Positions 1 to 64,000 of a DNA stretch of 64,000 nt are shown here, one piece after another. The stretch spans positions 62,001-126,000 of the forward strand of contig NZ_CAJHAD010000008.1 of assembly GCF_904846285.1 (NCBI RefSeq). The letters are read 5' to 3'. How positions within the stretch are numbered: position 1 is the stretch's first letter; the number at the start of each line of letters is the position of its first letter. The position numbers and the translations under genes were made by a program. The DNA comes from Psychrobacter immobilis. GTDB lineage: Bacteria > Pseudomonadota > Gammaproteobacteria > Pseudomonadales > Moraxellaceae. The notes beneath the pieces are model-generated. The model was given only the letters and a program-made list of their open reading frames with translations, was not told the DNA's origin and searched no databases.

Positions 1-16
1 GACCTAGTCAAAATCT

Positions 17-64
17 AAAAAACCGCTTTGGTTGCTGATAGCTAGCAATCAAGGCGGTTTTTTT
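17..64. terminator. Bidirectional Rho-independent terminator
   Basis: About 20-bp arms, one starting with six A and the other ending with seven or more T, pair around a GATAGCT loop. A and T tracts on both sides let it work in both directions. It closes the leftward macro-domain transcription unit and presumably a rightward gene beyond the left edge. Confidence 0.85.
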
Positions 65-99
65 ATGTGCTCAAAAAATAATGACAATGAGAAAGGGAT

Positions 100-684
100 T
101 TATATATTGATGTCTTTAGGAAGGTGAATATCGATACTCAGCTTTGGTACATTTTGCAGATGATGGGTGACAAGAGGCAGGATATCGTTATACCAATCTA
201 GAGCAATGGATTTTGCTATTTTATCATCGCTACTGTCCTTGTCGCTATTTTTTAAAGGAGTATTCTGTCCCTGACTAGAAATAAGCGGACGCGCTAATAG
301 TGCAACCCTACGAATACCTTGATAACGGATAAGCGGGACGAGCTGCTGTTGTAAATCGACTAGCGCCGACGTGAGCCAACGAAATCTGGTTGGATGATAA
401 GGATGGTCTGATATCACAAGATTGGCAATATAACTTGGTTGATTGCCATTACTACTGACGCCAAGTCCCGCCTGCTCGCGTGAGCGTTTATGCATTAAAC
501 AGCTACCAACCATTAAGCTACCATCACGGCAAGACCGATAGTAGCGTTGGTAGTTGTCTGGATATAGATTCTTGCTTCGTGTGAGGATAGGGTCTAAAAG
601 GATACCGGCATTATTAACAGGCAGTATCAGCAGTTGGGCGCTGCTATTTAAAATAGGGGCATGGGTGAGTTGTAGACCTGCCAT
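100..684 (-). CDS. Degenerate macro-domain-like protein
   Basis: This 194-residue protein is unnamed. Its pattern resembles macro domains of the DarG/ALC1-like group: a strand ILPVNNAGI where macro domains have NPVN-C-VG, then YPDNYQRYYRSC (family: FPENFxxYxxxC), a glycine-containing strand, a helix, and YQGIRRVALLARPL where the family has the IAIPxLG strand. Macro domains bind or hydrolyse ADP-ribose. Here the glycine-rich GxG loop is replaced by LLDP and the final G-x-G phosphate loop is not evident, so catalysis or even ligand binding is doubtful. It is last in a leftward pair with the membrane coiled-coil gene 26 bp upstream. No DarT-like toxin is visible, though the left edge is close. 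The fold call is by eye. Confidence 0.5.
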   Translation of the reverse strand: MAGLQLTHAPILNSSAQLLILPVNNAGILLDPILTRSKNLYPDNYQRYYRSCRDGSLMVGSCLMHKRSREQAGLGVSSNGNQPSYIANLVISDHPYHPTRFRWLTSALVDLQQQLVPLIRYQGIRRVALLARPLISSQGQNTPLKNSDKDSSDDKIAKSIALDWYNDILPLVTHHLQNVPKLSIDIHLPKDINI

Positions 685-710
685 TTTCTTGCCCCTTTAT
701 AAAAGTGATA

Positions 711-1244
711 TTATTTCGCGCTGGTTTTAGCGCCTTCTGCTGCTTCTAACTGAGCAATTTGTTCTTCAAGCAAGGCGATTTGCTCAGCTTTCATCTCTGT
801 CAGCTGTTTATTCATCGTCAATTGCTCAGCCGCTAACTTCTCTTGTTCTGCTAAGCGTTTATGCTCATCTGCTAAGCGATCGATTTCTTCTTTCGCCAAA
901 CTATCTGTTTCTGGTAAAGGCGCATTTAAGATAGCTTCGGGATCGGGCGTCTGGTTATCCGTAACAGTAGCATCATCAGTATCTAAATTCAGCTCACTAT
1001 TATCTGACGTGTTATTTAATGAGTTGGTATCTGCTTGTTTAGCGCTATCTTGCTCAATAGAAGCGGCAGTCGATGCCGTACTTTCAACGGGTGCGATACT
1101 AGCGTTAGGCGAATTATTTTTCCAAACCCAGTAACCAATTAATAGTACTGCTAAGATAATGATTGGCCACCATTTTTGGCGTGCCTTAGTAGGCTTTTTC
1201 TTCAGCGATTTAGCTGGTAAAGGGCGTATTTCTTTCTTATTCAT
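711..1244 (-). CDS. Single-pass membrane protein with C-terminal coiled coil
   Basis: I do not recognise this 177-residue protein. It has a basic N-terminus (residues 1-24), one hydrophobic segment with WWPIIILAVLLIGYWVW (about 25-41), an acidic Ser/Thr/Asp/Asn-rich linker (45-110), and a Glu/Lys/Leu-rich heptad-like coiled coil (about 115-170, for example LAEQEKLAAEQL). The positive-inside rule suggests a cytoplasmic N-terminus with linker and coiled coil in the periplasm, unless the segment is an uncleaved anchor in the opposite orientation. It lies 26 bp upstream of the macro-domain gene on the same strand, so the two are probably cotranscribed. No function is inferred. Confidence 0.75.
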   Translation of the reverse strand: MNKKEIRPLPAKSLKKKPTKARQKWWPIIILAVLLIGYWVWKNNSPNASIAPVESTASTAASIEQDSAKQADTNSLNNTSDNSELNLDTDDATVTDNQTPDPEAILNAPLPETDSLAKEEIDRLADEHKRLAEQEKLAAEQLTMNKQLTEMKAEQIALLEEQIAQLEAAEGAKTSAK

Positions 1245-1300
1245 ACAATAATCGATTTATGTCAAAAATATAAGTAGGCATACTATAGCAAAATCAAAAT

Positions 1301-1340
1301 AAAAAGCCTATCTAACTGGATATATATCATTAGATAGGCT
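1301..1340 (-). terminator. Terminator of the prlC-yheV unit
   Basis: Arms AGCCTATCTAA (1305-1315) and TTAGATAGGCT (1330-1340) are perfectly complementary. On the minus strand the second arm is followed by a T tract (1301-1305). It lies 37 bp past the stop of the YheV-like gene. Confidence 0.75.
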
Positions 1341-1377
1341 AGTAGCTATTAAGACTTGACGATACAGGTTTTCTTAT

Positions 1378-1635
1378 TTATGGCTTAAACTTGACCGTAC
1401 CGCTGGTGCCTGTCGCCATCGCATCACGAGCGATCTGGTCTTCGGCATGGTTTTTGGCACTGATCACATCAGGATCGGGGCGATGCTCGCTATGTCCGCA
1501 CTGAGTACATTCGATGTACTCATCAGGTTCGGGTGTAACGATATTTACTTGTACCACCGCATCCGATGCCTGACATTTAGGGCAACGAACGCCCGCTAAA
1601 AACCGCCGCTTTGGGGTTGATGATTGATAACGCAT
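1378..1635 (-). CDS. yheV: YheV-like putative zinc-ribbon protein
   Basis: This 85-residue protein has two CxxC knuckles, CPKC near residue 18 and CTQC near residue 43, framed by RRFLAGVRCPKCQASD and by CGHSEHRP. This is the layout of the small E. coli protein YheV (RFIAGAxCPxC ... CxxCGH). The four cysteines probably bind zinc; no function is established for the family. Its ATG follows the prlC stop with no intervening base (TAA-ATG), so translation is very probably coupled and the two proteins made in proportion. It is somewhat longer than E. coli YheV, with an extra charged C-terminal stretch. Confidence 0.8.
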   Translation of the reverse strand: MRYQSSTPKRRFLAGVRCPKCQASDAVVQVNIVTPEPDEYIECTQCGHSEHRPDPDVISAKNHAEDQIARDAMATGTSGTVKFKP

Positions 1636-3831
1636 TTAGATAACCTCGCGCGTCGTTTGAGCAGTTGCAGCATCGTCATTTTTAGCATTATCAAAACCGC
1701 TATGGCGTAGTAAGGCATCGATACTGGCGCTGCGACCACGGAAATTCTCAAAATTGGTCTTGGCAGGGAAGCTACCGCCCACTGATAAGATGGTTTCACG
1801 GAAGGCTTTACCAGTAATTGGGTTAAAAATACCTTCTTCTTCAAACTTACTAAAGGCATCAGCAGACAACAACTCCGCCCATTTATACGAGTAATAACCC
1901 GCCGCATAACCACCGGCAAAAATATGACTAAAGCCATTGGCAAAGCGGTTGTAATCAGGCGTCTGCATGATAGCAATATCATCGCGCACGGCATTTAAAG
2001 CCGCTAAAATACCATCATAATCAAGCGCTGGTGTGTGTGCATGAATCAATAAGTCAAACAGTGCAAATTCGATTTGACGTAAGGTTTGCATACCACTTTG
2101 AAAGTTTTTTACCGCCAGCAAGGCTGAAAGTTTGTCTTTCGGTAATGGCTCACCAGTCTCGACATGGCTACTAATCAGCGCAATACCTTCAGCATCCCAC
2201 GCCCAGTTTTCCATAAATTGACTGGGCAATTCGACCGCATCCCACTCAACGCCATTAACACCAGCGACATCGCCAACTGTCACTTGGGTCAATAAATGAT
2301 GTAGACCATGACCAAACTCGTGGAACAAGGTTAGTACTTCATCATGAGTTAATAGGCTTGGTTTGCCATCAAGGGCAGGGGTGAAGTTACCGACCATAAA
2401 GCAGACGGGTAGCTGTTCATGGTTTTTCTCGTCGTAAGTATAACGCGACTGAAAACCGCTCATCCACGCGCCGCCACGTTTATCGCTACGCGCAAACAAG
2501 TCAAAGTAAAAGCCACCAAGCAAGTTATCATCCGCATCAAATAATTGATAAAAACTTACCTCATCGTGCCAGCGTGATACAGATTCACTGTGCTCTTGTA
2601 CCTTGATACCGTATAAACGCTCGACAATAGCAAATAAACCGTTAATTACTTTTGGCAATGGGAAATACGGACGTATCTCTTCTTGCGATAAACTAAACTC
2701 GCTTTGTTTGACTTTTTCAGCGATATAAGCGCTGTCCCACGGCTGTAAGTCAGTAATACCATAATCCTGCGCGTATTTTTGCAGCTGTGCTAAATCTCGC
2801 TTAGCTGCTGGGGTCGCTTGCGTGGCCAAATCTCTTAAAAAGGTTTCAACTTTCGTTACGCTATCTGCCATTTTGGTCGATAGTGAAACGTCTGCATAAT
2901 GATCAAAACCTAATAGCTTGGCCTTCTGCGCGCGTAATTGTAGAATTTGACTCATGATATCGTCGTTATTGAGTGATTCGCCTTTGGTATTGGTATGCTT
3001 ATCGAACTCAGAAGCGCGGGTAACATAAGCGCGGTAAAGCGTTTCGCGCAGATTGCGATCATCCGCATGAGTCATGACGGCAAGGTAAACCGGGATATTT
3101 AAACTTGCCACATAATAAGGAGTTGGTAGTGCGTCGATATCTGCTTGGGTGATCGTACCGCGGGCAAGCTCGCGGGCTTTATATTGTTCACCAGCATCTG
3201 CCAGTAGTGCAAGTCCACTTTCGGTTAACCCTGCTAACTGTTCTTGGTTAAGCGGCATGGCATACGCCTGAGTCGCATCCAATATATGGTCTGAGAACGT
3301 CGCGGATAAGGTGGAGAGCTCGCTTTGGATTGCAGCAAATTTTTCTTGTTCAGCTTTTGGTAGTGCCACGCCTGATAGCTCAAAGCTACGTAACGCAAGC
3401 TCAATAGCCCGCGCTCGTGCTGGCTCAAGGGTAGCAAAAAAATCAGTGTCATTGACGATAGTTTGATAACGACTAAATAATGGCTGATGCTGTCCAACCC
3501 TTGTGCCATAAGCAGACAGCTTAGGTAGCAGCTCATGATGTACATGACGAATCTCATCATTGCTCATGACGCTATTGAGGTGCGACAAAATACCCCAACT
3601 GCGATCCAACGCCAGATTGATATGATCAAAAGTCATGATATCGCTCAAGGCTTGCTCAGCGCTGAAATCACTAGCATTATTATTGCTATCAGTATTGGCG
3701 CTCATGTTGTCTAAAAAGGCATTGGCAGTATCGATGGCACTGATAATTTGGTTTTGTAAGGTATCCGGTGCGACATTGTCAAAATCGACAAGGCGTAAAT
3801 TTGCAGAAATAGAAATCATAAAAGTATCCAA
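1636..3831 (-). CDS. prlC: Oligopeptidase A (M3 zinc metallopeptidase)
   Basis: This 731-residue protein matches M3A peptidases in length. The zinc site LFHEFGHGLHHLL (HExxH) lies near residue 500 and is followed by the downstream Glu region (GVEWDAVELPSQFMENW). Other family signatures include KNFQSG and FSHIFAGGYAAGYYSYKWAE. Oligopeptidase A is cytosolic and degrades short peptides, including signal-peptide remnants. The C-terminus (SGFDNAKNDDAATAQ...) is a short polar tail. The stop codon abuts the yheV start. The divergent Balon gene begins 440 bp away, so each has its own promoter. Confidence 0.95.
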   Translation of the reverse strand: MDTFMISISANLRLVDFDNVAPDTLQNQIISAIDTANAFLDNMSANTDSNNNASDFSAEQALSDIMTFDHINLALDRSWGILSHLNSVMSNDEIRHVHHELLPKLSAYGTRVGQHQPLFSRYQTIVNDTDFFATLEPARARAIELALRSFELSGVALPKAEQEKFAAIQSELSTLSATFSDHILDATQAYAMPLNQEQLAGLTESGLALLADAGEQYKARELARGTITQADIDALPTPYYVASLNIPVYLAVMTHADDRNLRETLYRAYVTRASEFDKHTNTKGESLNNDDIMSQILQLRAQKAKLLGFDHYADVSLSTKMADSVTKVETFLRDLATQATPAAKRDLAQLQKYAQDYGITDLQPWDSAYIAEKVKQSEFSLSQEEIRPYFPLPKVINGLFAIVERLYGIKVQEHSESVSRWHDEVSFYQLFDADDNLLGGFYFDLFARSDKRGGAWMSGFQSRYTYDEKNHEQLPVCFMVGNFTPALDGKPSLLTHDEVLTLFHEFGHGLHHLLTQVTVGDVAGVNGVEWDAVELPSQFMENWAWDAEGIALISSHVETGEPLPKDKLSALLAVKNFQSGMQTLRQIEFALFDLLIHAHTPALDYDGILAALNAVRDDIAIMQTPDYNRFANGFSHIFAGGYAAGYYSYKWAELLSADAFSKFEEEGIFNPITGKAFRETILSVGGSFPAKTNFENFRGRSASIDALLRHSGFDNAKNDDAATAQTTREVI

Positions 3832-4271
3832 TATTAATAAGAGAAGGATTGTTCATTGCGAGGTTTGAGTTTTGTTATATATTTTTTGTGATATAGGTTC
3901 AATTATATAGAGTATCTAAAAGATGGGTATCAATCGCTTGGAATACAACCCTTTACTGTATATCTCCTCTTAAAGTAAATAGATGTGGAGAGTATAAAAA
4001 GTTGCGGTAGAGAGATTGCTATTAATGTTGGCTAAGCTTCACTTACAAAGCGTCATCATTTACTTGCAAATTAACCCTACAGAGAGTGGGGTTAAGTTGT
4101 TAGCATCATAGTAATGCAATGGCTATAACAAGTCGTTTTACTATTAAGCAGCCTTTAAGTATTAAGCTATAAATATAATCAATTAACCTGTAAATATATA
4201 AGCATGACGATAAGTATAAAAAATTTGCTTTAATAAGCAAACCAATGATAATAAAACAAGGAGCAGTATCT
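3832..4271. promoter_or_regulatory. Divergent intergenic region prlC / Balon-family gene with leader hairpins
   Basis: This 440-bp AT-rich spacer has no gene I can support. A consensus TATAAT at 4174-4179 could be the -10 of the Balon gene, but no good -35 sits at the right distance. A hairpin (TTAACCC / GGGTTAA, 4071-4095) lies upstream of it. A second hairpin, TTTGCTT-TAAT-AAGCAAA (4224-4241), would lie in the leader 30 nt before the start codon. A clear Shine-Dalgarno AAGGAG is at about 4258-4263. Confidence 0.45.
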
Positions 4272-5384
4272 ATGAAAGCAACTCTTAAAAGCTTACGTGA
4301 AACCAAAGCCAATCCAGCCGTTAGTATTTTTGTCAAAACGCATCGTGAGCATCCTGATAATCAAAAAGATCCTATCTCTTTAAAAAACCAATTAAAAGTT
4401 GTCGAAGAACGCTTAAATAATGAATATGATAAGCGTACCGCGACCACTATCTTAGAAAATATTCAAAATAAAACCAATGAGCTTAATCATAACTATAACC
4501 TAGATACCTTGGCTATATTTGCCAGTACCGATGATGTGCAAATCGTTCGTATGCCTATTGATACGAAAGAACGAGTAATTATCTCTGATAGATTTGCGAC
4601 GCGTGATTTGGTTCGCGATATGGCGAGTGCCGTTCATTATTATACGGTGGTATTGACGCGTGATAAGGCACGTCTAATTGAAGCATCTAACGATCGTGTG
4701 GTGAGAGAATTTGATCAGCAGGCGGATGCGCAAAACAATATGGAAAACATTCCCTTTCCTATTGAAAATAATGGTCTATATACGACTGGTGATGCAGGCT
4801 CTGATCGTTCAGCGAATAATGAAAGTAGTTATCTAAAAGAGTTCTTTAACCAAGTAGATAAAAGTGTGCAAGAGTTATGGGGCGAGCATAAAATGCCGCT
4901 AGTAGTCGTGGGTGATGCAAAAAATATCGGTTACTATAAAGATGTTTGTGACCGTCCAGAAAATATTATTGCCACCGTCTCAAACGCCACAAACTTAGAA
5001 GAAGGTAGCGCCCAGCATATTGTTGATAGTGTGCAAGAAGCGGTAGAAGGCTATCGCTCGTCGTTACATCAAGCTGCTATGGGCGAGATTGACAAAGCGC
5101 GCGGTGCAAATATGCTGCAGACAGATTTACAAGAAGTCTATCGCAGTGCTTTCCAAGGCGTTGGCGAAACCTTATATGTCCGTCGCGGTTATATGCAACC
5201 TGCCAAAATCGATGAAAAAGCGCAGACATTAAGTATGGCAGATGATGCGACAGCAGAAGGCATAACTGATGACGCCGTTGGCGAAATCATCGAACATGTC
5301 ATCCATAATGGCGGTAAAGCTGTATTTATGCCGCAGGATCTTATGGGTGAAGATCAGCCAATTGCTCTAGTGACGCGCTATTAA
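4272..5384 (+). CDS. balon: Balon-family ribosome hibernation factor (aeRF1-like)
   Basis: This 370-residue protein has the three-part layout of bacterial homologues of archaeo-eukaryotic release factor 1: an N domain (about 1-150, MKATLKSLRETKANPAVSIF... and KARLIEASNDRVVREF), a middle domain (about 165-285, SSYLKEFFNQVDKSVQELW, MPLVVVGDAKNIGYY) and a C domain (about 286-370, ending HNGGKAVFMPQDLMGEDQPIALVTRY). In Psychrobacter urativorans this family was shown to be Balon, which occupies the A site of idle ribosomes with EF-Tu during cold and stress. The GGQ of true release factors is absent; around 171-190 the sequence reads TTGDAGSDRSANNESSYLKE. The ATG at 4272 is preferred to one 27 bp upstream because AAGGAG precedes it at good spacing. 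It is monocistronic, with its own terminator. The assignment rests on recognising the family, not on a search. Confidence 0.88.
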   Translation: MKATLKSLRETKANPAVSIFVKTHREHPDNQKDPISLKNQLKVVEERLNNEYDKRTATTILENIQNKTNELNHNYNLDTLAIFASTDDVQIVRMPIDTKERVIISDRFATRDLVRDMASAVHYYTVVLTRDKARLIEASNDRVVREFDQQADAQNNMENIPFPIENNGLYTTGDAGSDRSANNESSYLKEFFNQVDKSVQELWGEHKMPLVVVGDAKNIGYYKDVCDRPENIIATVSNATNLEEGSAQHIVDSVQEAVEGYRSSLHQAAMGEIDKARGANMLQTDLQEVYRSAFQGVGETLYVRRGYMQPAKIDEKAQTLSMADDATAEGITDDAVGEIIEHVIHNGGKAVFMPQDLMGEDQPIALVTRY

Positions 5385-5437
5385 TCGGTTGCTGATATTT
5401 TAATGGATTAGCCAGCGTCACAATATAGGTATAATAT

Positions 5438-5472
5438 AAGAGCATTGGTTCGCACGAATCAATGCTCTTTTT
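5438..5472 (+). terminator. Terminator of the Balon-family gene
   Basis: Fifteen-bp arms AAGAGCATTGGTTCG (5438-5452) and CGAATCAATGCTCTT (5455-5469) pair with one G-U wobble and are followed by a run of five T. It lies 53 bp after the stop. Confidence 0.9.
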
Positions 5473-5582
5473 CATTGAATGTAGGCTTAATTTTATCTTA
5501 TTATTTAACGATGACGATAAGTATTTAATAAAGTGCTACTCACTCTAATTCTATAAATACTGAGTTTATAACTGATAAATTT

Positions 5583-6341
5583 ATGACTAATACCACCTCT
5601 TTTGTTTTAACCAGCTACAACATTCATAAAGGCATGTCGCCGATGAATCGCCAAGTCAAGATACAGGGTATCGCTCAAGCGCTTGATATCATTGGCTCAG
5701 ACATACTTTGTCTACAAGAAGTGCAGGGTCAAAACCTCAAGCGCAATATGCAATATAACGAATACCCTGACCAATCTCAGCATGAATGGTTTGGGGAGTA
5801 TCTACAATTGCAAAATAGCTACGGTAAAAACTCAGAGTATGAAAATGGTCATCATGGCAATGCGGTGCTGAGTCGCTTTCCGCTAGATCCAAAGCATAAC
5901 GTCAATATCACCGTTAATAAGCTTGAGCAGCGCGGTGTCTTGCACTGTGAAGTGCAGCCGCTAGGTTGGGAGATGCCGGTAGTGGTGTTATGTGCTCATT
6001 TAAACCTCTTCGAGCGCGACCGCATCAAGCAATACGAAGCCATCTCCAATTATGTGCGTAATGAGATTGGGCCCGACCAGCCACTGATTTTGGCGGGTGA
6101 CTTTAATGACTGGAAAAAAATGTCTTGTGACAGACTTGCATCGAGCTTAGGCATGACCGAAGCCTTTAAACATTGCCATGGCAAATTACTGCCAACTTTC
6201 CCCGCAAAGCTACCTGTGCTGAGTTTAGACCGTATCTATGTGCGCAATCTAAGGGTAAAAGATGCTTGGGTACATACTGGCAAGCCTTGGTCAACGCTGT
6301 CAGATCATTTGCCACTTAGTGCAGAGTTGGCATTGCTATAA
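5583..6341 (+). CDS. Endonuclease/exonuclease/phosphatase-fold hydrolase
   Basis: This 252-residue protein carries the exonuclease III-like (EEP) motifs in order: TSYNIHKG near residue 11, DILCLQEVQG (metal-binding Glu) near 40, LAGDFNDW near 165 and SDHLPL near the C-terminus. The NIHKG form matches YbhP/YafD-like proteins. Substrates in this superfamily range from DNA abasic sites to phospholipids and the sequence does not decide between them. There is no signal peptide, so it is probably cytoplasmic. The ATG has no strong Shine-Dalgarno but fits the family start. The next gene follows at 60 bp in the same direction. Confidence 0.85.
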   Translation: MTNTTSFVLTSYNIHKGMSPMNRQVKIQGIAQALDIIGSDILCLQEVQGQNLKRNMQYNEYPDQSQHEWFGEYLQLQNSYGKNSEYENGHHGNAVLSRFPLDPKHNVNITVNKLEQRGVLHCEVQPLGWEMPVVVLCAHLNLFERDRIKQYEAISNYVRNEIGPDQPLILAGDFNDWKKMSCDRLASSLGMTEAFKHCHGKLLPTFPAKLPVLSLDRIYVRNLRVKDAWVHTGKPWSTLSDHLPLSAELALL

Positions 6342-6401
6342 ATTAATAAATAAAAAATTAACCAAAGAATAGATATTAGAATAATACAAGGATGATAAGT
6401 C

Positions 6402-7397
6402 ATGTCTGATAAACAACTACCAACGACACAACACGCCGTACTAATACGCGAGTTTGGCGAACCTGAAGTCATGATATATCAAGACGGTGTGGCTATTCCT
6501 AAATTAACGGATAACCAAGTATTAGTAAAAATCGCTTATGCCGGCATCAATCCCGTCGATTACAAAACCCGTCAAGGTAAAGGTTGGGGCGCTGAGGCGA
6601 TTCAAAAAGATAAATTTAATAAAAACGAGCCTGCTATTTTAGGCTGTGATGTTGCTGGTATCGTCGTTAAAAGTAATAGTGATAAGTTTGCAATCGGTGA
6701 GCAAGTCGCGGCACTGACCTTTGACGGTGGCGGTTATGCAGAGTATGTTGCGGTCGATGCTAATCTACTGGCAAAAATTCCTCAGGCGCTGACATTAGAG
6801 CAAGCAGGCGCACTACCTTGTATTGGACAAACGGCGCTGCAATTTGTCGAGTTTTCTGATATTAAAAACGGTGAGCATGTTGTTATCAATGCGCCAGCCG
6901 GCGGCGTTGGGCATTTAGCCATTCAGCTATTGATGGATAAAGTGACGCAAGATAATGTAAAAGTAACCGTTATTTGCTCACCCGAGAAATATGCCAAACT
7001 TGACGATTTAATAGATAAAAGTAAGCTGGCAGGTTGGATTGATTATACCAAAGATGATACTTTTCGTGACTTACAAGCCGATGTGCTACTGGACTTGGTC
7101 GGTGATGATGCGGGTGTAAGCGCGCTAAGCGTCATCAAGTCTGGTGGCCGCGTCAATGTCTTACCAACGATTTGGGTTGATAAACTGCAAGCAGCGGGTA
7201 GCGAGAAGAACTTAAAGGTGGCAGGTTATAAAGCGCAGCGTAGTGGGGAAGATATGGCACGGGTTTTACAGCTTGTTGCCGATGGCAAGTTGACTCTGCA
7301 AATTCAGCAGACCTATCCATTGTCTGAAGTAGTGGCTGCACACCGCGAGCTAGAAAAAGGCGATACCTTTGGTAAGATTGTACTAAGAACAAGCTAA
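6402..7397 (+). CDS. MDR-superfamily NADP-dependent oxidoreductase
   Basis: This 331-residue zinc-independent medium-chain dehydrogenase/reductase resembles quinone oxidoreductases. Near the N-terminus are VLVKIAYAGINPVDYKTRQG and CDVAGIVV; the nucleotide loop is NAPAGGVGHLAIQLL (about 165-179); the end, GDTFGKIVLR, is typical. The Cys cluster that binds structural zinc in true alcohol dehydrogenases is missing. It probably reduces quinones or enones with NADPH; the substrate is unknown. It ends 11 bp from the convergent alkB. Confidence 0.88.
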   Translation: MSDKQLPTTQHAVLIREFGEPEVMIYQDGVAIPKLTDNQVLVKIAYAGINPVDYKTRQGKGWGAEAIQKDKFNKNEPAILGCDVAGIVVKSNSDKFAIGEQVAALTFDGGGYAEYVAVDANLLAKIPQALTLEQAGALPCIGQTALQFVEFSDIKNGEHVVINAPAGGVGHLAIQLLMDKVTQDNVKVTVICSPEKYAKLDDLIDKSKLAGWIDYTKDDTFRDLQADVLLDLVGDDAGVSALSVIKSGGRVNVLPTIWVDKLQAAGSEKNLKVAGYKAQRSGEDMARVLQLVADGKLTLQIQQTYPLSEVVAAHRELEKGDTFGKIVLRTS

Positions 7398-7408
7398 GCC
7401 AAACTTAA

Positions 7409-8026
7409 TTAATTTAATGCCATTTGTCTAAAGGTTAGGCTGATACGCCCTTCATCGACTGTTTTGGTTTTAGTGATGCTATGCTTCCAATATTTTTGCG
7501 TATCGCCATGCATGACGATAAGCTGACCGGACTCAAGATAAAGCTCAACTTTGTCTTGAGTTTTTTTATGCCTAAAAACAAATTTTCGCGTGGCACCAAG
7601 TGACAAGGAGGCGATAATAGGCTGATCGCCAAGCTCTTTTTCATCATCCGCATGATAGCCCATACCCTCATCGCCAGATGGATAGTAATTAAGCAAACAA
7701 GAATTAAAGTTAGCATGGATACCGATTTTTAATAATTGCTGCTCGACATGATGTTTCACATGAAACACTGAATCTGTCCATGAAATCGCTTGACGTGTGT
7801 GCCCGGAATATTGATAACTGGCATCACTATCGCCCATCCATACTATTTGGCGAGTCGTGATATGCGTCTTGCCAAATAAGGTAACGATATCAGATTGCCA
7901 AGGCAGCGTTGTTAACAAGGCATAATATAAGGCGCTCGGATAATCGATAACGATACCTAAATCATTTACTTTGCCATCGTAAGGCAATAAGTTATCAGTC
8001 GGCGTGGGCGCAAAAAGGTCAGTCAT
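7409..8026 (-). CDS. alkB: Alpha-ketoglutarate-dependent dioxygenase AlkB
   Basis: This 205-residue protein matches AlkB2/3-like dioxygenases in length. The Fe(II) ligands are the HxD in GYHADDEKELG (near residue 121) and the distal His of YWKHSITKT (near 181). The 2-oxoglutarate-binding Arg is in GRISLTFRQM near the end. IASLSLGATRKFVFRHK and GQLIVMHGDTQKYWKH are typical family stretches. The enzyme oxidatively removes methyl groups such as 1-methyladenine and 3-methylcytosine from DNA. It starts 17 bp after the alpha/beta hydrolase gene on the same strand, so the two are probably one transcript. Confidence 0.92.
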   Translation of the reverse strand: MTDLFAPTPTDNLLPYDGKVNDLGIVIDYPSALYYALLTTLPWQSDIVTLFGKTHITTRQIVWMGDSDASYQYSGHTRQAISWTDSVFHVKHHVEQQLLKIGIHANFNSCLLNYYPSGDEGMGYHADDEKELGDQPIIASLSLGATRKFVFRHKKTQDKVELYLESGQLIVMHGDTQKYWKHSITKTKTVDEGRISLTFRQMALN

Positions 8027-8043
8027 AGCTCACATCGCTCAGC

Positions 8044-8934
8044 TTATTTACTGTTTTTATAATGTTCATTGATAATCTGCGCACATAATTCAGGCGCTTC
8101 CATCGGTAATAGATGACCGTAATCTGGCAAGGAGATAACACTGCCATCAGGGACAAATTTTTGCCATTGTTTGCGTACTTTATCATTGATAAATAAAGTC
8201 GGTTTGCCTGTGATAAGGGTATAAGGACAGCTAAGTTTTTTTAGTGCAGCATCGATATGAGGCGCACCAAAATAGTTAGCAAGCTCTTGCTCGGGGGCGA
8301 ACATCAAGCTATAGCTTCCCTCATTATTGGCAGCCAAGCTTTGCTCAGCAAACACTCGTAAGTGTTCATTGCTGATACGCTTATAAGCCCGTTGCGCGCG
8401 TAAGCTCTTGTAGTAATCATCGACGCTTACCCAAGTAGCTTGTTTAGTCAGGGTGCTTTTAAACGGCTCACGGCTTAGCAAAAATTGACGCGGCAGCATG
8501 TTATAAAGGGTCGCTTGCTTTTTAGTAAAGGTCACAGGCTCGATAAGGTATAGCTGTGAGAACAAGTCAGGGCGTTTGACAGCTGCCATGGCGGTAGCAG
8601 TTGCGCCTTGCGAATGTCCAATACCCACGATAGGAGCATCTTGAGTTTTTTCTAAAAACTTAATAAGTATATCGGCATCTTGTTCGCGGGTCAGGCGCGG
8701 CGCTTGTGGTTTGTCATACCAGTAGCCACGTAGCGCCAACGCAGATAAGTCAAAGCTAGTGGCCAGCGCATTTAATAAAGGTGCATAAGTACCAACGGTA
8801 AAACTATTGCCGCCATAAAAATGGGCAGACTGGCGTTTAGGAAGGCCTGATTTTTTTGACAGATTGAGCTGCTGTAAGTCATAATAGCGTGCTTGTTTGC
8901 CATCGATATCGATACGCTTGGTAAATACTTCCAT
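8044..8934 (-). CDS. Alpha/beta-fold hydrolase
   Basis: This 296-residue protein has the nucleophile elbow GIGHSQGATATA (near residue 103) and a C-terminal catalytic His in LPDYGHLLPMEAPE. HFYGGNSFTVGTYAPLLNALA near residue 40 corresponds to the oxyanion-hole strand. There is no signal peptide. The family covers esterases, lipases and haloperoxidase-like enzymes; the substrate cannot be read from the sequence. It lies just upstream of alkB and 81 bp downstream of an ABC exporter gene on the same strand. Confidence 0.85.
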   Translation of the reverse strand: MEVFTKRIDIDGKQARYYDLQQLNLSKKSGLPKRQSAHFYGGNSFTVGTYAPLLNALATSFDLSALALRGYWYDKPQAPRLTREQDADILIKFLEKTQDAPIVGIGHSQGATATAMAAVKRPDLFSQLYLIEPVTFTKKQATLYNMLPRQFLLSREPFKSTLTKQATWVSVDDYYKSLRAQRAYKRISNEHLRVFAEQSLAANNEGSYSLMFAPEQELANYFGAPHIDAALKKLSCPYTLITGKPTLFINDKVRKQWQKFVPDGSVISLPDYGHLLPMEAPELCAQIINEHYKNSK

Positions 8935-9015
8935 AAAAATAACACTTCCTTGTGATGATTTCTTTTGAACCTTTATTATTAAATTCTAGTATTAACTTTT
9001 ATCATTGAATTGTTA

Positions 9016-10953
9016 TTAGCTGTCTTCGCCCAAGAAGCCACCACTTTGACGATGCCATAAACGGGCATAAACGCCATTTAACGCCAATAACTCATCATGA
9101 CTGCCTTGCTCAATGATATGACCTTTATCCATGACCACCAGTCTATCAAGCGCAGCAATGGTCGATAATCTATGGGCAATCGCAATAACGGTTTTGCCAG
9201 TCATAATGTCGTTTAAGCTTTCGGTAATGGCAAACTCAATCTCAGAATCAAGCGCACTGGTCGCCTCATCCAATAACAAAATCGGCGCATTTTTGAGCAT
9301 GACGCGTGAGATAGCGATGCGCTGACGTTGACCGCCAGAGAGCTTAACGCCGCGCTCGCCGACTTGGGTATCAAGACCGGTATTGCCTTTATCATCATAC
9401 AAGCCTTCGATAAAGTCCCATGCTTGGGCTTGCTTGGCAGCCGTAATGATTTCCTCATCGGTTGCGTCAGGACGACCGTAGGCGATGTTTTCACGGACGG
9501 TACGATGTAATAAAGAGGTATCTTGGGTGACCATACCGATTTGCTGACGTAAAGACTCTTGGGTCACTTCATCAATCGCTTGCCCATCGATATAGACTTT
9601 ACCTTTATCAACATCAAAAAAGCGCAGAAGTAAATTGACCAAGGTGGATTTACCCGCACCCGAACGCCCAACCAGACCAATTTTTTCACCCGGTTTGATA
9701 TCTAAGTAAAAATTATCTAGTAGGTTGGCGTATGAGGTTCCCGCAGCATAATCAATACTATCCTCAGTAACATTATCAAGACGTTTGGCTAATTTATGCG
9801 TATTTAATCCTGTATCATCGTCTTCGCTCTCATAACTAAAATCAACATGATCAAAGACAATACGACCATCAGTGACTGTGAGTGCGGGCGCGTTTGGTTT
9901 ATCAACGATGGTTTGCGGTGCCGATAAAGTGCGCATGCCGTCTTGGACGGTACCGATACTTTCAAACAAGCTGGCGGTTTGCCACATAATCCATTGCGTG
10001 AGACCGTTTAAACGCAGTGCCATCGCCGTCGCGGCGGCAATTGCCCCAACCCCAATTGCGCCTTGCTGCCATAAATAGAGGCTGATACCGGCTGTCGAGC
10101 TGACCAAAATGACACTAATTAAATGGGTCGAGACTTCTAAATAACTGACCCAGCGCATCTGTGCATGGACAGTACCCAAAAATTGTCCCATAGCGTTTTT
10201 GGCATAACCAAGCTCACGGCGCGAATGACTAAATAGCTTAACGGTCATGATATTGGCGTAAGCGTCGGTTATACGTCCCGTCATCAAAGCGCGGGCATCG
10301 GCTTGTACAATCGCCGTTTGTTTTAGTTTAGGGATAAAGTACCACATCGCCAGCCAAACTAAGACAAACCAAGCGATAAATGGGATTAATAACAAGCTGT
10401 CTAAATTAAATAAAATCACGCCGGTAGTAATAAAGTAGACAGCGACATACATAAACATGTCAGTGACCGTCATCACGGTATCACGCACCGCCAATGCCGT
10501 TTGCATCACCTTAGCAGAAACGCGACCAGAAAATTCATCTTGATAAAACTGCATCGATTGCCCAAGCATGCGCTGATGAAAACGCCAGCGCATTTGCATA
10601 GGAAAAACGCCTTGCAAGGTTTGAAAATGAATAAACGATGAAAAGGCAATCCAGAGTGGACTGACAATCATCACGGCTAGCATCAATAGCAGCATATCGC
10701 CTTTTTCTGTCCACAGATTTTGCGGGGTATAAACGCCAAGCCAATCGACAATATTTCCAATCCACGCAAATAGCATGGCCTCATAGATGCCGATACCGGC
10801 AGACAAAATCATAAACAGCAATAGCCAACCACGTAGACCTTTGGTACAGGCCCACAAAAACTTTAGCATGCCATCACTTGGGGATGGCAGCGGCATAGGC
10901 GTATCAGGAAAGGCGGGCAATCGAGTTTCGAAAAAACGAAATAGAGCATTCAT
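9016..10953 (-). CDS. ABC exporter, fused membrane and ATPase domains
   Basis: This 645-residue half-transporter has six predicted membrane helices in about residues 35-330. The nucleotide-binding domain shows Walker A GRSGAGKST (about 432), Q-loop IGMVTQDTSLLH, signature LSGGQRQRI, Walker B ILLLDEATSALDSE and H-loop IAHRLSTI. It resembles MsbA/lipid or multidrug exporters and would work as a homodimer in the inner membrane. An insertion (about residues 370-405, starting SEDDDTGLNTHKL) lies near the front of the ATPase domain, before Walker A; such acidic insertions are common in this genome. The substrate is unknown. Confidence 0.9.
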   Translation of the reverse strand: MNALFRFFETRLPAFPDTPMPLPSPSDGMLKFLWACTKGLRGWLLLFMILSAGIGIYEAMLFAWIGNIVDWLGVYTPQNLWTEKGDMLLLMLAVMIVSPLWIAFSSFIHFQTLQGVFPMQMRWRFHQRMLGQSMQFYQDEFSGRVSAKVMQTALAVRDTVMTVTDMFMYVAVYFITTGVILFNLDSLLLIPFIAWFVLVWLAMWYFIPKLKQTAIVQADARALMTGRITDAYANIMTVKLFSHSRRELGYAKNAMGQFLGTVHAQMRWVSYLEVSTHLISVILVSSTAGISLYLWQQGAIGVGAIAAATAMALRLNGLTQWIMWQTASLFESIGTVQDGMRTLSAPQTIVDKPNAPALTVTDGRIVFDHVDFSYESEDDDTGLNTHKLAKRLDNVTEDSIDYAAGTSYANLLDNFYLDIKPGEKIGLVGRSGAGKSTLVNLLLRFFDVDKGKVYIDGQAIDEVTQESLRQQIGMVTQDTSLLHRTVRENIAYGRPDATDEEIITAAKQAQAWDFIEGLYDDKGNTGLDTQVGERGVKLSGGQRQRIAISRVMLKNAPILLLDEATSALDSEIEFAITESLNDIMTGKTVIAIAHRLSTIAALDRLVVMDKGHIIEQGSHDELLALNGVYARLWHRQSGGFLGEDS

Positions 10954-11383
10954 AGGCAGTGATAAAGCATCAATAGCAGTACGCCAAGATAAGTACGATA
11001 ACGTACTTTCTTGAATCTTTACTTTTGTGATTAGGATTGGCTGTTATTTTAACAAACTTCGCTTTAATGGCTGCATGCTAATTGTAAGCTGAAGAGTATC
11101 GCTTATACTCAACTCTAGCTTACTCACTGCATGGGTAGTTTCACCAATCCTTTATGACCTTATCAGTAATAAATAACCAAAATTAAATCACCTGTAAGAT
11201 AAATAGATTGCCGCATAAGAAATACTTTGTTACATTCTATGATTTCGTTGTATTTAGCAACGTGGACAGCAAAACCATTTAAGGCCTAAGAAGTAACAGA
11301 ATATAAGATAAAGGTAATACTGATAGCAGTGTGAAATGTCCATAATAGACCCGCCATAGTGTAATTTAACAAGGATGACGTTA
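10954..11383. other. Divergent spacer with a stem-loop
   Basis: This 430-bp spacer separates the leftward ABC exporter gene from the rightward EamA gene. The only structure I can support is an interrupted stem-loop at 11084-11123: GTAAGCT and GAGTAT pair with ATACTC and AGCTTAC around a CGCTT loop. No T tract follows, so it is not an obvious terminator. No small gene is apparent. Confidence 0.4.
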
Positions 11384-12232
11384 ATGATGTATCTAATGAT
11401 AGCGGTGCTATGTAGCGTCGCTGTTTCCGTACTTTTAAAAATATTGCGCCAAAAAAATATCGATATTCGCCAAACCATCGTGGCAGGATATCCTGTGGCA
11501 TTTTTACTGACTTGGGTGTTATTAAAACCAGGTGTTAGTAACATTGGCGCACTTGGGCATGCATGGGGCATCATTATTGCGCTTGGGGTGTTATTGCCGG
11601 CGGTGTTTATTATTCTTGGGCGCGCGATTGAATCGGTCGGTATGGTCGCAACCGATGCCGCCCAGCGCTTATCGCTTATAATTCCTATAGTTGCCGCTTT
11701 TTTACTATTCGGCGAAGTACTGACAGGCACACGCATACTTGGGCTAGCCTTAGGGTTCTTAGCACTCGGCGCTTTGGTCTATCGTCCGCAACACGGGCTC
11801 ATAAATACCCAAGCAAAGCAGACGCCGCTGTGGTTATTTGGCGTTTGGCTAGGCTATGGCGTTATTGATATCTTGTTTAAACAAGTTGCCAAGCAAGGCG
11901 CGGCCTTTCCTTTAACCTTGTTTGTGACGTTTGGGTTGGCAGGTTTGCTGCTGCTCGTTTACTTACTCATCACGCGCGTACGCTGGCAGGTTAATGCACT
12001 TAGCGCAGGGCTATTACTTGGGGCGCTAAATATGGGCAATATTTATGCTTATGTGCGTGCCCATCAAGTATTGTCTGAGTCGCCCAGTATCGTCTTTACG
12101 GGTATGAATGTCGGTGTGATTGCGGTGGCAACGTTGATAGGCGTCGGCGTGTTTAAAGAGTCGCTTAACCGTATCAATATCGTCGGTTTATTATTGGCAG
12201 TTTGCTGTGTGGCGGTATTATTTTTGGCTTAA
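11384..12232 (+). CDS. EamA-family (DMT) inner-membrane transporter
   Basis: This 282-residue, very hydrophobic protein has about nine or ten membrane helices in two EamA-like repeats; the second begins near PLWLFGVWLGYGVIDILFKQ. The family exports small metabolites such as amino acids or nucleosides; the substrate is not predictable. The ATG at 11384 is preferred because AAGG at 11371-11374 is nine bases upstream, whereas an in-frame ATG at 11375 would abut that Shine-Dalgarno. It is transcribed alone. Confidence 0.85.
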   Translation: MMYLMIAVLCSVAVSVLLKILRQKNIDIRQTIVAGYPVAFLLTWVLLKPGVSNIGALGHAWGIIIALGVLLPAVFIILGRAIESVGMVATDAAQRLSLIIPIVAAFLLFGEVLTGTRILGLALGFLALGALVYRPQHGLINTQAKQTPLWLFGVWLGYGVIDILFKQVAKQGAAFPLTLFVTFGLAGLLLLVYLLITRVRWQVNALSAGLLLGALNMGNIYAYVRAHQVLSESPSIVFTGMNVGVIAVATLIGVGVFKESLNRINIVGLLLAVCCVAVLFLA

Positions 12233-12388
12233 CTTCGAGCATTTAAATTAGTAAAATTTTAACTGATCAACGATAGGCACACGGCATATCCTATGTTAAG
12301 GTTATTTATAGTCAAGATCATGTTAGCTGCGAGCTGATTTATTATAATAATGTTTGACTCTTATTAATTAGGATAGGATAACTACTCA

Positions 12389-13285
12389 ATGGAATACGAA
12401 AAACAATTACAGCGTATAAAAAATGGTTCAGGTTTTATCGCTGCCCTTGATCAAAGCGGTGGCAGCACGCCAAAAGCGCTAGAAAATTACGGCGTTAGCG
12501 GCGATGCTTATGATAATGATAATGATGAAGCGATGTTTGACCTAGTACATGAGATGCGCGCGCGTATCATGACTTGTAATGCTTTTGATAATGAGCGTGT
12601 GCTTGGGGCGATTTTATTTGAAGATACCATGGAGCGCGAGGTTAATGGCAAGCCGACGGCTAACTATCTATGGGAAGATAAAAATATCGTACCGTTCTTA
12701 AAAGTAGATAAGGGTTTGGCTGAGCACATGAATGGTGTGCAAGTGATGCGCCCGATATCAAATTTAGACTTGTTATTAGATAAAGCAAAAAACTATCCGG
12801 TATTTGGCACCAAGATGCGCTCAGTGATTTACGAGCCAAGTGTCGATGGTATTGAGCTTGTGGTGCAGCAGCAGTTTGATGTGGCAAAGCAGATTATCTC
12901 CAAAGGTTTGATGCCTATCGTTGAACCTGAAGTAGATATCAACAGTAGCAAAAAACATGACTGCGAAATCATTCTTAAAACCAGTATTTTGCACAATCTT
13001 GAGCGTTTAAACAACGACCAGCAAGTGATGCTAAAACTGACCTTGCCAGAAGAAGAAGGCTTCTATCAAGAACTTATCGATCATCCTAAAGTATTAAAAG
13101 TGGTGGCACTATCGGGTGGTTATAGTCGTCATGATGCCTGTGAAAAGCTTAAACAAAACCCTGGTATGATTGCCAGTTTCTCACGTGCCTTTACTGAAGG
13201 CTTGAGTAAGCAACAGAGCGATGAAGAATTTGCTGCGACTATTAACGCTTCTATTGAAGAGATTTATGAGGCATCGAAGATTTAA
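12389..13285 (+). CDS. fda: Fructose-bisphosphate aldolase, class I
   Basis: This 298-residue enzyme is of the bacterial Schiff-base (class I) type: GSGFIAALDQSGGSTPKAL near residue 12, EPEVDINS near 188, QVMLKLTLPEEEGFY with the probable Schiff-base Lys (about 212), and VVALSGGYSR near 240. It cleaves fructose 1,6-bisphosphate to glyceraldehyde 3-phosphate and dihydroxyacetone phosphate, reversibly, in glycolysis or gluconeogenesis. It needs no divalent metal. It is monocistronic, with a strong terminator about 60 bp after the stop. Confidence 0.93.
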   Translation: MEYEKQLQRIKNGSGFIAALDQSGGSTPKALENYGVSGDAYDNDNDEAMFDLVHEMRARIMTCNAFDNERVLGAILFEDTMEREVNGKPTANYLWEDKNIVPFLKVDKGLAEHMNGVQVMRPISNLDLLLDKAKNYPVFGTKMRSVIYEPSVDGIELVVQQQFDVAKQIISKGLMPIVEPEVDINSSKKHDCEIILKTSILHNLERLNNDQQVMLKLTLPEEEGFYQELIDHPKVLKVVALSGGYSRHDACEKLKQNPGMIASFSRAFTEGLSKQQSDEEFAATINASIEEIYEASKI

Positions 13286-13307
13286 TACAGTCTGTTAAAC
13301 GTCATCT

Positions 13308-13339
13308 GTTATTGCCATCAGTTATTGCCATCAGTTATT
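13308..13339. repeat. 13-bp tandem repeat, about 2.5 copies
   Basis: GTTATTGCCATCA occurs twice head to tail (13308-13320, 13321-13333) and is followed by a partial GTTATT. It lies between the aldolase stop and its terminator. It probably reflects replication slippage. Confidence 0.85.
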
Positions 13340-13346
13340 CGTTCAT

Positions 13347-13379
13347 AAAAAAAGCGCTACTCATGAGTAGCGCTTTTTT
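13347..13379. terminator. Perfect palindromic bidirectional terminator
   Basis: Seven A are followed by GCGCTACTCA (13354-13363) and its exact complement TGAGTAGCGC (13364-13373), then six T. The 32-bp palindrome (13348-13379) serves the convergent aldolase and thiC genes. Confidence 0.92.
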
Positions 13380-13411
13380 GTGAGCTAAAGATGAAGGGTA
13401 ATGCTGAGCGG

Positions 13412-15988
<2,577 letters not shown>

Positions 15989-16279
15989 TTATTTTTCTGG
16001 TGTCCAGCCCTGCGCACGCTCATAGTCTTCGTTATCTAAGAATTTATCACGTTGTTCGGTTAAGAACTTTTTGGCTTCTGGGTCTAGCATGCTTAGATGG
16101 TTTTCATTAATCAGCATGGTTTGCTGCTCAAGCCACTCTTTCCAAGCTTTATCAGAGACGGTTTCTTGCAGCTCTTGACCTTTTTTATTAGGAAAAGGCG
16201 GATGCGGCATTTTTGGTAATTCTTGTTTATATTTGCGGCAAAAAACGGTATTAGCTTGTGGGTTAAAAGTTTCGGTCAT
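15989..16279 (-). CDS. yggX: Probable Fe(2+)-trafficking protein YggX
   Basis: This 96-residue protein matches the YggX family in length. The features are [13 protein letters not shown] with the conserved N-terminal Cys, [25 protein letters not shown] and a C-terminal GWTPE (E. coli: GYTPE). YggX protects iron-sulphur clusters from oxidative damage and is thought to take part in iron trafficking. The N-terminus is about eight residues longer than in E. coli. It lies just past the argH terminator and is probably transcribed alone. Confidence 0.95.
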
Positions 16280-16358
16280 GAATGACTCCTGATTTATAAT
16301 GATTTTTTAATGATGCTAAGGATAAATGAGATTGCCTAATACTGTACCTGATTCTGCT

Positions 16359-16392
16359 CAAAAAAACACCCGCAACAATGGCGGGCATTTTT
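16359..16392 (-). terminator. Terminator of argH
   Basis: On the minus strand the stem ATGCCCGC / GCGGGTGT (two G-U pairs) closes over CATTGTT and is followed by seven T. It lies 33 bp past the argH stop. Confidence 0.8.
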
Positions 16393-16424
16393 AATGGTAG
16401 CAATCTACTGTTATTAAGCGGTTG

Positions 16425-17930
16425 TTAAGCAAATACTTCCAAGCGATTACGACCACGGCTAATCGCTTTTTTCACTTGATTTGGCGCGGTGCCACCTAAA
16501 TGGTCACGCGCTGCTAACGAGCCTTCTAGCGTTAGATACTCAAAGACATCATCACCAATCGCATCGCTAAATTGCTGCAATTGCGCTAAAGACAAGTCGC
16601 TTAGATCAACGCCTTCTTTAATACCTAAAGCGACGGCATTGCCAACGACTTCATGAGCATCACGGAATGCAACGCCATTGCGTACTAAGTAATCAGCCAA
16701 ATCAGTCGCTGTTGCATAGCCTTTCATGGTAGCAGCGCGCATATTTTCTTTATTTGGCGTGATGTTCGGTAGCATATCAGCAAATGCTAATAGCGAACCC
16801 GTTAAGGTATCGACGCAATCAAATAGCGGCTCTTTGTCTTCTTGGTTGTCTTTATTATAAGCAAGCGGCTGACTTTTCATCAGGCTTAATAATGTCATCA
16901 ATTGGCCAAAGACACGCGCCGCTTTACCGCGTACCAGTTCTGGTACATCAGGGTTTTTCTTTTGCGGCATAATAGATGAGCCAGTACAAAAACGATCTGG
17001 AATCTGCACAAAGTTAAATTGTGCAGACATCCACAGGATAATCTCTTCGCTCATGCGTGACATATGCATCATTAAAATAGAGGCCGCTGAGGTAAACTCA
17101 ATGGCAAAATCTCGGTCTGATACGGCGTCTAAAGAGTTTTGGCAAATACCTTCAAAACCTAGCAATTTGGCAGTGATATTACGATCGATTGGGAAGGTCG
17201 TGCCAGCAAGGGCGGCACTACCAAGCGGCATCTGATTGATACGGCGACGGGCATCGACAAGACGCTCTGTATCGCGGTATAACATCTCAAACCATGCCAT
17301 TACGTGATGACCAAAGCTCACGGGCTGCGCGGTTTGCAAATGGGTAAAACCTGGCATAATCGTGTCCGTATGCTGCTCAGCCAAATCGAGCAAGCCGCTC
17401 TGCAAACGTACCAATAGCGCGATGATATTATCCGTTTCTTCACGCAACCACAGACGAATATCGGTTGCAACCTGATCGTTACGGCTACGGCCAGTATGCA
17501 GTTTTTTACCTACCGCGCCGACAATATCTGTCAGGCGTGATTCGACGTTCATGTGTACGTCCTCTAACGCAATAGACCAGTTAAACTCGCCCGCTTCAAT
17601 CTCACGTAACACTTGCTGTAAGCCATCGATAATGGTCGCAACGTCGTCAGCGCTTAAGATACCACACTCTTTAAGCATGGTGGCGTGCGCAATCGAGCCT
17701 TGAATATCATGACGGGCAAAGCGCTGGTCAAAACCGACAGAAGCAGTAAAGGCGGCGACAAAACTGTCCGTCGCCTCACTAAAGCGACCACCCCACATCT
17801 GCTGTCCCTGACTACTTGTAGGGCTGTGCGCTGCAGCAGTATTTGTTAGAGAAGCTTCTGTGCTAGAATCAGAAACAGCTGGATTTTTATTTGAATCGGG
17901 ATTACTAATATTTGAAGAGTTGGCGTTCAT
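16425..17930 (-). CDS. argH: Argininosuccinate lyase
   Basis: This protein of about 501 residues cleaves argininosuccinate to arginine and fumarate, the last step of arginine synthesis. The signature [12 protein letters not shown] is near residue 330, with [12 protein letters not shown] and [23 protein letters not shown] earlier. Relative to the usual 460 residues there is a Ser/Asn-rich extension of about 45 residues before QMWGGRFSE. The ATG at 17930 is chosen over an upstream in-frame start at 17975, which would add a hydrophobic stretch unlike the family. The sensor kinase gene is divergent, 86 bp away. Confidence 0.93.
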
Positions 17931-18016
17931 ATCGGTACAAGACAAGTCAAGAGAATAAGAACTCAAGTATAGCAAATGATGAGGTTGCCTTACTAGCGGA
18001 GCGCTTAGAGTTTTTT

Positions 18017-19063
18017 ATGCCCAAGCTCATGGAAATTATGAAGCCTTGGCAATGGCTGTTGGCAATCTTTTTTTGGTCGCTGTTTGTGGCTATAGTGGAT
18101 CGCCATAGTGTGGCCAATGAATCCCAATTTATCATCAAATTTATAGCGAGGTTTATCCAGACCAGTTTAACCTTACTACCTTCTTTTTATCTGATAGATT
18201 ATCTGCGCCCTATCTTTAAGCGTTTAAGCGTATCAAGGGCCAGCATGTATGTGCTGCTCATCTTAACGAGTGCTACCGCAGTGACCATGATGTTAGTCCT
18301 GTTGATTATGATAAATTGTGGTTGGTTTGCTTATAGTATTCCCGTGTTTATCTCAACGGTTGTTTTTAATGTCGTCATTAGCGCGGGCTTTACGGTTGCC
18401 GCTTTACTGATTTTTTTACGGCGCTACCGTGAGATGAATGCGCTTAAACAATCGTTTGAGCAAAAACTGCGCGCCCAAAACGATGTGTTAAAAGCCCGTC
18501 TGGCACCGCATTTCTTTTTTAATACCATCAATACGTTAATGTCACTGATTGAATCTGACCCAGTTCGCGCTGCTGATTTACTGCAGCACGTTTCAGCGTT
18601 ATTTCGTGCCAGTTTTAATGGGGCGCGTGAGATTAGTTTTGAGGAAGAGATTGCCCTTTGCGAGCATTATTTGGCCATTGAATCTATTCGCTTGGCAGAT
18701 AAATTGGTCATAAGCTGGCAGCTACCTGACGAAGATGTGATGTATGACATGGTCATTACCGCGCTAACGCTGCAAAGCGTGATTGAAAAAATGCTGCTTA
18801 ACGTGGTTGAGATGACCACCGAAACCATTTATATCGATATTAAAGTTACTTGGCTGCAGCATCGCGTCGAAATTGCGATTAGCGTGCAGCTGCCTAAAAA
18901 AACCTTAATGATTAACCACGACTTGCGTCAACACATGGATTTTTATATTCAGGCCGAACGCCTGCGTGCTTATTTTGGCGAAAGTGCCGATATCCAAAGT
19001 AGTATTACGAGTAAACAAATTCTTACTATTATTCATTACCCGCTACAAGATGTCAGTTTATAA
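18017..19063 (+). CDS. AlgZ/FimS-type sensor histidine kinase (LytS-like), degenerate ATPase
   Basis: This protein of about 348 residues has four or five N-terminal membrane helices (about 12-145), then the His-kinase region LKARLAPHFFFNTINTLM with the phospho-acceptor His near residue 165. The C-terminal part (about 240-340) aligns in position with the ATPase domain, but where the N-box should read PLVENAxxHG it has TLQSVIEKMLLNVVE, and no GxGL G-box follows. AlgZ/FimS of Pseudomonas is likewise atypical. An AlgR-like regulator follows 264 bp downstream. The start at 18017 (GAG about 7 bases upstream) avoids overlap with argH; an open frame extends back to a TTG at 17912. Confidence 0.85.
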   Translation: MPKLMEIMKPWQWLLAIFFWSLFVAIVDRHSVANESQFIIKFIARFIQTSLTLLPSFYLIDYLRPIFKRLSVSRASMYVLLILTSATAVTMMLVLLIMINCGWFAYSIPVFISTVVFNVVISAGFTVAALLIFLRRYREMNALKQSFEQKLRAQNDVLKARLAPHFFFNTINTLMSLIESDPVRAADLLQHVSALFRASFNGAREISFEEEIALCEHYLAIESIRLADKLVISWQLPDEDVMYDMVITALTLQSVIEKMLLNVVEMTTETIYIDIKVTWLQHRVEIAISVQLPKKTLMINHDLRQHMDFYIQAERLRAYFGESADIQSSITSKQILTIIHYPLQDVSL

Positions 19064-19327
19064 TTCTTTCTTTAAAAGCGTTTCATTTGGTGGTTAATCG
19101 TCAACCGTTAATACTAACTGTTAACGTGGCATATTTATTGCACCGCTTAGTTGTGTTGGTCACAATAAACATTTAAACGCTCAAGATAGATTGGCGGCTT
19201 GCACAAGTTAGACACTTAGTTTATAACTTAAGTAGAGAGCCATTTTCGCTAATTAATACGTTGTAAATACTGATATGTTATGAATATATTAAGAGATTTC
19301 TAAGTATGCACTTATAAAGGAGTTTGC

Positions 19328-20065
19328 ATGCGGATTGTAGTTTGTGATGATGAGCCATTAGCCCGTGAACGTTTAGTTAGGATTGTCCAAGAATCAGGTC
19401 ATGAGGTAGTTGCCCAAGCAAAGACAGGCATCGAGGCGATTATTGCCGTAAAATCTCAGCAGCCAGACATCATATTGCTCGATATTCGTATGCCCGAGAT
19501 GGACGGGGTAGAGTGTGCCCAAGAGCTTGCGAAGCTGAAACATCCACCAGCTATTATATTTGTAACAGCTTATGACCATTATGCGATAGCGGCACTAAAA
19601 GCCAATGCCATCGGTTATTTGTTAAAGCCAGCTAATAAAGACGAGCTGCTAGAATCATTGCATAAAGCCACCAATCTCAATGCCGCGCAATTAAATGGGA
19701 TTCGTAAACTTGAGAATCCGACTGCCCGTCCAGTTCGCGAACATATAGTAGCGCGTACCCATCGCGGTGTTGAGCTAATTGAACTCAAAGACATCTATTA
19801 TTTTACCGCGGATCAAAAGTACGTCAAAGTTCGCCATAGAGATGGCATTGTCCTTATCGATGATACTTTAAAAGAGCTTGAGCAAGAGTTTGAGGGCAGA
19901 TTGTTTCGGGTGCATCGCAACGCCATTATTAATATCAAGTATTTAGACTTTTTAGAAACCTTAGATGCAGGACAGTTCCAGCTGCATTTTAAAGGGATTG
20001 ATGAAACCCTAGCGGTGAGTCGTCGCCATCTACCGGCACTACGTGAAAAGATTCAAAGCATGTAG
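19328..20065 (+). CDS. algR: AlgR-like response regulator (REC-LytTR)
   Basis: This 245-residue protein has an N-terminal receiver domain (about 1-120) with acidic pocket CDDEP, phospho-acceptor Asp52 in LLDIRMPEMDG, FVTAYD and the Lys in LLKPA. The C-terminal LytTR DNA-binding domain (about 140-245) shows ELKDIYYFTADQKYVKVRHRDG, FRVHRNAIINIKYL and VSRRHLPALRE. In Pseudomonas the orthologous pair controls alginate and twitching; targets here are unknown. AAAGGAG precedes the ATG at ideal spacing. The 264-bp gap after the kinase gene suggests its own promoter as well as read-through. Confidence 0.92.
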   Translation: MRIVVCDDEPLARERLVRIVQESGHEVVAQAKTGIEAIIAVKSQQPDIILLDIRMPEMDGVECAQELAKLKHPPAIIFVTAYDHYAIAALKANAIGYLLKPANKDELLESLHKATNLNAAQLNGIRKLENPTARPVREHIVARTHRGVELIELKDIYYFTADQKYVKVRHRDGIVLIDDTLKELEQEFEGRLFRVHRNAIINIKYLDFLETLDAGQFQLHFKGIDETLAVSRRHLPALREKIQSM

Positions 20066-20073
20066 CTTTCTAT

Positions 20074-20136
20074 TGAACTTTAAAACCATTGAGCTCTAGA
20101 CGTATTTAACTTCAAAGCCATTTAGCTTCGAAACTA
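20074..20136. repeat. Imperfect tandem repeat after algR
   Basis: Two diverged copies of about 30 bp share the core AACTTyAAArCCATTkAGCT (near 20075 and 20110) between the algR stop and its terminator. No function is inferred. Confidence 0.45.
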
Positions 20137-20201
20137 CGTGGCTATAAAGTATTAAGCAGCAAGCGCTGCAATCTGTTGAAATAATCATGCCATATCATCA
20201 A

Positions 20202-20236
20202 ACCCTTATTTATGCTTAAATAGGGGTATTTTTTTG
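20202..20236 (+). terminator. Terminator of algR
   Basis: ACCCTTATTTA and TAAATAGGGGT pair with one U-G wobble around TGCT and are followed by A and seven T. It separates algR from hemC. Confidence 0.82.
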
Positions 20237-20339
20237 TATTCTTCTTTTTTATAAATCGTTTGTAGCGCCCGTCTTGGGTGCCAGATTTGCATTATTATTA
20301 AGCACTGACATTCTAGTATCGAACTTATTGAGGCCTTTT

Positions 20340-21377
20340 ATGAGCACCACGCAGCCACCTGCTTTGACTACCTTAAATATCGCCACGCGCCAAAGCCCAT
20401 TGGCATTATGGCAAGCTGAGCATATTCGTGACCGCCTGTTGGCGCTTTATCCTGAGCTGACGATTAATCTGCTAAAAATTGTCACTAAAGGGGATAAGAT
20501 TTTGGATACGCCGCTGGCTAAAATTGGCGGCAAAGGTTTGTTCGTTAAGGAGCTTGAACAAGCGTTATATGACAGGCAGGCAGATATTGCGGTGCATTCT
20601 TTAAAAGACGTGCCGATGGAGTTACCAGAAGGCTTGACGTTGGGCGTCTACTGTAAACGTGCCTCGCCAACTGATGCTTTCGTTTCTAATACTTATCATA
20701 GTATCGATGAATTGCCGCAAGGCGCGGTGGTCGGTACCGCAAGCTTACGTCGCCAATGCCAAATTAAAGCTTATCGTCCCGATTTACAGATCAAAACTCT
20801 ACGTGGCAACGTTGGTACGCGCTTAGGGAAGCTCGATGCGGGCGAGTACGATGCCATTATTTTGGCCACCAGTGGTTTGCAGCGGATTGAGCTTGATGAA
20901 CGCATTCGTAGCGAGTTGGATATTGATATTTGCTTGCCAGCGGTTGGACAAGGCGCACTGGCGATTGAATGCCGTGAAGGTGATGATGAAGTTTTAAAAT
21001 TATTAGCGCCATTAAATGATGACAAAGCTCGTATCCGCCTTATCGCTGAGCGCGCATTGAACCGTCATTTACAAGGTGGCTGCCAAGTACCGATTGCGGC
21101 TTATGCGGTGTTACAAATGGCTGATACAGACAAAGATAGCAGTAGCAAAAACAATGGCCAAAATGGCAATAATGATGCAGGTGATACCTTGTGGCTACGC
21201 GGTCGCGTCGGTCAAGAAGATGGTAGTGAGGTACTCAAAGCTGATAAAAGCTTGACCTTAACGGGTAGCCAAGCTGAGCAAGAAGCGCAAGCCAACCAGC
21301 TAGGTATTGAAGTTGCTGAGATGCTACTAGCCATTGGTGCTGGTGATATTTTATCGGCCATTTATAATCCTAGATAG
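20340..21377 (+). CDS. hemC: Hydroxymethylbilane synthase (porphobilinogen deaminase)
   Basis: This enzyme of 345 residues joins four porphobilinogens into hydroxymethylbilane on the way to haem. Signatures are [18 protein letters not shown] near the N-terminus, [43 protein letters not shown] and the dipyrromethane-binding Cys in [12 protein letters not shown]. An insert of about 20 residues ([20 protein letters not shown]) interrupts domain 3, making it longer than the usual 310. ATG 20340 follows GAGG; an in-frame codon 66 bp upstream is not needed. hemD follows after 108 bp. Confidence 0.95.
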
Positions 21378-21485
21378 CAGCTATATTTAATAATATTTAA
21401 CTATTATTGCCATCTTAATCATAGCGTTGTTACTTATATGACTCTATGATTAAGCTTCCTTTCTTCCTAAGCTTTTTGTCACGGT

Positions 21486-22475
21486 ATGTTTATGTCTTGG
21501 TCATCACCGAATTCTACTGATTCCAATCAATTTATTGATAAGCCAGCATTGCTGCCGCAAGTGGTCATCAATGCGCGCCCAATCGAGCGTGCGGCACCGC
21601 TGACACAGCATTTACAAGCGGCAGGAATGTCGGTGATTGATATGCCGATGTTGACACTAGAATCGCGCGCAACTACCGAGCAAGATATGGGGTTGATGCG
21701 CCAATGGTTTGCAGGTGATTATCAAGCACTCGTTATTGTCAGTCCGACAGCCGCCGCCTCAGGGTTGGCTGTTTGGCAGGTGCTTGAGGATGAGCGCCAA
21801 GCTCAAAAATCTTGCGAAAATGCTAGCGCGCAAAAAGAGACGGAGCTTAAAGCTTTAAAAGCCCCAAGCCATTTGATAGCGGTCGGAGAAGCGACTGCGG
21901 CAGTGTTAGATGATGCAAAATTGGATGCATCAAGTTATCAAGTATTGCAGCCGTTAATTGCCAATAACGAAGGTATGTTAGCCATGCCTGAAATTGAAAG
22001 TCTGCAAGCAGGCGATAAGCTGTTGGTATGGCGCGGGCTCGGTGGGCGGCGCTTATTGGTTGATACGTTACAGGCGCGCGGCGTGCATATCGATAGCATC
22101 GCTTGGTATGAGCGCAAAATGCCTAGTGATGCTATGGCGCAGTATGAAGAGTGGCAAACGCAATTCCTTGCGCAGCAGTCTTTGCAGCAGACAACTTCAG
22201 TAGCACAGCCAAAGCCCATCGTGATTGTCAGTAGTGGCACGGCATTTGAGAACTGGGAAACCGTTGTTAAGGCAGTGGCAACCAAGGATTTAGAGTCCAA
22301 TAAAGGCAAAATGGCGAGTTCACAATTAAAACTCACCAATTTTGCGTATGTGGTATTAGGCGAGCGCTTAGCAAATATGGTCGCGCGTCAGCAACTAAGC
22401 TATTGGCGGGTGGAGGATTTGGCGCCAACAACAATTCTTGCAGCCATTAATTCACCCATAGTAGATTTAATGTAA
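21486..22475 (+). CDS. hemD: Uroporphyrinogen-III synthase
   Basis: This 329-residue protein cyclises hydroxymethylbilane to uroporphyrinogen III. The family is poorly conserved; support comes from its place after hemC and from NARPIERAAPLTQHLQAAGMSVIDMPMLTLE near the N-terminus, ALVIVSPTAAASGL, LIAVGEATAAVL, GDKLLVWRGLGGRRLLVDTLQARGVHIDSIAWYER and IVVSSGTAFENW-like strands. It is longer than the usual 250, with a charged insert near 105-125 (QAQKSCENASAQKETELKA). ATG 21486 and 21492 are both possible starts. Confidence 0.88.
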   Translation: MFMSWSSPNSTDSNQFIDKPALLPQVVINARPIERAAPLTQHLQAAGMSVIDMPMLTLESRATTEQDMGLMRQWFAGDYQALVIVSPTAAASGLAVWQVLEDERQAQKSCENASAQKETELKALKAPSHLIAVGEATAAVLDDAKLDASSYQVLQPLIANNEGMLAMPEIESLQAGDKLLVWRGLGGRRLLVDTLQARGVHIDSIAWYERKMPSDAMAQYEEWQTQFLAQQSLQQTTSVAQPKPIVIVSSGTAFENWETVVKAVATKDLESNKGKMASSQLKLTNFAYVVLGERLANMVARQQLSYWRVEDLAPTTILAAINSPIVDLM

Positions 22476-22552
22476 GCAAGAAAACACATTTTTCTTACTC
22501 TATTTATTTTATATTTGCTTAAAAAATTATCAATCACCAACGGTGCTGCCTT

Positions 22553-23500
22553 ATGTCCATTAATACTGAATCATTATCTAAGGAACCTTCTGCTATCCAG
22601 CAGCGCCGGCAAGCAAATATGTTTTTGGTACGCTTGCAATGGCTGGTGATTTTATTGCTTATCGCTGCTTTACTGTGGTTTTTTATCAATCAACAGCGTT
22701 TCGAGCGCAATGTGAATGAACGTTTGCAAAGCAACGAGCAAATGGTCAGCCGTCTCAATGAGATGGACGATCGTATCTTTGCCATGAGTCAGCAAACCTT
22801 GCCAGCACCTCGCGCTGCCGCCAGTAGCCAAGCTCAAAACCAGCTGGATTTATTGCGTATTCAAATACAAGCGGCTGATAGATTATTGGGAGACAATAAC
22901 GAGAGTGCAGCGATTGAGTTATTGCGCGGCCTACATTGGCAGCTGTCCCAAAGCAGTAATGAAATTGCCCCCGCACTGACCGTGGTCATTAAACAAAGCT
23001 TGGTAAAGGATATTGAACGTTTGCAGGCAAGAAGCTCGCAGCCGAGTCCGTGGCAGCTACAAAGCTTAGCCATTCAAAATATCCAAGAGTTTTTACACAG
23101 TTATGAACGTCTAACTAATACGGTTGGTCAAACTAATAGCACCGATAACAATGTAAATTTAACGCGCAGACAGCTTGTGATTCATGAAGTGATTATGACG
23201 TTGAATTTAGCCAGTCAAGCCAGCAATATGCGTGAAAAAGAGCAGTTGGTTGGCTATTTGCGCCAAGCACGTAAGCAGCTACAAACCTTAGAGCCACAGT
23301 CATCATTATCAGAACCCTCTACCAATAATAAAAACTCTCCAGCAACGAACAGCATAACCGCTAATAAAGATAAGGCGCAAACCAAATCCTCTCCGAATGA
23401 CATTACTGAGGTTATCGACTGGTTGGATCGATTGATTGCCAATGCGCCAAAACCAACGCCATTATTAACCACGCAAATTTTGGATAAGCCTAAGCGTTAG
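22553..23500 (+). CDS. HemX-like membrane-anchored protein
   Basis: This 315-residue protein has one membrane helix (about residues 28-48, WLVILLLIAALLWFFI) and a long helical periplasmic part. LDLLRIQIQAADRLLGDNNESAAIELLRGLH recalls the HemX family encoded after hemD in many gammaproteobacteria. HemX has been named a uroporphyrin-III methyltransferase by association, but no SAM-binding motif is seen here. A Ser/Asn-rich linker lies near 245-285. It starts 77 bp after hemD and is probably in the hem operon. Confidence 0.7.
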   Translation: MSINTESLSKEPSAIQQRRQANMFLVRLQWLVILLLIAALLWFFINQQRFERNVNERLQSNEQMVSRLNEMDDRIFAMSQQTLPAPRAAASSQAQNQLDLLRIQIQAADRLLGDNNESAAIELLRGLHWQLSQSSNEIAPALTVVIKQSLVKDIERLQARSSQPSPWQLQSLAIQNIQEFLHSYERLTNTVGQTNSTDNNVNLTRRQLVIHEVIMTLNLASQASNMREKEQLVGYLRQARKQLQTLEPQSSLSEPSTNNKNSPATNSITANKDKAQTKSSPNDITEVIDWLDRLIANAPKPTPLLTTQILDKPKR

Positions 23501-23547
23501 TGATAGTTTTCAAAATTCTATAAGATAAAAATAAGAGAAAGGCAGTG

Positions 23548-24039
23548 ATGAATAGTTTTGAGAACAATACAGCATTAAGTAATGAAAGTTCAGGTAACGT
23601 TCACCCTGACGAGTTAGCGCACTATCCAATTATTCATCATCAGCCAATTCATTGGGGTGAGATGGATGCTTTTAACCATCTAAATAATGTGGTTTTTTAT
23701 CGTTACGCGGAGTCAGCACGGATTGGCTATTTGCAGGCGCTCGGCATGTTTGATGGCAGCATGGTCACGGTCTTAGCGCAGTCAAGCTGCCAATATCTAC
23801 GTCCTGTGATTTATCCCGATACTTTATTATTAGGCGTGCGTTGTCAGCGTTTGGGTAATACCAGCATAGTAATCGAATATAGCTACTATAGCACCGCTCA
23901 GCAAGCTGTGGTCGCTACTGCTGATGCAGTTATTGTTCGTTTAGAGAGCGATGGCAAAACTAAGTTGCCATGGACATTTGAAGAGCGTGAACGCTTGTTG
24001 GGGCTGGAAAAAACAGTCGGTCATACGCCCGAACTTTAA
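23548..24039 (+). CDS. Acyl-CoA thioesterase, 4HBT (hotdog) family
   Basis: This protein of about 163 residues has the 4-hydroxybenzoyl-CoA thioesterase motif IHWGEMDAFNHLNNVVFYRYAESARIGYL near residue 36, with the catalytic acidic residue in the MDAFNH segment. It hydrolyses acyl-CoA thioesters in the cytoplasm; the preferred chain is unknown. ATG 23548 is preferred over the adjacent GTG 23545; AAAGG lies five to eight bases upstream. It follows the HemX-like gene by 47 bp and ends at a strong bidirectional terminator. Confidence 0.88.
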   Translation: MNSFENNTALSNESSGNVHPDELAHYPIIHHQPIHWGEMDAFNHLNNVVFYRYAESARIGYLQALGMFDGSMVTVLAQSSCQYLRPVIYPDTLLLGVRCQRLGNTSIVIEYSYYSTAQQAVVATADAVIVRLESDGKTKLPWTFEERERLLGLEKTVGHTPEL

Positions 24040-24116
24040 AAGAGAGTTTATTTATTAAGTTATAAATACTGCTAGAATGATACTGATAAGATAAAACTCA
24101 TTAATAAAAAACCATT

Positions 24117-24152
24117 AAGAAAGGCACGCTAATATATTAGCGTGCCTTTCTT
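24117..24152. terminator. Perfect palindromic terminator between convergent genes
   Basis: AAGAAAGGCACGCTAATA (24117-24134) and its exact complement (24135-24152) form an 18-bp stem. The T-rich side is interrupted (CTTTCTT), but its place between the thioesterase and ribB supports bidirectional termination. Confidence 0.8.
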
Positions 24153-24187
24153 GTCCTCTTTCTACTGCTTAATTTTACTATTAGTCT

Positions 24188-25300
24188 TTATTTTTGCTTA
24201 GGTGCGTGAACAAAATCAACAACGTTCAAATCAAAGCCTGACAAGGCATAAAACTTCATCGGTGATGATAGTAAGCGCATATCACGAACCCCTAAATGGC
24301 GTAAAATCTGTGCGCCAACCCCAATGCTGCGATACGGCTGCTGAGCAATGGTTGAGATTGATTGATTTTCAGCAGCTTTATCAAGCGCATCTCCTAAATC
24401 AATCGGTTGATGGTTGCCAATCCAAACCAGTACCCCACGTTCTGAATCTTGTATTTCTTCTAGCGCTGAACGTACACTCCAGCCGCTACGACCAGTTGCA
24501 TCATTTTTCGCCGCAAATAAGTCACGTAATGGATGGAAGCCATGAACACGAACGGTACTGACGCCTTCGCCTACATCACCTTTTACTAAAGCCAAATGAG
24601 TTTCGTCAGCACCAAACTCGCGGAAACGATGCAGAGTAAAAGTACCATATTCTGTCTCAAACGGATGTGATTCAATTTCTTCGACCGTTTGCTCATTGGC
24701 AATGCGGTAGTTAATCAGGTCAGCAATCGTACCAATCTTCAGACCATGCTCTTTGGCAAATATTTCTAGATCATCACGACGTGCCATCGTCCCGTCATCA
24801 TTGATGATTTCAACGATAACTGCTGCTGGCTCCAAACCTGCTAGGCGAGCCAAATCACAACCAGCTTCGGTATGACCGGCACGATGCAGGACGCCACCAT
24901 TTTGAGCCATAATCGGGAAAATATGCCCAGGCTGGACGATATCTTCTGGTTTTGCTGAAGAAGAAACAGCTGCTTGAATAGTACGCGCACGGTCAGCGGC
25001 AGAAATACCTGTCGTGACGCCTTCAGCCGCTTCAATAGAAACGGTAAAGTTGGTGCTAAATTTTGCCTCGTTGCGGTCTGACATCAGTGGCAGTGCCAGC
25101 TGCTGACAGCGTGCTTCTGACAAGGTCAAACAAACCAAACCACGCGCATGGGTAATCATAAAGTTAATATCATCAGGGCGCACGTGGGTCGCTGCCATAA
25201 TGATATCGCCTTCGTTTTCGCGATCTTCGTCATCCATTAAGATGACCATTTTTCCAGCACGAATATCTTCGATAATCTCAGGAATCGTATTTAAACTCAT
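24188..25300 (-). CDS. ribB: 3,4-dihydroxy-2-butanone 4-phosphate synthase with inactive RibA-like domain
   Basis: This protein has 370 residues. The RibB half (about 1-205) is intact: MVILMDDEDRENEGDIIMAA, SDRNEAKFSTNFTVSIEA, GHIFPIMAQNGGVLHRAGHTEA. It makes the four-carbon precursor of riboflavin from ribulose 5-phosphate. The second half resembles GTP cyclohydrolase II, but the zinc-binding C-x2-GD-x8-C-x-C motif is missing: the region reads RVHGFHPLRDLFAAKN without any of its cysteines. So only RibB activity is expected. Start MSLNTIPE at 25300; an upstream in-frame TTG adds four residues. I find no FMN riboswitch upstream. Confidence 0.92.
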   Translation of the reverse strand: MSLNTIPEIIEDIRAGKMVILMDDEDRENEGDIIMAATHVRPDDINFMITHARGLVCLTLSEARCQQLALPLMSDRNEAKFSTNFTVSIEAAEGVTTGISAADRARTIQAAVSSSAKPEDIVQPGHIFPIMAQNGGVLHRAGHTEAGCDLARLAGLEPAAVIVEIINDDGTMARRDDLEIFAKEHGLKIGTIADLINYRIANEQTVEEIESHPFETEYGTFTLHRFREFGADETHLALVKGDVGEGVSTVRVHGFHPLRDLFAAKNDATGRSGWSVRSALEEIQDSERGVLVWIGNHQPIDLGDALDKAAENQSISTIAQQPYRSIGVGAQILRHLGVRDMRLLSSPMKFYALSGFDLNVVDFVHAPKQK

Positions 25301-25437
25301 AGGAAGTCTCAATATTTTATTATGTGTAGATAGGTTTAATTCGGGATATAAATGTTTATCTGCCTATTGTAGCAGTAGATTGATCCAATCGCTGCTGTGC
25401 TAAAGCAAAACCTGCCTTAGTTAGAGCCATATGCTAT

Positions 25438-25484
25438 AAAAATGACCTACTCAATTGGCTTATATATTGTTATGAGGTCATTTT
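25438..25484 (-). terminator. Probable terminator between rarA and ribB
   Basis: Arms AAAATGACCT (25439-25448) and AGGTCATTTT (25475-25484) are exact complements around a 26-nt AT-rich loop. On the minus strand the stem ends in TTTTT. The long loop makes it less certain. Confidence 0.6.
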
Positions 25485-25582
25485 AACGTTTTTCACCCCA
25501 GCGTGCTGCCTCATCTTGACAATCTGTCAATTAATAGGTTAAAAATAGTAATAAGTATTATCAATGATGCAAACCTATAATC

Positions 25583-26872
25583 TTAATTGTTACTGGCCGC
25601 TTGACTCTTTAGCCAGTCCATAAATTGTTTGCTGTGTTGCTCGCGCTGATTGTCAGCAAATTTATAAAAACTTGTCCCGATTAAATTATCGGGCAAATAG
25701 CTTTGTGGGTAATAGTGGTTGGGATAATCGTGCGGATATGCGTAGCCTTGACCATAGCCTTGATTACGCATCAATTTGGTCACGCCATTACGCAAATGCA
25801 GCGGCACAGGTGAGGCGTCTTTCTCAGCGAGTGCCATCGCCGCATTAATGGCTTTATAAGTACTGTTGCTTTTGGCGCTGGTCGCAAGATACACCACCAC
25901 TTGCCCTAAGATAATGCGCGCTTCTGGCATACCGATAGATTGCACACTACGCAAAGCGGCATCAGCAAGGAGTAGGGCATTAGGGTTGGCATTGCCAATA
26001 TCTTCACTGGCCAAAATTACTAAGCGACGCGCAATAAAATCAGCAGGCTCACCTCCAATCAACATCCTCGCCATCCAATAAAGTGCCGCATCTGGGTCTG
26101 AGCCGCGTACGGATTTTATCATGGCAGATATAATATCGTAATGCTGCTCGCCATCTTTATCGTAGCGTACGAGCGCGGTCTGAGCGACACGGGCGACCAA
26201 TTCATCATCGATAATTAATGGTGAATGCTTCATATCCGCCGTCTGAATAGCAAGCTCTAATAAATTGAGCGCTTTTCTAGCATCACCATGCGCTAATTGG
26301 CTAATCGTCTGTTGCGCCTGCAAATCAACCGTCAAATTTTTCAGAATGTTATCTTCTAAAAGTGCACGCTGTAATACCGCACTGATTTGCTCAGGCGTTA
26401 GCGGCTCTAGACGATAAACTTGGCAGCGGGATAACAGCGCGTTATTCACACTAAATGACGGATTTTCAGTCGTCGCGCCAATTAAAGTAATATCACCTGA
26501 CTCTACTGCCCCAAGTAACGCATCTTGCTGGGCTTTATTAAAACGGTGAATCTCATCAATAAATACCACAGGCGACTCGAAGCTTAACGAATCCTTACTA
26601 TCTAACACCTCACGTAATTGCTTAACGCCAGTGTTTAATGCTGATAGCGCATGAAAGGGTCGTCCTACGGCATCAGCTAATAGCATCGCTATGGTGGTTT
26701 TACCGATGCCCGCTTCGCCATGCAAAATAATCGACGGCAGATGCCCTTGCTCGACCAAGCGCCGTAACGGTGCACCCGCTGCTAACAGGTGCTCTTGACC
26801 AATAATAGCATCAAGGGTCGCAGGGCGCATACGCTGAGCAAGAGGGGTATCGGCATGAAAATTCGGTGGCAT
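25583..26872 (-). CDS. rarA: Replication-associated recombination protein RarA (MgsA)
   Basis: This AAA+ ATPase has about 429 residues. [21 protein letters not shown] opens the protein, followed by Walker [11 protein letters not shown], Walker [20 protein letters not shown], sensor 1 [14 protein letters not shown], the Arg finger in [13 protein letters not shown] and the C-terminal tetramerisation part ([28 protein letters not shown]). RarA acts at stalled replication forks and is related to clamp-loader subunits. Start MPPNFHAD at 26872 is preferred to one 18 bp upstream. The divergent HExxH gene begins 265 bp away. Confidence 0.95.
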
Positions 26873-27137
26873 AAAGGTCTCTATTATCAATTAAATAGCT
26901 TTTAATTTTTATGGGGTAAAGTCTTTATTTTAAGCTTGATGTTAAAAAAGAATATATATTCTAGCTAGGCTAACGCAGATTTACGTTAATAGAAGTCAAC
27001 TAAGTGTACAACTTATGTCTTAGCTACTTTATTTTTTAAGTTTTTATCCCTATTAAAGGCTTAATAGTTCTATAAAGAATCGTACTTATAGAATAATATT
27101 CTAAACGCTCAATTTTTGTATATAAGGTAAGACAGTA

Positions 27138-27683
27138 ATGAGGTTGCAGTCGACTTTTAAGCGTTTATTTAAGCGCTCTATAGCTGCTAGAGGCTCAAAG
27201 CAACAATCACGTCATCTGACTGATGGAGAGATAGCTTTGGCACGCTCAGTATTTGGTGACAGCCTCAAGCTTGATAGCGTGCAGCTTAAAACCGCATGGT
27301 GGGTTTTAAAATATTACGCTGTTAGCCCTAATGGCAATATTTATTTCCATCCGGCTGACTGGGTCACAGATTTTAGCCAATGTTCCTTGGGTAAGCAAAG
27401 CTGGCTTATCCATGAATTGACCCACGTTTGGCAGTTGCAGCACGGTCTTAAAGTCGTACGCGGCGCTATCATAAATCGTCGTTATGATTATGTACTTGAA
27501 GCAGGTAAGTCTTTTTTTAACTATGGCATTGAGCAGCAGGCACGTATGGTACAAGACTATTTTGTCCGTCGTCATCATGGTCATGACTGTCGGGATTTTG
27601 AAGCTTGCATTCCATTTTTAAAGGCGCAAAAGCTTGATACTAATCATCATAGCCATGACAATCACAGTTCGTTTAAAGTTTAA
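27138..27683 (+). CDS. HExxH metalloprotease-like, vgr-related protein
   Basis: This 181-residue protein resembles proteins annotated as vgr-related or Rhs-element Vgr proteins in Acinetobacter. It opens its conserved part with LTDGEIALARSVFGDSLKLDSV (about 28-50), then SPNGNIYFHPADW, the zinc motif LIHELTHVWQLQHG (HExxH, near residue 95) and YGIEQQARMVQDYF (near 133), whose Glu is a plausible third ligand. This suggests a gluzincin-like zinc peptidase or a binding fold derived from one. The N-terminus is basic with no clear signal peptide. No type VI secretion genes are present. Function is unproven. Confidence 0.7.
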   Translation: MRLQSTFKRLFKRSIAARGSKQQSRHLTDGEIALARSVFGDSLKLDSVQLKTAWWVLKYYAVSPNGNIYFHPADWVTDFSQCSLGKQSWLIHELTHVWQLQHGLKVVRGAIINRRYDYVLEAGKSFFNYGIEQQARMVQDYFVRRHHGHDCRDFEACIPFLKAQKLDTNHHSHDNHSSFKV

Positions 27684-27888
27684 CCTTTCTATTATGCTTA
27701 AATATTTATATGATGGCTTAAGCTGTTTATGATTACAGACAGGAATTATTATAAAAAAATGATCATAAAAAGCTCTAGAATTTATTACTCAATTGAGTCA
27801 ATAACGCTTCTAAAAATACCATTAGTTATGGACAGTATCATCACGTTGGCTTTTACTTTTTCTGCTTTTAATAAGGATATGAATTCGG

Positions 27889-28857
27889 ATGTTTAAACTC
27901 TTATCAGTAAAACCTGACATTGATGCTAATCATCGCTCTATAAATGTAGCCATGATTCGACCGTATAAAGCACCGACATTGATTGCGGCAGCACTGACTG
28001 GTGTACTGTTAGTAAGTGGTTGTCAGCAGCAAGCCGAAGAGCCAATACCCGATAGCAGTCAAACTAAAGAGAAAACCAGCGCTGAAGACAGTCAGCCTAT
28101 GCGCAAAAGCGATTCTGCTGCTGCTCGTATAGAACAGTTTCAGCCTTTGTATCTTGCGCAAGCCAAAGGGTTACAGCAACGCTTGCAAGCGGAATATGAA
28201 TCGCTACAAGCGGCAGATGCGTCAGACAGTAGCAATGACTTGTTGCCTGATAGTACAACTGCTGATCAAACAACGAATAATAATCAAACGACTAATTCTG
28301 AGCAAATAGCAAAGTCAACTGCTACGGATTCAGCCGCAGCTAAGGAAAATAGCAATAGTGATTCTAACGCTAGCAGTAACTCTGATATTGATGCTACTTT
28401 AGAGACTGATATTAATACCAGTACAGAAGTGGGCGAGCGCGATTTAACCGTGCTTAAGCGTATTAGTCTTGAGCCGCGTAAACCAGTGATGTTGACAGAT
28501 AAGCAGATTATAGACAGTTATCAGCAAGCGATGGAAGCCCTTTATCAGCCTGTGACCACACCACTTAGTGCGGAAGATGTTGATACTCTAATCAATATCG
28601 CGACATTGGTACCACAGGTATTTGAACATGCAGAAATCGCCGGTAGACTAAGTGCAAAAAGCCCAGCGTTGGCACGTTTGATTATTCAGCATCAAGTATG
28701 GGAGCAAATAGAAGCCCAGCAAGTCATTGATATGCAGCAAATGAAAATCAATCAGCAGCAAGAGTTTGAAATGCTGATGGCGAAATTCAATGAAACCATT
28801 AAAGGCTATGATGAGCAAATTGCCAAATATGAGCAGACGTTAAAAGAGTTCCAGTAA
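27889..28857 (+). CDS. Putative lipoprotein with C-terminal coiled coil
   Basis: This 322-residue protein has a lipobox LLVSGC (Cys45 with this start) after a hydrophobic stretch IAAALTGVLLVSG, so it is probably a lipid-anchored envelope protein. A long Ser/Asn/Thr/Asp-rich linker (about 50-185) precedes a helical domain (ISLEPRKPVMLTDKQIIDSYQQAMEAL) and a C-terminal Gln/Glu-rich coiled coil (QQMKINQQQEFEMLMAKFNET). The start is uncertain: ATG 27889 has AAGGA 11-12 bases upstream but gives a long n-region; ATG 27952 gives a normal signal peptide but has no Shine-Dalgarno. I do not recognise a family. Confidence 0.72.
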   Translation: MFKLLSVKPDIDANHRSINVAMIRPYKAPTLIAAALTGVLLVSGCQQQAEEPIPDSSQTKEKTSAEDSQPMRKSDSAAARIEQFQPLYLAQAKGLQQRLQAEYESLQAADASDSSNDLLPDSTTADQTTNNNQTTNSEQIAKSTATDSAAAKENSNSDSNASSNSDIDATLETDINTSTEVGERDLTVLKRISLEPRKPVMLTDKQIIDSYQQAMEALYQPVTTPLSAEDVDTLINIATLVPQVFEHAEIAGRLSAKSPALARLIIQHQVWEQIEAQQVIDMQQMKINQQQEFEMLMAKFNETIKGYDEQIAKYEQTLKEFQ

Positions 28858-28912
28858 AAATTTAAAGTATTAGAGTTGACTTGCTCAATAAATCTTATTA
28901 AAGATAGACCAT

Positions 28913-28942
28913 AAAAAATCCCGCTATCGTAGCGGGATTTTT
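28913..28942. terminator. Bidirectional terminator, lipoprotein gene / gltA
   Basis: AAAAATCCCGCTA and TAGCGGGATTTTT pair perfectly around TCG. A and T tracts on both sides serve the convergent genes. Confidence 0.92.
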
Positions 28943-28980
28943 ATGTGTCTAATTTTTATACTGCTAAAATAAAAGACTGA

Positions 28981-30261
28981 CTATTTACGGTCTTCGACTT
29001 TAACGAATTCGCGTTTTGTCTCACCAGTATATAACTGACGTGGGCGACCGATTTTGAACGGTGCGCTGTGCATCTCTAACCAATGGCTAATCCAACCAGA
29101 AGTACGCGCTAGTGAGAAGATAACGGTAAACATTGACGTTGGGATACCGATGGCTTTAAGGATAATGCCAGAGTAGAAATCAACGTTTGGATACAAGTTA
29201 CGCTCAACGAAGAACGGGTCTTCTAAAGCAATTTTCTCAAGTGCCATCGCAAGCTCAAGCTTAGGATCATTGATACCTAATGCGCCTAAGACTTCGTCAC
29301 AAGTTTCTTTCATTACTTGTGCGCGTGGGTCAAAGTTTTTGTAAACACGGTGACCAAAGCCCATTAGTTTCACTTCACGGCTTTTTACTTTTTCCATGAA
29401 TGCTGGTACGTTTTCAACTGTACCAATTTCATCTAACATAGTGAGTACGGCTTCGTTGGCGCCGCCATGTGATGGACCCCAAAGGGCAGCGATACCAGCG
29501 GCGATACAAGCGTAAGGGTTTGCGCCAGTAGAGCCAGCTAACCGTACCGTAGACGTTGAAGCGTTTTGCTCATGGTCAGCATGCAAAGTAAAGATTTTGT
29601 CCATAGCGCGAGTGATGACATCGTTGGTTTTATAATCAACATCAGCAGGCGTTGCAAACATCATATATAAGAAGTTTTCAGCATAATTGAAGTCATTACG
29701 CGGATACATGAACGGTTCGCCCTGTGAGTATTTATAACTCATCGCCGCAAGCGTTGGCATTTTAGCGATTAGACGGATAGCAGTGATTTCACGATGCTCT
29801 TCGTTGCTTACATCAAGATTTTCATGATAGAACGCTGATAAAGCACCAACGACACCGACCATGATAGCCATTGGATGGGCGTCACGGCGGAAGCCTTCAA
29901 AGAATTTACGTAACTGGTCATGAACGCCAGTATGCTTACGGACTTTTTCATAGAAATCCGCTTTTTGCTCAGCATTAGGCAAATCACCATGAATCAGCGC
30001 ATACGCCACTTCTAAATATTCAGCATTATTTGCTAACTCATCGATAGGATAGCCGCGATGCAACAGCTCGCCTTTGCCACCATCAATAAAGGTGATTTTT
30101 GATTCGACAGGCGCAGTTGCCATAAAACCTGGATCGTAGGTCCAGTAGCCAGCTTGTTGAAAAGCAGCAACTTCGATAACTGACGGCCCTAAAGTACCTT
30201 CAATAATAGGAAGTTGGTAATCCTTACCATCTACGGTTAATGTGGCTTGATTATCAGCCAT
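28981..30261 (-). CDS. gltA: Citrate synthase
   Basis: This 426-residue type II citrate synthase condenses acetyl-CoA and oxaloacetate, the entry to the TCA cycle. Catalytic and signature regions: [36 protein letters not shown] (His), [16 protein letters not shown] (His) and the Asp in NVDFYSG. The N-terminal beta domain ([19 protein letters not shown]) is that of the hexameric gram-negative enzymes. GGAG lies nine bases before the ATG. It is transcribed away from sdhC across a spacer of about 1.1 kb. Confidence 0.97.
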
Positions 30262-30752
30262 AATCTAATCTCCATTGTTTTAACTTGTTAGAATAAAATT
30301 GTAGAGACGCATACCTTCGCGCCCTAAATGGTCAAAATCAATTTAACCCATTTAACATGCAGGCTATATTTAATATGCAGGCTATATTAGCAGTTATTAC
30401 TGAGGTTTTGAAAAGACTTTTGGCAGTAATGGCTGTGATACGGGTGCTTTAGTCGTAGTTAGCGACTGTAAACTTTGTATCAAAATATGTCTGCTTGGTA
30501 ATTTAGCTTTAAAATACTTACTTGTTGTTAACGTAATGCTTCTCATTAACATTATAATACTAAAGACTTTTTAGCAAGATACTCTGTTTTAATAACGAAA
30601 GATAAATACCATAAAACAGACAGCGTATGAGTAATCGACAAATTGCTTTGGGTTTATGCTTTATCCTGAATTGGTAATACTAATGAATTCATATTACCAA
30701 TAGCTAGCTTTTTGTTAATTAATCTCTAATAACCACTATTTAGGGGATAAAT

Positions 30753-30781
30753 TTGTAATTAGTGGCCAGTCATTTTATAAT
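30753..30781 (+). promoter_or_regulatory. Sigma-70-like promoter
   Basis: TTGTAA (30753-30758) and a consensus TATAAT (30776-30781) are separated by exactly 17 bp. Transcription would begin near 30788 and run toward sdhC. It fits the candidate RNA that ends at the terminator 30993-31018. Confidence 0.5.
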
Positions 30782-30886
30782 TAGAGGGATTTAACTGGCA
30801 CTAGCTTTGCGCAAATTGATCGCTCATCCTAATAAAGCCTTGGATAAGGCTTGGCTTTACTCATACTTTGTTACGATTGGACGTTC

Positions 30887-30905
30887 GGTTTATAGACTAT
30901 AAACC
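30887..30905. repeat. Perfect 19-bp palindrome
   Basis: GGTTTATAG and CTATAAACC are exact complements around a central A. It could be a DNA operator for a dimeric regulator or an RNA hairpin in the candidate transcript. Confidence 0.7.
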
Positions 30906-30992
30906 AGCTTATCGCTTGAATATTCTTGTTAACTGTTCTATTTTTAGATAGCCAACAATGAAGTTTACCTTAATAAAAAATGATAACATAGA

Positions 30993-31018
30993 GATGACAC
31001 CTTGGCGTTATCTTTTTT
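30993..31018 (+). terminator. Orphan rightward terminator upstream of sdhC
   Basis: GATGACAC and GCGTTATC pair (one G-U, one mismatch) around CTTG and are followed by seven T. No rightward gene precedes it, so it implies a non-coding transcript or an attenuator. Confidence 0.65.
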
Positions 31019-31356
31019 TGTTGATGGCAAGCAGTAAAAATAGAATAGTTAATCGATTTATCCCATACTGTGTGCTGAGTATTAAAAGCACGTAGATAGC
31101 TTGTTATTGAAAGGGATTGTCATCTCAACGAGCGAGGTTTAGCCTTCTATAAATAGGCTTTAATTAATAGACCGAAGCGACCTTTCAAATTTAGCGCAAA
31201 TTAAACGACGTCAGCTAGCCCTTCCTTACTTTATTCATCTCATGTGTTGCTCGCCGCTTTAGAATAGTTTTTTTATAAATAGTGTTTTTATAAATAGTAT
31301 TGGTATAAAGCGTTGATAGCAGATACAGGAGTATAACCGCAAAAAGGATGCCCGCT

Positions 31357-31734
31357 GTGAAAAGCAACCGACCTATTGATCTGCCCTTAAGCCAAGTGAT
31401 TAGCGTTAATCGCTCACCGATTGCGATAGCTTCAATCTTGCATCGTATCTCTGGCATTGTTTTATTTCTACTTATTCCTGTCATGCTGTGGTTATTGCAG
31501 AATTCTTTGGCGTCGCCTGAGAGTTTTGAGACCGTATTTGACAATGTTCTCGTTCGCTTTTTGGCCTGGATTTTTGTCGCTGCCATTGCCTATCACTTTG
31601 TGATGGGTATTAAGCATTTATTTGCTGATATGGGCATGAATGAGGAGCTAAAATCTGGCCGTGCCGCTTCTATGATTAGCTTTGTCATTGCAGCAATCTT
31701 AATTGTCGCGTCATTTGTATGGGTGATGTTCTAA
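31357..31734 (+). CDS. sdhC: Succinate dehydrogenase cytochrome b556 subunit
   Basis: This subunit has about 125 residues and three membrane helices (about 30-50, 68-90, 104-124). SNRPIDLPLS and IASILHRISGI are SdhC signatures (quinone-site Ser/Arg region), and the His in GIKHLFADMG is the likely haem ligand. It anchors SdhAB to the inner membrane with SdhD. I prefer GTG 31357 because AAAGG is nine bases upstream and the protein then begins MKSNRP as in Pseudomonas; ATG 31348 directly abuts that Shine-Dalgarno. It overlaps sdhD by one base (TAATG). Confidence 0.93.
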   Translation: MKSNRPIDLPLSQVISVNRSPIAIASILHRISGIVLFLLIPVMLWLLQNSLASPESFETVFDNVLVRFLAWIFVAAIAYHFVMGIKHLFADMGMNEELKSGRAASMISFVIAAILIVASFVWVMF

Positions 31735-32138
31735 TGAAAAACGATTCAGGAATCAACAGCGCTACGGGTCTAACTGGCTCAGGTTCACGCGATTGGATTG
31801 TGCAGCGTATCAGTGCTGTCATTTTAGCCGTTTACAGTGTGGTATTACTGGGCTTCTTCTTAACCCATGGTGATGTAACCTTCGTTGATTGGTCACAATT
31901 TATGACCAGTTTACCGATGCGTTTGTTCAGCTTATTGGCCGTTTTGGCATTGGCTGGTCACGCTTGGGTTGGTATGTGGACGGTATTTACTGACTATATT
32001 ACCACTGGCAAACTGGGCTCAAGCGCAGCAGGTCTACGTTTAGTACTACAGACATTAATGATTATCGCTATTTTAGTGTTTCTATTTTGGGGCATCATGA
32101 TTTTTTGGGGTAACGGCTTCGGTGTCGTTGCTGTTTAA
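31734..32138 (+). CDS. sdhD: Succinate dehydrogenase membrane anchor subunit
   Basis: This subunit of about 134 residues has three membrane helices (about 22-45, 62-84, 104-130). GSRDWIVQRISAVILAVYSVVLLGFF is the SdhD N-terminal signature, and HAWVGMWTVFTDYI holds the second haem-side His and the quinone-site Asp-Tyr. Its ATG overlaps the sdhC stop by one base, so translation is coupled. A 384-bp gap separates it from sdhA, unusually long for this operon. Confidence 0.95.
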   Translation: MKNDSGINSATGLTGSGSRDWIVQRISAVILAVYSVVLLGFFLTHGDVTFVDWSQFMTSLPMRLFSLLAVLALAGHAWVGMWTVFTDYITTGKLGSSAAGLRLVLQTLMIIAILVFLFWGIMIFWGNGFGVVAV

Positions 32139-32522
32139 TCATTAAGCAGATATCTAATCATTGGATATCAACAAATAACAACGGATGAACCTGACAACGC
32201 TATTAACCCTTATATGGTTTATAGCTGTTAGATTATTATGATTCCGTAGTCACCAAAATAGTCATAGCTAATCATAGCGTTGGGCGCACACTGAATAGAA
32301 GCATAAGTTATTGAGTAGCTCATAATGATTAGATGAATGAGTTACTAGGTGAATGTAGCTAATCAGGTGAGATGACCCAATATAACGATAGATATGCAAA
32401 TTAAGTGGTTGAAGGCTGTTTGTATCGTATTTTGATTATTGTCAGTAGCGTTACCGCACAATAAGATGCAAAACAACCTTTTTATTTACTTCTAAGCATT
32501 AACAGGCATTAGGAAAACCGTA
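32139..32522 (+). other. Long sdhD-sdhA spacer with hairpin
   Basis: This 384-bp stretch has no gene I can support. An imperfect stem (AAC-GCTAT-AACC against GGTT-ATAGC-GTT, about 32196-32229) could stabilise or process the message. No clear T tract follows it. A separate promoter for sdhAB is possible but no strong -35/-10 pair stands out. Confidence 0.45.
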
Positions 32523-34373
32523 ATGGCAACTAGACAAGATAATACTATTAGTAATATTAAAACCCTGAACTACGACGCGGTCATCGTTGGTGGCGGCGGC
32601 TCAGGTATGCGTGCTTCATTGCATTTAGCAGAAGCGGGCATGAAGGTTGCAGTCTTGACCAAAGTATTCCCAACCCGTTCGCACACGGTTGCTGCTCAAG
32701 GCGGCATTGGTGCAAGTTTGGGTAATATGAGCAATGACAACTGGCACTTTCACTTTTATGACACTGTTAAAGGGTCAGATTGGTTAGGTGACCAAGACGC
32801 CATTGAGTACATGTGCCGTGAAGCGCCAAAAGTGGTGTATGAGCTTGAGCATATGGGTATGCCGTTTGACCGTAACGAAGATGGCACGATTTATCAGCGC
32901 CCATTCGGTGGTCATACGTCAAACTATGGCGAAAAAGCCGTACAGCGTGCTTGTGCTGCTGCTGACCGTACTGGTCATGCGCTATTGCATACGTTATATC
33001 AGAAAAACCTACAGCAAGGTACTGAGTTCTTTATCGAGTGGATTGCGCTTGATTTGATCAAAGACGACGCCGGTAATATCAATGGCGTCATCGCTATTGA
33101 ACAAGAAACGGGTACGGTTGCCGTCTTCCAATCACCGATTACGGTTCTTGCAACGGGCGGCGCGGGTCGTATCTTTGCGGCATCTACTAACGCTTATATC
33201 AATACTGGTGACGGTATTGGCATGGCGGTTCGCGCAGGTATTCCATTGCAAGATATGGAATTCTGGCAGTTCCACCCAACGGGCGTTCATGGTGCCGGTG
33301 TACTATTAACCGAAGGTTGCCGCGGTGAAGGCGCTATCTTACGTAATAAAGATGGCGAAGCCTTTATGGAGCGTTACGCGCCAACGGTAAAAGACTTGGC
33401 ACCACGTGATTTAGTATCACGTTCTATGGACCAAGAAATCAAAGAAGGTCGTGGTTGTGGTCCAAATGCTGACCATATCGTGATGGATATGACGCATTTA
33501 GGTGTTGAAACCATCATGAAGCGTTTGCCATCAGTATTTGAGATTGGCAAAAACTTTGCTAACGTCGATATCACCAAAGAGCCAATTCCCGTTATCCCAA
33601 CCATTCACTATATGATGGGGGGTATTCCAACGACTATCCATGGTCAAGTGATTGTACCGGATCTAGAAGCGGGTACTGATGAAGAAGGTTTATATGCCAA
33701 AGGCAACGTTGTTAAAGGTCTTTATGCAATCGGCGAGTGTGCTTGCGTCAGTGTGCACGGTGCCAACCGTTTAGGTACCAACTCATTGCTTGATTTATTG
33801 GTCTTTGGTCGCGCAGCTGGTAAGCATATCGTTGATGAATTCCATCATGCTGACCACAATTACAAGCCATTAGACCCACGTATTCTTGATTATACGGTTG
33901 GTCGTTTAGACAAACTGCAACAATCGACTTCAGGCTATAATGCGCAAGACGTTGCTGATGAAATTCGTGCAACCATGCAAACGCATGCCAGTGTATTCCG
34001 TACGCAAGCGATGATGGACGAAGGCGTTGCAAAAATCTTAGCGCTAGGCGAGAAGATTGACCAAATTCATTTGGCTGATAAATCACAAGTCTTTAATACC
34101 GCACGTATCGAAGCTTTTGAAGTAGGCAATCTTTATGAAGTGGCAAAAGCGACGATGATTTCAGCAGCTAAGCGCCACGAAAGTCGCGGCGCGCACAGTG
34201 TTTCTGACTATGATCGCCCAGAAGATGATGAATACGCACCAAACGGCCGTAACGATAGAGAATGGATGAAGCATACCTTATGGTATTCTGAAGGTAATAA
34301 AGTTATCTATAAACCCGTTCGTAAAGTGCCATTGACCGTCGATTATATCGAGCCAAAAGTCCGCGTCTATTAA
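32523..34373 (+). CDS. sdhA: Succinate dehydrogenase flavoprotein subunit
   Basis: This 616-residue subunit oxidises succinate to fumarate. It shows the FAD dinucleotide loop VIVGGGGSGMRASLHLAEAG, the covalent-flavin His in TRSHTVAAQGGIGAS, substrate-binding QFHPTGVHGAGVL, TEGCRGEGAILRNKDG with the catalytic Arg region, and HGANRLGTNSLLDLLVFGRAAG. The end WMKHTLWYSEGNKVIYKPVRKVPLTVDYIEPKVR is typical. It works in the cytoplasm, bound to SdhB on the membrane anchor. A hairpin-rich 191-bp spacer separates it from sdhB. Confidence 0.97.
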   Translation: MATRQDNTISNIKTLNYDAVIVGGGGSGMRASLHLAEAGMKVAVLTKVFPTRSHTVAAQGGIGASLGNMSNDNWHFHFYDTVKGSDWLGDQDAIEYMCREAPKVVYELEHMGMPFDRNEDGTIYQRPFGGHTSNYGEKAVQRACAAADRTGHALLHTLYQKNLQQGTEFFIEWIALDLIKDDAGNINGVIAIEQETGTVAVFQSPITVLATGGAGRIFAASTNAYINTGDGIGMAVRAGIPLQDMEFWQFHPTGVHGAGVLLTEGCRGEGAILRNKDGEAFMERYAPTVKDLAPRDLVSRSMDQEIKEGRGCGPNADHIVMDMTHLGVETIMKRLPSVFEIGKNFANVDITKEPIPVIPTIHYMMGGIPTTIHGQVIVPDLEAGTDEEGLYAKGNVVKGLYAIGECACVSVHGANRLGTNSLLDLLVFGRAAGKHIVDEFHHADHNYKPLDPRILDYTVGRLDKLQQSTSGYNAQDVADEIRATMQTHASVFRTQAMMDEGVAKILALGEKIDQIHLADKSQVFNTARIEAFEVGNLYEVAKATMISAAKRHESRGAHSVSDYDRPEDDEYAPNGRNDREWMKHTLWYSEGNKVIYKPVRKVPLTVDYIEPKVRVY

Positions 34374-34463
34374 TTTTAGATGATGTGCGCTTGATTTTTA
34401 CGCACAGTACAAACGTTTTATCCTTTATTAATCTATTAAAAAGGTGACCGCCAGCGACAGACC

Positions 34464-34502
34464 ACTATCAGCGCTGAGATTTAAAATCGCAGCGCTGATA
34501 GT
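34464..34502 (+). repeat. 39-nt near-perfect hairpin between sdhA and sdhB
   Basis: Arms ACTATCAGCGCTGAGATTT (34464-34482) and AAATCGCAGCGCTGATAGT (34484-34502) pair with one mismatch around a single A. No adequate T tract follows, so it is more likely an mRNA stability or processing element than a terminator. Confidence 0.85.
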
Positions 34503-34564
34503 TTACAATCCTTAGATTGCATGGTTTGTCAGCCCGCCATCATCTACGTGTGGAGTTTAGCATT

Positions 34565-35275
34565 ATGAGCCGAGGTACTCGCACCATCGAAATCTATCGC
34601 TACGATCCTGATGTGGACGCAGCGCCGCGCATGCAAACCTATACGGTTGAGTTGTTAGACTCAGATCGTATGTTGCTTGACGTGTTATTACGCTTAAAAA
34701 AGGAAGATGAAACTCTGACCTTCCGTCGCTCTTGCCGCGAAGGTATTTGCGGTTCTGACGGCATGAATATTAATGGTAAAAATGGTCTTGCATGTCTGAT
34801 TAACATGAATACCTTGCCTGAAAAAGTAACGGTTCGCCCGTTACCAGGTTTGCCAGTGGTTCGTGATTTGGTCGTCGATATGAACCAATTCTACGAGCAA
34901 TACGAAAAAGTTCATCCGTTCCTAATCAATGACCAGCCAGCGCCAGCAACAGAGCGCTTGCAGTCACCTGAGCAACGTGACAAGCTTAATGGTTTGTATG
35001 AATGTATTTTATGTGCCTGCTGTTCAACCAGTTGCCCATCTTTTTGGTGGAATCCTGATAAATTCTTAGGTCCAGCAGCACTATTGAATGCCAACCGTTT
35101 CGTTTCTGACAGCCGTGACACGGACACTCGTGCGCGTTTGGCACGTTTAGACGATCCGTTCAGCTTGTTCCGTTGCCGCGGCATCATGAACTGTGTTTCA
35201 GTATGTCCAAAAGGCTTGAATCCAACCAAAGCTATTGGCCATCTACGCAATTTACTTATCGATCAAGCAGGTTAG
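34565..35275 (+). CDS. sdhB: Succinate dehydrogenase iron-sulphur subunit
   Basis: This 236-residue subunit carries all three clusters: [2Fe-2S] in SCREGICGSDG ... NGLAC, [4Fe-4S] in CILCACCSTSCPSFWW, and [3Fe-4S] with CRGIMNCVSVCPKGLNP. It passes electrons from the SdhA flavin to quinone. The start at 34565 (MSRGTRTIEIYRYDP) has GGAG about ten bases upstream; a 48-bp in-frame extension upstream is not family-like. It ends the sdh unit at a strong terminator 40 bp on. Confidence 0.96.
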   Translation: MSRGTRTIEIYRYDPDVDAAPRMQTYTVELLDSDRMLLDVLLRLKKEDETLTFRRSCREGICGSDGMNINGKNGLACLINMNTLPEKVTVRPLPGLPVVRDLVVDMNQFYEQYEKVHPFLINDQPAPATERLQSPEQRDKLNGLYECILCACCSTSCPSFWWNPDKFLGPAALLNANRFVSDSRDTDTRARLARLDDPFSLFRCRGIMNCVSVCPKGLNPTKAIGHLRNLLIDQAG

Positions 35276-35314
35276 TCTACCTTTTATCGTTAATTAGCTT
35301 TATAATAGCGCCAT

Positions 35315-35348
35315 AAAAAACACCACCTATCATTAGGTGGTGTTTTTT
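35315..35348 (+). terminator. Terminator of sdhCDAB
   Basis: CACCACCTA and TAGGTGGTG pair perfectly around TCAT, flanked by six A and six T. Confidence 0.92.
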
Positions 35349-35377
35349 ATTAAAAAAATTGAGTAGTTAGCTGCCTT

Positions 35378-35421
35378 TTAAGTAACTAGCTCTTATTTTT
35401 TAAGCAATTAGCTCTTGTTTT
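35378..35421. repeat. 22-bp imperfect tandem repeat, two copies
   Basis: TTAAGTAACTAGCTCTTATT and TTAAGCAATTAGCTCTTGTT follow each other at a 22-bp period just after the sdhB terminator. Three substitutions separate the copies. Confidence 0.7.
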
Positions 35422-36133
35422 TCTGATTAAGACGACAATATCAGCATTTTAAGCGATATTGTTGAGGAGCAGTGGCAAATCCGTCAGTGTAAGTAAGGCT
35501 CTATTAACAATACGTTGCTTGTATGTAAGAAGACATGCTATATCGCGCGTCTCCCTATATAATTGAATATGGTAATATTGTTTAGTATTGCAAAGACTTA
35601 TTGGTGTAAATCTGGTTCTTGTGAAGTAATAGATTTACAAAGATTTATTCTTCTAAAGGTAAAGTTGCGATAAATGATAATAGATATTCATTACGTAAAT
35701 ACCTAGTATTGAACAAACAAACTATGGCGCCTAGGCTAGGCATGTTACTCTATACGGCAATGTATGTTTGGCGAAATATACGCCATACTTTTACCATAGG
35801 AAGACATTTCAGTGAAAATAGCCAATTGATAGGCTAACTGAAAGAAAAGATGCTTGCTTAAAAACCTTATTATTAACAATTTGGTTATAGCTGATAGCAT
35901 TATATATAAATTAATGTTGTGAAACGATGTGATTCAGAAAACTGACCGTTCACAAATAATTAAAATACTAAGATTGGTATTGCCATCACGCTTTTTACCG
36001 TTATATAGCTTTAGCATACAATTGCGAAATAGTTTTTAATAGCAAAAAACGATGAACAACATACCTAATGTACAACGAATAACACAATAATAAGCACGAT
36101 TCCATTCATTTATCTATCAAATAGACGATTATT

Positions 36134-39019
36134 ATGAATAGTATAACTAAAGAAGCAGCGAGCGTAGATCATACCGAACTGGCCGCTGATAATGCCAGTT
36201 ACATCGAAGCCCTCTATGAGCAATATCTAGACGATCCTAGTAGCGTTGATAGCGATTGGCAAGCGTATTTTCAACAATACAAATCACCAAACGATGCCGC
36301 GCATAATGCCATTAAGGATCAGTTCTTGTTGCTTGCGCGCAATCAGACCGCTAATAAAGTCAACACTGAAACGTCTGGCGCTACTGCTGACAATTCAGGT
36401 AACTGTGCCGACCCAAAACAAATGGGCGTGCAGCAACTGATTTCAGCGTACCGTCGCCGTGGTCATCGCCGTGCTAAGCTTGATCCTTTGGATCTACATC
36501 CACGTGCAGAAGTGGAAGATTTGACCCTTGCTTATCACAATCTTTCAGAAGCTGACCTTGATACCGTATTCCCGACCAATGATTTAAATATTGGTAAGGA
36601 TGAAGCGCCGCTACGTGAAATTATCGAAATCATGGAGCGCGTATACTGCCGTTTTATCGGTACTGAATATATGCACGTGACCACCAGCACTGAAAAACGC
36701 TGGATGGAAAAATATCTCGAGAGCAATCTAGGGTATATTAAATTTGATACAGAAAAACGTTTATCTATTCTTGAGCGTTTAACCGCCGCCGAAGGCTTAG
36801 AGAAATATCTGGCTCGTAAATATACCGGCGTTAAGCGTTTCGGTTTGGAAGGCGGTGAGAGCTTTATTCCTGCTATCAATGAAATCATCCAACGTGCTGG
36901 CGGTTATGGCACCAAAGAGATGGTCATTGGTATGGCTCACCGTGGGCGTTTGAATTTATTGGTCAATATTTTGGGTAAAAACCCTGCCGATTTGTTCGAT
37001 GAGTTCGATGGTAAAGTACAGCCAGAAAAAGGCTCAGGCGACGTTAAATATCACAATGGTTTTTCATCGAACGTGATGACACCAGGTGGCGAGGCGCATC
37101 TAGCATTGGCGTTTAACCCATCGCACCTTGAGATTGTTGCACCTGTATTGCAAGGGTCGGTACGCGCGCGTCAAGTTCGTCGTAACGATCAGCCATTACA
37201 AGATAACAAAACTGGTAACTCAGTATTGCCAATCGTTATTCATGGTGATGCCGCTTTTGCCGGCCAGGGTGTGGTACAAGAAACCTTCCAGATGTCACAA
37301 ACCCGCGCTTATACCACGGGCGGTACGGTACATATCGTTATCAATAACCAAGTTGGCTTTACCACCAGCCGTCAAGAAGATGCGCGCTCGACTGAGTATT
37401 GTACTGACGTAGCAAAAATGGTTCATGCGCCGATTTTACACGTAAACGGTGATGACCCTGAGTCCGTAGTATTTGCTGCTCAGTTAGCGCTTGATTACCG
37501 TCATGAATTTGATAAAGACATTATTATTGATTTGTTCTGCTATCGCCGTAACGGTCATAATGAAGCCGATGAACCATCAGCGACTCAGCCATTGATGTAC
37601 GCGGTGATTAAAAAATTACCAACGACCCGTACTATTTATGCGCAAAAGCTAATTGAAGAAGGTCTGCTGAGTAAAGAAGATGAAACTCGCTTAGAAGATG
37701 AATACCGTGAGTCTTTAGACCGCGGCGAATATGTTGCCAACTCTTTAGTCAGTCAGCCTAACGAAGAGCTATTTGTCGATTGGAAACCTTATCTAGGTCA
37801 TGACTTGGTCGATGATTGGGATACCAGCGTCGATATCGAAGTACTAAAAGGTTATGGCCGCCGTATGGCGGAGATGCCAGAAGGCTATAAGTTACAACGT
37901 CAAGTACAAAAAGTGGTCGAACAACGCTTAGCGATGCAAACGGGTGAAGAGCCTTTAAACTGGGGTGCTGCCGAGACCTTAGCATACGCTTCACTGGTTG
38001 ATAACGATAAAGTGTTGGTACGTATTACGGGTGAAGATGTCGGTCGTGGTACCTTCTCGCATCGCCATAGTGAGCTATACAATATTGAAGATGGCAGCAT
38101 GTATGTGCCATTGGCGCATATCAGTGAGCAGCAAGCGCGCTTTGCCACTTATAACTCGTTGCTATCAGAAGAAGCAGTATTAGCATTTGAGTATGGTTAT
38201 GCGACCACAGTGCCAAATGCACTTGTCGTTTGGGAAGCGCAGTTTGGTGATTTCGTCAACGGCGCGCAAGTGGTGATTGACCAGTTCATCTCTAGTGGTG
38301 AGACCAAGTGGCAGCGCGTTTGTGGTCTAACCATGCTGTTACCACATGGATTTGAAGGTCAAGGCCCTGAGCATTCATCTGCTCGCCTTGAGCGCTTCTT
38401 GCAATTATGTGCTGAAGACAATATGCAAGTGATTACCCCAACGACGCCAGCACAGATTTATCATGCGCTACGTCGCCAAGCGGTACGTCCGATTCGTAAA
38501 CCATTAATCGTTATGTCGCCGAAGAGCTTGCTACGTCATAAATTGGCGACTTCAAACCTCGAAGAGTTAGCAAACGGTAAGTTTGAAACGGTATTGCCAG
38601 AGATGGATCAACAAAATCCGGACAACGTGACGCGTATGGTGTTATGTGGCGGTAAAGTCTATTATGACTTGCTAGAGCAGCGCCGTGCATTAGGTCTTGA
38701 CCATGTTGCTATCGTGCGTATTGAGCAGCTTTATCCATTACCAGAAAAACGTTTGATTGCTGAAATTGAAAAATATAGCAATTTAAAAGAAATCGTTTGG
38801 ACACAAGAAGAGCCGCTTAACCAAGGTGCTTGGTACTATTTAGCGCCGCATATGTTCCGCATTGTCGTGCCGCACCCAACCAAGGCGAAAGTCATGGAGC
38901 CAGTGGCGCGTCCTGCTAGTGCGGCACCAGCAACAGGTTCGGCAAAACTGCATGTCAAGCAGCAGCAAGATTTAATCGCTGGCGGTCTTGGAATTAGTGT
39001 AGATGAGCTGTCCAAGTAA
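36134..39019 (+). CDS. sucA: 2-oxoglutarate dehydrogenase E1 component
   Basis: This 961-residue thiamine-diphosphate enzyme decarboxylates 2-oxoglutarate and passes succinyl to the SucB lipoyl group. It begins with the E2-binding region (SYIEALYEQYLDDPSSVDSDWQAYF), then VIGMAHRGRLNLLVNIL, the substrate motif FNPSHLEIVAPVLQG, the ThDP motif GDAAFAGQGVVQETFQ, and LLPHGFEGQGPEHSSARLERFL in the C-terminal half. In length and order it is a typical bacterial E1o. sucB follows after 162 bp. Confidence 0.97.
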   Translation: MNSITKEAASVDHTELAADNASYIEALYEQYLDDPSSVDSDWQAYFQQYKSPNDAAHNAIKDQFLLLARNQTANKVNTETSGATADNSGNCADPKQMGVQQLISAYRRRGHRRAKLDPLDLHPRAEVEDLTLAYHNLSEADLDTVFPTNDLNIGKDEAPLREIIEIMERVYCRFIGTEYMHVTTSTEKRWMEKYLESNLGYIKFDTEKRLSILERLTAAEGLEKYLARKYTGVKRFGLEGGESFIPAINEIIQRAGGYGTKEMVIGMAHRGRLNLLVNILGKNPADLFDEFDGKVQPEKGSGDVKYHNGFSSNVMTPGGEAHLALAFNPSHLEIVAPVLQGSVRARQVRRNDQPLQDNKTGNSVLPIVIHGDAAFAGQGVVQETFQMSQTRAYTTGGTVHIVINNQVGFTTSRQEDARSTEYCTDVAKMVHAPILHVNGDDPESVVFAAQLALDYRHEFDKDIIIDLFCYRRNGHNEADEPSATQPLMYAVIKKLPTTRTIYAQKLIEEGLLSKEDETRLEDEYRESLDRGEYVANSLVSQPNEELFVDWKPYLGHDLVDDWDTSVDIEVLKGYGRRMAEMPEGYKLQRQVQKVVEQRLAMQTGEEPLNWGAAETLAYASLVDNDKVLVRITGEDVGRGTFSHRHSELYNIEDGSMYVPLAHISEQQARFATYNSLLSEEAVLAFEYGYATTVPNALVVWEAQFGDFVNGAQVVIDQFISSGETKWQRVCGLTMLLPHGFEGQGPEHSSARLERFLQLCAEDNMQVITPTTPAQIYHALRRQAVRPIRKPLIVMSPKSLLRHKLATSNLEELANGKFETVLPEMDQQNPDNVTRMVLCGGKVYYDLLEQRRALGLDHVAIVRIEQLYPLPEKRLIAEIEKYSNLKEIVWTQEEPLNQGAWYYLAPHMFRIVVPHPTKAKVMEPVARPASAAPATGSAKLHVKQQQDLIAGGLGISVDELSK

Positions 39020-39067
39020 CGACTCGTTTACTTAACAGATTATATTTATATAAGATACATGAATCAG

Positions 39068-39139
39068 GCGATGACAGTCCGTACCGCGTATTACCATTGA
39101 AGTAAGACAATTCAAAATGGTACTGACTGCTCATCACGA
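39068..39139 (+). repeat. Long imperfect hairpin between sucA and sucB
   Basis: CGATGACAGTCCGTACC (39069-39085) pairs with GGTACTGACTGCTCATCACG (39119-39138) with one bulge and one mismatch; within it ACCATTGAA faces TTCAAAATGGT. No T tract follows. It occupies about half of the 162-bp spacer. Confidence 0.7.
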
Positions 39140-39181
39140 CTTAATAATAAATAGTAATATCAATATCTAAGGAGTATATCG

Positions 39182-40429
39182 ATGGCTGAAATTAAAGCCC
39201 CCGTGTTTCCAGAATCGGTTGCCGATGGCACCATCGTGGAATGGCATGTCACTGAAGGTCAAGAAGTTAGCCGTGATGACTTATTGGCTGAAATTGAAAC
39301 TGATAAAGTGGTATTAGAAGTTGTGGCACCTGATAATGGTGTCGTAACCAGAATCGTTAAGCAAGTTGACGATACTGTTTTGTCTGACGAATTGATCGCA
39401 GAATTTGAAGCAGGTGCTAGCGGTAGTACTGATAAAGGTGATGCTCCTGCAGTCGATCCAGACCAGCCAGCTGCGCCAGTACAACCAAAGCAAGGTACTG
39501 ATGGCGGTGAGCCAGTCCAAGCAACAGATAAAAAAGACGAAGCAGATCATAAAGATCAAAGCCCTGCAGTCCGTAAAGCAGCGAAAGAGTCTGGCGTTGA
39601 TCCTAAAGACGTCGAAGGCAGTGGTCGTGACGGTCGTGTGACCAAATCTGACATGGCAAACCCGACGCTAAAAGCTGACAGCTCTATTAAATCTGATAGC
39701 GGTCTTCCAGTCGCTGAATCAACAGGTGAGCGCACGGAAAAACGCGTACCAATGACGCGTCTACGTAAGACAGTCGCCAATCGTCTGCTAGCCGCTTCTC
39801 AAGAAACAGCGATGCTAACCACGTTTAACGAAGTCAATATGAAACCGTTGATGGACATGCGTGCTAAGTATAAAGAGCAGTTTGAAAAGCGTCATGGCGT
39901 ACGTCTAGGCTTTATGTCGTTATTTGTAAAAGCGGCGACCGAAGCGCTTAAACGTTTCCCAGCGGTCAACGCCTCACTAGATGGTGATGATATTGTTTAT
40001 CATGGCTATTATGATATCGGTGTTGCCGTATCTTCAGATCGTGGTTTGGTCGTTCCTGTATTGCGTGATACCGATCGCATGAGCATGGCAGATGTTGAAG
40101 CCAAGATTCGTGAGTTGGGTGGTAAAGCACAGAAAGGTAAGCTTGGTCTAGATGAGATGACTGGTGGTACATTCACTATCTCAAACGGTGGCGTATTTGG
40201 TTCACTCATGTCAACGCCAATCTTGAATCCACCACAAACTGCTATCTTGGGTATGCATGCTATCAACGATCGTCCAATGGCCGTCGATGGTAAAGTTGAA
40301 ATTCTACCAATGATGTATTTAGCACTTTCTTATGACCACCGTATGATTGATGGTAAAGAGGCAGTACAGTTTTTAGTAACTATCAAAGAGTTGGTCGAAG
40401 ATCCAGCCATGTTACTACTAGACCTTTAA
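39182..40429 (+). CDS. sucB: Dihydrolipoyllysine succinyltransferase (E2o)
   Basis: This 415-residue core enzyme transfers succinyl from E1 to CoA. One lipoyl domain (about 1-75) carries the modified Lys in [11 protein letters not shown]; an acidic Ala/Pro/Asp linker (75-125) leads to the E3-binding domain ([29 protein letters not shown], about 127-155); the catalytic domain (about 190-415) ends with the active-site [14 protein letters not shown]. Domain order and length match E. coli SucB. A strong terminator hairpin follows seven bases after the stop. Confidence 0.97.
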
Positions 40430-40436
40430 GCCTATG

Positions 40437-40470
40437 AGCTTGTATTGGTAACCGCCGGTACAAGCTTTTT
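40437..40470 (+). terminator. Internal terminator between sucB and lpdA
   Basis: AGCTTGTATTGG and CCGGTACAAGCT pair over 12 bp (two G-U) around TAACCG and are followed by five T, seven bases after the sucB stop. lpdA lies 158 bp further on the same strand, so transcription may be partly ended here. Confidence 0.8.
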
Positions 40471-40619
40471 AACTTTGGACTAGATGATTGTGATTTATCG
40501 ATAAATAACGGATGTCTTTCTTAGCGTGTATTAACGATAAGATAAAATCATTATTTAAAGGTCAATAAGCTAAACAATCATTTAAATGTTAAATAAAATT
40601 AGAAAGAAATTAAAAATAG

Positions 40620-42080
<1,461 letters not shown>

Positions 42081-42143
42081 TTTTTGAGATTAAATGCCTA
42101 GAATTCAAAGCATTTAAGTAAATATCAAGTTTAACTGGATGGC

Positions 42144-42216
42144 GCGACCGCTATCACTATTAAGATAACGGTTGTCATCATCATAAGTGCGGCAGCGTTA
42201 TTCTGCCTCGCACTTG
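42144..42216 (+). repeat. Two consecutive hairpins between lpdA and sucC
   Basis: GACCGCTATC pairs with GATAACGGTT (42147-42175; one mismatch, one G-U), followed by AAGTGCG-GCAG pairing with CTGC-CTCGCACTT (about 42184-42216). A broken T run (CACTTTTTATT, near 42222) follows the second, so weak termination is possible. Confidence 0.65.
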
Positions 42217-42258
42217 TTGTCACTTTTTATTAATTGTAAAAAATAAAGGATACAATCA

Positions 42259-43425
42259 ATGAATTTACATGAGTATCAAGCAAAAGAGCTATTGAAAAGC
42301 TATGGTTTGCCTATTCAAGAAGGCATCATCGCCCATAACGGCGACGAAGCTGCTGCTGCTTTTGATAAAACGCCAACGGATATTGCGGTGATTAAAGCGC
42401 AAGTACATGCTGGTGGCCGTGGTAAAGCGGGTGGCGTAAAACTGGTTAAAACTCGCGAAGAAGCCAAAAAAGTTGCTGAAGAGCTAATCGGTACCAATTT
42501 GGTTACTTTCCAAACTGACGCTGATGGCCAACCAGTTAACTTTGTCTTGGTTGCAGAAGATATGTACCCAGTACAAACTGAGCTATATCTTGGCGCAGTT
42601 GTTGACCGTTCTACGCGTCGCGTAACGTTCATGGCATCAACCGAAGGCGGCGTTGATATCGAAGAAGTTGCAAGCGAAACCCCAGAAAAAATCTTCAAAG
42701 TAAGCGTTGATCCATTAGTGGGTCTAATGCCTTATCAAGCACGTGAAGTGGCATTCAAACTGGGCCTTGAAGGCAAGCAAATCAACCAGTTTGTAAAATT
42801 GATGAGCGGCGCTTATCAAGCATTCGTTGACAATGATTTTGCATTATTAGAAATCAACCCATTAGCGGTTCGTGAAAATGGCGAAATTGTTTGTGTTGAT
42901 GGCAAAATTGGTATTGACTCAAACGCCCTATATCGCTTACCTAAAATTGCTGCGCTACAAGACAAAACGCAAGAAAACGAGCGTGAGCTTAAAGCCGCTG
43001 AATTTGACCTAAACTATGTTGCCCTAGAAGGCAATATCGGTTGTATGGTGAACGGTGCGGGTCTTGCGATGGCGACCATGGACATCATCAAATTGTATGG
43101 CGGCAAACCTGCTAACTTCTTGGACGTTGGCGGCGGTGCAACCAAAGATCGCGTTGTTGAAGCGTTCAAAATCATTCTAGAAGACAGCAGTGTTGAAGGT
43201 GTTCTCATCAACATCTTCGGCGGTATCGTACGTTGTGACATGATTGCAGAAGCGATTATCGCTGCAGTTAAAGAAGTCGACGTTAAAGTGCCTGTTGTTG
43301 TACGTCTAGAAGGTAACAACGCTGAATTGGGCTTACAGATTCTAGAAGAGTCTGGTCTGAAACTGACTTCAGCTCAAGGCCTAGCAGACGCGGCACAAAA
43401 AATTGTCGATGCGGTTAAAGCATAA
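42259..43425 (+). CDS. sucC: Succinyl-CoA synthetase beta subunit
   Basis: This 388-residue ATP-grasp subunit binds nucleotide and, with SucD, converts succinyl-CoA to succinate with substrate-level phosphorylation. It opens [19 protein letters not shown], with [23 protein letters not shown] nucleotide segment ([17 protein letters not shown]), LLEINPLAV, and [16 protein letters not shown] and [17 protein letters not shown] near the C-terminus. Length equals E. coli SucC. AAAGGA precedes the ATG. It is separated from sucD by 177 bp, long for this usually tight pair. Confidence 0.97.
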
Positions 43426-43448
43426 GTCTTTAATATAAGTTGTGAGTC

Positions 43449-43472
43449 TAAGCGCCGTTTATTTATAACGCG
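43449..43472 (+). repeat. Hairpin between sucC and sucD
   Basis: AGCGCCGTT and AACGCGCT pair with one bulged base around TATTTAT. No T tract follows. It lies 24 bp after the sucC stop. Confidence 0.55.
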
Positions 43473-43602
43473 CTGAACCAAACGCTTAAGCATTATAGTC
43501 AAAGCGTGATGGCAGTTTTTAGCAAAAGCATTTATCGTTAACATTTAACGCTAAATGGGCGAGAAAACTGCTATTGCAAGACAACCGAATAAGGAAAAAA
43601 TA

Positions 43603-44478
43603 ATGAGTGTATTAATTGATAAAGATACCAAAGTATTGGTACAAGGTTTTACTGGTAAGAACGGTACATTCCACTCTGAACAAGCAATCGAATATGGCAC
43701 TAAAGTGGTTGGCGGCGTAACCCCAGGTAAAGGTGGTCAAACTCACCTAGGTTTACCAGTCTTTAACACCATGGCGGAAGCCATGGAAGCGACCCAAGCT
43801 GACGCATCCGTTATCTACGTACCGGCACCATTTGTACTAGATTCTATCGTTGAAGCAGTCGATGCCGGCGTGAAATTGATCGTTGTGATCACTGAAGGCG
43901 TACCGACTATCGATATGCTAAAAGCCAAGCGTTATATCGAAGAAGCAGACGGCGTCCGTATGGTTGGTCCAAACTGCCCAGGCGTTATCACTCCAGGTCA
44001 GTGCAAAATTGGCATCATGCCAGGTCATATCCATTTGCCAGGTAAAGTGGGTATCATCTCACGCTCTGGTACCTTGACTTATGAAGCCGTTGCACAGACC
44101 ACTAAACTTGGTTTTGGTCAATCAACCTGTATCGGTATCGGTGGTGATCCGATTCCTGGTATGAATCAGATCGATGCGCTTAAATTGTTCCAAGAGGATC
44201 CACAAACCGAAGCTATCATCTTAATCGGTGAAATCGGCGGTACTGCTGAAGAAGAAGCGGCTGCTTATATCAAAGAGCACGTGACTAAGCCAGTGGTTGG
44301 TTATATCGCTGGTGTGACTGCGCCTGCCGGTAAGCGTATGGGTCACGCTGGTGCGATCATCTCTGGTGGTCAAGGTACTGCTGAAGAGAAATTTAAAGCC
44401 TTTGAAGACGCTGGTATTGCTTATACTCGCGATCCATCAAAAATCGGTGATAAGTTAAAAGAAGTTACCGGTTGGTAA
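43603..44478 (+). CDS. sucD: Succinyl-CoA synthetase alpha subunit
   Basis: This 291-residue subunit binds CoA and carries the phosphorylated His. It begins [28 protein letters not shown], has [17 protein letters not shown], the CoA-site [31 protein letters not shown], and the active His in [17 protein letters not shown] 43603 follows AAGGA; the in-frame GTG-like extension upstream (43555) lies in the spacer and is rejected. A terminator about 55 bp after the stop ends the suc unit. Confidence 0.97.
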
Positions 44479-44530
44479 TTTAGGTATTAATCGATAATCT
44501 AATACCGAAACGTCGTTGAAAAAAATACAA

Positions 44531-44558
44531 GGCACCCCTACAATGGGGTGTCTTTTTT
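44531..44558 (+). terminator. Terminator of the suc unit
   Basis: GGCACCCC and GGGGTGTC pair (one G-U) around a TACAAT loop and are followed by seven T. Confidence 0.9.
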
Positions 44559-44599
44559 TATTCTTAAGATACCTTTTCTTTGACTAAAATGTAGAAATT

Positions 44600-45646
44600 A
44601 TGAAAAACAAGATATTGGTTACCGGCGGCGCTGGATATATCGGCTCACATACTTGTATAACACTGCATCAGGCAGGCTATGATGTTGTGGTATATGACAA
44701 TTTATCCAACAGTAGCATTGAGGCTATTAACCGTGCCTCCAAATTAGCAGGGCAGCCTATCGAATTTATCGAAGGCGATATTAGAGATGCTAAGCTACTC
44801 AAACAAGTATTTGCCGAAAATGATTTCTTTGGCGTGATTCATTTCGCGGGTTTAAAGGCCGTTGGCGAATCCGTTACCAAGCCACTGCTGTATTATAATA
44901 ATAATGTCAGCGGCACCATTACTTTACTGGAAGTCATGGCTGAAGCAAACGTTAAAAATCTGGTTTTTTCATCCTCTGCGACTGTTTATGGTGACCCTGA
45001 AGTACTGCCTATTGATGAGACATCGCCACGTTCTTGTACCAATCCTTATGGGCAAAGTAAGCTTACGGTCGAGCATATTTTACAAGACCTAGCTGCAACT
45101 AATGATGGCTGGAATCTTATTCCGCTTAGATACTTTAATCCAGTAGGTGCTCACCCATCTGGACAAATTGGCGAAGATCCTAATGACATACCCAATAATT
45201 TAATGCCTTATATCTCGCAAGTCGCCGTTGGTAAGCTTGAAAAGCTCAGCATCTTTGGTAATGATTACCCTACCGTAGATGGTACGGGTGTACGCGACTT
45301 TATCCATGTCACTGACCTTGCGCAAGGTCATGTAGCAGCGCTTAATTATCTACAGCAACAGGTAAGCTTAAGTCAAACAAGCTCAGTAGGGTTCTTACCT
45401 ATTAATCTAGGAACGGGCAAAGGTACTTCAGTGTTAGAGTTAGTCACTGCTTTTTCTGAAGTATCCGGCCAAGATATTCCTTATCAATTTTCTGCTCGTC
45501 GCGCCGGTGATATTGCCAGCTGCTATGCCAGTGCTGATAAAGCTAAACAGCTATTAGGCTGGGAAGCAAAACTGTCTATCACTGAGATGTGTCAAGATAC
45601 ATGGCGTTGGCAGAGTATGAATCCAAATGGGTATAACATCGCTTAG
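44600..45646 (+). CDS. galE: UDP-glucose 4-epimerase
   Basis: This 348-residue short-chain dehydrogenase interconverts UDP-glucose and UDP-galactose using bound NAD. Features: GGAGYIGSHTCITLHQAGYDVVVYDNLSNSS, IHFAGLKAVGESV, SSSATVYGDP and the catalytic YxxxK in NPYGQSKLTVE, then PLRYFNPVGAHPSG, FIHVTDLAQGHVAAL. The three-gene run galE-galU-pgi supplies sugar nucleotides for surface polysaccharide. Confidence 0.95.
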   Translation: MKNKILVTGGAGYIGSHTCITLHQAGYDVVVYDNLSNSSIEAINRASKLAGQPIEFIEGDIRDAKLLKQVFAENDFFGVIHFAGLKAVGESVTKPLLYYNNNVSGTITLLEVMAEANVKNLVFSSSATVYGDPEVLPIDETSPRSCTNPYGQSKLTVEHILQDLAATNDGWNLIPLRYFNPVGAHPSGQIGEDPNDIPNNLMPYISQVAVGKLEKLSIFGNDYPTVDGTGVRDFIHVTDLAQGHVAALNYLQQQVSLSQTSSVGFLPINLGTGKGTSVLELVTAFSEVSGQDIPYQFSARRAGDIASCYASADKAKQLLGWEAKLSITEMCQDTWRWQSMNPNGYNIA

Positions 45647-45710
45647 ATTGCATAAAGACTATCTTTAAAGCTAGCTTTTATCTCACACTTTTTAATACAG
45701 TTTAAAAACT

Positions 45711-46595
45711 ATGAAAAAAATTATCCACGCGGTTATTCCTGTTGCAGGCTTTGGCACACGTATGCTGCCATTATCGAAATCGGTGCCGAAAGAGCTATTG
45801 CCACTTGGCAATCGTCCTTCGATTCATTATGTCGTTGAAGAAGCGATTGCTGCTGGTATCAAGCATATTGTGTTGGTCGGTCATGCACAAAAAAGCGCCA
45901 TTGAAAATTACTTCGATATCAATGCTGAGCTGGATAACCAGTTGCGTGTGAAAGGTAAAGACGAGCTAGCAGACAGCTTAAATTGGCTACCATATGATGT
46001 GACGATATCGATGATACGTCAGGGTAAGCCATTGGGACTAGGGCATGCAGTGCTTGCTGCGCGCCCAATCATAGGCATGAATGATTTTGCTGTATTGCTT
46101 CCAGATGTGGTACTTGATCCGTTTACTACAGATATGGCAGCGGATAATTTAGCCTTTATGATTGAGCAGTTTGCCAGCGATGGTCATTCGCAGATATTGG
46201 TCGATAAAATTGCCGATGAAGATGTGCATAAATATGGTATCGCCCAATTACATGAAGCGTTGAGTGATACGAGCGATGTAGCTGACAAAACAGATATGAA
46301 TGTCAGCTTTAAGGTTGCCGGTTTTGTAGAAAAGCCCAACTTAGCCGATGCACCTTCTAGATTGGCGGTCGTCGGTCGCTATGTCTTTAGTAACCATATT
46401 TTTGATTATCTAGCAAATACCAAAGCATCGGTCGGCGGTGAGATTCAACTGACCGATGCTGTTGATGCTTTGATTAGTGAGTACGGCGTCAATGTCACGA
46501 CCATGCGCGGTGCCAGTTATGATGCCGGTGATATGCGTTCTTATATGCAGGCGTTTATTTATTTCGCGCAGCAGCAATTAGCAAATGAAGAGTAG
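45711..46595 (+). CDS. galU: UTP-glucose-1-phosphate uridylyltransferase
   Basis: This 294-residue enzyme makes UDP-glucose from glucose 1-phosphate and UTP. The nucleotide-binding N-terminus reads VIPVAGFGTRMLPLSKSVPKELLPLGNRPSIHYVVEEAIAAG; FAVLLPDVVLD holds the metal-binding Asp; FVEKP and GRYVFSNHIFDYL follow. The usual glycine-rich GxGTRxLPxTK motif has S in place of T (PLSK). It ends three bases before the pgi start, so the two are cotranscribed and probably coupled. Confidence 0.95.
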   Translation: MKKIIHAVIPVAGFGTRMLPLSKSVPKELLPLGNRPSIHYVVEEAIAAGIKHIVLVGHAQKSAIENYFDINAELDNQLRVKGKDELADSLNWLPYDVTISMIRQGKPLGLGHAVLAARPIIGMNDFAVLLPDVVLDPFTTDMAADNLAFMIEQFASDGHSQILVDKIADEDVHKYGIAQLHEALSDTSDVADKTDMNVSFKVAGFVEKPNLADAPSRLAVVGRYVFSNHIFDYLANTKASVGGEIQLTDAVDALISEYGVNVTTMRGASYDAGDMRSYMQAFIYFAQQQLANEE

Positions 46596-46598
46596 TGC

Positions 46599-48266
46599 AT
46601 GAACGATATAAAAGACAATAATCGCTATAGTAGCGCGCGCAGCTCTGAATACTGGCAGCAGTTACAACAGTTAGCAGCACAGCCATGGTCGCTTGATAAG
46701 CTATTCACTCAAGATACTGAGCGTACGAGCCGTTTTAGCACGCAAGCTGGTGCGCTATATATGGATTATAGCAAGCAGTGTATTAATGATGCTGTGCTAG
46801 AAAATTTATTAAGTTTGGCGAATAGTTGTGAATTGTCAGGCCGTATCCAATCTTTGCTGCAAGGCGCGATGGTTAATACCAGTGAAGAGCGTGCAGCGTT
46901 GCATACGGCGCTGCGTTTACCAGCGACAGCGAAATTGCAAGTTGGTACGCAAGATGTCGTTACTGATGTACACCAGAGCTTGGCACAGGTAGCAAGATTA
47001 TCCGAGCGTGTCCGCAGTGGTACATGGCGTGGATTTTCCGGCAAGGCAATTACCGATGTGGTTAATATCGGCGTCGGTGGTTCTGATTTAGGGCCGCTGA
47101 TGGCGACCACTGCGCTTGATGAGTGGGCAGATACCGCTATCGAAGTGCATTTTGTCTCCAATATGGACGGCACACAACTTGATAATTTGCTCAAGCACTT
47201 AAATCCTGAAACCACCTTATTTATTATCTCATCTAAGTCTTTTGGTACTGTTGATACGTTATCTAATGCCAAAACCGCCCTATCATGGCTGCTTGCAACC
47301 GCAAAACTGCGTGCGGGTACGGAAGATAGTGTGTTACGTCGTCATTTCATCGGTATCTCAGCCAACAATGAGAAAATGAGCGCGTGGGGTATTCATCCTG
47401 AGCATCAATTGCAGCTTTGGGAATGGGTTGGCGGCCGTTTTTCTTTATGGTCAGCGATTGGATTGGCTATTGCCATTCGTATCGGTATCGATGGCTTTAA
47501 AGCGTTATTGGCCGGCGCTCATAGTATGGATGAGCACTTCGCGCAAGCGGGTTTTGTAGAAAATTTGCCAGTATTATTAGGTCTACTTGCCGTTTGGAAC
47601 AGTACCTTTTTACAAGTAAATGCTCATACGGTATTACCTTATGATGGGCGTTTAGAGTATTTACCCAGCTACTTGACCCAGCTTGAGATGGAAAGTAATG
47701 GTAAGTCGGTGACGCTGCATGGCGAGCGATTAGACTACGATACTTGTCCGATTTTGTGGGGTGAGATTGGCTCAAATGCTCAGCATGCTTTTTATCAGCT
47801 CTTGCATCAAGGGACGCAGCAAGTTTCTTGTGATTTTATCGCCTGTGTGCGGCGTTATAGCGATAAAGCCACCAATGCGTCATTACAGCAGCAACATGAA
47901 CTGTCTTTAGCCAATTGTCTAGCACAAAGTCGGGTCTTAGCTTTTGGCAATGCGGCTATAGCTGATACTGATGGTCAAATCGCTTCTGACGCTGATAAAT
48001 ATAAATACTACCGCGGCAATCAGCCGTCAACGACTTTACTAATTGACGAGCTGACCCCGCATAGTTTGGGGGCATTAATCGCGCTTTATGAGCATAAGGT
48101 TTATGTGATGGCCAGCATTTGGGATATCAATCCGTTTGACCAATGGGGTGTCGAGATGGGTAAGCAGATGGCAGAGTCAGTGCATACCGCCATGCAGCAA
48201 GAGGGCGGTGAGCAGTTCGACAGCTCTACCAATCAGCTGTTACAGCATATTAAGCGGTTATCTTAA
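46599..48266 (+). CDS. pgi: Glucose-6-phosphate isomerase
   Basis: This 555-residue enzyme interconverts glucose 6-phosphate and fructose 6-phosphate. Signatures: VVNIGVGGSDLGPLM, FISSKSFGTVDT-like IISSKSFGTVDTLSNA, WVGGRFSLWSAIGLAIAIRIG, LEMESNGKSV, GEIGSNAQHAFYQLLHQG with catalytic His, and FDQWGVEMGKQMAES near the end. It links central carbon metabolism to the nucleotide-sugar genes around it. Confidence 0.96.
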   Translation: MNDIKDNNRYSSARSSEYWQQLQQLAAQPWSLDKLFTQDTERTSRFSTQAGALYMDYSKQCINDAVLENLLSLANSCELSGRIQSLLQGAMVNTSEERAALHTALRLPATAKLQVGTQDVVTDVHQSLAQVARLSERVRSGTWRGFSGKAITDVVNIGVGGSDLGPLMATTALDEWADTAIEVHFVSNMDGTQLDNLLKHLNPETTLFIISSKSFGTVDTLSNAKTALSWLLATAKLRAGTEDSVLRRHFIGISANNEKMSAWGIHPEHQLQLWEWVGGRFSLWSAIGLAIAIRIGIDGFKALLAGAHSMDEHFAQAGFVENLPVLLGLLAVWNSTFLQVNAHTVLPYDGRLEYLPSYLTQLEMESNGKSVTLHGERLDYDTCPILWGEIGSNAQHAFYQLLHQGTQQVSCDFIACVRRYSDKATNASLQQQHELSLANCLAQSRVLAFGNAAIADTDGQIASDADKYKYYRGNQPSTTLLIDELTPHSLGALIALYEHKVYVMASIWDINPFDQWGVEMGKQMAESVHTAMQQEGGEQFDSSTNQLLQHIKRLS

Positions 48267-48323
48267 TGGTTATATTGTTAAGTTATTAACACTGATAATC
48301 CACCAATAATCAAAGGTAAAGTC

Positions 48324-49703
48324 ATGAGCGCTGATGCCATCGATACACATAAGTATAAATCTGTACCCAAGCCGTTTAATAATACGGCGATAAATAATAA
48401 CGTCTGCGTTCTTGTCGGTCATAGTATCGATGCCATTACCAGTGCCGTGGTGCTGGCAAGTCTCGGTCAGCAGGTTCATCTCTATGCGAATAAGGAATTA
48501 TTGGCGCAGCAGTTACAACAGTATGGCTTTGAGCATCACCTGCAAGCGCTTTGGCAAATGTATGACCAGCAGCAACAGATTATTAGCTATGCGCTGCCAA
48601 AGAGTGCTGATGAGTTAATACAGCGTTATGAAGTGGCGAGTGATAATGATGAGAAAAAATCAGTAGCGCTATATTGGTTATTTTTAGACAGTATTAGCTC
48701 AGTATGGCTAGAGGACAGCTGGATTACCGCCTTTAATCATAGTCATGAGCAAGCATTACCGCTCGTCATGAGTGGTATTAAACAGTTAGGGTCGGTTGCC
48801 TCATTATCCAAGCGTTTGCAGCGCGCTTGGGTATATTATTTACCGTTCGTATTTTTAAAAGACGGTGATGCTTATAGCTCGATGTTAAACCCGTCGTTAT
48901 GGTTGCTTGGTGAAAAAACGCCAAACAGCAGCCACCATCTAAATATGCTTCAACCATTAATGCAGCATGCACGTGCGACGCATCATGCCGATATTGCCAC
49001 CATAGAGTTTGCGCGTAGTAGTATCATGGCGATGCTCGCAACGCGGGTCAGCTTTATGAATGAGATGTCGCGCTTAGCCGACAGCCAACAGGTAGATATC
49101 CAGCAGGTCAGCCATATAATGGGACTCGATGAGCGTGTGGGCAGTAGCTACTTGCAGGCAGGATGGGGCTTTGGCGGTAATACGTTACCGACTGAATTGC
49201 TTCAGCTGCAGCAATCAAGTCAAGCGCAAAGTTTGGCCATGCCACTATTGCAATCGGTTATCCATATTAATGAAGATCAAAAAGAGCTGATATTCCGTAA
49301 GTTTTGGCAATATTTTGATGGTTTTATCGATAATAAAACCGTTATGATTTGGGGCGGTAGTTATAAAGCAGGCTCGGGACGGACGGCAGAGTCGGCTATT
49401 CACCCTTTATTAGCACTATTATGGTCTTATAATATTCGCACGCTAGTCTATAGCAATAAAGCGCAAACCGAGCTTGCCGCACTTTATAAGCAGCAGCCAT
49501 TGCTTGAATTAATTGACAATCCTTATCAACAGCTTAATGAGGCGCAGGCCATTTTTATTATAAGCTGGCTACCAGAAAACAGGTTAGATATTGCTAAGCT
49601 TAATGAGGAAGCGATGCCCGTATTCGACGCGCAAAATGCCTTGTCACGAACGCAGATAGATAGCCTAGTCGGCGACTATATGGGGATTGGTCGCGCTAAA
49701 TAA
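48324..49703 (+). CDS. UDP-glucose dehydrogenase-like pseudoenzyme
   Basis: This 459-residue protein has the middle and C-terminal architecture of UDP-glucose/GDP-mannose dehydrogenases: LATRVSFMNEMSRLADSQQVDIQQV (dimer helix), GWGFGGNTLPTEL (substrate loop, about 281-292), and a C-terminal Rossmann segment beginning NKTVMIWGGSYKAGSGRTAES. Key residues are lost. The catalytic Cys of GGxCxPKD is Thr287, the following Lys-Asp is Thr290-Glu291, the catalytic Lys upstream aligns with Arg, and the first NAD loop (GxGxxG) reads GHSIDA. It is full length with no frameshift, so a retained non-catalytic role is more likely than recent decay. It sits in the slot where Acinetobacter K loci carry ugd. 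Confidence 0.75.
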   Translation: MSADAIDTHKYKSVPKPFNNTAINNNVCVLVGHSIDAITSAVVLASLGQQVHLYANKELLAQQLQQYGFEHHLQALWQMYDQQQQIISYALPKSADELIQRYEVASDNDEKKSVALYWLFLDSISSVWLEDSWITAFNHSHEQALPLVMSGIKQLGSVASLSKRLQRAWVYYLPFVFLKDGDAYSSMLNPSLWLLGEKTPNSSHHLNMLQPLMQHARATHHADIATIEFARSSIMAMLATRVSFMNEMSRLADSQQVDIQQVSHIMGLDERVGSSYLQAGWGFGGNTLPTELLQLQQSSQAQSLAMPLLQSVIHINEDQKELIFRKFWQYFDGFIDNKTVMIWGGSYKAGSGRTAESAIHPLLALLWSYNIRTLVYSNKAQTELAALYKQQPLLELIDNPYQQLNEAQAIFIISWLPENRLDIAKLNEEAMPVFDAQNALSRTQIDSLVGDYMGIGRAK

Positions 49704-49764
49704 GGCTTTCTATCAGGTGTAAAATAAGCTCAGTAGACAAACAGTTATTAGGTTAAAGCTAAAT

Positions 49765-49805
49765 AAAAGCGCCGATTCATATAAAAATTAACTGGCGCTT
49801 TTTTT
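49765..49805. terminator. Bidirectional terminator, ugd-like gene / pgm
   Basis: AAAAGCGCC and GGCGCTTTTTTT pair around a 20-nt loop; A and T tracts on both sides serve the convergent genes. Confidence 0.85.
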
Positions 49806-49839
49806 ATAGATTCATACTGTATTCACAAATCAAAGCTAT

Positions 49840-51333
49840 TTAAGCAGTTACAGCGCCTTGGCTGGCAAGCCATTGCTGAATCTCTTGGGTTTTAGTTTGT
49901 AGTAAATCCTTATCCCCGCGGCTTTCAATATTTAATCTGATCAGTGGTTCTGTATTTGAGGCACGTAAGTTAAAACGCCATTCGCCAAAGTTCAAACTCA
50001 AACCATCAAGCATCGATTTAGTTGGATTTTCGATGCTAAACTTGGCTTCAATCGCTTTGATAATCGTCGGCGCCTCATGAGTGGTCAGATGAAAATTCAG
50101 CTCACCTGAGCTTGGATAGGCTGCAATATAACCGCTGACCAATGCTGATAACGTCTTGCCAGTAATCGATAATAATTCAATGGTTAGCAGCCAAGGAATC
50201 ATACCGCTATCGCAGTAGAAAAAATCGCGGAAATAATGATGTGCTGACATTTCGCCACCATAAACCGCGCCAGAATCACGCATGACCTGCTTGATAAAGG
50301 AATGCCCAGACTTGCTGATGACCGCCTTACCGTTATGCTCAGTAATCACCGCTTCGGTGTTATAAATTACTCGTGGATCATAAACAATCGACTCGCCTGC
50401 ATACTTGTTTAAAAATGCTTGCGTCAGCATTCCGACGACATAGCTACCATCGATAAATTCGCCGTATTCATCGAATAAAAAGCAGCGATCAAAATCGCCA
50501 TCAAAGGCAATCCCAAGGTCGGCTTTATGTTCTAACACCGCTTGCTGGGTGGCGGTTCTATTAGCCAAAATCATCGGATTGGGAATGCCATTTGGAAAAC
50601 TACCGTCAGGGGCATGATGCAATTTAATCACTTCAATCGGTGCGCCAGCTTGTGCTAACTTTTCGATTAATAAATCAACCACCGGGCCGGCGCTGCCATT
50701 GCCTGAATTAATAACCAGCTTCAGCGGTTTTAATTTATCAGTATCGATAAAAGTCATCACATGATCGATATAAGCGCTTTTATCCGTCAGTAATTGTAGG
50801 TTGCCTAACGTATTATCAGTGATGAACTGCCCTGATTCTGCCAACGCTTGAATCTCTGCCAAACCATCATCGGCGCTAATCGGTTTGGAATGCTCTTTGA
50901 CCAATTTTAAGCCATTATAGTTAATCGGATTATGACTGGCAGTGACTTCGATACCGCCCAACGCTTGATAGTAGCTGGTGGCAAAATACACCTCTTCTGT
51001 ACCTGTCATTCCCAAATCAATCACATCGACGCCAGCATCTAGCATGCCTTTGATAGTCGCTTGTTTTAACTGTTCACTTGAATGGCGAATATCGCTACCA
51101 ATAACGATAGCTGGTTTTAAGTTTTTCAGTTCAGCGGTAGCATCATTATCGGCACTGTTATAACGCTCGAATAAAATTTGGGCAAAGGCACGGCCGATAC
51201 GGTAGGCGATAGCTTCATCGAGATTGACACCAAGCTCGCCGCGGATATCGTAAGCTTTAAATGAATCAATGTTAATCGGTGCGAACTGGGTTTGAGTCGC
51301 ATAGCTGGCATTATTGGTATCGGATGTGGGCAT
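49840..51333 (-). CDS. algC: Phosphomannomutase/phosphoglucomutase
   Basis: This 497-residue alpha-D-phosphohexomutase interconverts hexose 1- and 6-phosphates. Its four loops are: the phosphoserine loop EVTASHNPINYNGLKLV, metal-binding GIAFDGDFDRCFLFDE, sugar-binding GGEMSAHHYF, and phosphate-binding RASNTEPLIRL. GSDIRHSS near the N-terminus is typical of AlgC/ManB. Together with galU it leads from glucose 6-phosphate to UDP-glucose. Whether it prefers mannose or glucose phosphate cannot be told from sequence. mazG is divergent, 155 bp away. Confidence 0.93.
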   Translation of the reverse strand: MPTSDTNNASYATQTQFAPINIDSFKAYDIRGELGVNLDEAIAYRIGRAFAQILFERYNSADNDATAELKNLKPAIVIGSDIRHSSEQLKQATIKGMLDAGVDVIDLGMTGTEEVYFATSYYQALGGIEVTASHNPINYNGLKLVKEHSKPISADDGLAEIQALAESGQFITDNTLGNLQLLTDKSAYIDHVMTFIDTDKLKPLKLVINSGNGSAGPVVDLLIEKLAQAGAPIEVIKLHHAPDGSFPNGIPNPMILANRTATQQAVLEHKADLGIAFDGDFDRCFLFDEYGEFIDGSYVVGMLTQAFLNKYAGESIVYDPRVIYNTEAVITEHNGKAVISKSGHSFIKQVMRDSGAVYGGEMSAHHYFRDFFYCDSGMIPWLLTIELLSITGKTLSALVSGYIAAYPSSGELNFHLTTHEAPTIIKAIEAKFSIENPTKSMLDGLSLNFGEWRFNLRASNTEPLIRLNIESRGDKDLLQTKTQEIQQWLASQGAVTA

Positions 51334-51488
51334 AACGATAAAATCCTTGCGTTTAAGCAGTGAGATGATAATTAAGTAGGTTACCCAATTATAAGCTAAT
51401 CAGTGTTCAATGCTACACTAACGACAAAATCGTTATAAACTTAATAGGGTTCTATTGAATAACCAATAAAAATATAAGAGTGTTTTTT

Positions 51489-52367
51489 ATGAATAGCTTA
51501 GAAAATAAAATAACAGCGCCTACACCGGTACCAGGAACGCCAGAAGCAAGTGGCGAGTTGGCGGATTTATTATCCTTAATGGCACGGCTGCGAGCAGATT
51601 GTCCGTGGGATAAAAAACAAAGCAACCATAGTCTCATTCCTTATGCGATTGAAGAAGCCTATGAGCTTGGTGAAGCGGTACAAAGTGATGATGATGAAGA
51701 CATCAAAGGTGAACTTGGTGATGTATTGTTGCAAGTAGTTTTTCATTGTCAGATGTACGCTGAGCAAGGACGCTTTGATATGAGCGATGTGATTACCACT
51801 TTACAAGAAAAGCTGATTCGCCGGCATCCGCATGTGTTTGAAGCAGAAACGCTACAAGATGAAGCCGCGGTAAAAGAACGCTGGGATGAGATTAAGGCGG
51901 AGGAGCAACAAGCCCGCGCTGCACGTGGTAAACCACAGCGCCGTTTGGACAATACCAAAGCCGGCAGCGCGCTGATGCAAGCGCAGGATGTGCAAAAACA
52001 GGCGTCAAAATTGGGTTTTGATTGGGAAGACGTCAGCGGTGCATTTGATAAACTCGATGAAGAAATTGCCGAGCTAAAGGCCGAGATTGTAGATAAGCCA
52101 AAAGATGCTGCTAAATATAATATAAGTAAAACCAATATCAGAGAGATTGAAAAGGAGCTTGGTGATTGCATGTTTGCGCTGGTCAATATCGCCCGTAAAC
52201 TAAACCTCGACGCTGAAACTGCGACGTTGACCTGTGTGCATAAATTCAAATCACGTTTTGGCTATATTGAAGACCAGTTAGCTGCCGCTGGCAAGCGTTT
52301 AGAAGACAGTGACATTAATGAGATGGACGCACTGTGGGAAGCGGCGAAACAACATGAACGCGACTAA
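51489..52367 (+). CDS. mazG: Nucleoside triphosphate pyrophosphohydrolase MazG
   Basis: This protein of about 292 residues has two MazG domains. The first shows LMARLRADCPWDKKQSNHSLIPYAIEEAYELGEAV and GELGDVLLQVVFHCQ; the second (about 160-285) has KLGFDWEDVSGAFDKLDEEIAELK and EKELGDCMFALVNIARKL, with the acidic metal-binding E-E-x12-28-E-x2-D pattern. It removes abnormal or excess NTPs and modulates stringent response in E. coli. ATG 51489 is preferred to a GTG three codons upstream. The ComEA-like gene overlaps its 3' end by 14 bp. Confidence 0.95.
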   Translation: MNSLENKITAPTPVPGTPEASGELADLLSLMARLRADCPWDKKQSNHSLIPYAIEEAYELGEAVQSDDDEDIKGELGDVLLQVVFHCQMYAEQGRFDMSDVITTLQEKLIRRHPHVFEAETLQDEAAVKERWDEIKAEEQQARAARGKPQRRLDNTKAGSALMQAQDVQKQASKLGFDWEDVSGAFDKLDEEIAELKAEIVDKPKDAAKYNISKTNIREIEKELGDCMFALVNIARKLNLDAETATLTCVHKFKSRFGYIEDQLAAAGKRLEDSDINEMDALWEAAKQHERD

Positions 52368-52740
52368 TAAGCCACTGCTAATGAGGTTTGTAGCAGGCGT
52401 TTACTGCTGCCTAGCTGGTTGCTTAGTTATGATTGTCCTAACGCTTAGTCATGCTAATGCCGCCCCTTGTTTTGATAATGCCCAAAGTGCTTATGATTAC
52501 TTACTGACGCAAGAAACAGTGCAAACCCAAGCACGTGATCAGCGCAGCATTAATATCAATCGAGCGACAGAAGCCGAGCTGGTGTCATTACACGGTATTG
52601 GCAGCAATAAAGCGCAGGCGATTATTTTATATCGTGACATGTTTGGTGGCTTTAAGACGGTTGATGAGTTGACCAAGGTAAAAGGCATCGGTGCAAAAAC
52701 CATTGAGAAGAATCGCAGGCGTTTAAGCGTACAGGATTAA
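52354..52740 (+). CDS. ComEA-like helix-hairpin-helix protein
   Basis: This protein of about 128 residues has a hydrophobic signal segment (VYCCLAGCLVMIVLTLSHANAA) and a C-terminal tandem helix-hairpin-helix domain: ININRATEAELVSLHGIGSNKAQAIILYR and FKTVDELTKVKGIGAKTIEKN. This is the form of periplasmic DNA-binding ComEA proteins that take part in natural transformation. The cleavage site after HANA is plausible. It overlaps mazG if ATG 52354 is used; ATG 52381 (just after mazG) is an alternative. Psychrobacter species can be naturally competent, but this is only suggestive. Confidence 0.82.
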   Translation: MNATNKPLLMRFVAGVYCCLAGCLVMIVLTLSHANAAPCFDNAQSAYDYLLTQETVQTQARDQRSININRATEAELVSLHGIGSNKAQAIILYRDMFGGFKTVDELTKVKGIGAKTIEKNRRRLSVQD

Positions 52741-52916
52741 TCACTGTATTAATCACGATATTTTGTATTAATTAACCCCAATATTGACAAAATAGCATGT
52801 AAGTAAATGTCATAACACACCCACCATGGTCAAAATTTGTTAAACTAGCAGGTACATCCGCCTGATAGACGCTGTGTTCGTCAGGGTGGTTAAGAATAAA
52901 GGCGAGGAGTAGATGC

Positions 52917-55217
52917 ATGGCCGAGCGTGCCGCCAAGCAGTTAGAACTGAATAAATCTGAATTACCAAATTCCATTACCGAAGTGATTGCAACCCTAACC
53001 CGAGCTGGGTTTGATGCCTATATCGTCGGTGGCGGCGTGCGCGACACATTGCTAGGCCTGCGTCCAAAAGACTTTGATGCGGTCACTGATGCCAAGCCCC
53101 ATGAGATTAAAGACGTCTTTGGTAAGCGCTGCCGTATTATCGGCCGCCGCTTTCAATTGGCGCATGTGTACTCTGGGCGTGAGCTGATCGAAGTGGCCAC
53201 TTTTCGTGGCCCACCGCTTAATGATTCTAATACCAATCAAGACGGCATGATTCTGCGCGACAATGTCTGGGGTGATATCAAACAAGATTTTGCCCGTCGC
53301 GACTTTTCTATCAACGCCCTTTATTATCAGCCACTCAAAGGCGTGGTACATGATTTTTGCGGTGCGCTTGAAGATATCGATAATAAAGTCATTCGCCTAT
53401 TAGGTAATGCGCCGACTCGTATCGAAGAAGATCCGGTCAGATTGCTGCGTGCCCTGCGTTTTAAAGCCAAATTGGGCTTTGATTTTGATAGCGAATTGGC
53501 CGCACAGTTTCATGATGGCAACTGGTCATTACTTGAGCAAATATCCCCGCATCGTCTTTATGATGAAACGCAAAAGATGTTTACCGGTGGTTATTTGGTG
53601 CCGTTATTGCCGTTATTGTTTGAGTCGGGCGCGATTGATAGTCTTATTGTTTATCCACCTGCTGAGCCGAGTGCCTTAGTTAAACAAGTCGCTATTAATA
53701 CCGACAAACGTATTGCTGCTGGCAAAAGTATTAACCCTGCCTTCTTTTATGCCGCCTTGCTGTGGGAAAACTACCTACATCAATTAGAAAAAGCCAAAAA
53801 ACGTAATATGCCTTTTGCGGATGCGCAAATGCATGCAGCTGGTAAAGTTATTGACCGTCAACGTATAAAGACCGCCATTCCAAAATTTGCCGAACAGTTT
53901 ATTCGTGATATTTGGATATTGCAGCCAAAATTGGCTGCGCCGCGTAGTAAACAAATTGTTCAGTTGTCTGAACACCCACGCTTCCGTGCCGGTTTCGATT
54001 TCTTGTTGCTGCGCGAGCAGTGCGGCGATGCCGAACATCCGCTATCAGAATCGACCAATGGTATGGGCGAGTGGTGGCATAACTATCAAACCTTGACCGA
54101 ACAGCAGCAGGATCAAGCGATTGATGACTTTGATGAAAACATTCGTCGCGGTGCTTATAAGCAAGCGCAGCGTGGTCGTGGGCGTAATCGTCAAAAACAG
54201 CAAACCTCGAACGATAATGGCAAGGTGACTCACATAGAAAACGATCAGCAAGATAAAGTAAACGGCAATGCTCATAGCAATCAAGCGGTCAATGATGCGT
54301 CAAACGTGCCATCACGTCGCCGCCGCGCTGCCAGTCAGTCTGTTCAGCATGCTAATAACAGTGGCAGCAATGATGGTCATAATCAGGGCTACCATAAGCA
54401 GCAAGCAACACAAGATAGTAATGAACTTGCGCAATTGCAGCAGTTATCACTTGCGCATACTGGTCATCAAGTGGCAAATAGACGCCACCATGCTAAGCCT
54501 GCACCGTTATTTGTCATAGAGCATGAGAGTGTTGTTCCGCCATTACGCAAGCAATTGCCAAGTGATGCGAAGTCGCCGTCTCAATCGTCATCTAAGTCGC
54601 CCTCTAAATCTAAATCATCTAGGCAAGCGTTTGTAGAAAAAAACGCCGTGACTGACAATGCAGCGAATAAAGAGCAGTCTGGCAACCAAGCAGCAAAGCA
54701 CCATGCTAAACCAAAGCAAAGTGATGCCAATGTTAGTACTGACTCAGGTTCTTCTAAAGCCCAGACGATAGAGCATGCTACGCGTACAGTAGCCAAAACG
54801 CCGGCGCTCGTTAGTATTAATAACGAGCCGATACCGCACAAACGCCGTCGTCGTCAGCCTACTGTGATAGAAAATAGTAGCAGTAACGACAATCTCCATA
54901 GCTCAGCTAATATCAATAGCGTAGAAGCTAAAGAAGTCGATAACCAAGCGCAAAAATCGACGAGATATGCAAAGAAAGCGCCGAAGCTAGCGACTGAAGC
55001 TACCAGTGAAGTTAAAAGTAACAACGTTGAAAGTAAGGCTAAACGAGCAACTAAAGCTTCAGCAGCAAAACCTACTAAAACCAGTCAAGATACTAAAAAA
55101 CAGACTACTCAAAGTCAGTCAGTTAAGCATCAAACAACTGCTAGTAAAATGAATGAGCAAAAAGGCCCTGTGCCATCGAAGCGTCGCCGTCGCCAGCCAA
55201 GCGTTAATAACGTTTAA
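52917..55217 (+). CDS. pcnB: Poly(A) polymerase I (PcnB) with long disordered basic tail
   Basis: This 766-residue protein combines a normal PcnB (about 1-430) with an extra tail of roughly 330 residues. The catalytic part has YIVGGGVRDTLLGLRPKDFDAVTDAKP, GRRFQLAHV, RRDFSINALYY, RIEEDPVRLLRALRFKAKLGF and SPHRLYDETQKMFTGG. It adds poly(A) to RNAs to promote decay. The tail is Ser/Asn/Gln/Lys-rich and holds three similar basic clusters: PSRRRRAAS (about 465), PHKRRRRQP (about 640) and PSKRRRRQP (about 754). These may bind RNA or partner proteins. GAGGAG precedes the ATG. folK follows. Confidence 0.94.
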   Translation: MAERAAKQLELNKSELPNSITEVIATLTRAGFDAYIVGGGVRDTLLGLRPKDFDAVTDAKPHEIKDVFGKRCRIIGRRFQLAHVYSGRELIEVATFRGPPLNDSNTNQDGMILRDNVWGDIKQDFARRDFSINALYYQPLKGVVHDFCGALEDIDNKVIRLLGNAPTRIEEDPVRLLRALRFKAKLGFDFDSELAAQFHDGNWSLLEQISPHRLYDETQKMFTGGYLVPLLPLLFESGAIDSLIVYPPAEPSALVKQVAINTDKRIAAGKSINPAFFYAALLWENYLHQLEKAKKRNMPFADAQMHAAGKVIDRQRIKTAIPKFAEQFIRDIWILQPKLAAPRSKQIVQLSEHPRFRAGFDFLLLREQCGDAEHPLSESTNGMGEWWHNYQTLTEQQQDQAIDDFDENIRRGAYKQAQRGRGRNRQKQQTSNDNGKVTHIENDQQDKVNGNAHSNQAVNDASNVPSRRRRAASQSVQHANNSGSNDGHNQGYHKQQATQDSNELAQLQQLSLAHTGHQVANRRHHAKPAPLFVIEHESVVPPLRKQLPSDAKSPSQSSSKSPSKSKSSRQAFVEKNAVTDNAANKEQSGNQAAKHHAKPKQSDANVSTDSGSSKAQTIEHATRTVAKTPALVSINNEPIPHKRRRRQPTVIENSSSNDNLHSSANINSVEAKEVDNQAQKSTRYAKKAPKLATEATSEVKSNNVESKAKRATKASAAKPTKTSQDTKKQTTQSQSVKHQTTASKMNEQKGPVPSKRRRRQPSVNNV

Positions 55218-55251
55218 GCTTATGAGCGGACAATAGAATAAAGTGATAACT

Positions 55252-55800
55252 ATGAATACGCACTTTGATGTTAGCGCTGACAATGAGAGCTATGCTGACG
55301 CGACTTGGGTTACTTGCTATGTAGGCTTAGGCAGCAATCTGACAAATGAGCTGGGTACGCCTGTAGAGCACCTGCAGCAAGCCGTTGCCGCTATGCAAGG
55401 AAATGAGCAGATACGCGCGGTACGTGTGTCTTCCTTTTATGCCTCAGCGCCGATGGGACCCCAAGATCAACCTGATTTTATCAATGCGGTCGCAGGTTTT
55501 GAAACTACCTTCACCGCATTTGGGTTGCTTGATTTTTGCCAAGCGCTAGAACAGCAAGCAAAACGCGCCCGTCTGCGCCATTGGGGTGAACGTAGCCTTG
55601 ATGTCGATATTCTATTATATGGTGACGTGCAAATATCAGAGACGCAATTAACGATACCGCATGCTGGATTACCTGAACGCAATTTTGTCTTGATACCGCT
55701 GCGAGAGTTAGCTCCAGAGTTGATCATTGCAGGTAAACCAATCACGGATTATCCGCTGAGCAACGATTGGATAGGATTAAAATTGCTATCAGATGATTGA
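55252..55800 (+). CDS. folK: Dihydropterin pyrophosphokinase (HPPK)
   Basis: This protein of about 182 residues transfers pyrophosphate from ATP to 6-hydroxymethyl-dihydropterin in folate synthesis. Signatures are CYVGLGSNL near the N-terminus, YASAPMGPQDQPDFINAV, and RHWGERSLDVDILLYGD with the metal-binding DVD, then IPHAGLPERNFVLIPLRELAPE. ATG 55252 is chosen over an in-frame GTG three codons upstream. The order pcnB-folK-panB-panC is common in gammaproteobacteria. Confidence 0.95.
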   Translation: MNTHFDVSADNESYADATWVTCYVGLGSNLTNELGTPVEHLQQAVAAMQGNEQIRAVRVSSFYASAPMGPQDQPDFINAVAGFETTFTAFGLLDFCQALEQQAKRARLRHWGERSLDVDILLYGDVQISETQLTIPHAGLPERNFVLIPLRELAPELIIAGKPITDYPLSNDWIGLKLLSDD

Positions 55801-55926
55801 TGTATTAACCGTTAAATATATTTATTAACTACTAAAAAGTAGCAGAAAATTGGCATTTGGCAGCACTACCAGTCATTGATTATTAAAAGTATTAATGATT
55901 GAAAGCATTGAGGATGATATAACGAT

Positions 55927-56727
55927 ATGACGACGTTATCGACTTTAAATAAATTTAAAAAAGACGGCACCAAATTTACCTGTCTGACCTGCTATGACGC
56001 GATGTTTGCGCGCATGATGGATAAAGCACAAATCGATACGATTTTGATTGGTGATAGTCTGGGCATGGTGGTGCAAGGTCATGATTCGACCCTGCCTGTC
56101 AGCGTCGATGATATGGCTTATCATACGGCCAATATTGCCCGTAGTAATAAGCATGCTCTGATTTTAGCCGACTTACCGTTTATGAGTTATGTGACGCTCC
56201 CAGAAGCAGTGGCTAATAGTCGCAAGCTTATGCAGGCAGGCGCGCATGTGGTTAAGATTGAAGGTGGCAGTGAGCTTTGCGATTTGGTCACGACTTTGGC
56301 GCAAGCAGGTACGCCCACTTGTGTACACTTAGGACTGACACCGCAATCAGTCAATGTCTTTGGCGGTTATAAAATCCAAGGACGTGGTGACGAGGCGGCC
56401 CATAAGCTACTTGCTGATGCCAAAGCGGTCGTTGCTGCTGGCGCGGCACTTTTGGTACTTGAATGCGTACCTGCTGAGCTTGCTAAAGCCGTGACCGAAG
56501 CGGTTGCCGTGCCGGTCATTGGTATTGGTGCTGGTGCTGATACTGATGGTCAAGTCTTAGTTATGCATGACATGCTGGGTATGGTACACGGTCGTGTACC
56601 GCGCTTTGTCCATGACTTTTTGACCGACGAGCGTAATATCTCGCGTAGTATTGAAGGCGCATTTGCCCTGTATCAGCAAGCTGTACGCGATGGTAGTTTT
56701 CCAACTGAGCAGCACCAATTTAGCTAG
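55927..56727 (+). CDS. panB: 3-methyl-2-oxobutanoate hydroxymethyltransferase
   Basis: This 266-residue TIM-barrel enzyme makes ketopantoate, the first committed step of pantothenate synthesis. It shows [70 protein letters not shown] and [22 protein letters not shown]. Length equals E. coli PanB. AGGATGA lies a few bases before the ATG. It is followed by panC after 72 bp. Confidence 0.97.
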
Positions 56728-56799
56728 TCGTATTTAATTTGATATTTAATACTTTGATGATTATCAGTAGAAAAAGCTATTAGGATAAGAGTATTTACC

Positions 56800-57699
56800 A
56801 TGCCAAGTATTCATCATCATATCTCAACCCTTCGTGCTGCCTTAAGTCCTTATCGTGGTCAGCAAGATAGCAAGCAGCGTATTGCATTAGTGCCAACGAT
56901 GGGCAATCTGCATGATGGTCATCTTGAACTGGTAAAGCTTGCCAAGCAATATGCCGATATTGTAGTGGTGAGTATCTTTGTCAATCCTACCCAATTTGGC
57001 GTCGGTGAAGATTTTGATAGTTATCCACGCACTTTAGATGCAGATGTCGCCAAGCTTGCTACTGTTGATGCCGACTATGTATTTGCCCCAAGCATTGATG
57101 AGATGTATCCGGTATTACCGCCACCAACGTCGGTGCGAGCGGGAGAAATCACCACACAACTATGTGGTCGATCGCGCCCCAATCACTTTGATGGTGTCGG
57201 CATCGTTGTATCTAAACTATTTAATATCGTCCAACCTGAAGTTGCCGTATTCGGTCAAAAAGACTATCAGCAATTGGCGATTATCCAGCAAATCGTGCGT
57301 GATTTAAGTTATCCCATCAAAATTATAGGTGCGCCTATCGTACGCGCTGCTGATGGCCTAGCATTGTCTTCACGCAATCAATATCTAACTGAAGCTGAGC
57401 GCAATACTGCTCCGGTGCTACACCAAGAATTACAACGTTTAGCTGAGCAGCTGATGCATGGTCAGCATCTCGAACAAGGGCTTGAGCCTTTATTAATAGA
57501 GACGCGGACACGCATCACTGAGACGGGCTTTAAGATAGATTATTTAGAAGTGAAAATGGCTCAGCTCGATTCTTTAAATGCAGACGGTTTGCATGCAGGT
57601 TTAGAGGAAAATCAGCAGGATTTGGTGATTTTAGTGGCAGCTTGGTTGGGTAGAGCACGTTTATTAGACAATCAGTTAGTGACGGTAAAGCTGCCGTAA
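56800..57699 (+). CDS. panC: Pantothenate synthetase
   Basis: This 299-residue ATP-dependent ligase joins pantoate and beta-alanine. It has the class I nucleotidyl-transferase motifs: VPTMGNLHDGHLELVK (HxGH form), VSIFVNPTQFG, FGQKDYQQLAII and the KMSKS-like LALSSRNQYLT. It is slightly longer than E. coli PanC (283) with an insert near the C-terminal domain. rapZ follows 43 bp on. Confidence 0.97.
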   Translation: MPSIHHHISTLRAALSPYRGQQDSKQRIALVPTMGNLHDGHLELVKLAKQYADIVVVSIFVNPTQFGVGEDFDSYPRTLDADVAKLATVDADYVFAPSIDEMYPVLPPPTSVRAGEITTQLCGRSRPNHFDGVGIVVSKLFNIVQPEVAVFGQKDYQQLAIIQQIVRDLSYPIKIIGAPIVRAADGLALSSRNQYLTEAERNTAPVLHQELQRLAEQLMHGQHLEQGLEPLLIETRTRITETGFKIDYLEVKMAQLDSLNADGLHAGLEENQQDLVILVAAWLGRARLLDNQLVTVKLP

Positions 57700-57742
57700 T
57701 AATAGAGTAATTCGCCAGACGCAATTATTAGGATGACGGATC

Positions 57743-58741
57743 ATGAGTGCAAGTAAGGACAACAAACAAGCTAAAGCAAGTAACGATAAAGCACAGCCAA
57801 ATGACAATTTAATAAAGCCTATGATCGCTAACGCAGAAAATAAAGATAGGTTAAGTATCTTGGTGGTGTCAGGGCGCTCAGGTTCGGGTAAAACCTCAGT
57901 CCTCAATATTTTAGAAGATTTAGGTTATTATTCTATCGATAATCTACCCTTGTCATTGGTTCCCGACGCGGCTCAAAAACTGGTCTGTGATAGTGGGATT
58001 AAACGCATCGCCTTGGGTGTCGATATTCGCACCCCGCGTGCGGACTTGTCCAATTTCGATGAAACACATGAAGCGTTAAAGCAGAGATATGGCGAAGACG
58101 CGGTCACCGTGGTATATGTGACTGCGCAAGAAGAAACCTTGGTGGCGCGCTTTAATGCTACTCGCCGCATTCATCCGCTTATGGTGCAAGATACCAAAGG
58201 CGTAGAAAATACTGCTTATAATTTACCAGCGGCGATCGAAAGAGAGATTCAACTTTTACAGCCGATATTTAAGCAAGCGGATGTCAAAATCGATACCACT
58301 ATGCTGAATATTCATCAGTTGAAAGAGCGCTTGCGTGATTATGTTGGGGTCGATAATCAAATAGTGATTAACCTGCTATCGTTTGGCTTTAAATACGGCA
58401 GCCCAATTGATGCAGATTTTGTCTTTGATGTGCGTATTTTGCCAAATCCACATTGGAATCCAACGTTACGAGCCGCAACCGGTCTTGACGCTGAGATTGC
58501 TGATTTTTTTGCTGATTATCCAGAAGTATCTGAGATGACTGAGGATATTGCAAAATTTCTCAATCGTTGGTTACCTGATTTTTTACATAACAATCGCCAT
58601 ACGGTCACGGTCGCTATTGGCTGTACCGGTGGTAAACATCGCTCGGTATTTATCACCAAGCATCTACAAGATAAACTGACAGCCAGCTTGCCCAAAGGTT
58701 TAACCGTTACTGCTAAGCACCGCGAAAAGCATCGTTGGTAG
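57743..58741 (+). CDS. rapZ: RNase adapter protein RapZ
   Basis: This 332-residue protein has Walker A VVSGRSGSGKTSVLNILEDLGYYSIDNLP (about 38-66) and the C-terminal domain with FGFKYGSPIDADFVFDVRILPNP and GCTGGKHRSVFITKHL. In E. coli RapZ binds small RNA GlmZ and directs RNase E to it, controlling glucosamine-6-phosphate synthase. It is usually 284 residues; here a polar Lys/Asn/Asp-rich extension of about 35 residues precedes the conserved start. Walker B-like and sulphate-binding Cys-x-Gly sites appear intact. Confidence 0.95.
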   Translation: MSASKDNKQAKASNDKAQPNDNLIKPMIANAENKDRLSILVVSGRSGSGKTSVLNILEDLGYYSIDNLPLSLVPDAAQKLVCDSGIKRIALGVDIRTPRADLSNFDETHEALKQRYGEDAVTVVYVTAQEETLVARFNATRRIHPLMVQDTKGVENTAYNLPAAIEREIQLLQPIFKQADVKIDTTMLNIHQLKERLRDYVGVDNQIVINLLSFGFKYGSPIDADFVFDVRILPNPHWNPTLRAATGLDAEIADFFADYPEVSEMTEDIAKFLNRWLPDFLHNNRHTVTVAIGCTGGKHRSVFITKHLQDKLTASLPKGLTVTAKHREKHRW

Positions 58742-58838
58742 AGGTTGGTCGCAAGGTATAACCTCCAACGTATAAATGGCAACAATGCTATTAAATTTAT
58801 GATTTATTATCTATTATCTCGAAAAATGGAAAGCTTTT

Positions 58839-59351
58839 ATGATTGACTGGTCAGAACAAGATATGCGCGTATCGCGCACAGAGCTCAAAAAAGCTCATGA
58901 GCGCCTGCAGCAGCTTTCGATACCGCTTGCCAGCTTATCGAAAAAACAACTTAAAGCCTTACCCGCTAGCGATTATTTTATGGCGGAACTCATGGCGCTT
59001 GCCGATATCACCAGCGCTAATGCTCGCAATCGCCAGACCAAACGTGTTGGCAAGCTTATGATTGAAGAGAATCGCCATGAGCTGATAAAAGCATTATTTG
59101 ATGCATATTTTCCTAAAGAGCAAGTTTCTAAAATAGAGAGCTGGTCTGAGCGCTTAAATATTAACGACGAAGGTACGCTTAAGCAGTTCGTCAAACAATA
59201 TAAAGCCTCAGAGCAGCATAGTATGTATCAGCTATTGCTCTGGATTGAGTACGCTAAGCATACCAACGATGAGGAGCTAATGGCAGAATCAAAAGCAGAT
59301 TTGGCCAGTTATATTCGTGAAGTCGCTATTTTAACGAATCTAAAAAAATAG
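58839..59351 (+). CDS. darP: Ribosome biogenesis factor DarP (YjgA, DUF615)
   Basis: This 170-residue, helical, charged protein matches the YjgA/DUF615 family: VSRTELKKAHERLQQLSIPLASLSKKQLKALP, ALADITSANARNRQTKRVGKLMIEENRHELIKAL and a C-terminal LLWIEYAKHTNDEELM. In E. coli DarP binds late 50S precursors near the peptidyl transferase centre region and helps assembly. A GGAAA Shine-Dalgarno precedes the ATG. It follows rapZ by 97 bp. Confidence 0.9.
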   Translation: MIDWSEQDMRVSRTELKKAHERLQQLSIPLASLSKKQLKALPASDYFMAELMALADITSANARNRQTKRVGKLMIEENRHELIKALFDAYFPKEQVSKIESWSERLNINDEGTLKQFVKQYKASEQHSMYQLLLWIEYAKHTNDEELMAESKADLASYIREVAILTNLKK

Positions 59352-59424
59352 CGATAAGAGATATTTGCTAGCAAAGTTGGCTAGTGGTTACCTATAAAAC
59401 ACTAAAGATAGAAGACTAAAGTAC

Positions 59425-59456
59425 AAAAAAGCCAATCAGTAAAGATTGGCTTTTTT
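59425..59456. terminator. Bidirectional terminator, darP / dsbA
   Basis: GCCAATC and GATTGGC pair around AGTAAA, flanked by six A and six T. Confidence 0.92.
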
Positions 59457-59502
59457 AATTGATCGGAAATAGCGTTTTTATATTTTTCTAAAAATACTAA
59501 TG

Positions 59503-60123
59503 CTACTTTTTCTCGGCGCGAACTTTATCGACCAAATAATCTACTACTTTAGGGACAGTAGCACTTTCACCCGTTACGACGTATTTGCCTTGCACAACCA
59601 CCGCTGGCACGCCTGATAACTGATAACGCTTAGCACCTGCTTGTGAGCGACCGATTTTGGTACCAACAGCAAATGAGTTATATAGGCTGTTAAATTTCTT
59701 TTCGTTCACGCCTTTAGACGCATACCATTTGCTCAGTGACGCTTGGTCAAATAATTGCTTGCCATCTTTATGTACCGCATCAAATAGCGCATCATGGGTT
59801 TTGTTTTCATAACCTAATAACTGAGCCGCATAGAAACCACGGGCACTGGCTTCCCAAACTGGGTTCAGCGCTGCTGGAGTTTTAAAGAAGGCCACGTCTT
59901 TACCTTTGTTTTTTGCCCATTTTTCCATATGCGGATTTAAGACGTTACAATGCGGGCAGCCATACCAGAAAAATTCACGCACAATGATAGCATCACCGCT
60001 GATTTTTTCTGGGTTGTCGAGCACACGGTAGTCTTTTCCTGCGACATAGTTGGCGGCTTGAGCGCCCATATTGGCAAGCCCAATAGCACAAGCCAGACCA
60101 GTCAATGCGATGATACGTTTCAT
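59503..60123 (-). CDS. dsbA: Thiol:disulphide interchange protein DsbA
   Basis: This 206-residue periplasmic oxidase introduces disulphides into secreted proteins. A signal peptide (MKRIIALTGLACAIGLANMGAQA) precedes the mature protein with the active site FFWYGCPHCNVLNP (CPHC, near residue 57) and the cis-Pro loop SGVPAVVV. ATG 60123 follows AAGGA at nine bases; the frame stays open 174 bp upstream but that part has no homology and would bury the signal peptide. Confidence 0.95.
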   Translation of the reverse strand: MKRIIALTGLACAIGLANMGAQAANYVAGKDYRVLDNPEKISGDAIIVREFFWYGCPHCNVLNPHMEKWAKNKGKDVAFFKTPAALNPVWEASARGFYAAQLLGYENKTHDALFDAVHKDGKQLFDQASLSKWYASKGVNEKKFNSLYNSFAVGTKIGRSQAGAKRYQLSGVPAVVVQGKYVVTGESATVPKVVDYLVDKVRAEKK

Positions 60124-60662
60124 ACTTGTTCCTTGAGGTGTCAAAATTTGGAATGTTTGGTTTAGACGCTTTGATTCATAAGTTTTTAGCGTATTGACAT
60201 AGGTTTCAAAATAAATCGGCGGCAATATGTCGCTTAAATTGATCTCGTTAAATCTACCTACAACAGAGTACTGCCTATAATAGCGTAAAATGCCCATAGT
60301 TGTGAACCCGATTCTTAACTAACGGTTGTAAAGCTGTGAGCTATTATTTAAGGTAGCTTACTTATGACTTTTAAGTTGAAGCTTATTAAGTTTTATCAAG
60401 GATAGAGTTATTAATTAAAGCCATTAGTTAATGACATTATAGAAAATTTAAAACTAGCAAATCTATTTTTTCTTGCTTTTATAACATTCTGACGCTTAAT
60501 AATAGTGCTACTTAAGTAGTTGATAAAACCTTGCTTATGTTTAAACGATTCACCGTCGGTGACGATGTACTGACGACAAAGTTGCCGCTCTCATGCTAAT
60601 ATTGAGCCTATCATCATAACTCTGCACGATAATAATTATAATACCCATAAAGGAAAAATCCT
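60124..60662. promoter_or_regulatory. Divergent dsbA-ubiG spacer
   Basis: The 539-bp region holds the dsbA and ubiG promoters, neither of which I can pinpoint. A 13-bp perfect palindrome TCACCG-T-CGGTGA lies at 60550-60562, about 100 bp before ubiG, and could be an operator or short hairpin. No gene is apparent. Confidence 0.4.
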
Positions 60663-61550
60663 ATGAGCCAATCTTCATCTTCTACGCAGCCTGTGAATCA
60701 TCAAGAAAACAATCCTATGAACAATGATATCGATGCTAATAACACTAACGGTATTAGCAATGTTAACAATGCTGCTAGCCAATTTGACCAAAACACGGCT
60801 ATCAACGTCGATGCCAGTGAAGTAGAAAAATTCAACAATTTGGCGAGCGAGTGGTGGAATAAAACCGGTGCTTTTGCCACCTTACACGAAATCAATCCGC
60901 TACGTCTTAACTGGATAGAAGAAAACGTCAAGCGCGGCTTTATGAGTGCTGATAGCGATAAAACGGCAGAGATGGGCTTGGCGGGTAAAAAAGTCCTTGA
61001 TGTCGGTTGCGGTGGCGGTATTTTGTCAGAATCAATGGCACGTCGCGGCGCTGATGTCACCGGTATTGACCTCGGTACAGAAAATCTAAAAGCAGCGGCC
61101 TTACATGCTGAGCAAAGCAACTTAAATGACACTTTGCGTTATCAGCATATTCCTATTGAGCAATTAGCTGCCACCCATGCCGGTCAGTTCGATGTCGTTA
61201 CTTGTATGGAGATGCTTGAGCATGTGCCAGACCCCACTGCTATCGTCGAGGCGTGCTTTGCGCTATTAGCGCCGGGCGGCGTTTGTGTGCTATCAACGAT
61301 TAACCGCAATCCTAAATCGTACCTGTTTGCCATCGTTGGGGCAGAGTATGTATTGCGCTTGCTTGATCGTGGTACTCATGATTACGCCAAATTTATCACT
61401 CCAGCTGAGTTAGATAACATGGCAGTCAATGCAGGTTTTACCCGTCAAGATATCATCGGCCTGCATTATAATCCATTGACCAAGCGCTATTGGTTGGCAC
61501 AAAACGTTGATGTTAATTATATGATGGCGGTACAAAAACTACTGGCGTAA
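60663..61550 (+). CDS. ubiG: Ubiquinone biosynthesis O-methyltransferase
   Basis: This 295-residue SAM-dependent methyltransferase does both O-methylations of ubiquinone synthesis. It shows VEKFNNLASEWWNKTGAFATLHEINPLRLNWI, SAM motif VLDVGCGGGILSESMARRGADVTGID, TCMEMLEHVPDP and STINRNPKSYLFAIVGAEYVL. About 45 Asn/Asp/Ser-rich residues precede the conserved start; an internal ATG at residue 19 is an alternative start. AAAGGA lies close to the chosen ATG. It is followed by mupP and yciK, as in Pseudomonas. Confidence 0.95.
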   Translation: MSQSSSSTQPVNHQENNPMNNDIDANNTNGISNVNNAASQFDQNTAINVDASEVEKFNNLASEWWNKTGAFATLHEINPLRLNWIEENVKRGFMSADSDKTAEMGLAGKKVLDVGCGGGILSESMARRGADVTGIDLGTENLKAAALHAEQSNLNDTLRYQHIPIEQLAATHAGQFDVVTCMEMLEHVPDPTAIVEACFALLAPGGVCVLSTINRNPKSYLFAIVGAEYVLRLLDRGTHDYAKFITPAELDNMAVNAGFTRQDIIGLHYNPLTKRYWLAQNVDVNYMMAVQKLLA

Positions 61551-61611
61551 ATCGTCTTTTATAAGTATTCCTTTTTGACCATTTTTTAAATTATTATTAA
61601 GAGCGCCTGTT

Positions 61612-62322
61612 ATGAGCCAATTTGTAAAAGCTGTCTTGTTCGACCTTGATGGCACATTAATCGATACTGCCGCCGACTTCGTGCGCATTATTGGTAAAAT
61701 GAGCAGTGAAAATGATTGGCAAGCGCCACCTGAAGCCGAAATTCGTGAGCAAGTTTCTGCTGGTGCCACGGCGATGGTACAGCTGATGTTGCGACACAAC
61801 GACCAACTTGAGGTCAGTGAAGCTGAGTTAATGGCGTTTCGTCAGCAGTTCTTAGACGATTATGAAGCGGATATATGTGTCGATAGTTGTGTTTTTAGTG
61901 GGCTTGAAGAAGTGCTGCGCGTATTAGAAGAAAAAGGCGTGCCATGGGGCATCGTCACCAATAAGCCGCGTTATCTTGCTGAGCTTCTGCTAGAAAAAAT
62001 GCAATTAGATGAGCGCTGTGCGGTGCTAGTGTGTCCGGATGACGTATCGCGTTCTAAACCCGATCCAGAGCCGATGTATGTAGCGCTAGAAAAACTTGCT
62101 ATCCCGCGCGGTGCCGCTGAAAGCGTGCTTTATGTCGGCGATCATATACGCGATATCGAAGCAGGTAAGGCTGCGGGTATGCCAACTATCTTAGCCGCTT
62201 ATGGCTATATTCCGCCAGAAGATCAAGGCAACTTAAAAAAATGGGGCGCAGACTATATTACCGAAACCCCTGCAGACTTGAATAAGTTATTACTTTCTTC
62301 TGGCAAGTTTGACTATTTATAA
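61612..62322 (+). CDS. mupP: HAD phosphatase, probable N-acetylmuramate 6-phosphate phosphatase MupP
   Basis: This 236-residue HAD hydrolase has the nucleophile VLFDLDGTLIDTAADF, motif II in GIVTNKPR, and motif IV LYVGDHIRDIEAGKAAGM. Sequence alone also fits phosphoglycolate phosphatase (Gph). The order ubiG - HAD phosphatase - YciK reductase is that of Pseudomonas, where the phosphatase is MupP. It dephosphorylates MurNAc 6-phosphate in the cell-wall recycling route that bypasses de novo synthesis and affects fosfomycin resistance. The assignment to MupP rests on context. Confidence 0.85.
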   Translation: MSQFVKAVLFDLDGTLIDTAADFVRIIGKMSSENDWQAPPEAEIREQVSAGATAMVQLMLRHNDQLEVSEAELMAFRQQFLDDYEADICVDSCVFSGLEEVLRVLEEKGVPWGIVTNKPRYLAELLLEKMQLDERCAVLVCPDDVSRSKPDPEPMYVALEKLAIPRGAAESVLYVGDHIRDIEAGKAAGMPTILAAYGYIPPEDQGNLKKWGADYITETPADLNKLLLSSGKFDYL

Positions 62323-62411
62323 AACAAATAAGCCTTATAAAGCGAATAAATAATTTATCGAAATAGCTATTAAGCACCCTACCTATTAAATAATAAGCAG
62401 TGAGTAATGCC

Positions 62412-63248
62412 ATGAGTGACAATACTAATCAGCCTACTAGCCAACAACAGATGCAATCAGCAGCGCAATCTTCTGTGCCATCTTTATCGCACGACGATAT
62501 TCGTAATTTTGTGCCGCCTGATAACTGTTTAGAAGGTAAGACTATCTTGGTAACAGGTGCCGGTGATGGTATCGGACGTGTTGCCGCCTTAACCTATGCA
62601 CGTTATGGTGCAACGGTATTATTGTTGGGGCGTACCAGTAGTAAACTTGAATACGTTTATGATGAAATAGAGAGCTTTGGTGGCAAGCAGCCTGCTATGT
62701 TACCAATGAATCTAGAAGGTGCAACCTATGCTGAGATGCAAAAACTAGAGAATTTGATTGCTAAAGAAGTCGGTCAACTTGATGGTATCTTGCATAATGC
62801 GGGCATGTTGGGCACCTTGACGCCACTTGAGATGTACGATGTCGATATGTTTGCCCAAGTAATGAAGGTTAATTTTACTTCTACCTTTATGCTCACGCAA
62901 GCCCTACTGCCTTTACTTAAGGACGCCACTCATGGTTCTATTGTTTTTACTTCTAGTAGCGTTGGCACCCATCCTCGCGCGTTTTGGGGCGCATATGCGC
63001 TGTCCAAGCAAGCGGTAGAAGGTATGAGCGATATTTTTACCCAAGAAACGCAAAATACCACTAACTTGCGCTTTAACTGTATCAATCCCGGCGGCACCCG
63101 TACCAATATGCGCGCCCATGCTTTTCCCGGTGAAAATCCTATGAGCCTCAAAACCCCTGAGGATATTATGGGCGGCTATGTGTTTTTGATGAGTGATGAA
63201 AGCATCGGCGTACGCGGTCAAGTGGTTGAGCTCCAACCAAAAGACTAA
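62412..63248 (+). CDS. yciK: YciK-family short-chain dehydrogenase
   Basis: This protein of about 278 residues has the classical SDR nucleotide loop TILVTGAGDGIGRVAALTYARYGATVLLLGRT, LHNAGMLG, the catalytic Ser in SIVFTSSSVGTHPRAFWGAYALSKQAVEGM (YxxxK), and NCINPGGTRTNMRAHAFPGENP. E. coli YciK has no proven substrate. A polar extension of about 35 residues precedes the fold. Start is uncertain: ATG 62412 or GTG 62400. It is the third gene of the ubiG unit. Confidence 0.9.
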   Translation: MSDNTNQPTSQQQMQSAAQSSVPSLSHDDIRNFVPPDNCLEGKTILVTGAGDGIGRVAALTYARYGATVLLLGRTSSKLEYVYDEIESFGGKQPAMLPMNLEGATYAEMQKLENLIAKEVGQLDGILHNAGMLGTLTPLEMYDVDMFAQVMKVNFTSTFMLTQALLPLLKDATHGSIVFTSSSVGTHPRAFWGAYALSKQAVEGMSDIFTQETQNTTNLRFNCINPGGTRTNMRAHAFPGENPMSLKTPEDIMGGYVFLMSDESIGVRGQVVELQPKD

Positions 63249-63305
63249 TCTTCATCTACAGTTCTATTGAGCAATAATTTCATAGCTATTTTTATCATTT
63301 ATAAA

Positions 63306-63331
63306 ACCGCTTATTTGTTGAAATAAGCGGT
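63306..63331. terminator. Hairpin after yciK, possible terminator
   Basis: ACCGCTTATTT and AAATAAGCGGT pair perfectly around GTTG. On the plus strand no T run follows; on the minus strand TTTTAT does. Its role in ending the yciK transcript is therefore uncertain. Confidence 0.45.
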
Positions 63332-63405
63332 ATATAACCCCATCTATTTGTTATTAAAGACTTTTATAAAAAATTAAGTATGACTAATAAAAATAGGATG
63401 AGATT

Positions 63406-63672
63406 ATGGCAGGTGGTTGGTCAAGAGATGGGGCAGAGCATGAGCAAATGGATGCGACCGTTAACGATGCGTTAGAGCGCGCGCGGCGAGCGCTACCAAC
63501 GGGTAAAAGCGCTGAGTTTTGCGATGAGTGTGGCAACCCGATTCCAGAAGCGCGGCGTATTGCCGTGCCGGGCGTGCAGCACTGCGTCGGCTGTCAGTCG
63601 CAACTGGAACAAGAAGCAAAGGCGACTGAATTATTTAATCGCCGCGGTAGTAAAGACAGCCAATTACGTTAG
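63406..63672 (+). CDS. DksA/TraR-type C4 zinc finger protein, YbiI-like
   Basis: This 88-residue protein matches E. coli YbiI almost end to end: AGGWSRDGAEHEQMDATVNDALERARRALPTG, the zinc finger CDECGNPIPEARRIAVPGVQHCVGCQ (C-x2-C-x17-C-x2-C) and the identical end NRRGSKDSQLR. It lacks the coiled-coil prong of DksA that reaches the RNA polymerase active site, so it may not act as DksA does. Function is unknown. GGATGA precedes the ATG. Confidence 0.93.
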   Translation: MAGGWSRDGAEHEQMDATVNDALERARRALPTGKSAEFCDECGNPIPEARRIAVPGVQHCVGCQSQLEQEAKATELFNRRGSKDSQLR

Positions 63673-63722
63673 TTTTATGCACTAAATATTCAACGTTAAA
63701 GTAATATAGTATCTGCACTTTA

Positions 63723-63825
63723 AAAACGATACAGTGCGACTGAGATGAATTTTTCGATGCCTCTGTGATAACGGCAAGCAAGGAAAATTTATACCAGTCG
63801 CACATGTATATTAACGTATCGATTT
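63723..63825. repeat. Nested inverted-repeat element (MITE-like or structured RNA)
   Basis: Outer arms CGATAC (63727-63732) and GTATCG (63816-63821), with flanking A and T tracts, enclose inner arms GTGCGACTG (63734-63742) and CAGTCGCAC (63795-63803). Inside, GATGAATTTTTC faces GGAAAATTTATAC and TGCC faces GGCA. The whole folds into one long interrupted stem. It could be a miniature inverted-repeat transposable element or a structured non-coding RNA ending at the terminator 30 bp on. Confidence 0.55.
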
Positions 63826-63854
63826 TATTTCAAACTGACGATAGTTAGAACAAT

Positions 63855-63887
63855 AAAAAACCCTGCACATTGATTGCAGGGTTTTTT
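63855..63887. terminator. Bidirectional terminator, ybiI-like gene / ompR
   Basis: CCCTGCA and TGCAGGG pair around CATTGAT, with six A before and six T after. It serves the two convergent genes. Confidence 0.92.
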
Positions 63888-63922
63888 ATGGCATTGAATA
63901 TTATCAATATTAAACGCTAAAC

Positions 63923-64000
63923 CTATTCGCTTTTAGCGGCTTCTACTTCTGCTTCATCTGGCACGAATACATAACCGACGCCCCAAACAGTCTGGATATA
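63923..64000 (-). CDS. ompR: OmpR-type response regulator, C-terminal end only
   Basis: The window ends inside this gene. The visible 25 residues read YIQTVWGVGYVFVPDE followed by an acidic Ala/Glu-rich tail and a TAG stop. This is the end of the winged-helix DNA-binding domain of OmpR (E. coli: YIQTVWGLGYVFVPDG). The rest, including the receiver domain, lies beyond the right edge. Confidence 0.85.
   Translation of the reverse strand, partial: YIQTVWGVGYVFVPDEAEVEAAKSE

Follow-up and report, generated by a model that had tools for sequence, protein, structure and literature searches.

The closest described system to the gene analysed here is Balon of Psychrobacter urativorans (AOC03_06830), which is represented by three PDB entries (8rd8, 8rdv and 8rdw) of P. 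urativorans ribosomes holding Balon with RaiA, Balon with mRNA and tRNA, and Balon with EF-Tu(GDP). The published model comes from this congeneric species; in that description Balon has neither NIKS nor GGQ, both known from aeRF1, and its elements are an HP motif, a lasso loop, a bL27 trap and, at the C terminus, a β-hairpin for EF-Tu (Nature 2024; PMC10901736). The same article places the gene usually in a stress-response operon, often beside raiA, an arrangement that is typical but not defining, and for a relative, P. arcticus, a knockout has already been published (PMC10901736). Under the model, Balon would enter the A site with no requirement for mRNA, its HP motif would contact the decoding centre, a loop would wrap around A2602, and the bL27 tail would be trapped near the peptidyl-transferase centre. 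EF-Tu(GDP) would then join through the C-terminal domain of Balon, and ribosomes would thereby be kept inert, some of them also with RaiA. The mycobacterial proteins Msmeg1130 and Rv2629 (NF052288; 8v9j, 8v9k and 8v9l) share the fold and the proposed role.

The window, i.e., the whole 64,000-nt stretch of DNA analysed here, holds an intact 370-codon gene that the initial annotation had assigned to the Balon family, and features at this locus are listed in Table 1. We show that the product is almost certainly Balon, the bacterial aeRF1 homologue that acts as a ribosome hibernation factor. A phmmer search against all PDB chains matched residues 1-370 to chain B of 8rd8 (E = 5.8e-202) and also returned 8rdv and 8rdw; beyond Balon, one chance-level match to a ribosomal protein was found up to E = 1. 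The alignment with 8rd8_B runs end to end with one gap and 301 of 370 residues identical (81.4%), and identity is even across the three domains (98/120, 135/164 and 68/86, with domain limits set by us). The full-length match also supports the N-M-C layout proposed earlier. The NCBIfam equivalog NF052287 ('AOC03_06830 family ribosome hibernation factor') was matched over its full profile (1-361 of 361) at 525.8 bits, nearly 200 bits above its cut-off of 330, and it recognizes all 23 members of our protein alignment as well. The nearest named relative, whose isolate carries the label Psychrobacter immobilis A-11, is identical at 367 of 370 residues, a figure to be read with the possibility that records very near the window genome are absent; this identity places the window genome in Psychrobacter. 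The protein is thus already known, being a same-genus ortholog of the founding member of its family, from which it differs by one additional residue, 68 substitutions and one gap.

Table 1 Positions of the Balon gene, its sequence signals and its neighbours in the window
Feature	Position	Strand	Basis or remark
Balon ortholog CDS, 370 aa + stop	4272-5384	+	full-length 8rd8_B match, NF052287, PF18845
His27-Pro28, sole HP dipeptide	4350-4355	+	same position in 8rd8_B
Shine-Dalgarno AAGGAG	4258-4263	+	direct reading; conserved in upstream-region alignment
Candidate -10 box GATAAT	4247-4252	+	inside conserved stretch AATGATAATAAAACAAGGAG
Conserved non-coding core TTACAAAGCGTCATCATTTACTTGCAAA	4043-4070	.	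within block at about 4042-4120
Second conserved block AAAAGATGGGT...AATACAACC	3912-3952	.	upstream alignment
Intrinsic terminator hairpin	5438-5469	+	terminator scan; folding z -3.81
M3-family oligopeptidase, divergent upstream neighbour	1636-3819	-	
Small DUF2387 protein			beyond the M3 peptidase
Endonuclease/exonuclease/phosphatase-family gene, downstream	5583-6341	+	
Alcohol-dehydrogenase-family gene, downstream	6402-7397	+	

Two comparisons separate this protein from its nearest kin. The mycobacterial model NF052288 scored only 24.4 bits, far below its cut-off of 480, and we therefore rejected the Msmeg1130 type, which is a different equivalog, and assign the window protein to the Psychrobacter type of Balon. 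Within the baeRF proteins, a member of another family acting in peptide release or ribosome rescue instead of hibernation would belong to the same superfamily, and the models of family 7 (PF18849, 28.7 bits against a cut-off of 27.2) and family 6 (PF18848, 28.1 against 27.5) do pass, if barely. However, the middle domain falls to baeRF family 3 (PF18845) at 107.4 bits, so that no other subfamily offered a better match, the Balon equivalog scores 525.8 bits, and GGQ, which aeRF1 needs for peptide release, was absent from the 370 residues searched, as was NIKS. We regard a release or rescue factor from another baeRF family as very improbable and as refuted on sequence. Least probable of all, to a degree that is practically negligible, is a methyl-accepting chemotaxis protein, a reading that draws on the molecule name of chain B in 8rd8 (and of the Balon PDB entries) and on the 'chemotaxis protein' label of three plasmid homologues but is refuted by the cryo-EM entries themselves and by a Pfam scan that listed no chemoreceptor domain up to E = 1; the label was apparently carried over from an erroneous annotation.

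Balon as the preferred identity is also consistent with its motifs. The protein shares the HP site with P. urativorans Balon, both lack GGQ and NIKS, and all 23 Psychrobacter proteins in the alignment (23 of 23) keep H27 and P28 unchanged. This dipeptide probably corresponds to the decoding-centre HP motif of published Balon. Outside the named Psychrobacter set, the same position was compared in 12 loci (L098 excluded) and reads HP in four (L095, L099, L100 and L105), FP in seven (L094, L096, L097, L101, L102, L104 and L106) and SP in one (L103), indicating that, in this sample, it is the proline that is shared throughout, and not the histidine. Replacement of His by Phe in L096, L097, L101, L102, L104 and L106, or by Ser in L103, occurs with the proline kept in homologues from the family that are 39.6-53.1% identical.

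An AlphaFold2 model (23 sequences) was mediocre, with a mean pLDDT of 64.8 and a pTM of 0.46. Searched with Foldseek, this low-confidence model nevertheless placed the three Balon chains first (8rdw_B, 8rd8_B and 8rdv_B; E = 1.6e-46 to 3.7e-46, 80-81% identity). There were 31 matches in total at E <= 0.001; by title, those other than the three Balon chains are chains of Msmeg1130 and Rv2629, at 12-15% identity, and of aRF1/eRF1 and Pelota/Dom34, with a few titles leaving the chain unnamed; the aeRF1/Pelota chains stand among ranks 5-31, and the window protein is unlike them in having neither GGQ nor NIKS. Whole-chain superposition was poor (TM 0.42, rmsd 17.9), so the fold match depends on the sequence and on individual domains. 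The modelled structure therefore supports the family assignment while adding little beyond the sequence evidence.

The reading frame itself requires one choice. A longer mechanical ORF opens at 4245, upstream of the ATG at 4272, and we rejected this start because conservation among the relatives sets in at M1 (MKATLK) as read from 4272 and because the equivalent upstream ATG in locus L021 is out of frame. The Shine-Dalgarno sequence noted in the initial annotation is present and lies 8 nt from the ATG. When the window was aligned with 72 relatives (L061 was excluded as too short upstream), this sequence and the start codon were at some of the best conserved positions. If GATAAT served as a -10 box, the leader would be very short, at approximately 14 nt; no conserved -35 box accompanies it in the upstream alignment, and it is absent from the matches of the consensus promoter scan. 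Downstream, the terminator called earlier was recovered as a hairpin of 14 pairs with a 4-nt loop, followed by a short T run. None of 200 shuffles was as stable as the stretch 5405-5480 (z = -3.81); the count of terminator-like sites, 2 found against 1.4 expected, would by itself be non-significant. The description of the gene as monocistronic fits the layout, in which the upstream neighbour is divergent and the downstream neighbour begins past the predicted hairpin. The search for known RNAs in or near the gene gave nothing credible, its sole match being a yeast snoRNA (E = 0.95, below the gathering score). Elsewhere in the window, a TPP riboswitch (RF00059, 15731-15855, minus strand, 60.2 bits against a gathering score of 54.3) stands upstream of ORF 13412-15523 (minus strand), which we take from its translation to be thiC.

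The Balon gene occurs once in the window genome, as does baeRF family 3, with no second member, and RaiA/HPF (PF02482) is likewise encoded by one gene. RMF was undetected in the window genome by a search whose control recovered E. coli RMF. By orthology with the P. urativorans protein, we infer that Balon of the present strain would keep ribosomes idle in the same manner, and it may be induced by stationary phase or cold; the separate switching-on under cold or starvation that the initial annotation expected would be in line with this. In contrast to the typical published arrangement, the gene is solitary here: it belongs to no stress operon, and raiA is on a different contig.

The neighbourhood is stable. 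Of the 73 named relatives, 72 have the divergent M3 peptidase beside Balon, the exception (L061) being a sequence that opens just 412 bases before the Balon gene. For the phosphatase gene on the downstream side the count is 64 of 73, at distances of 173 to 2048 nt; this gene was not found in L019, L028, L036, L037, L039, L040, L042, L065 and L073, where L065 and L073 are short contigs (counts tallied by us from the individual rows). Two loci labelled P. urativorans (L051 and L055), which may not be the published strain, have the divergent M3 peptidase upstream as in the window; the distance to their downstream phosphatase-family gene is 1148 and 1305 nt, compared with about 200 nt in the window. 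Among eight loci examined from other genera of the family, L105 retains the order M3 peptidase - Balon - phosphatase and L106 retains the phosphatase and DUF2387 genes with no peptidase match; in the other six (L099-L104), none of the neighbours of the window's Balon gene was found.

NF052287 matched all 105 Psychrobacter genomes searched, 104 of them above the cut-off; the match is split in G048 and G075 and partial in G095, and early stops interrupt the Balon reading in the named loci L059 and L066. These broken copies (G048, G075, G095, L059 and L066) could reflect either faulty assembly or genuine loss. An evenly drawn sample of the family gave matches in 118 of 249 genomes (115 above the cut-off). 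Psychrobacter itself contributes 91 of the 118; among the 158 genomes of other genera, 27 matched and 24 exceeded the cut-off (counted by us row by row), and these are in genera g7, g10 and g15. At the level of the order, PF18845 was found in 14 of 293 genomes, 13 above the cut-off and eight of the 14 from Psychrobacter. Taken together, the counts at genus, family and order level indicate that Balon is a regular component of Psychrobacter genomes and has a scattered distribution among their relatives. Balon is present in 105/105 genomes of the genus at a stable locus, and the window contributes an ortholog from the same genus that can be compared with the published protein. New details are limited to a conserved upstream element and a set of plasmid relatives, both of modest interest.

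The divergent intergenic region measures 452 bp in the window and 370-796 bp in the measurable relatives, and it is mostly poorly conserved apart from two blocks that stand out, at about 3912-3952 and about 4042-4120. The core of the latter has the consensus TTACAAAGCGyyATCATTTrCTTGCAAA, following the pattern TTACAAAGCG-NN-ATCATTT-N-CTTGCAAA, and occurs with at most three mismatches in 64 of 74 sequences (the window and 73 loci) and with at most seven in 68; the sequences without it at the latter tolerance are L058, L060, L065, L067, L074 and the truncated L061. Allowing three mismatches in the family sample, the core was recovered in 77 of 91 genus genomes, with 14 of the 91 giving no match, and in 0 of 158 others, and a reversed-pattern control returned 0 matches. 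It is single-copy in the window genome, and we rejected a dispersed repeat because one copy per genome was seen wherever the core was found. Its first half alone (TTACAAAGCG, one mismatch) occurs 7 times in the window against 8.0 expected, i.e., not above chance. The distances from the core to the Balon and M3 peptidase genes both vary (sd 69 and 50 nt), so that spacing does not assign it to either gene. We consider it possible, though rather doubtful, that the core and its flanks form a dedicated Balon control site tying hibernation in Psychrobacter to a specific regulator; if it is such a site, it could show how Balon gets switched on.

In the block at about 3912-3952, GATGGGT is present in 22 of 28 aligned sequences, three others being cut short there and three lacking it. 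Read on the minus strand, this block contains GGTTGTATT, 13 nt and ACCCATCTTTT, which resembles a heat-shock sigma-32 type promoter and would, as such, be directed toward the M3 peptidase. Judged by titles, a literature search combining Psychrobacter, Balon and promoter returned nothing relevant, and the word 'promoter' is absent from the main text of PMC10901736.

Full-length relatives of Balon were also found on mobilizable Moraxella plasmids, at 6001-7107 of L096 (NZ_CP068111.1) and 5001-6107 of L097 (NZ_CP135141.1). Their products are approximately 53% identical to the window protein, and the genes are flanked on one side by a Qat anti-phage system that includes an MqsA-type antitoxin and on the other by an alpha/beta-hydrolase and the NhaA antiporter. 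Matches were obtained in 14 plasmid records, 5 of them from Moraxella. A literature search for Balon in combination with plasmid-borne or Moraxella yielded, by title, nothing relevant. The Moraxella plasmid copies suggest that mobile DNA can carry ribosome hibernation with it. In L101, which lies on a 2.4-Mb contig, gene order resembles that of the Moraxella plasmids, as judged from ORF positions and translations only. With regard to phage origin, the sole match, at 36% coverage, was one unannotated 4.4-kb record labelled Listeria phage. A distant relative (5001-6014 of L098, NZ_CP058188.1; 21.7% identity, E = 9e-6) is carried by a plasmid of Enterobacter hormaechei that is conjugative; genes for a cold shock domain protein and for the anti-adapter (iraM) lie nearby, and IS1 copies flank the stretch.
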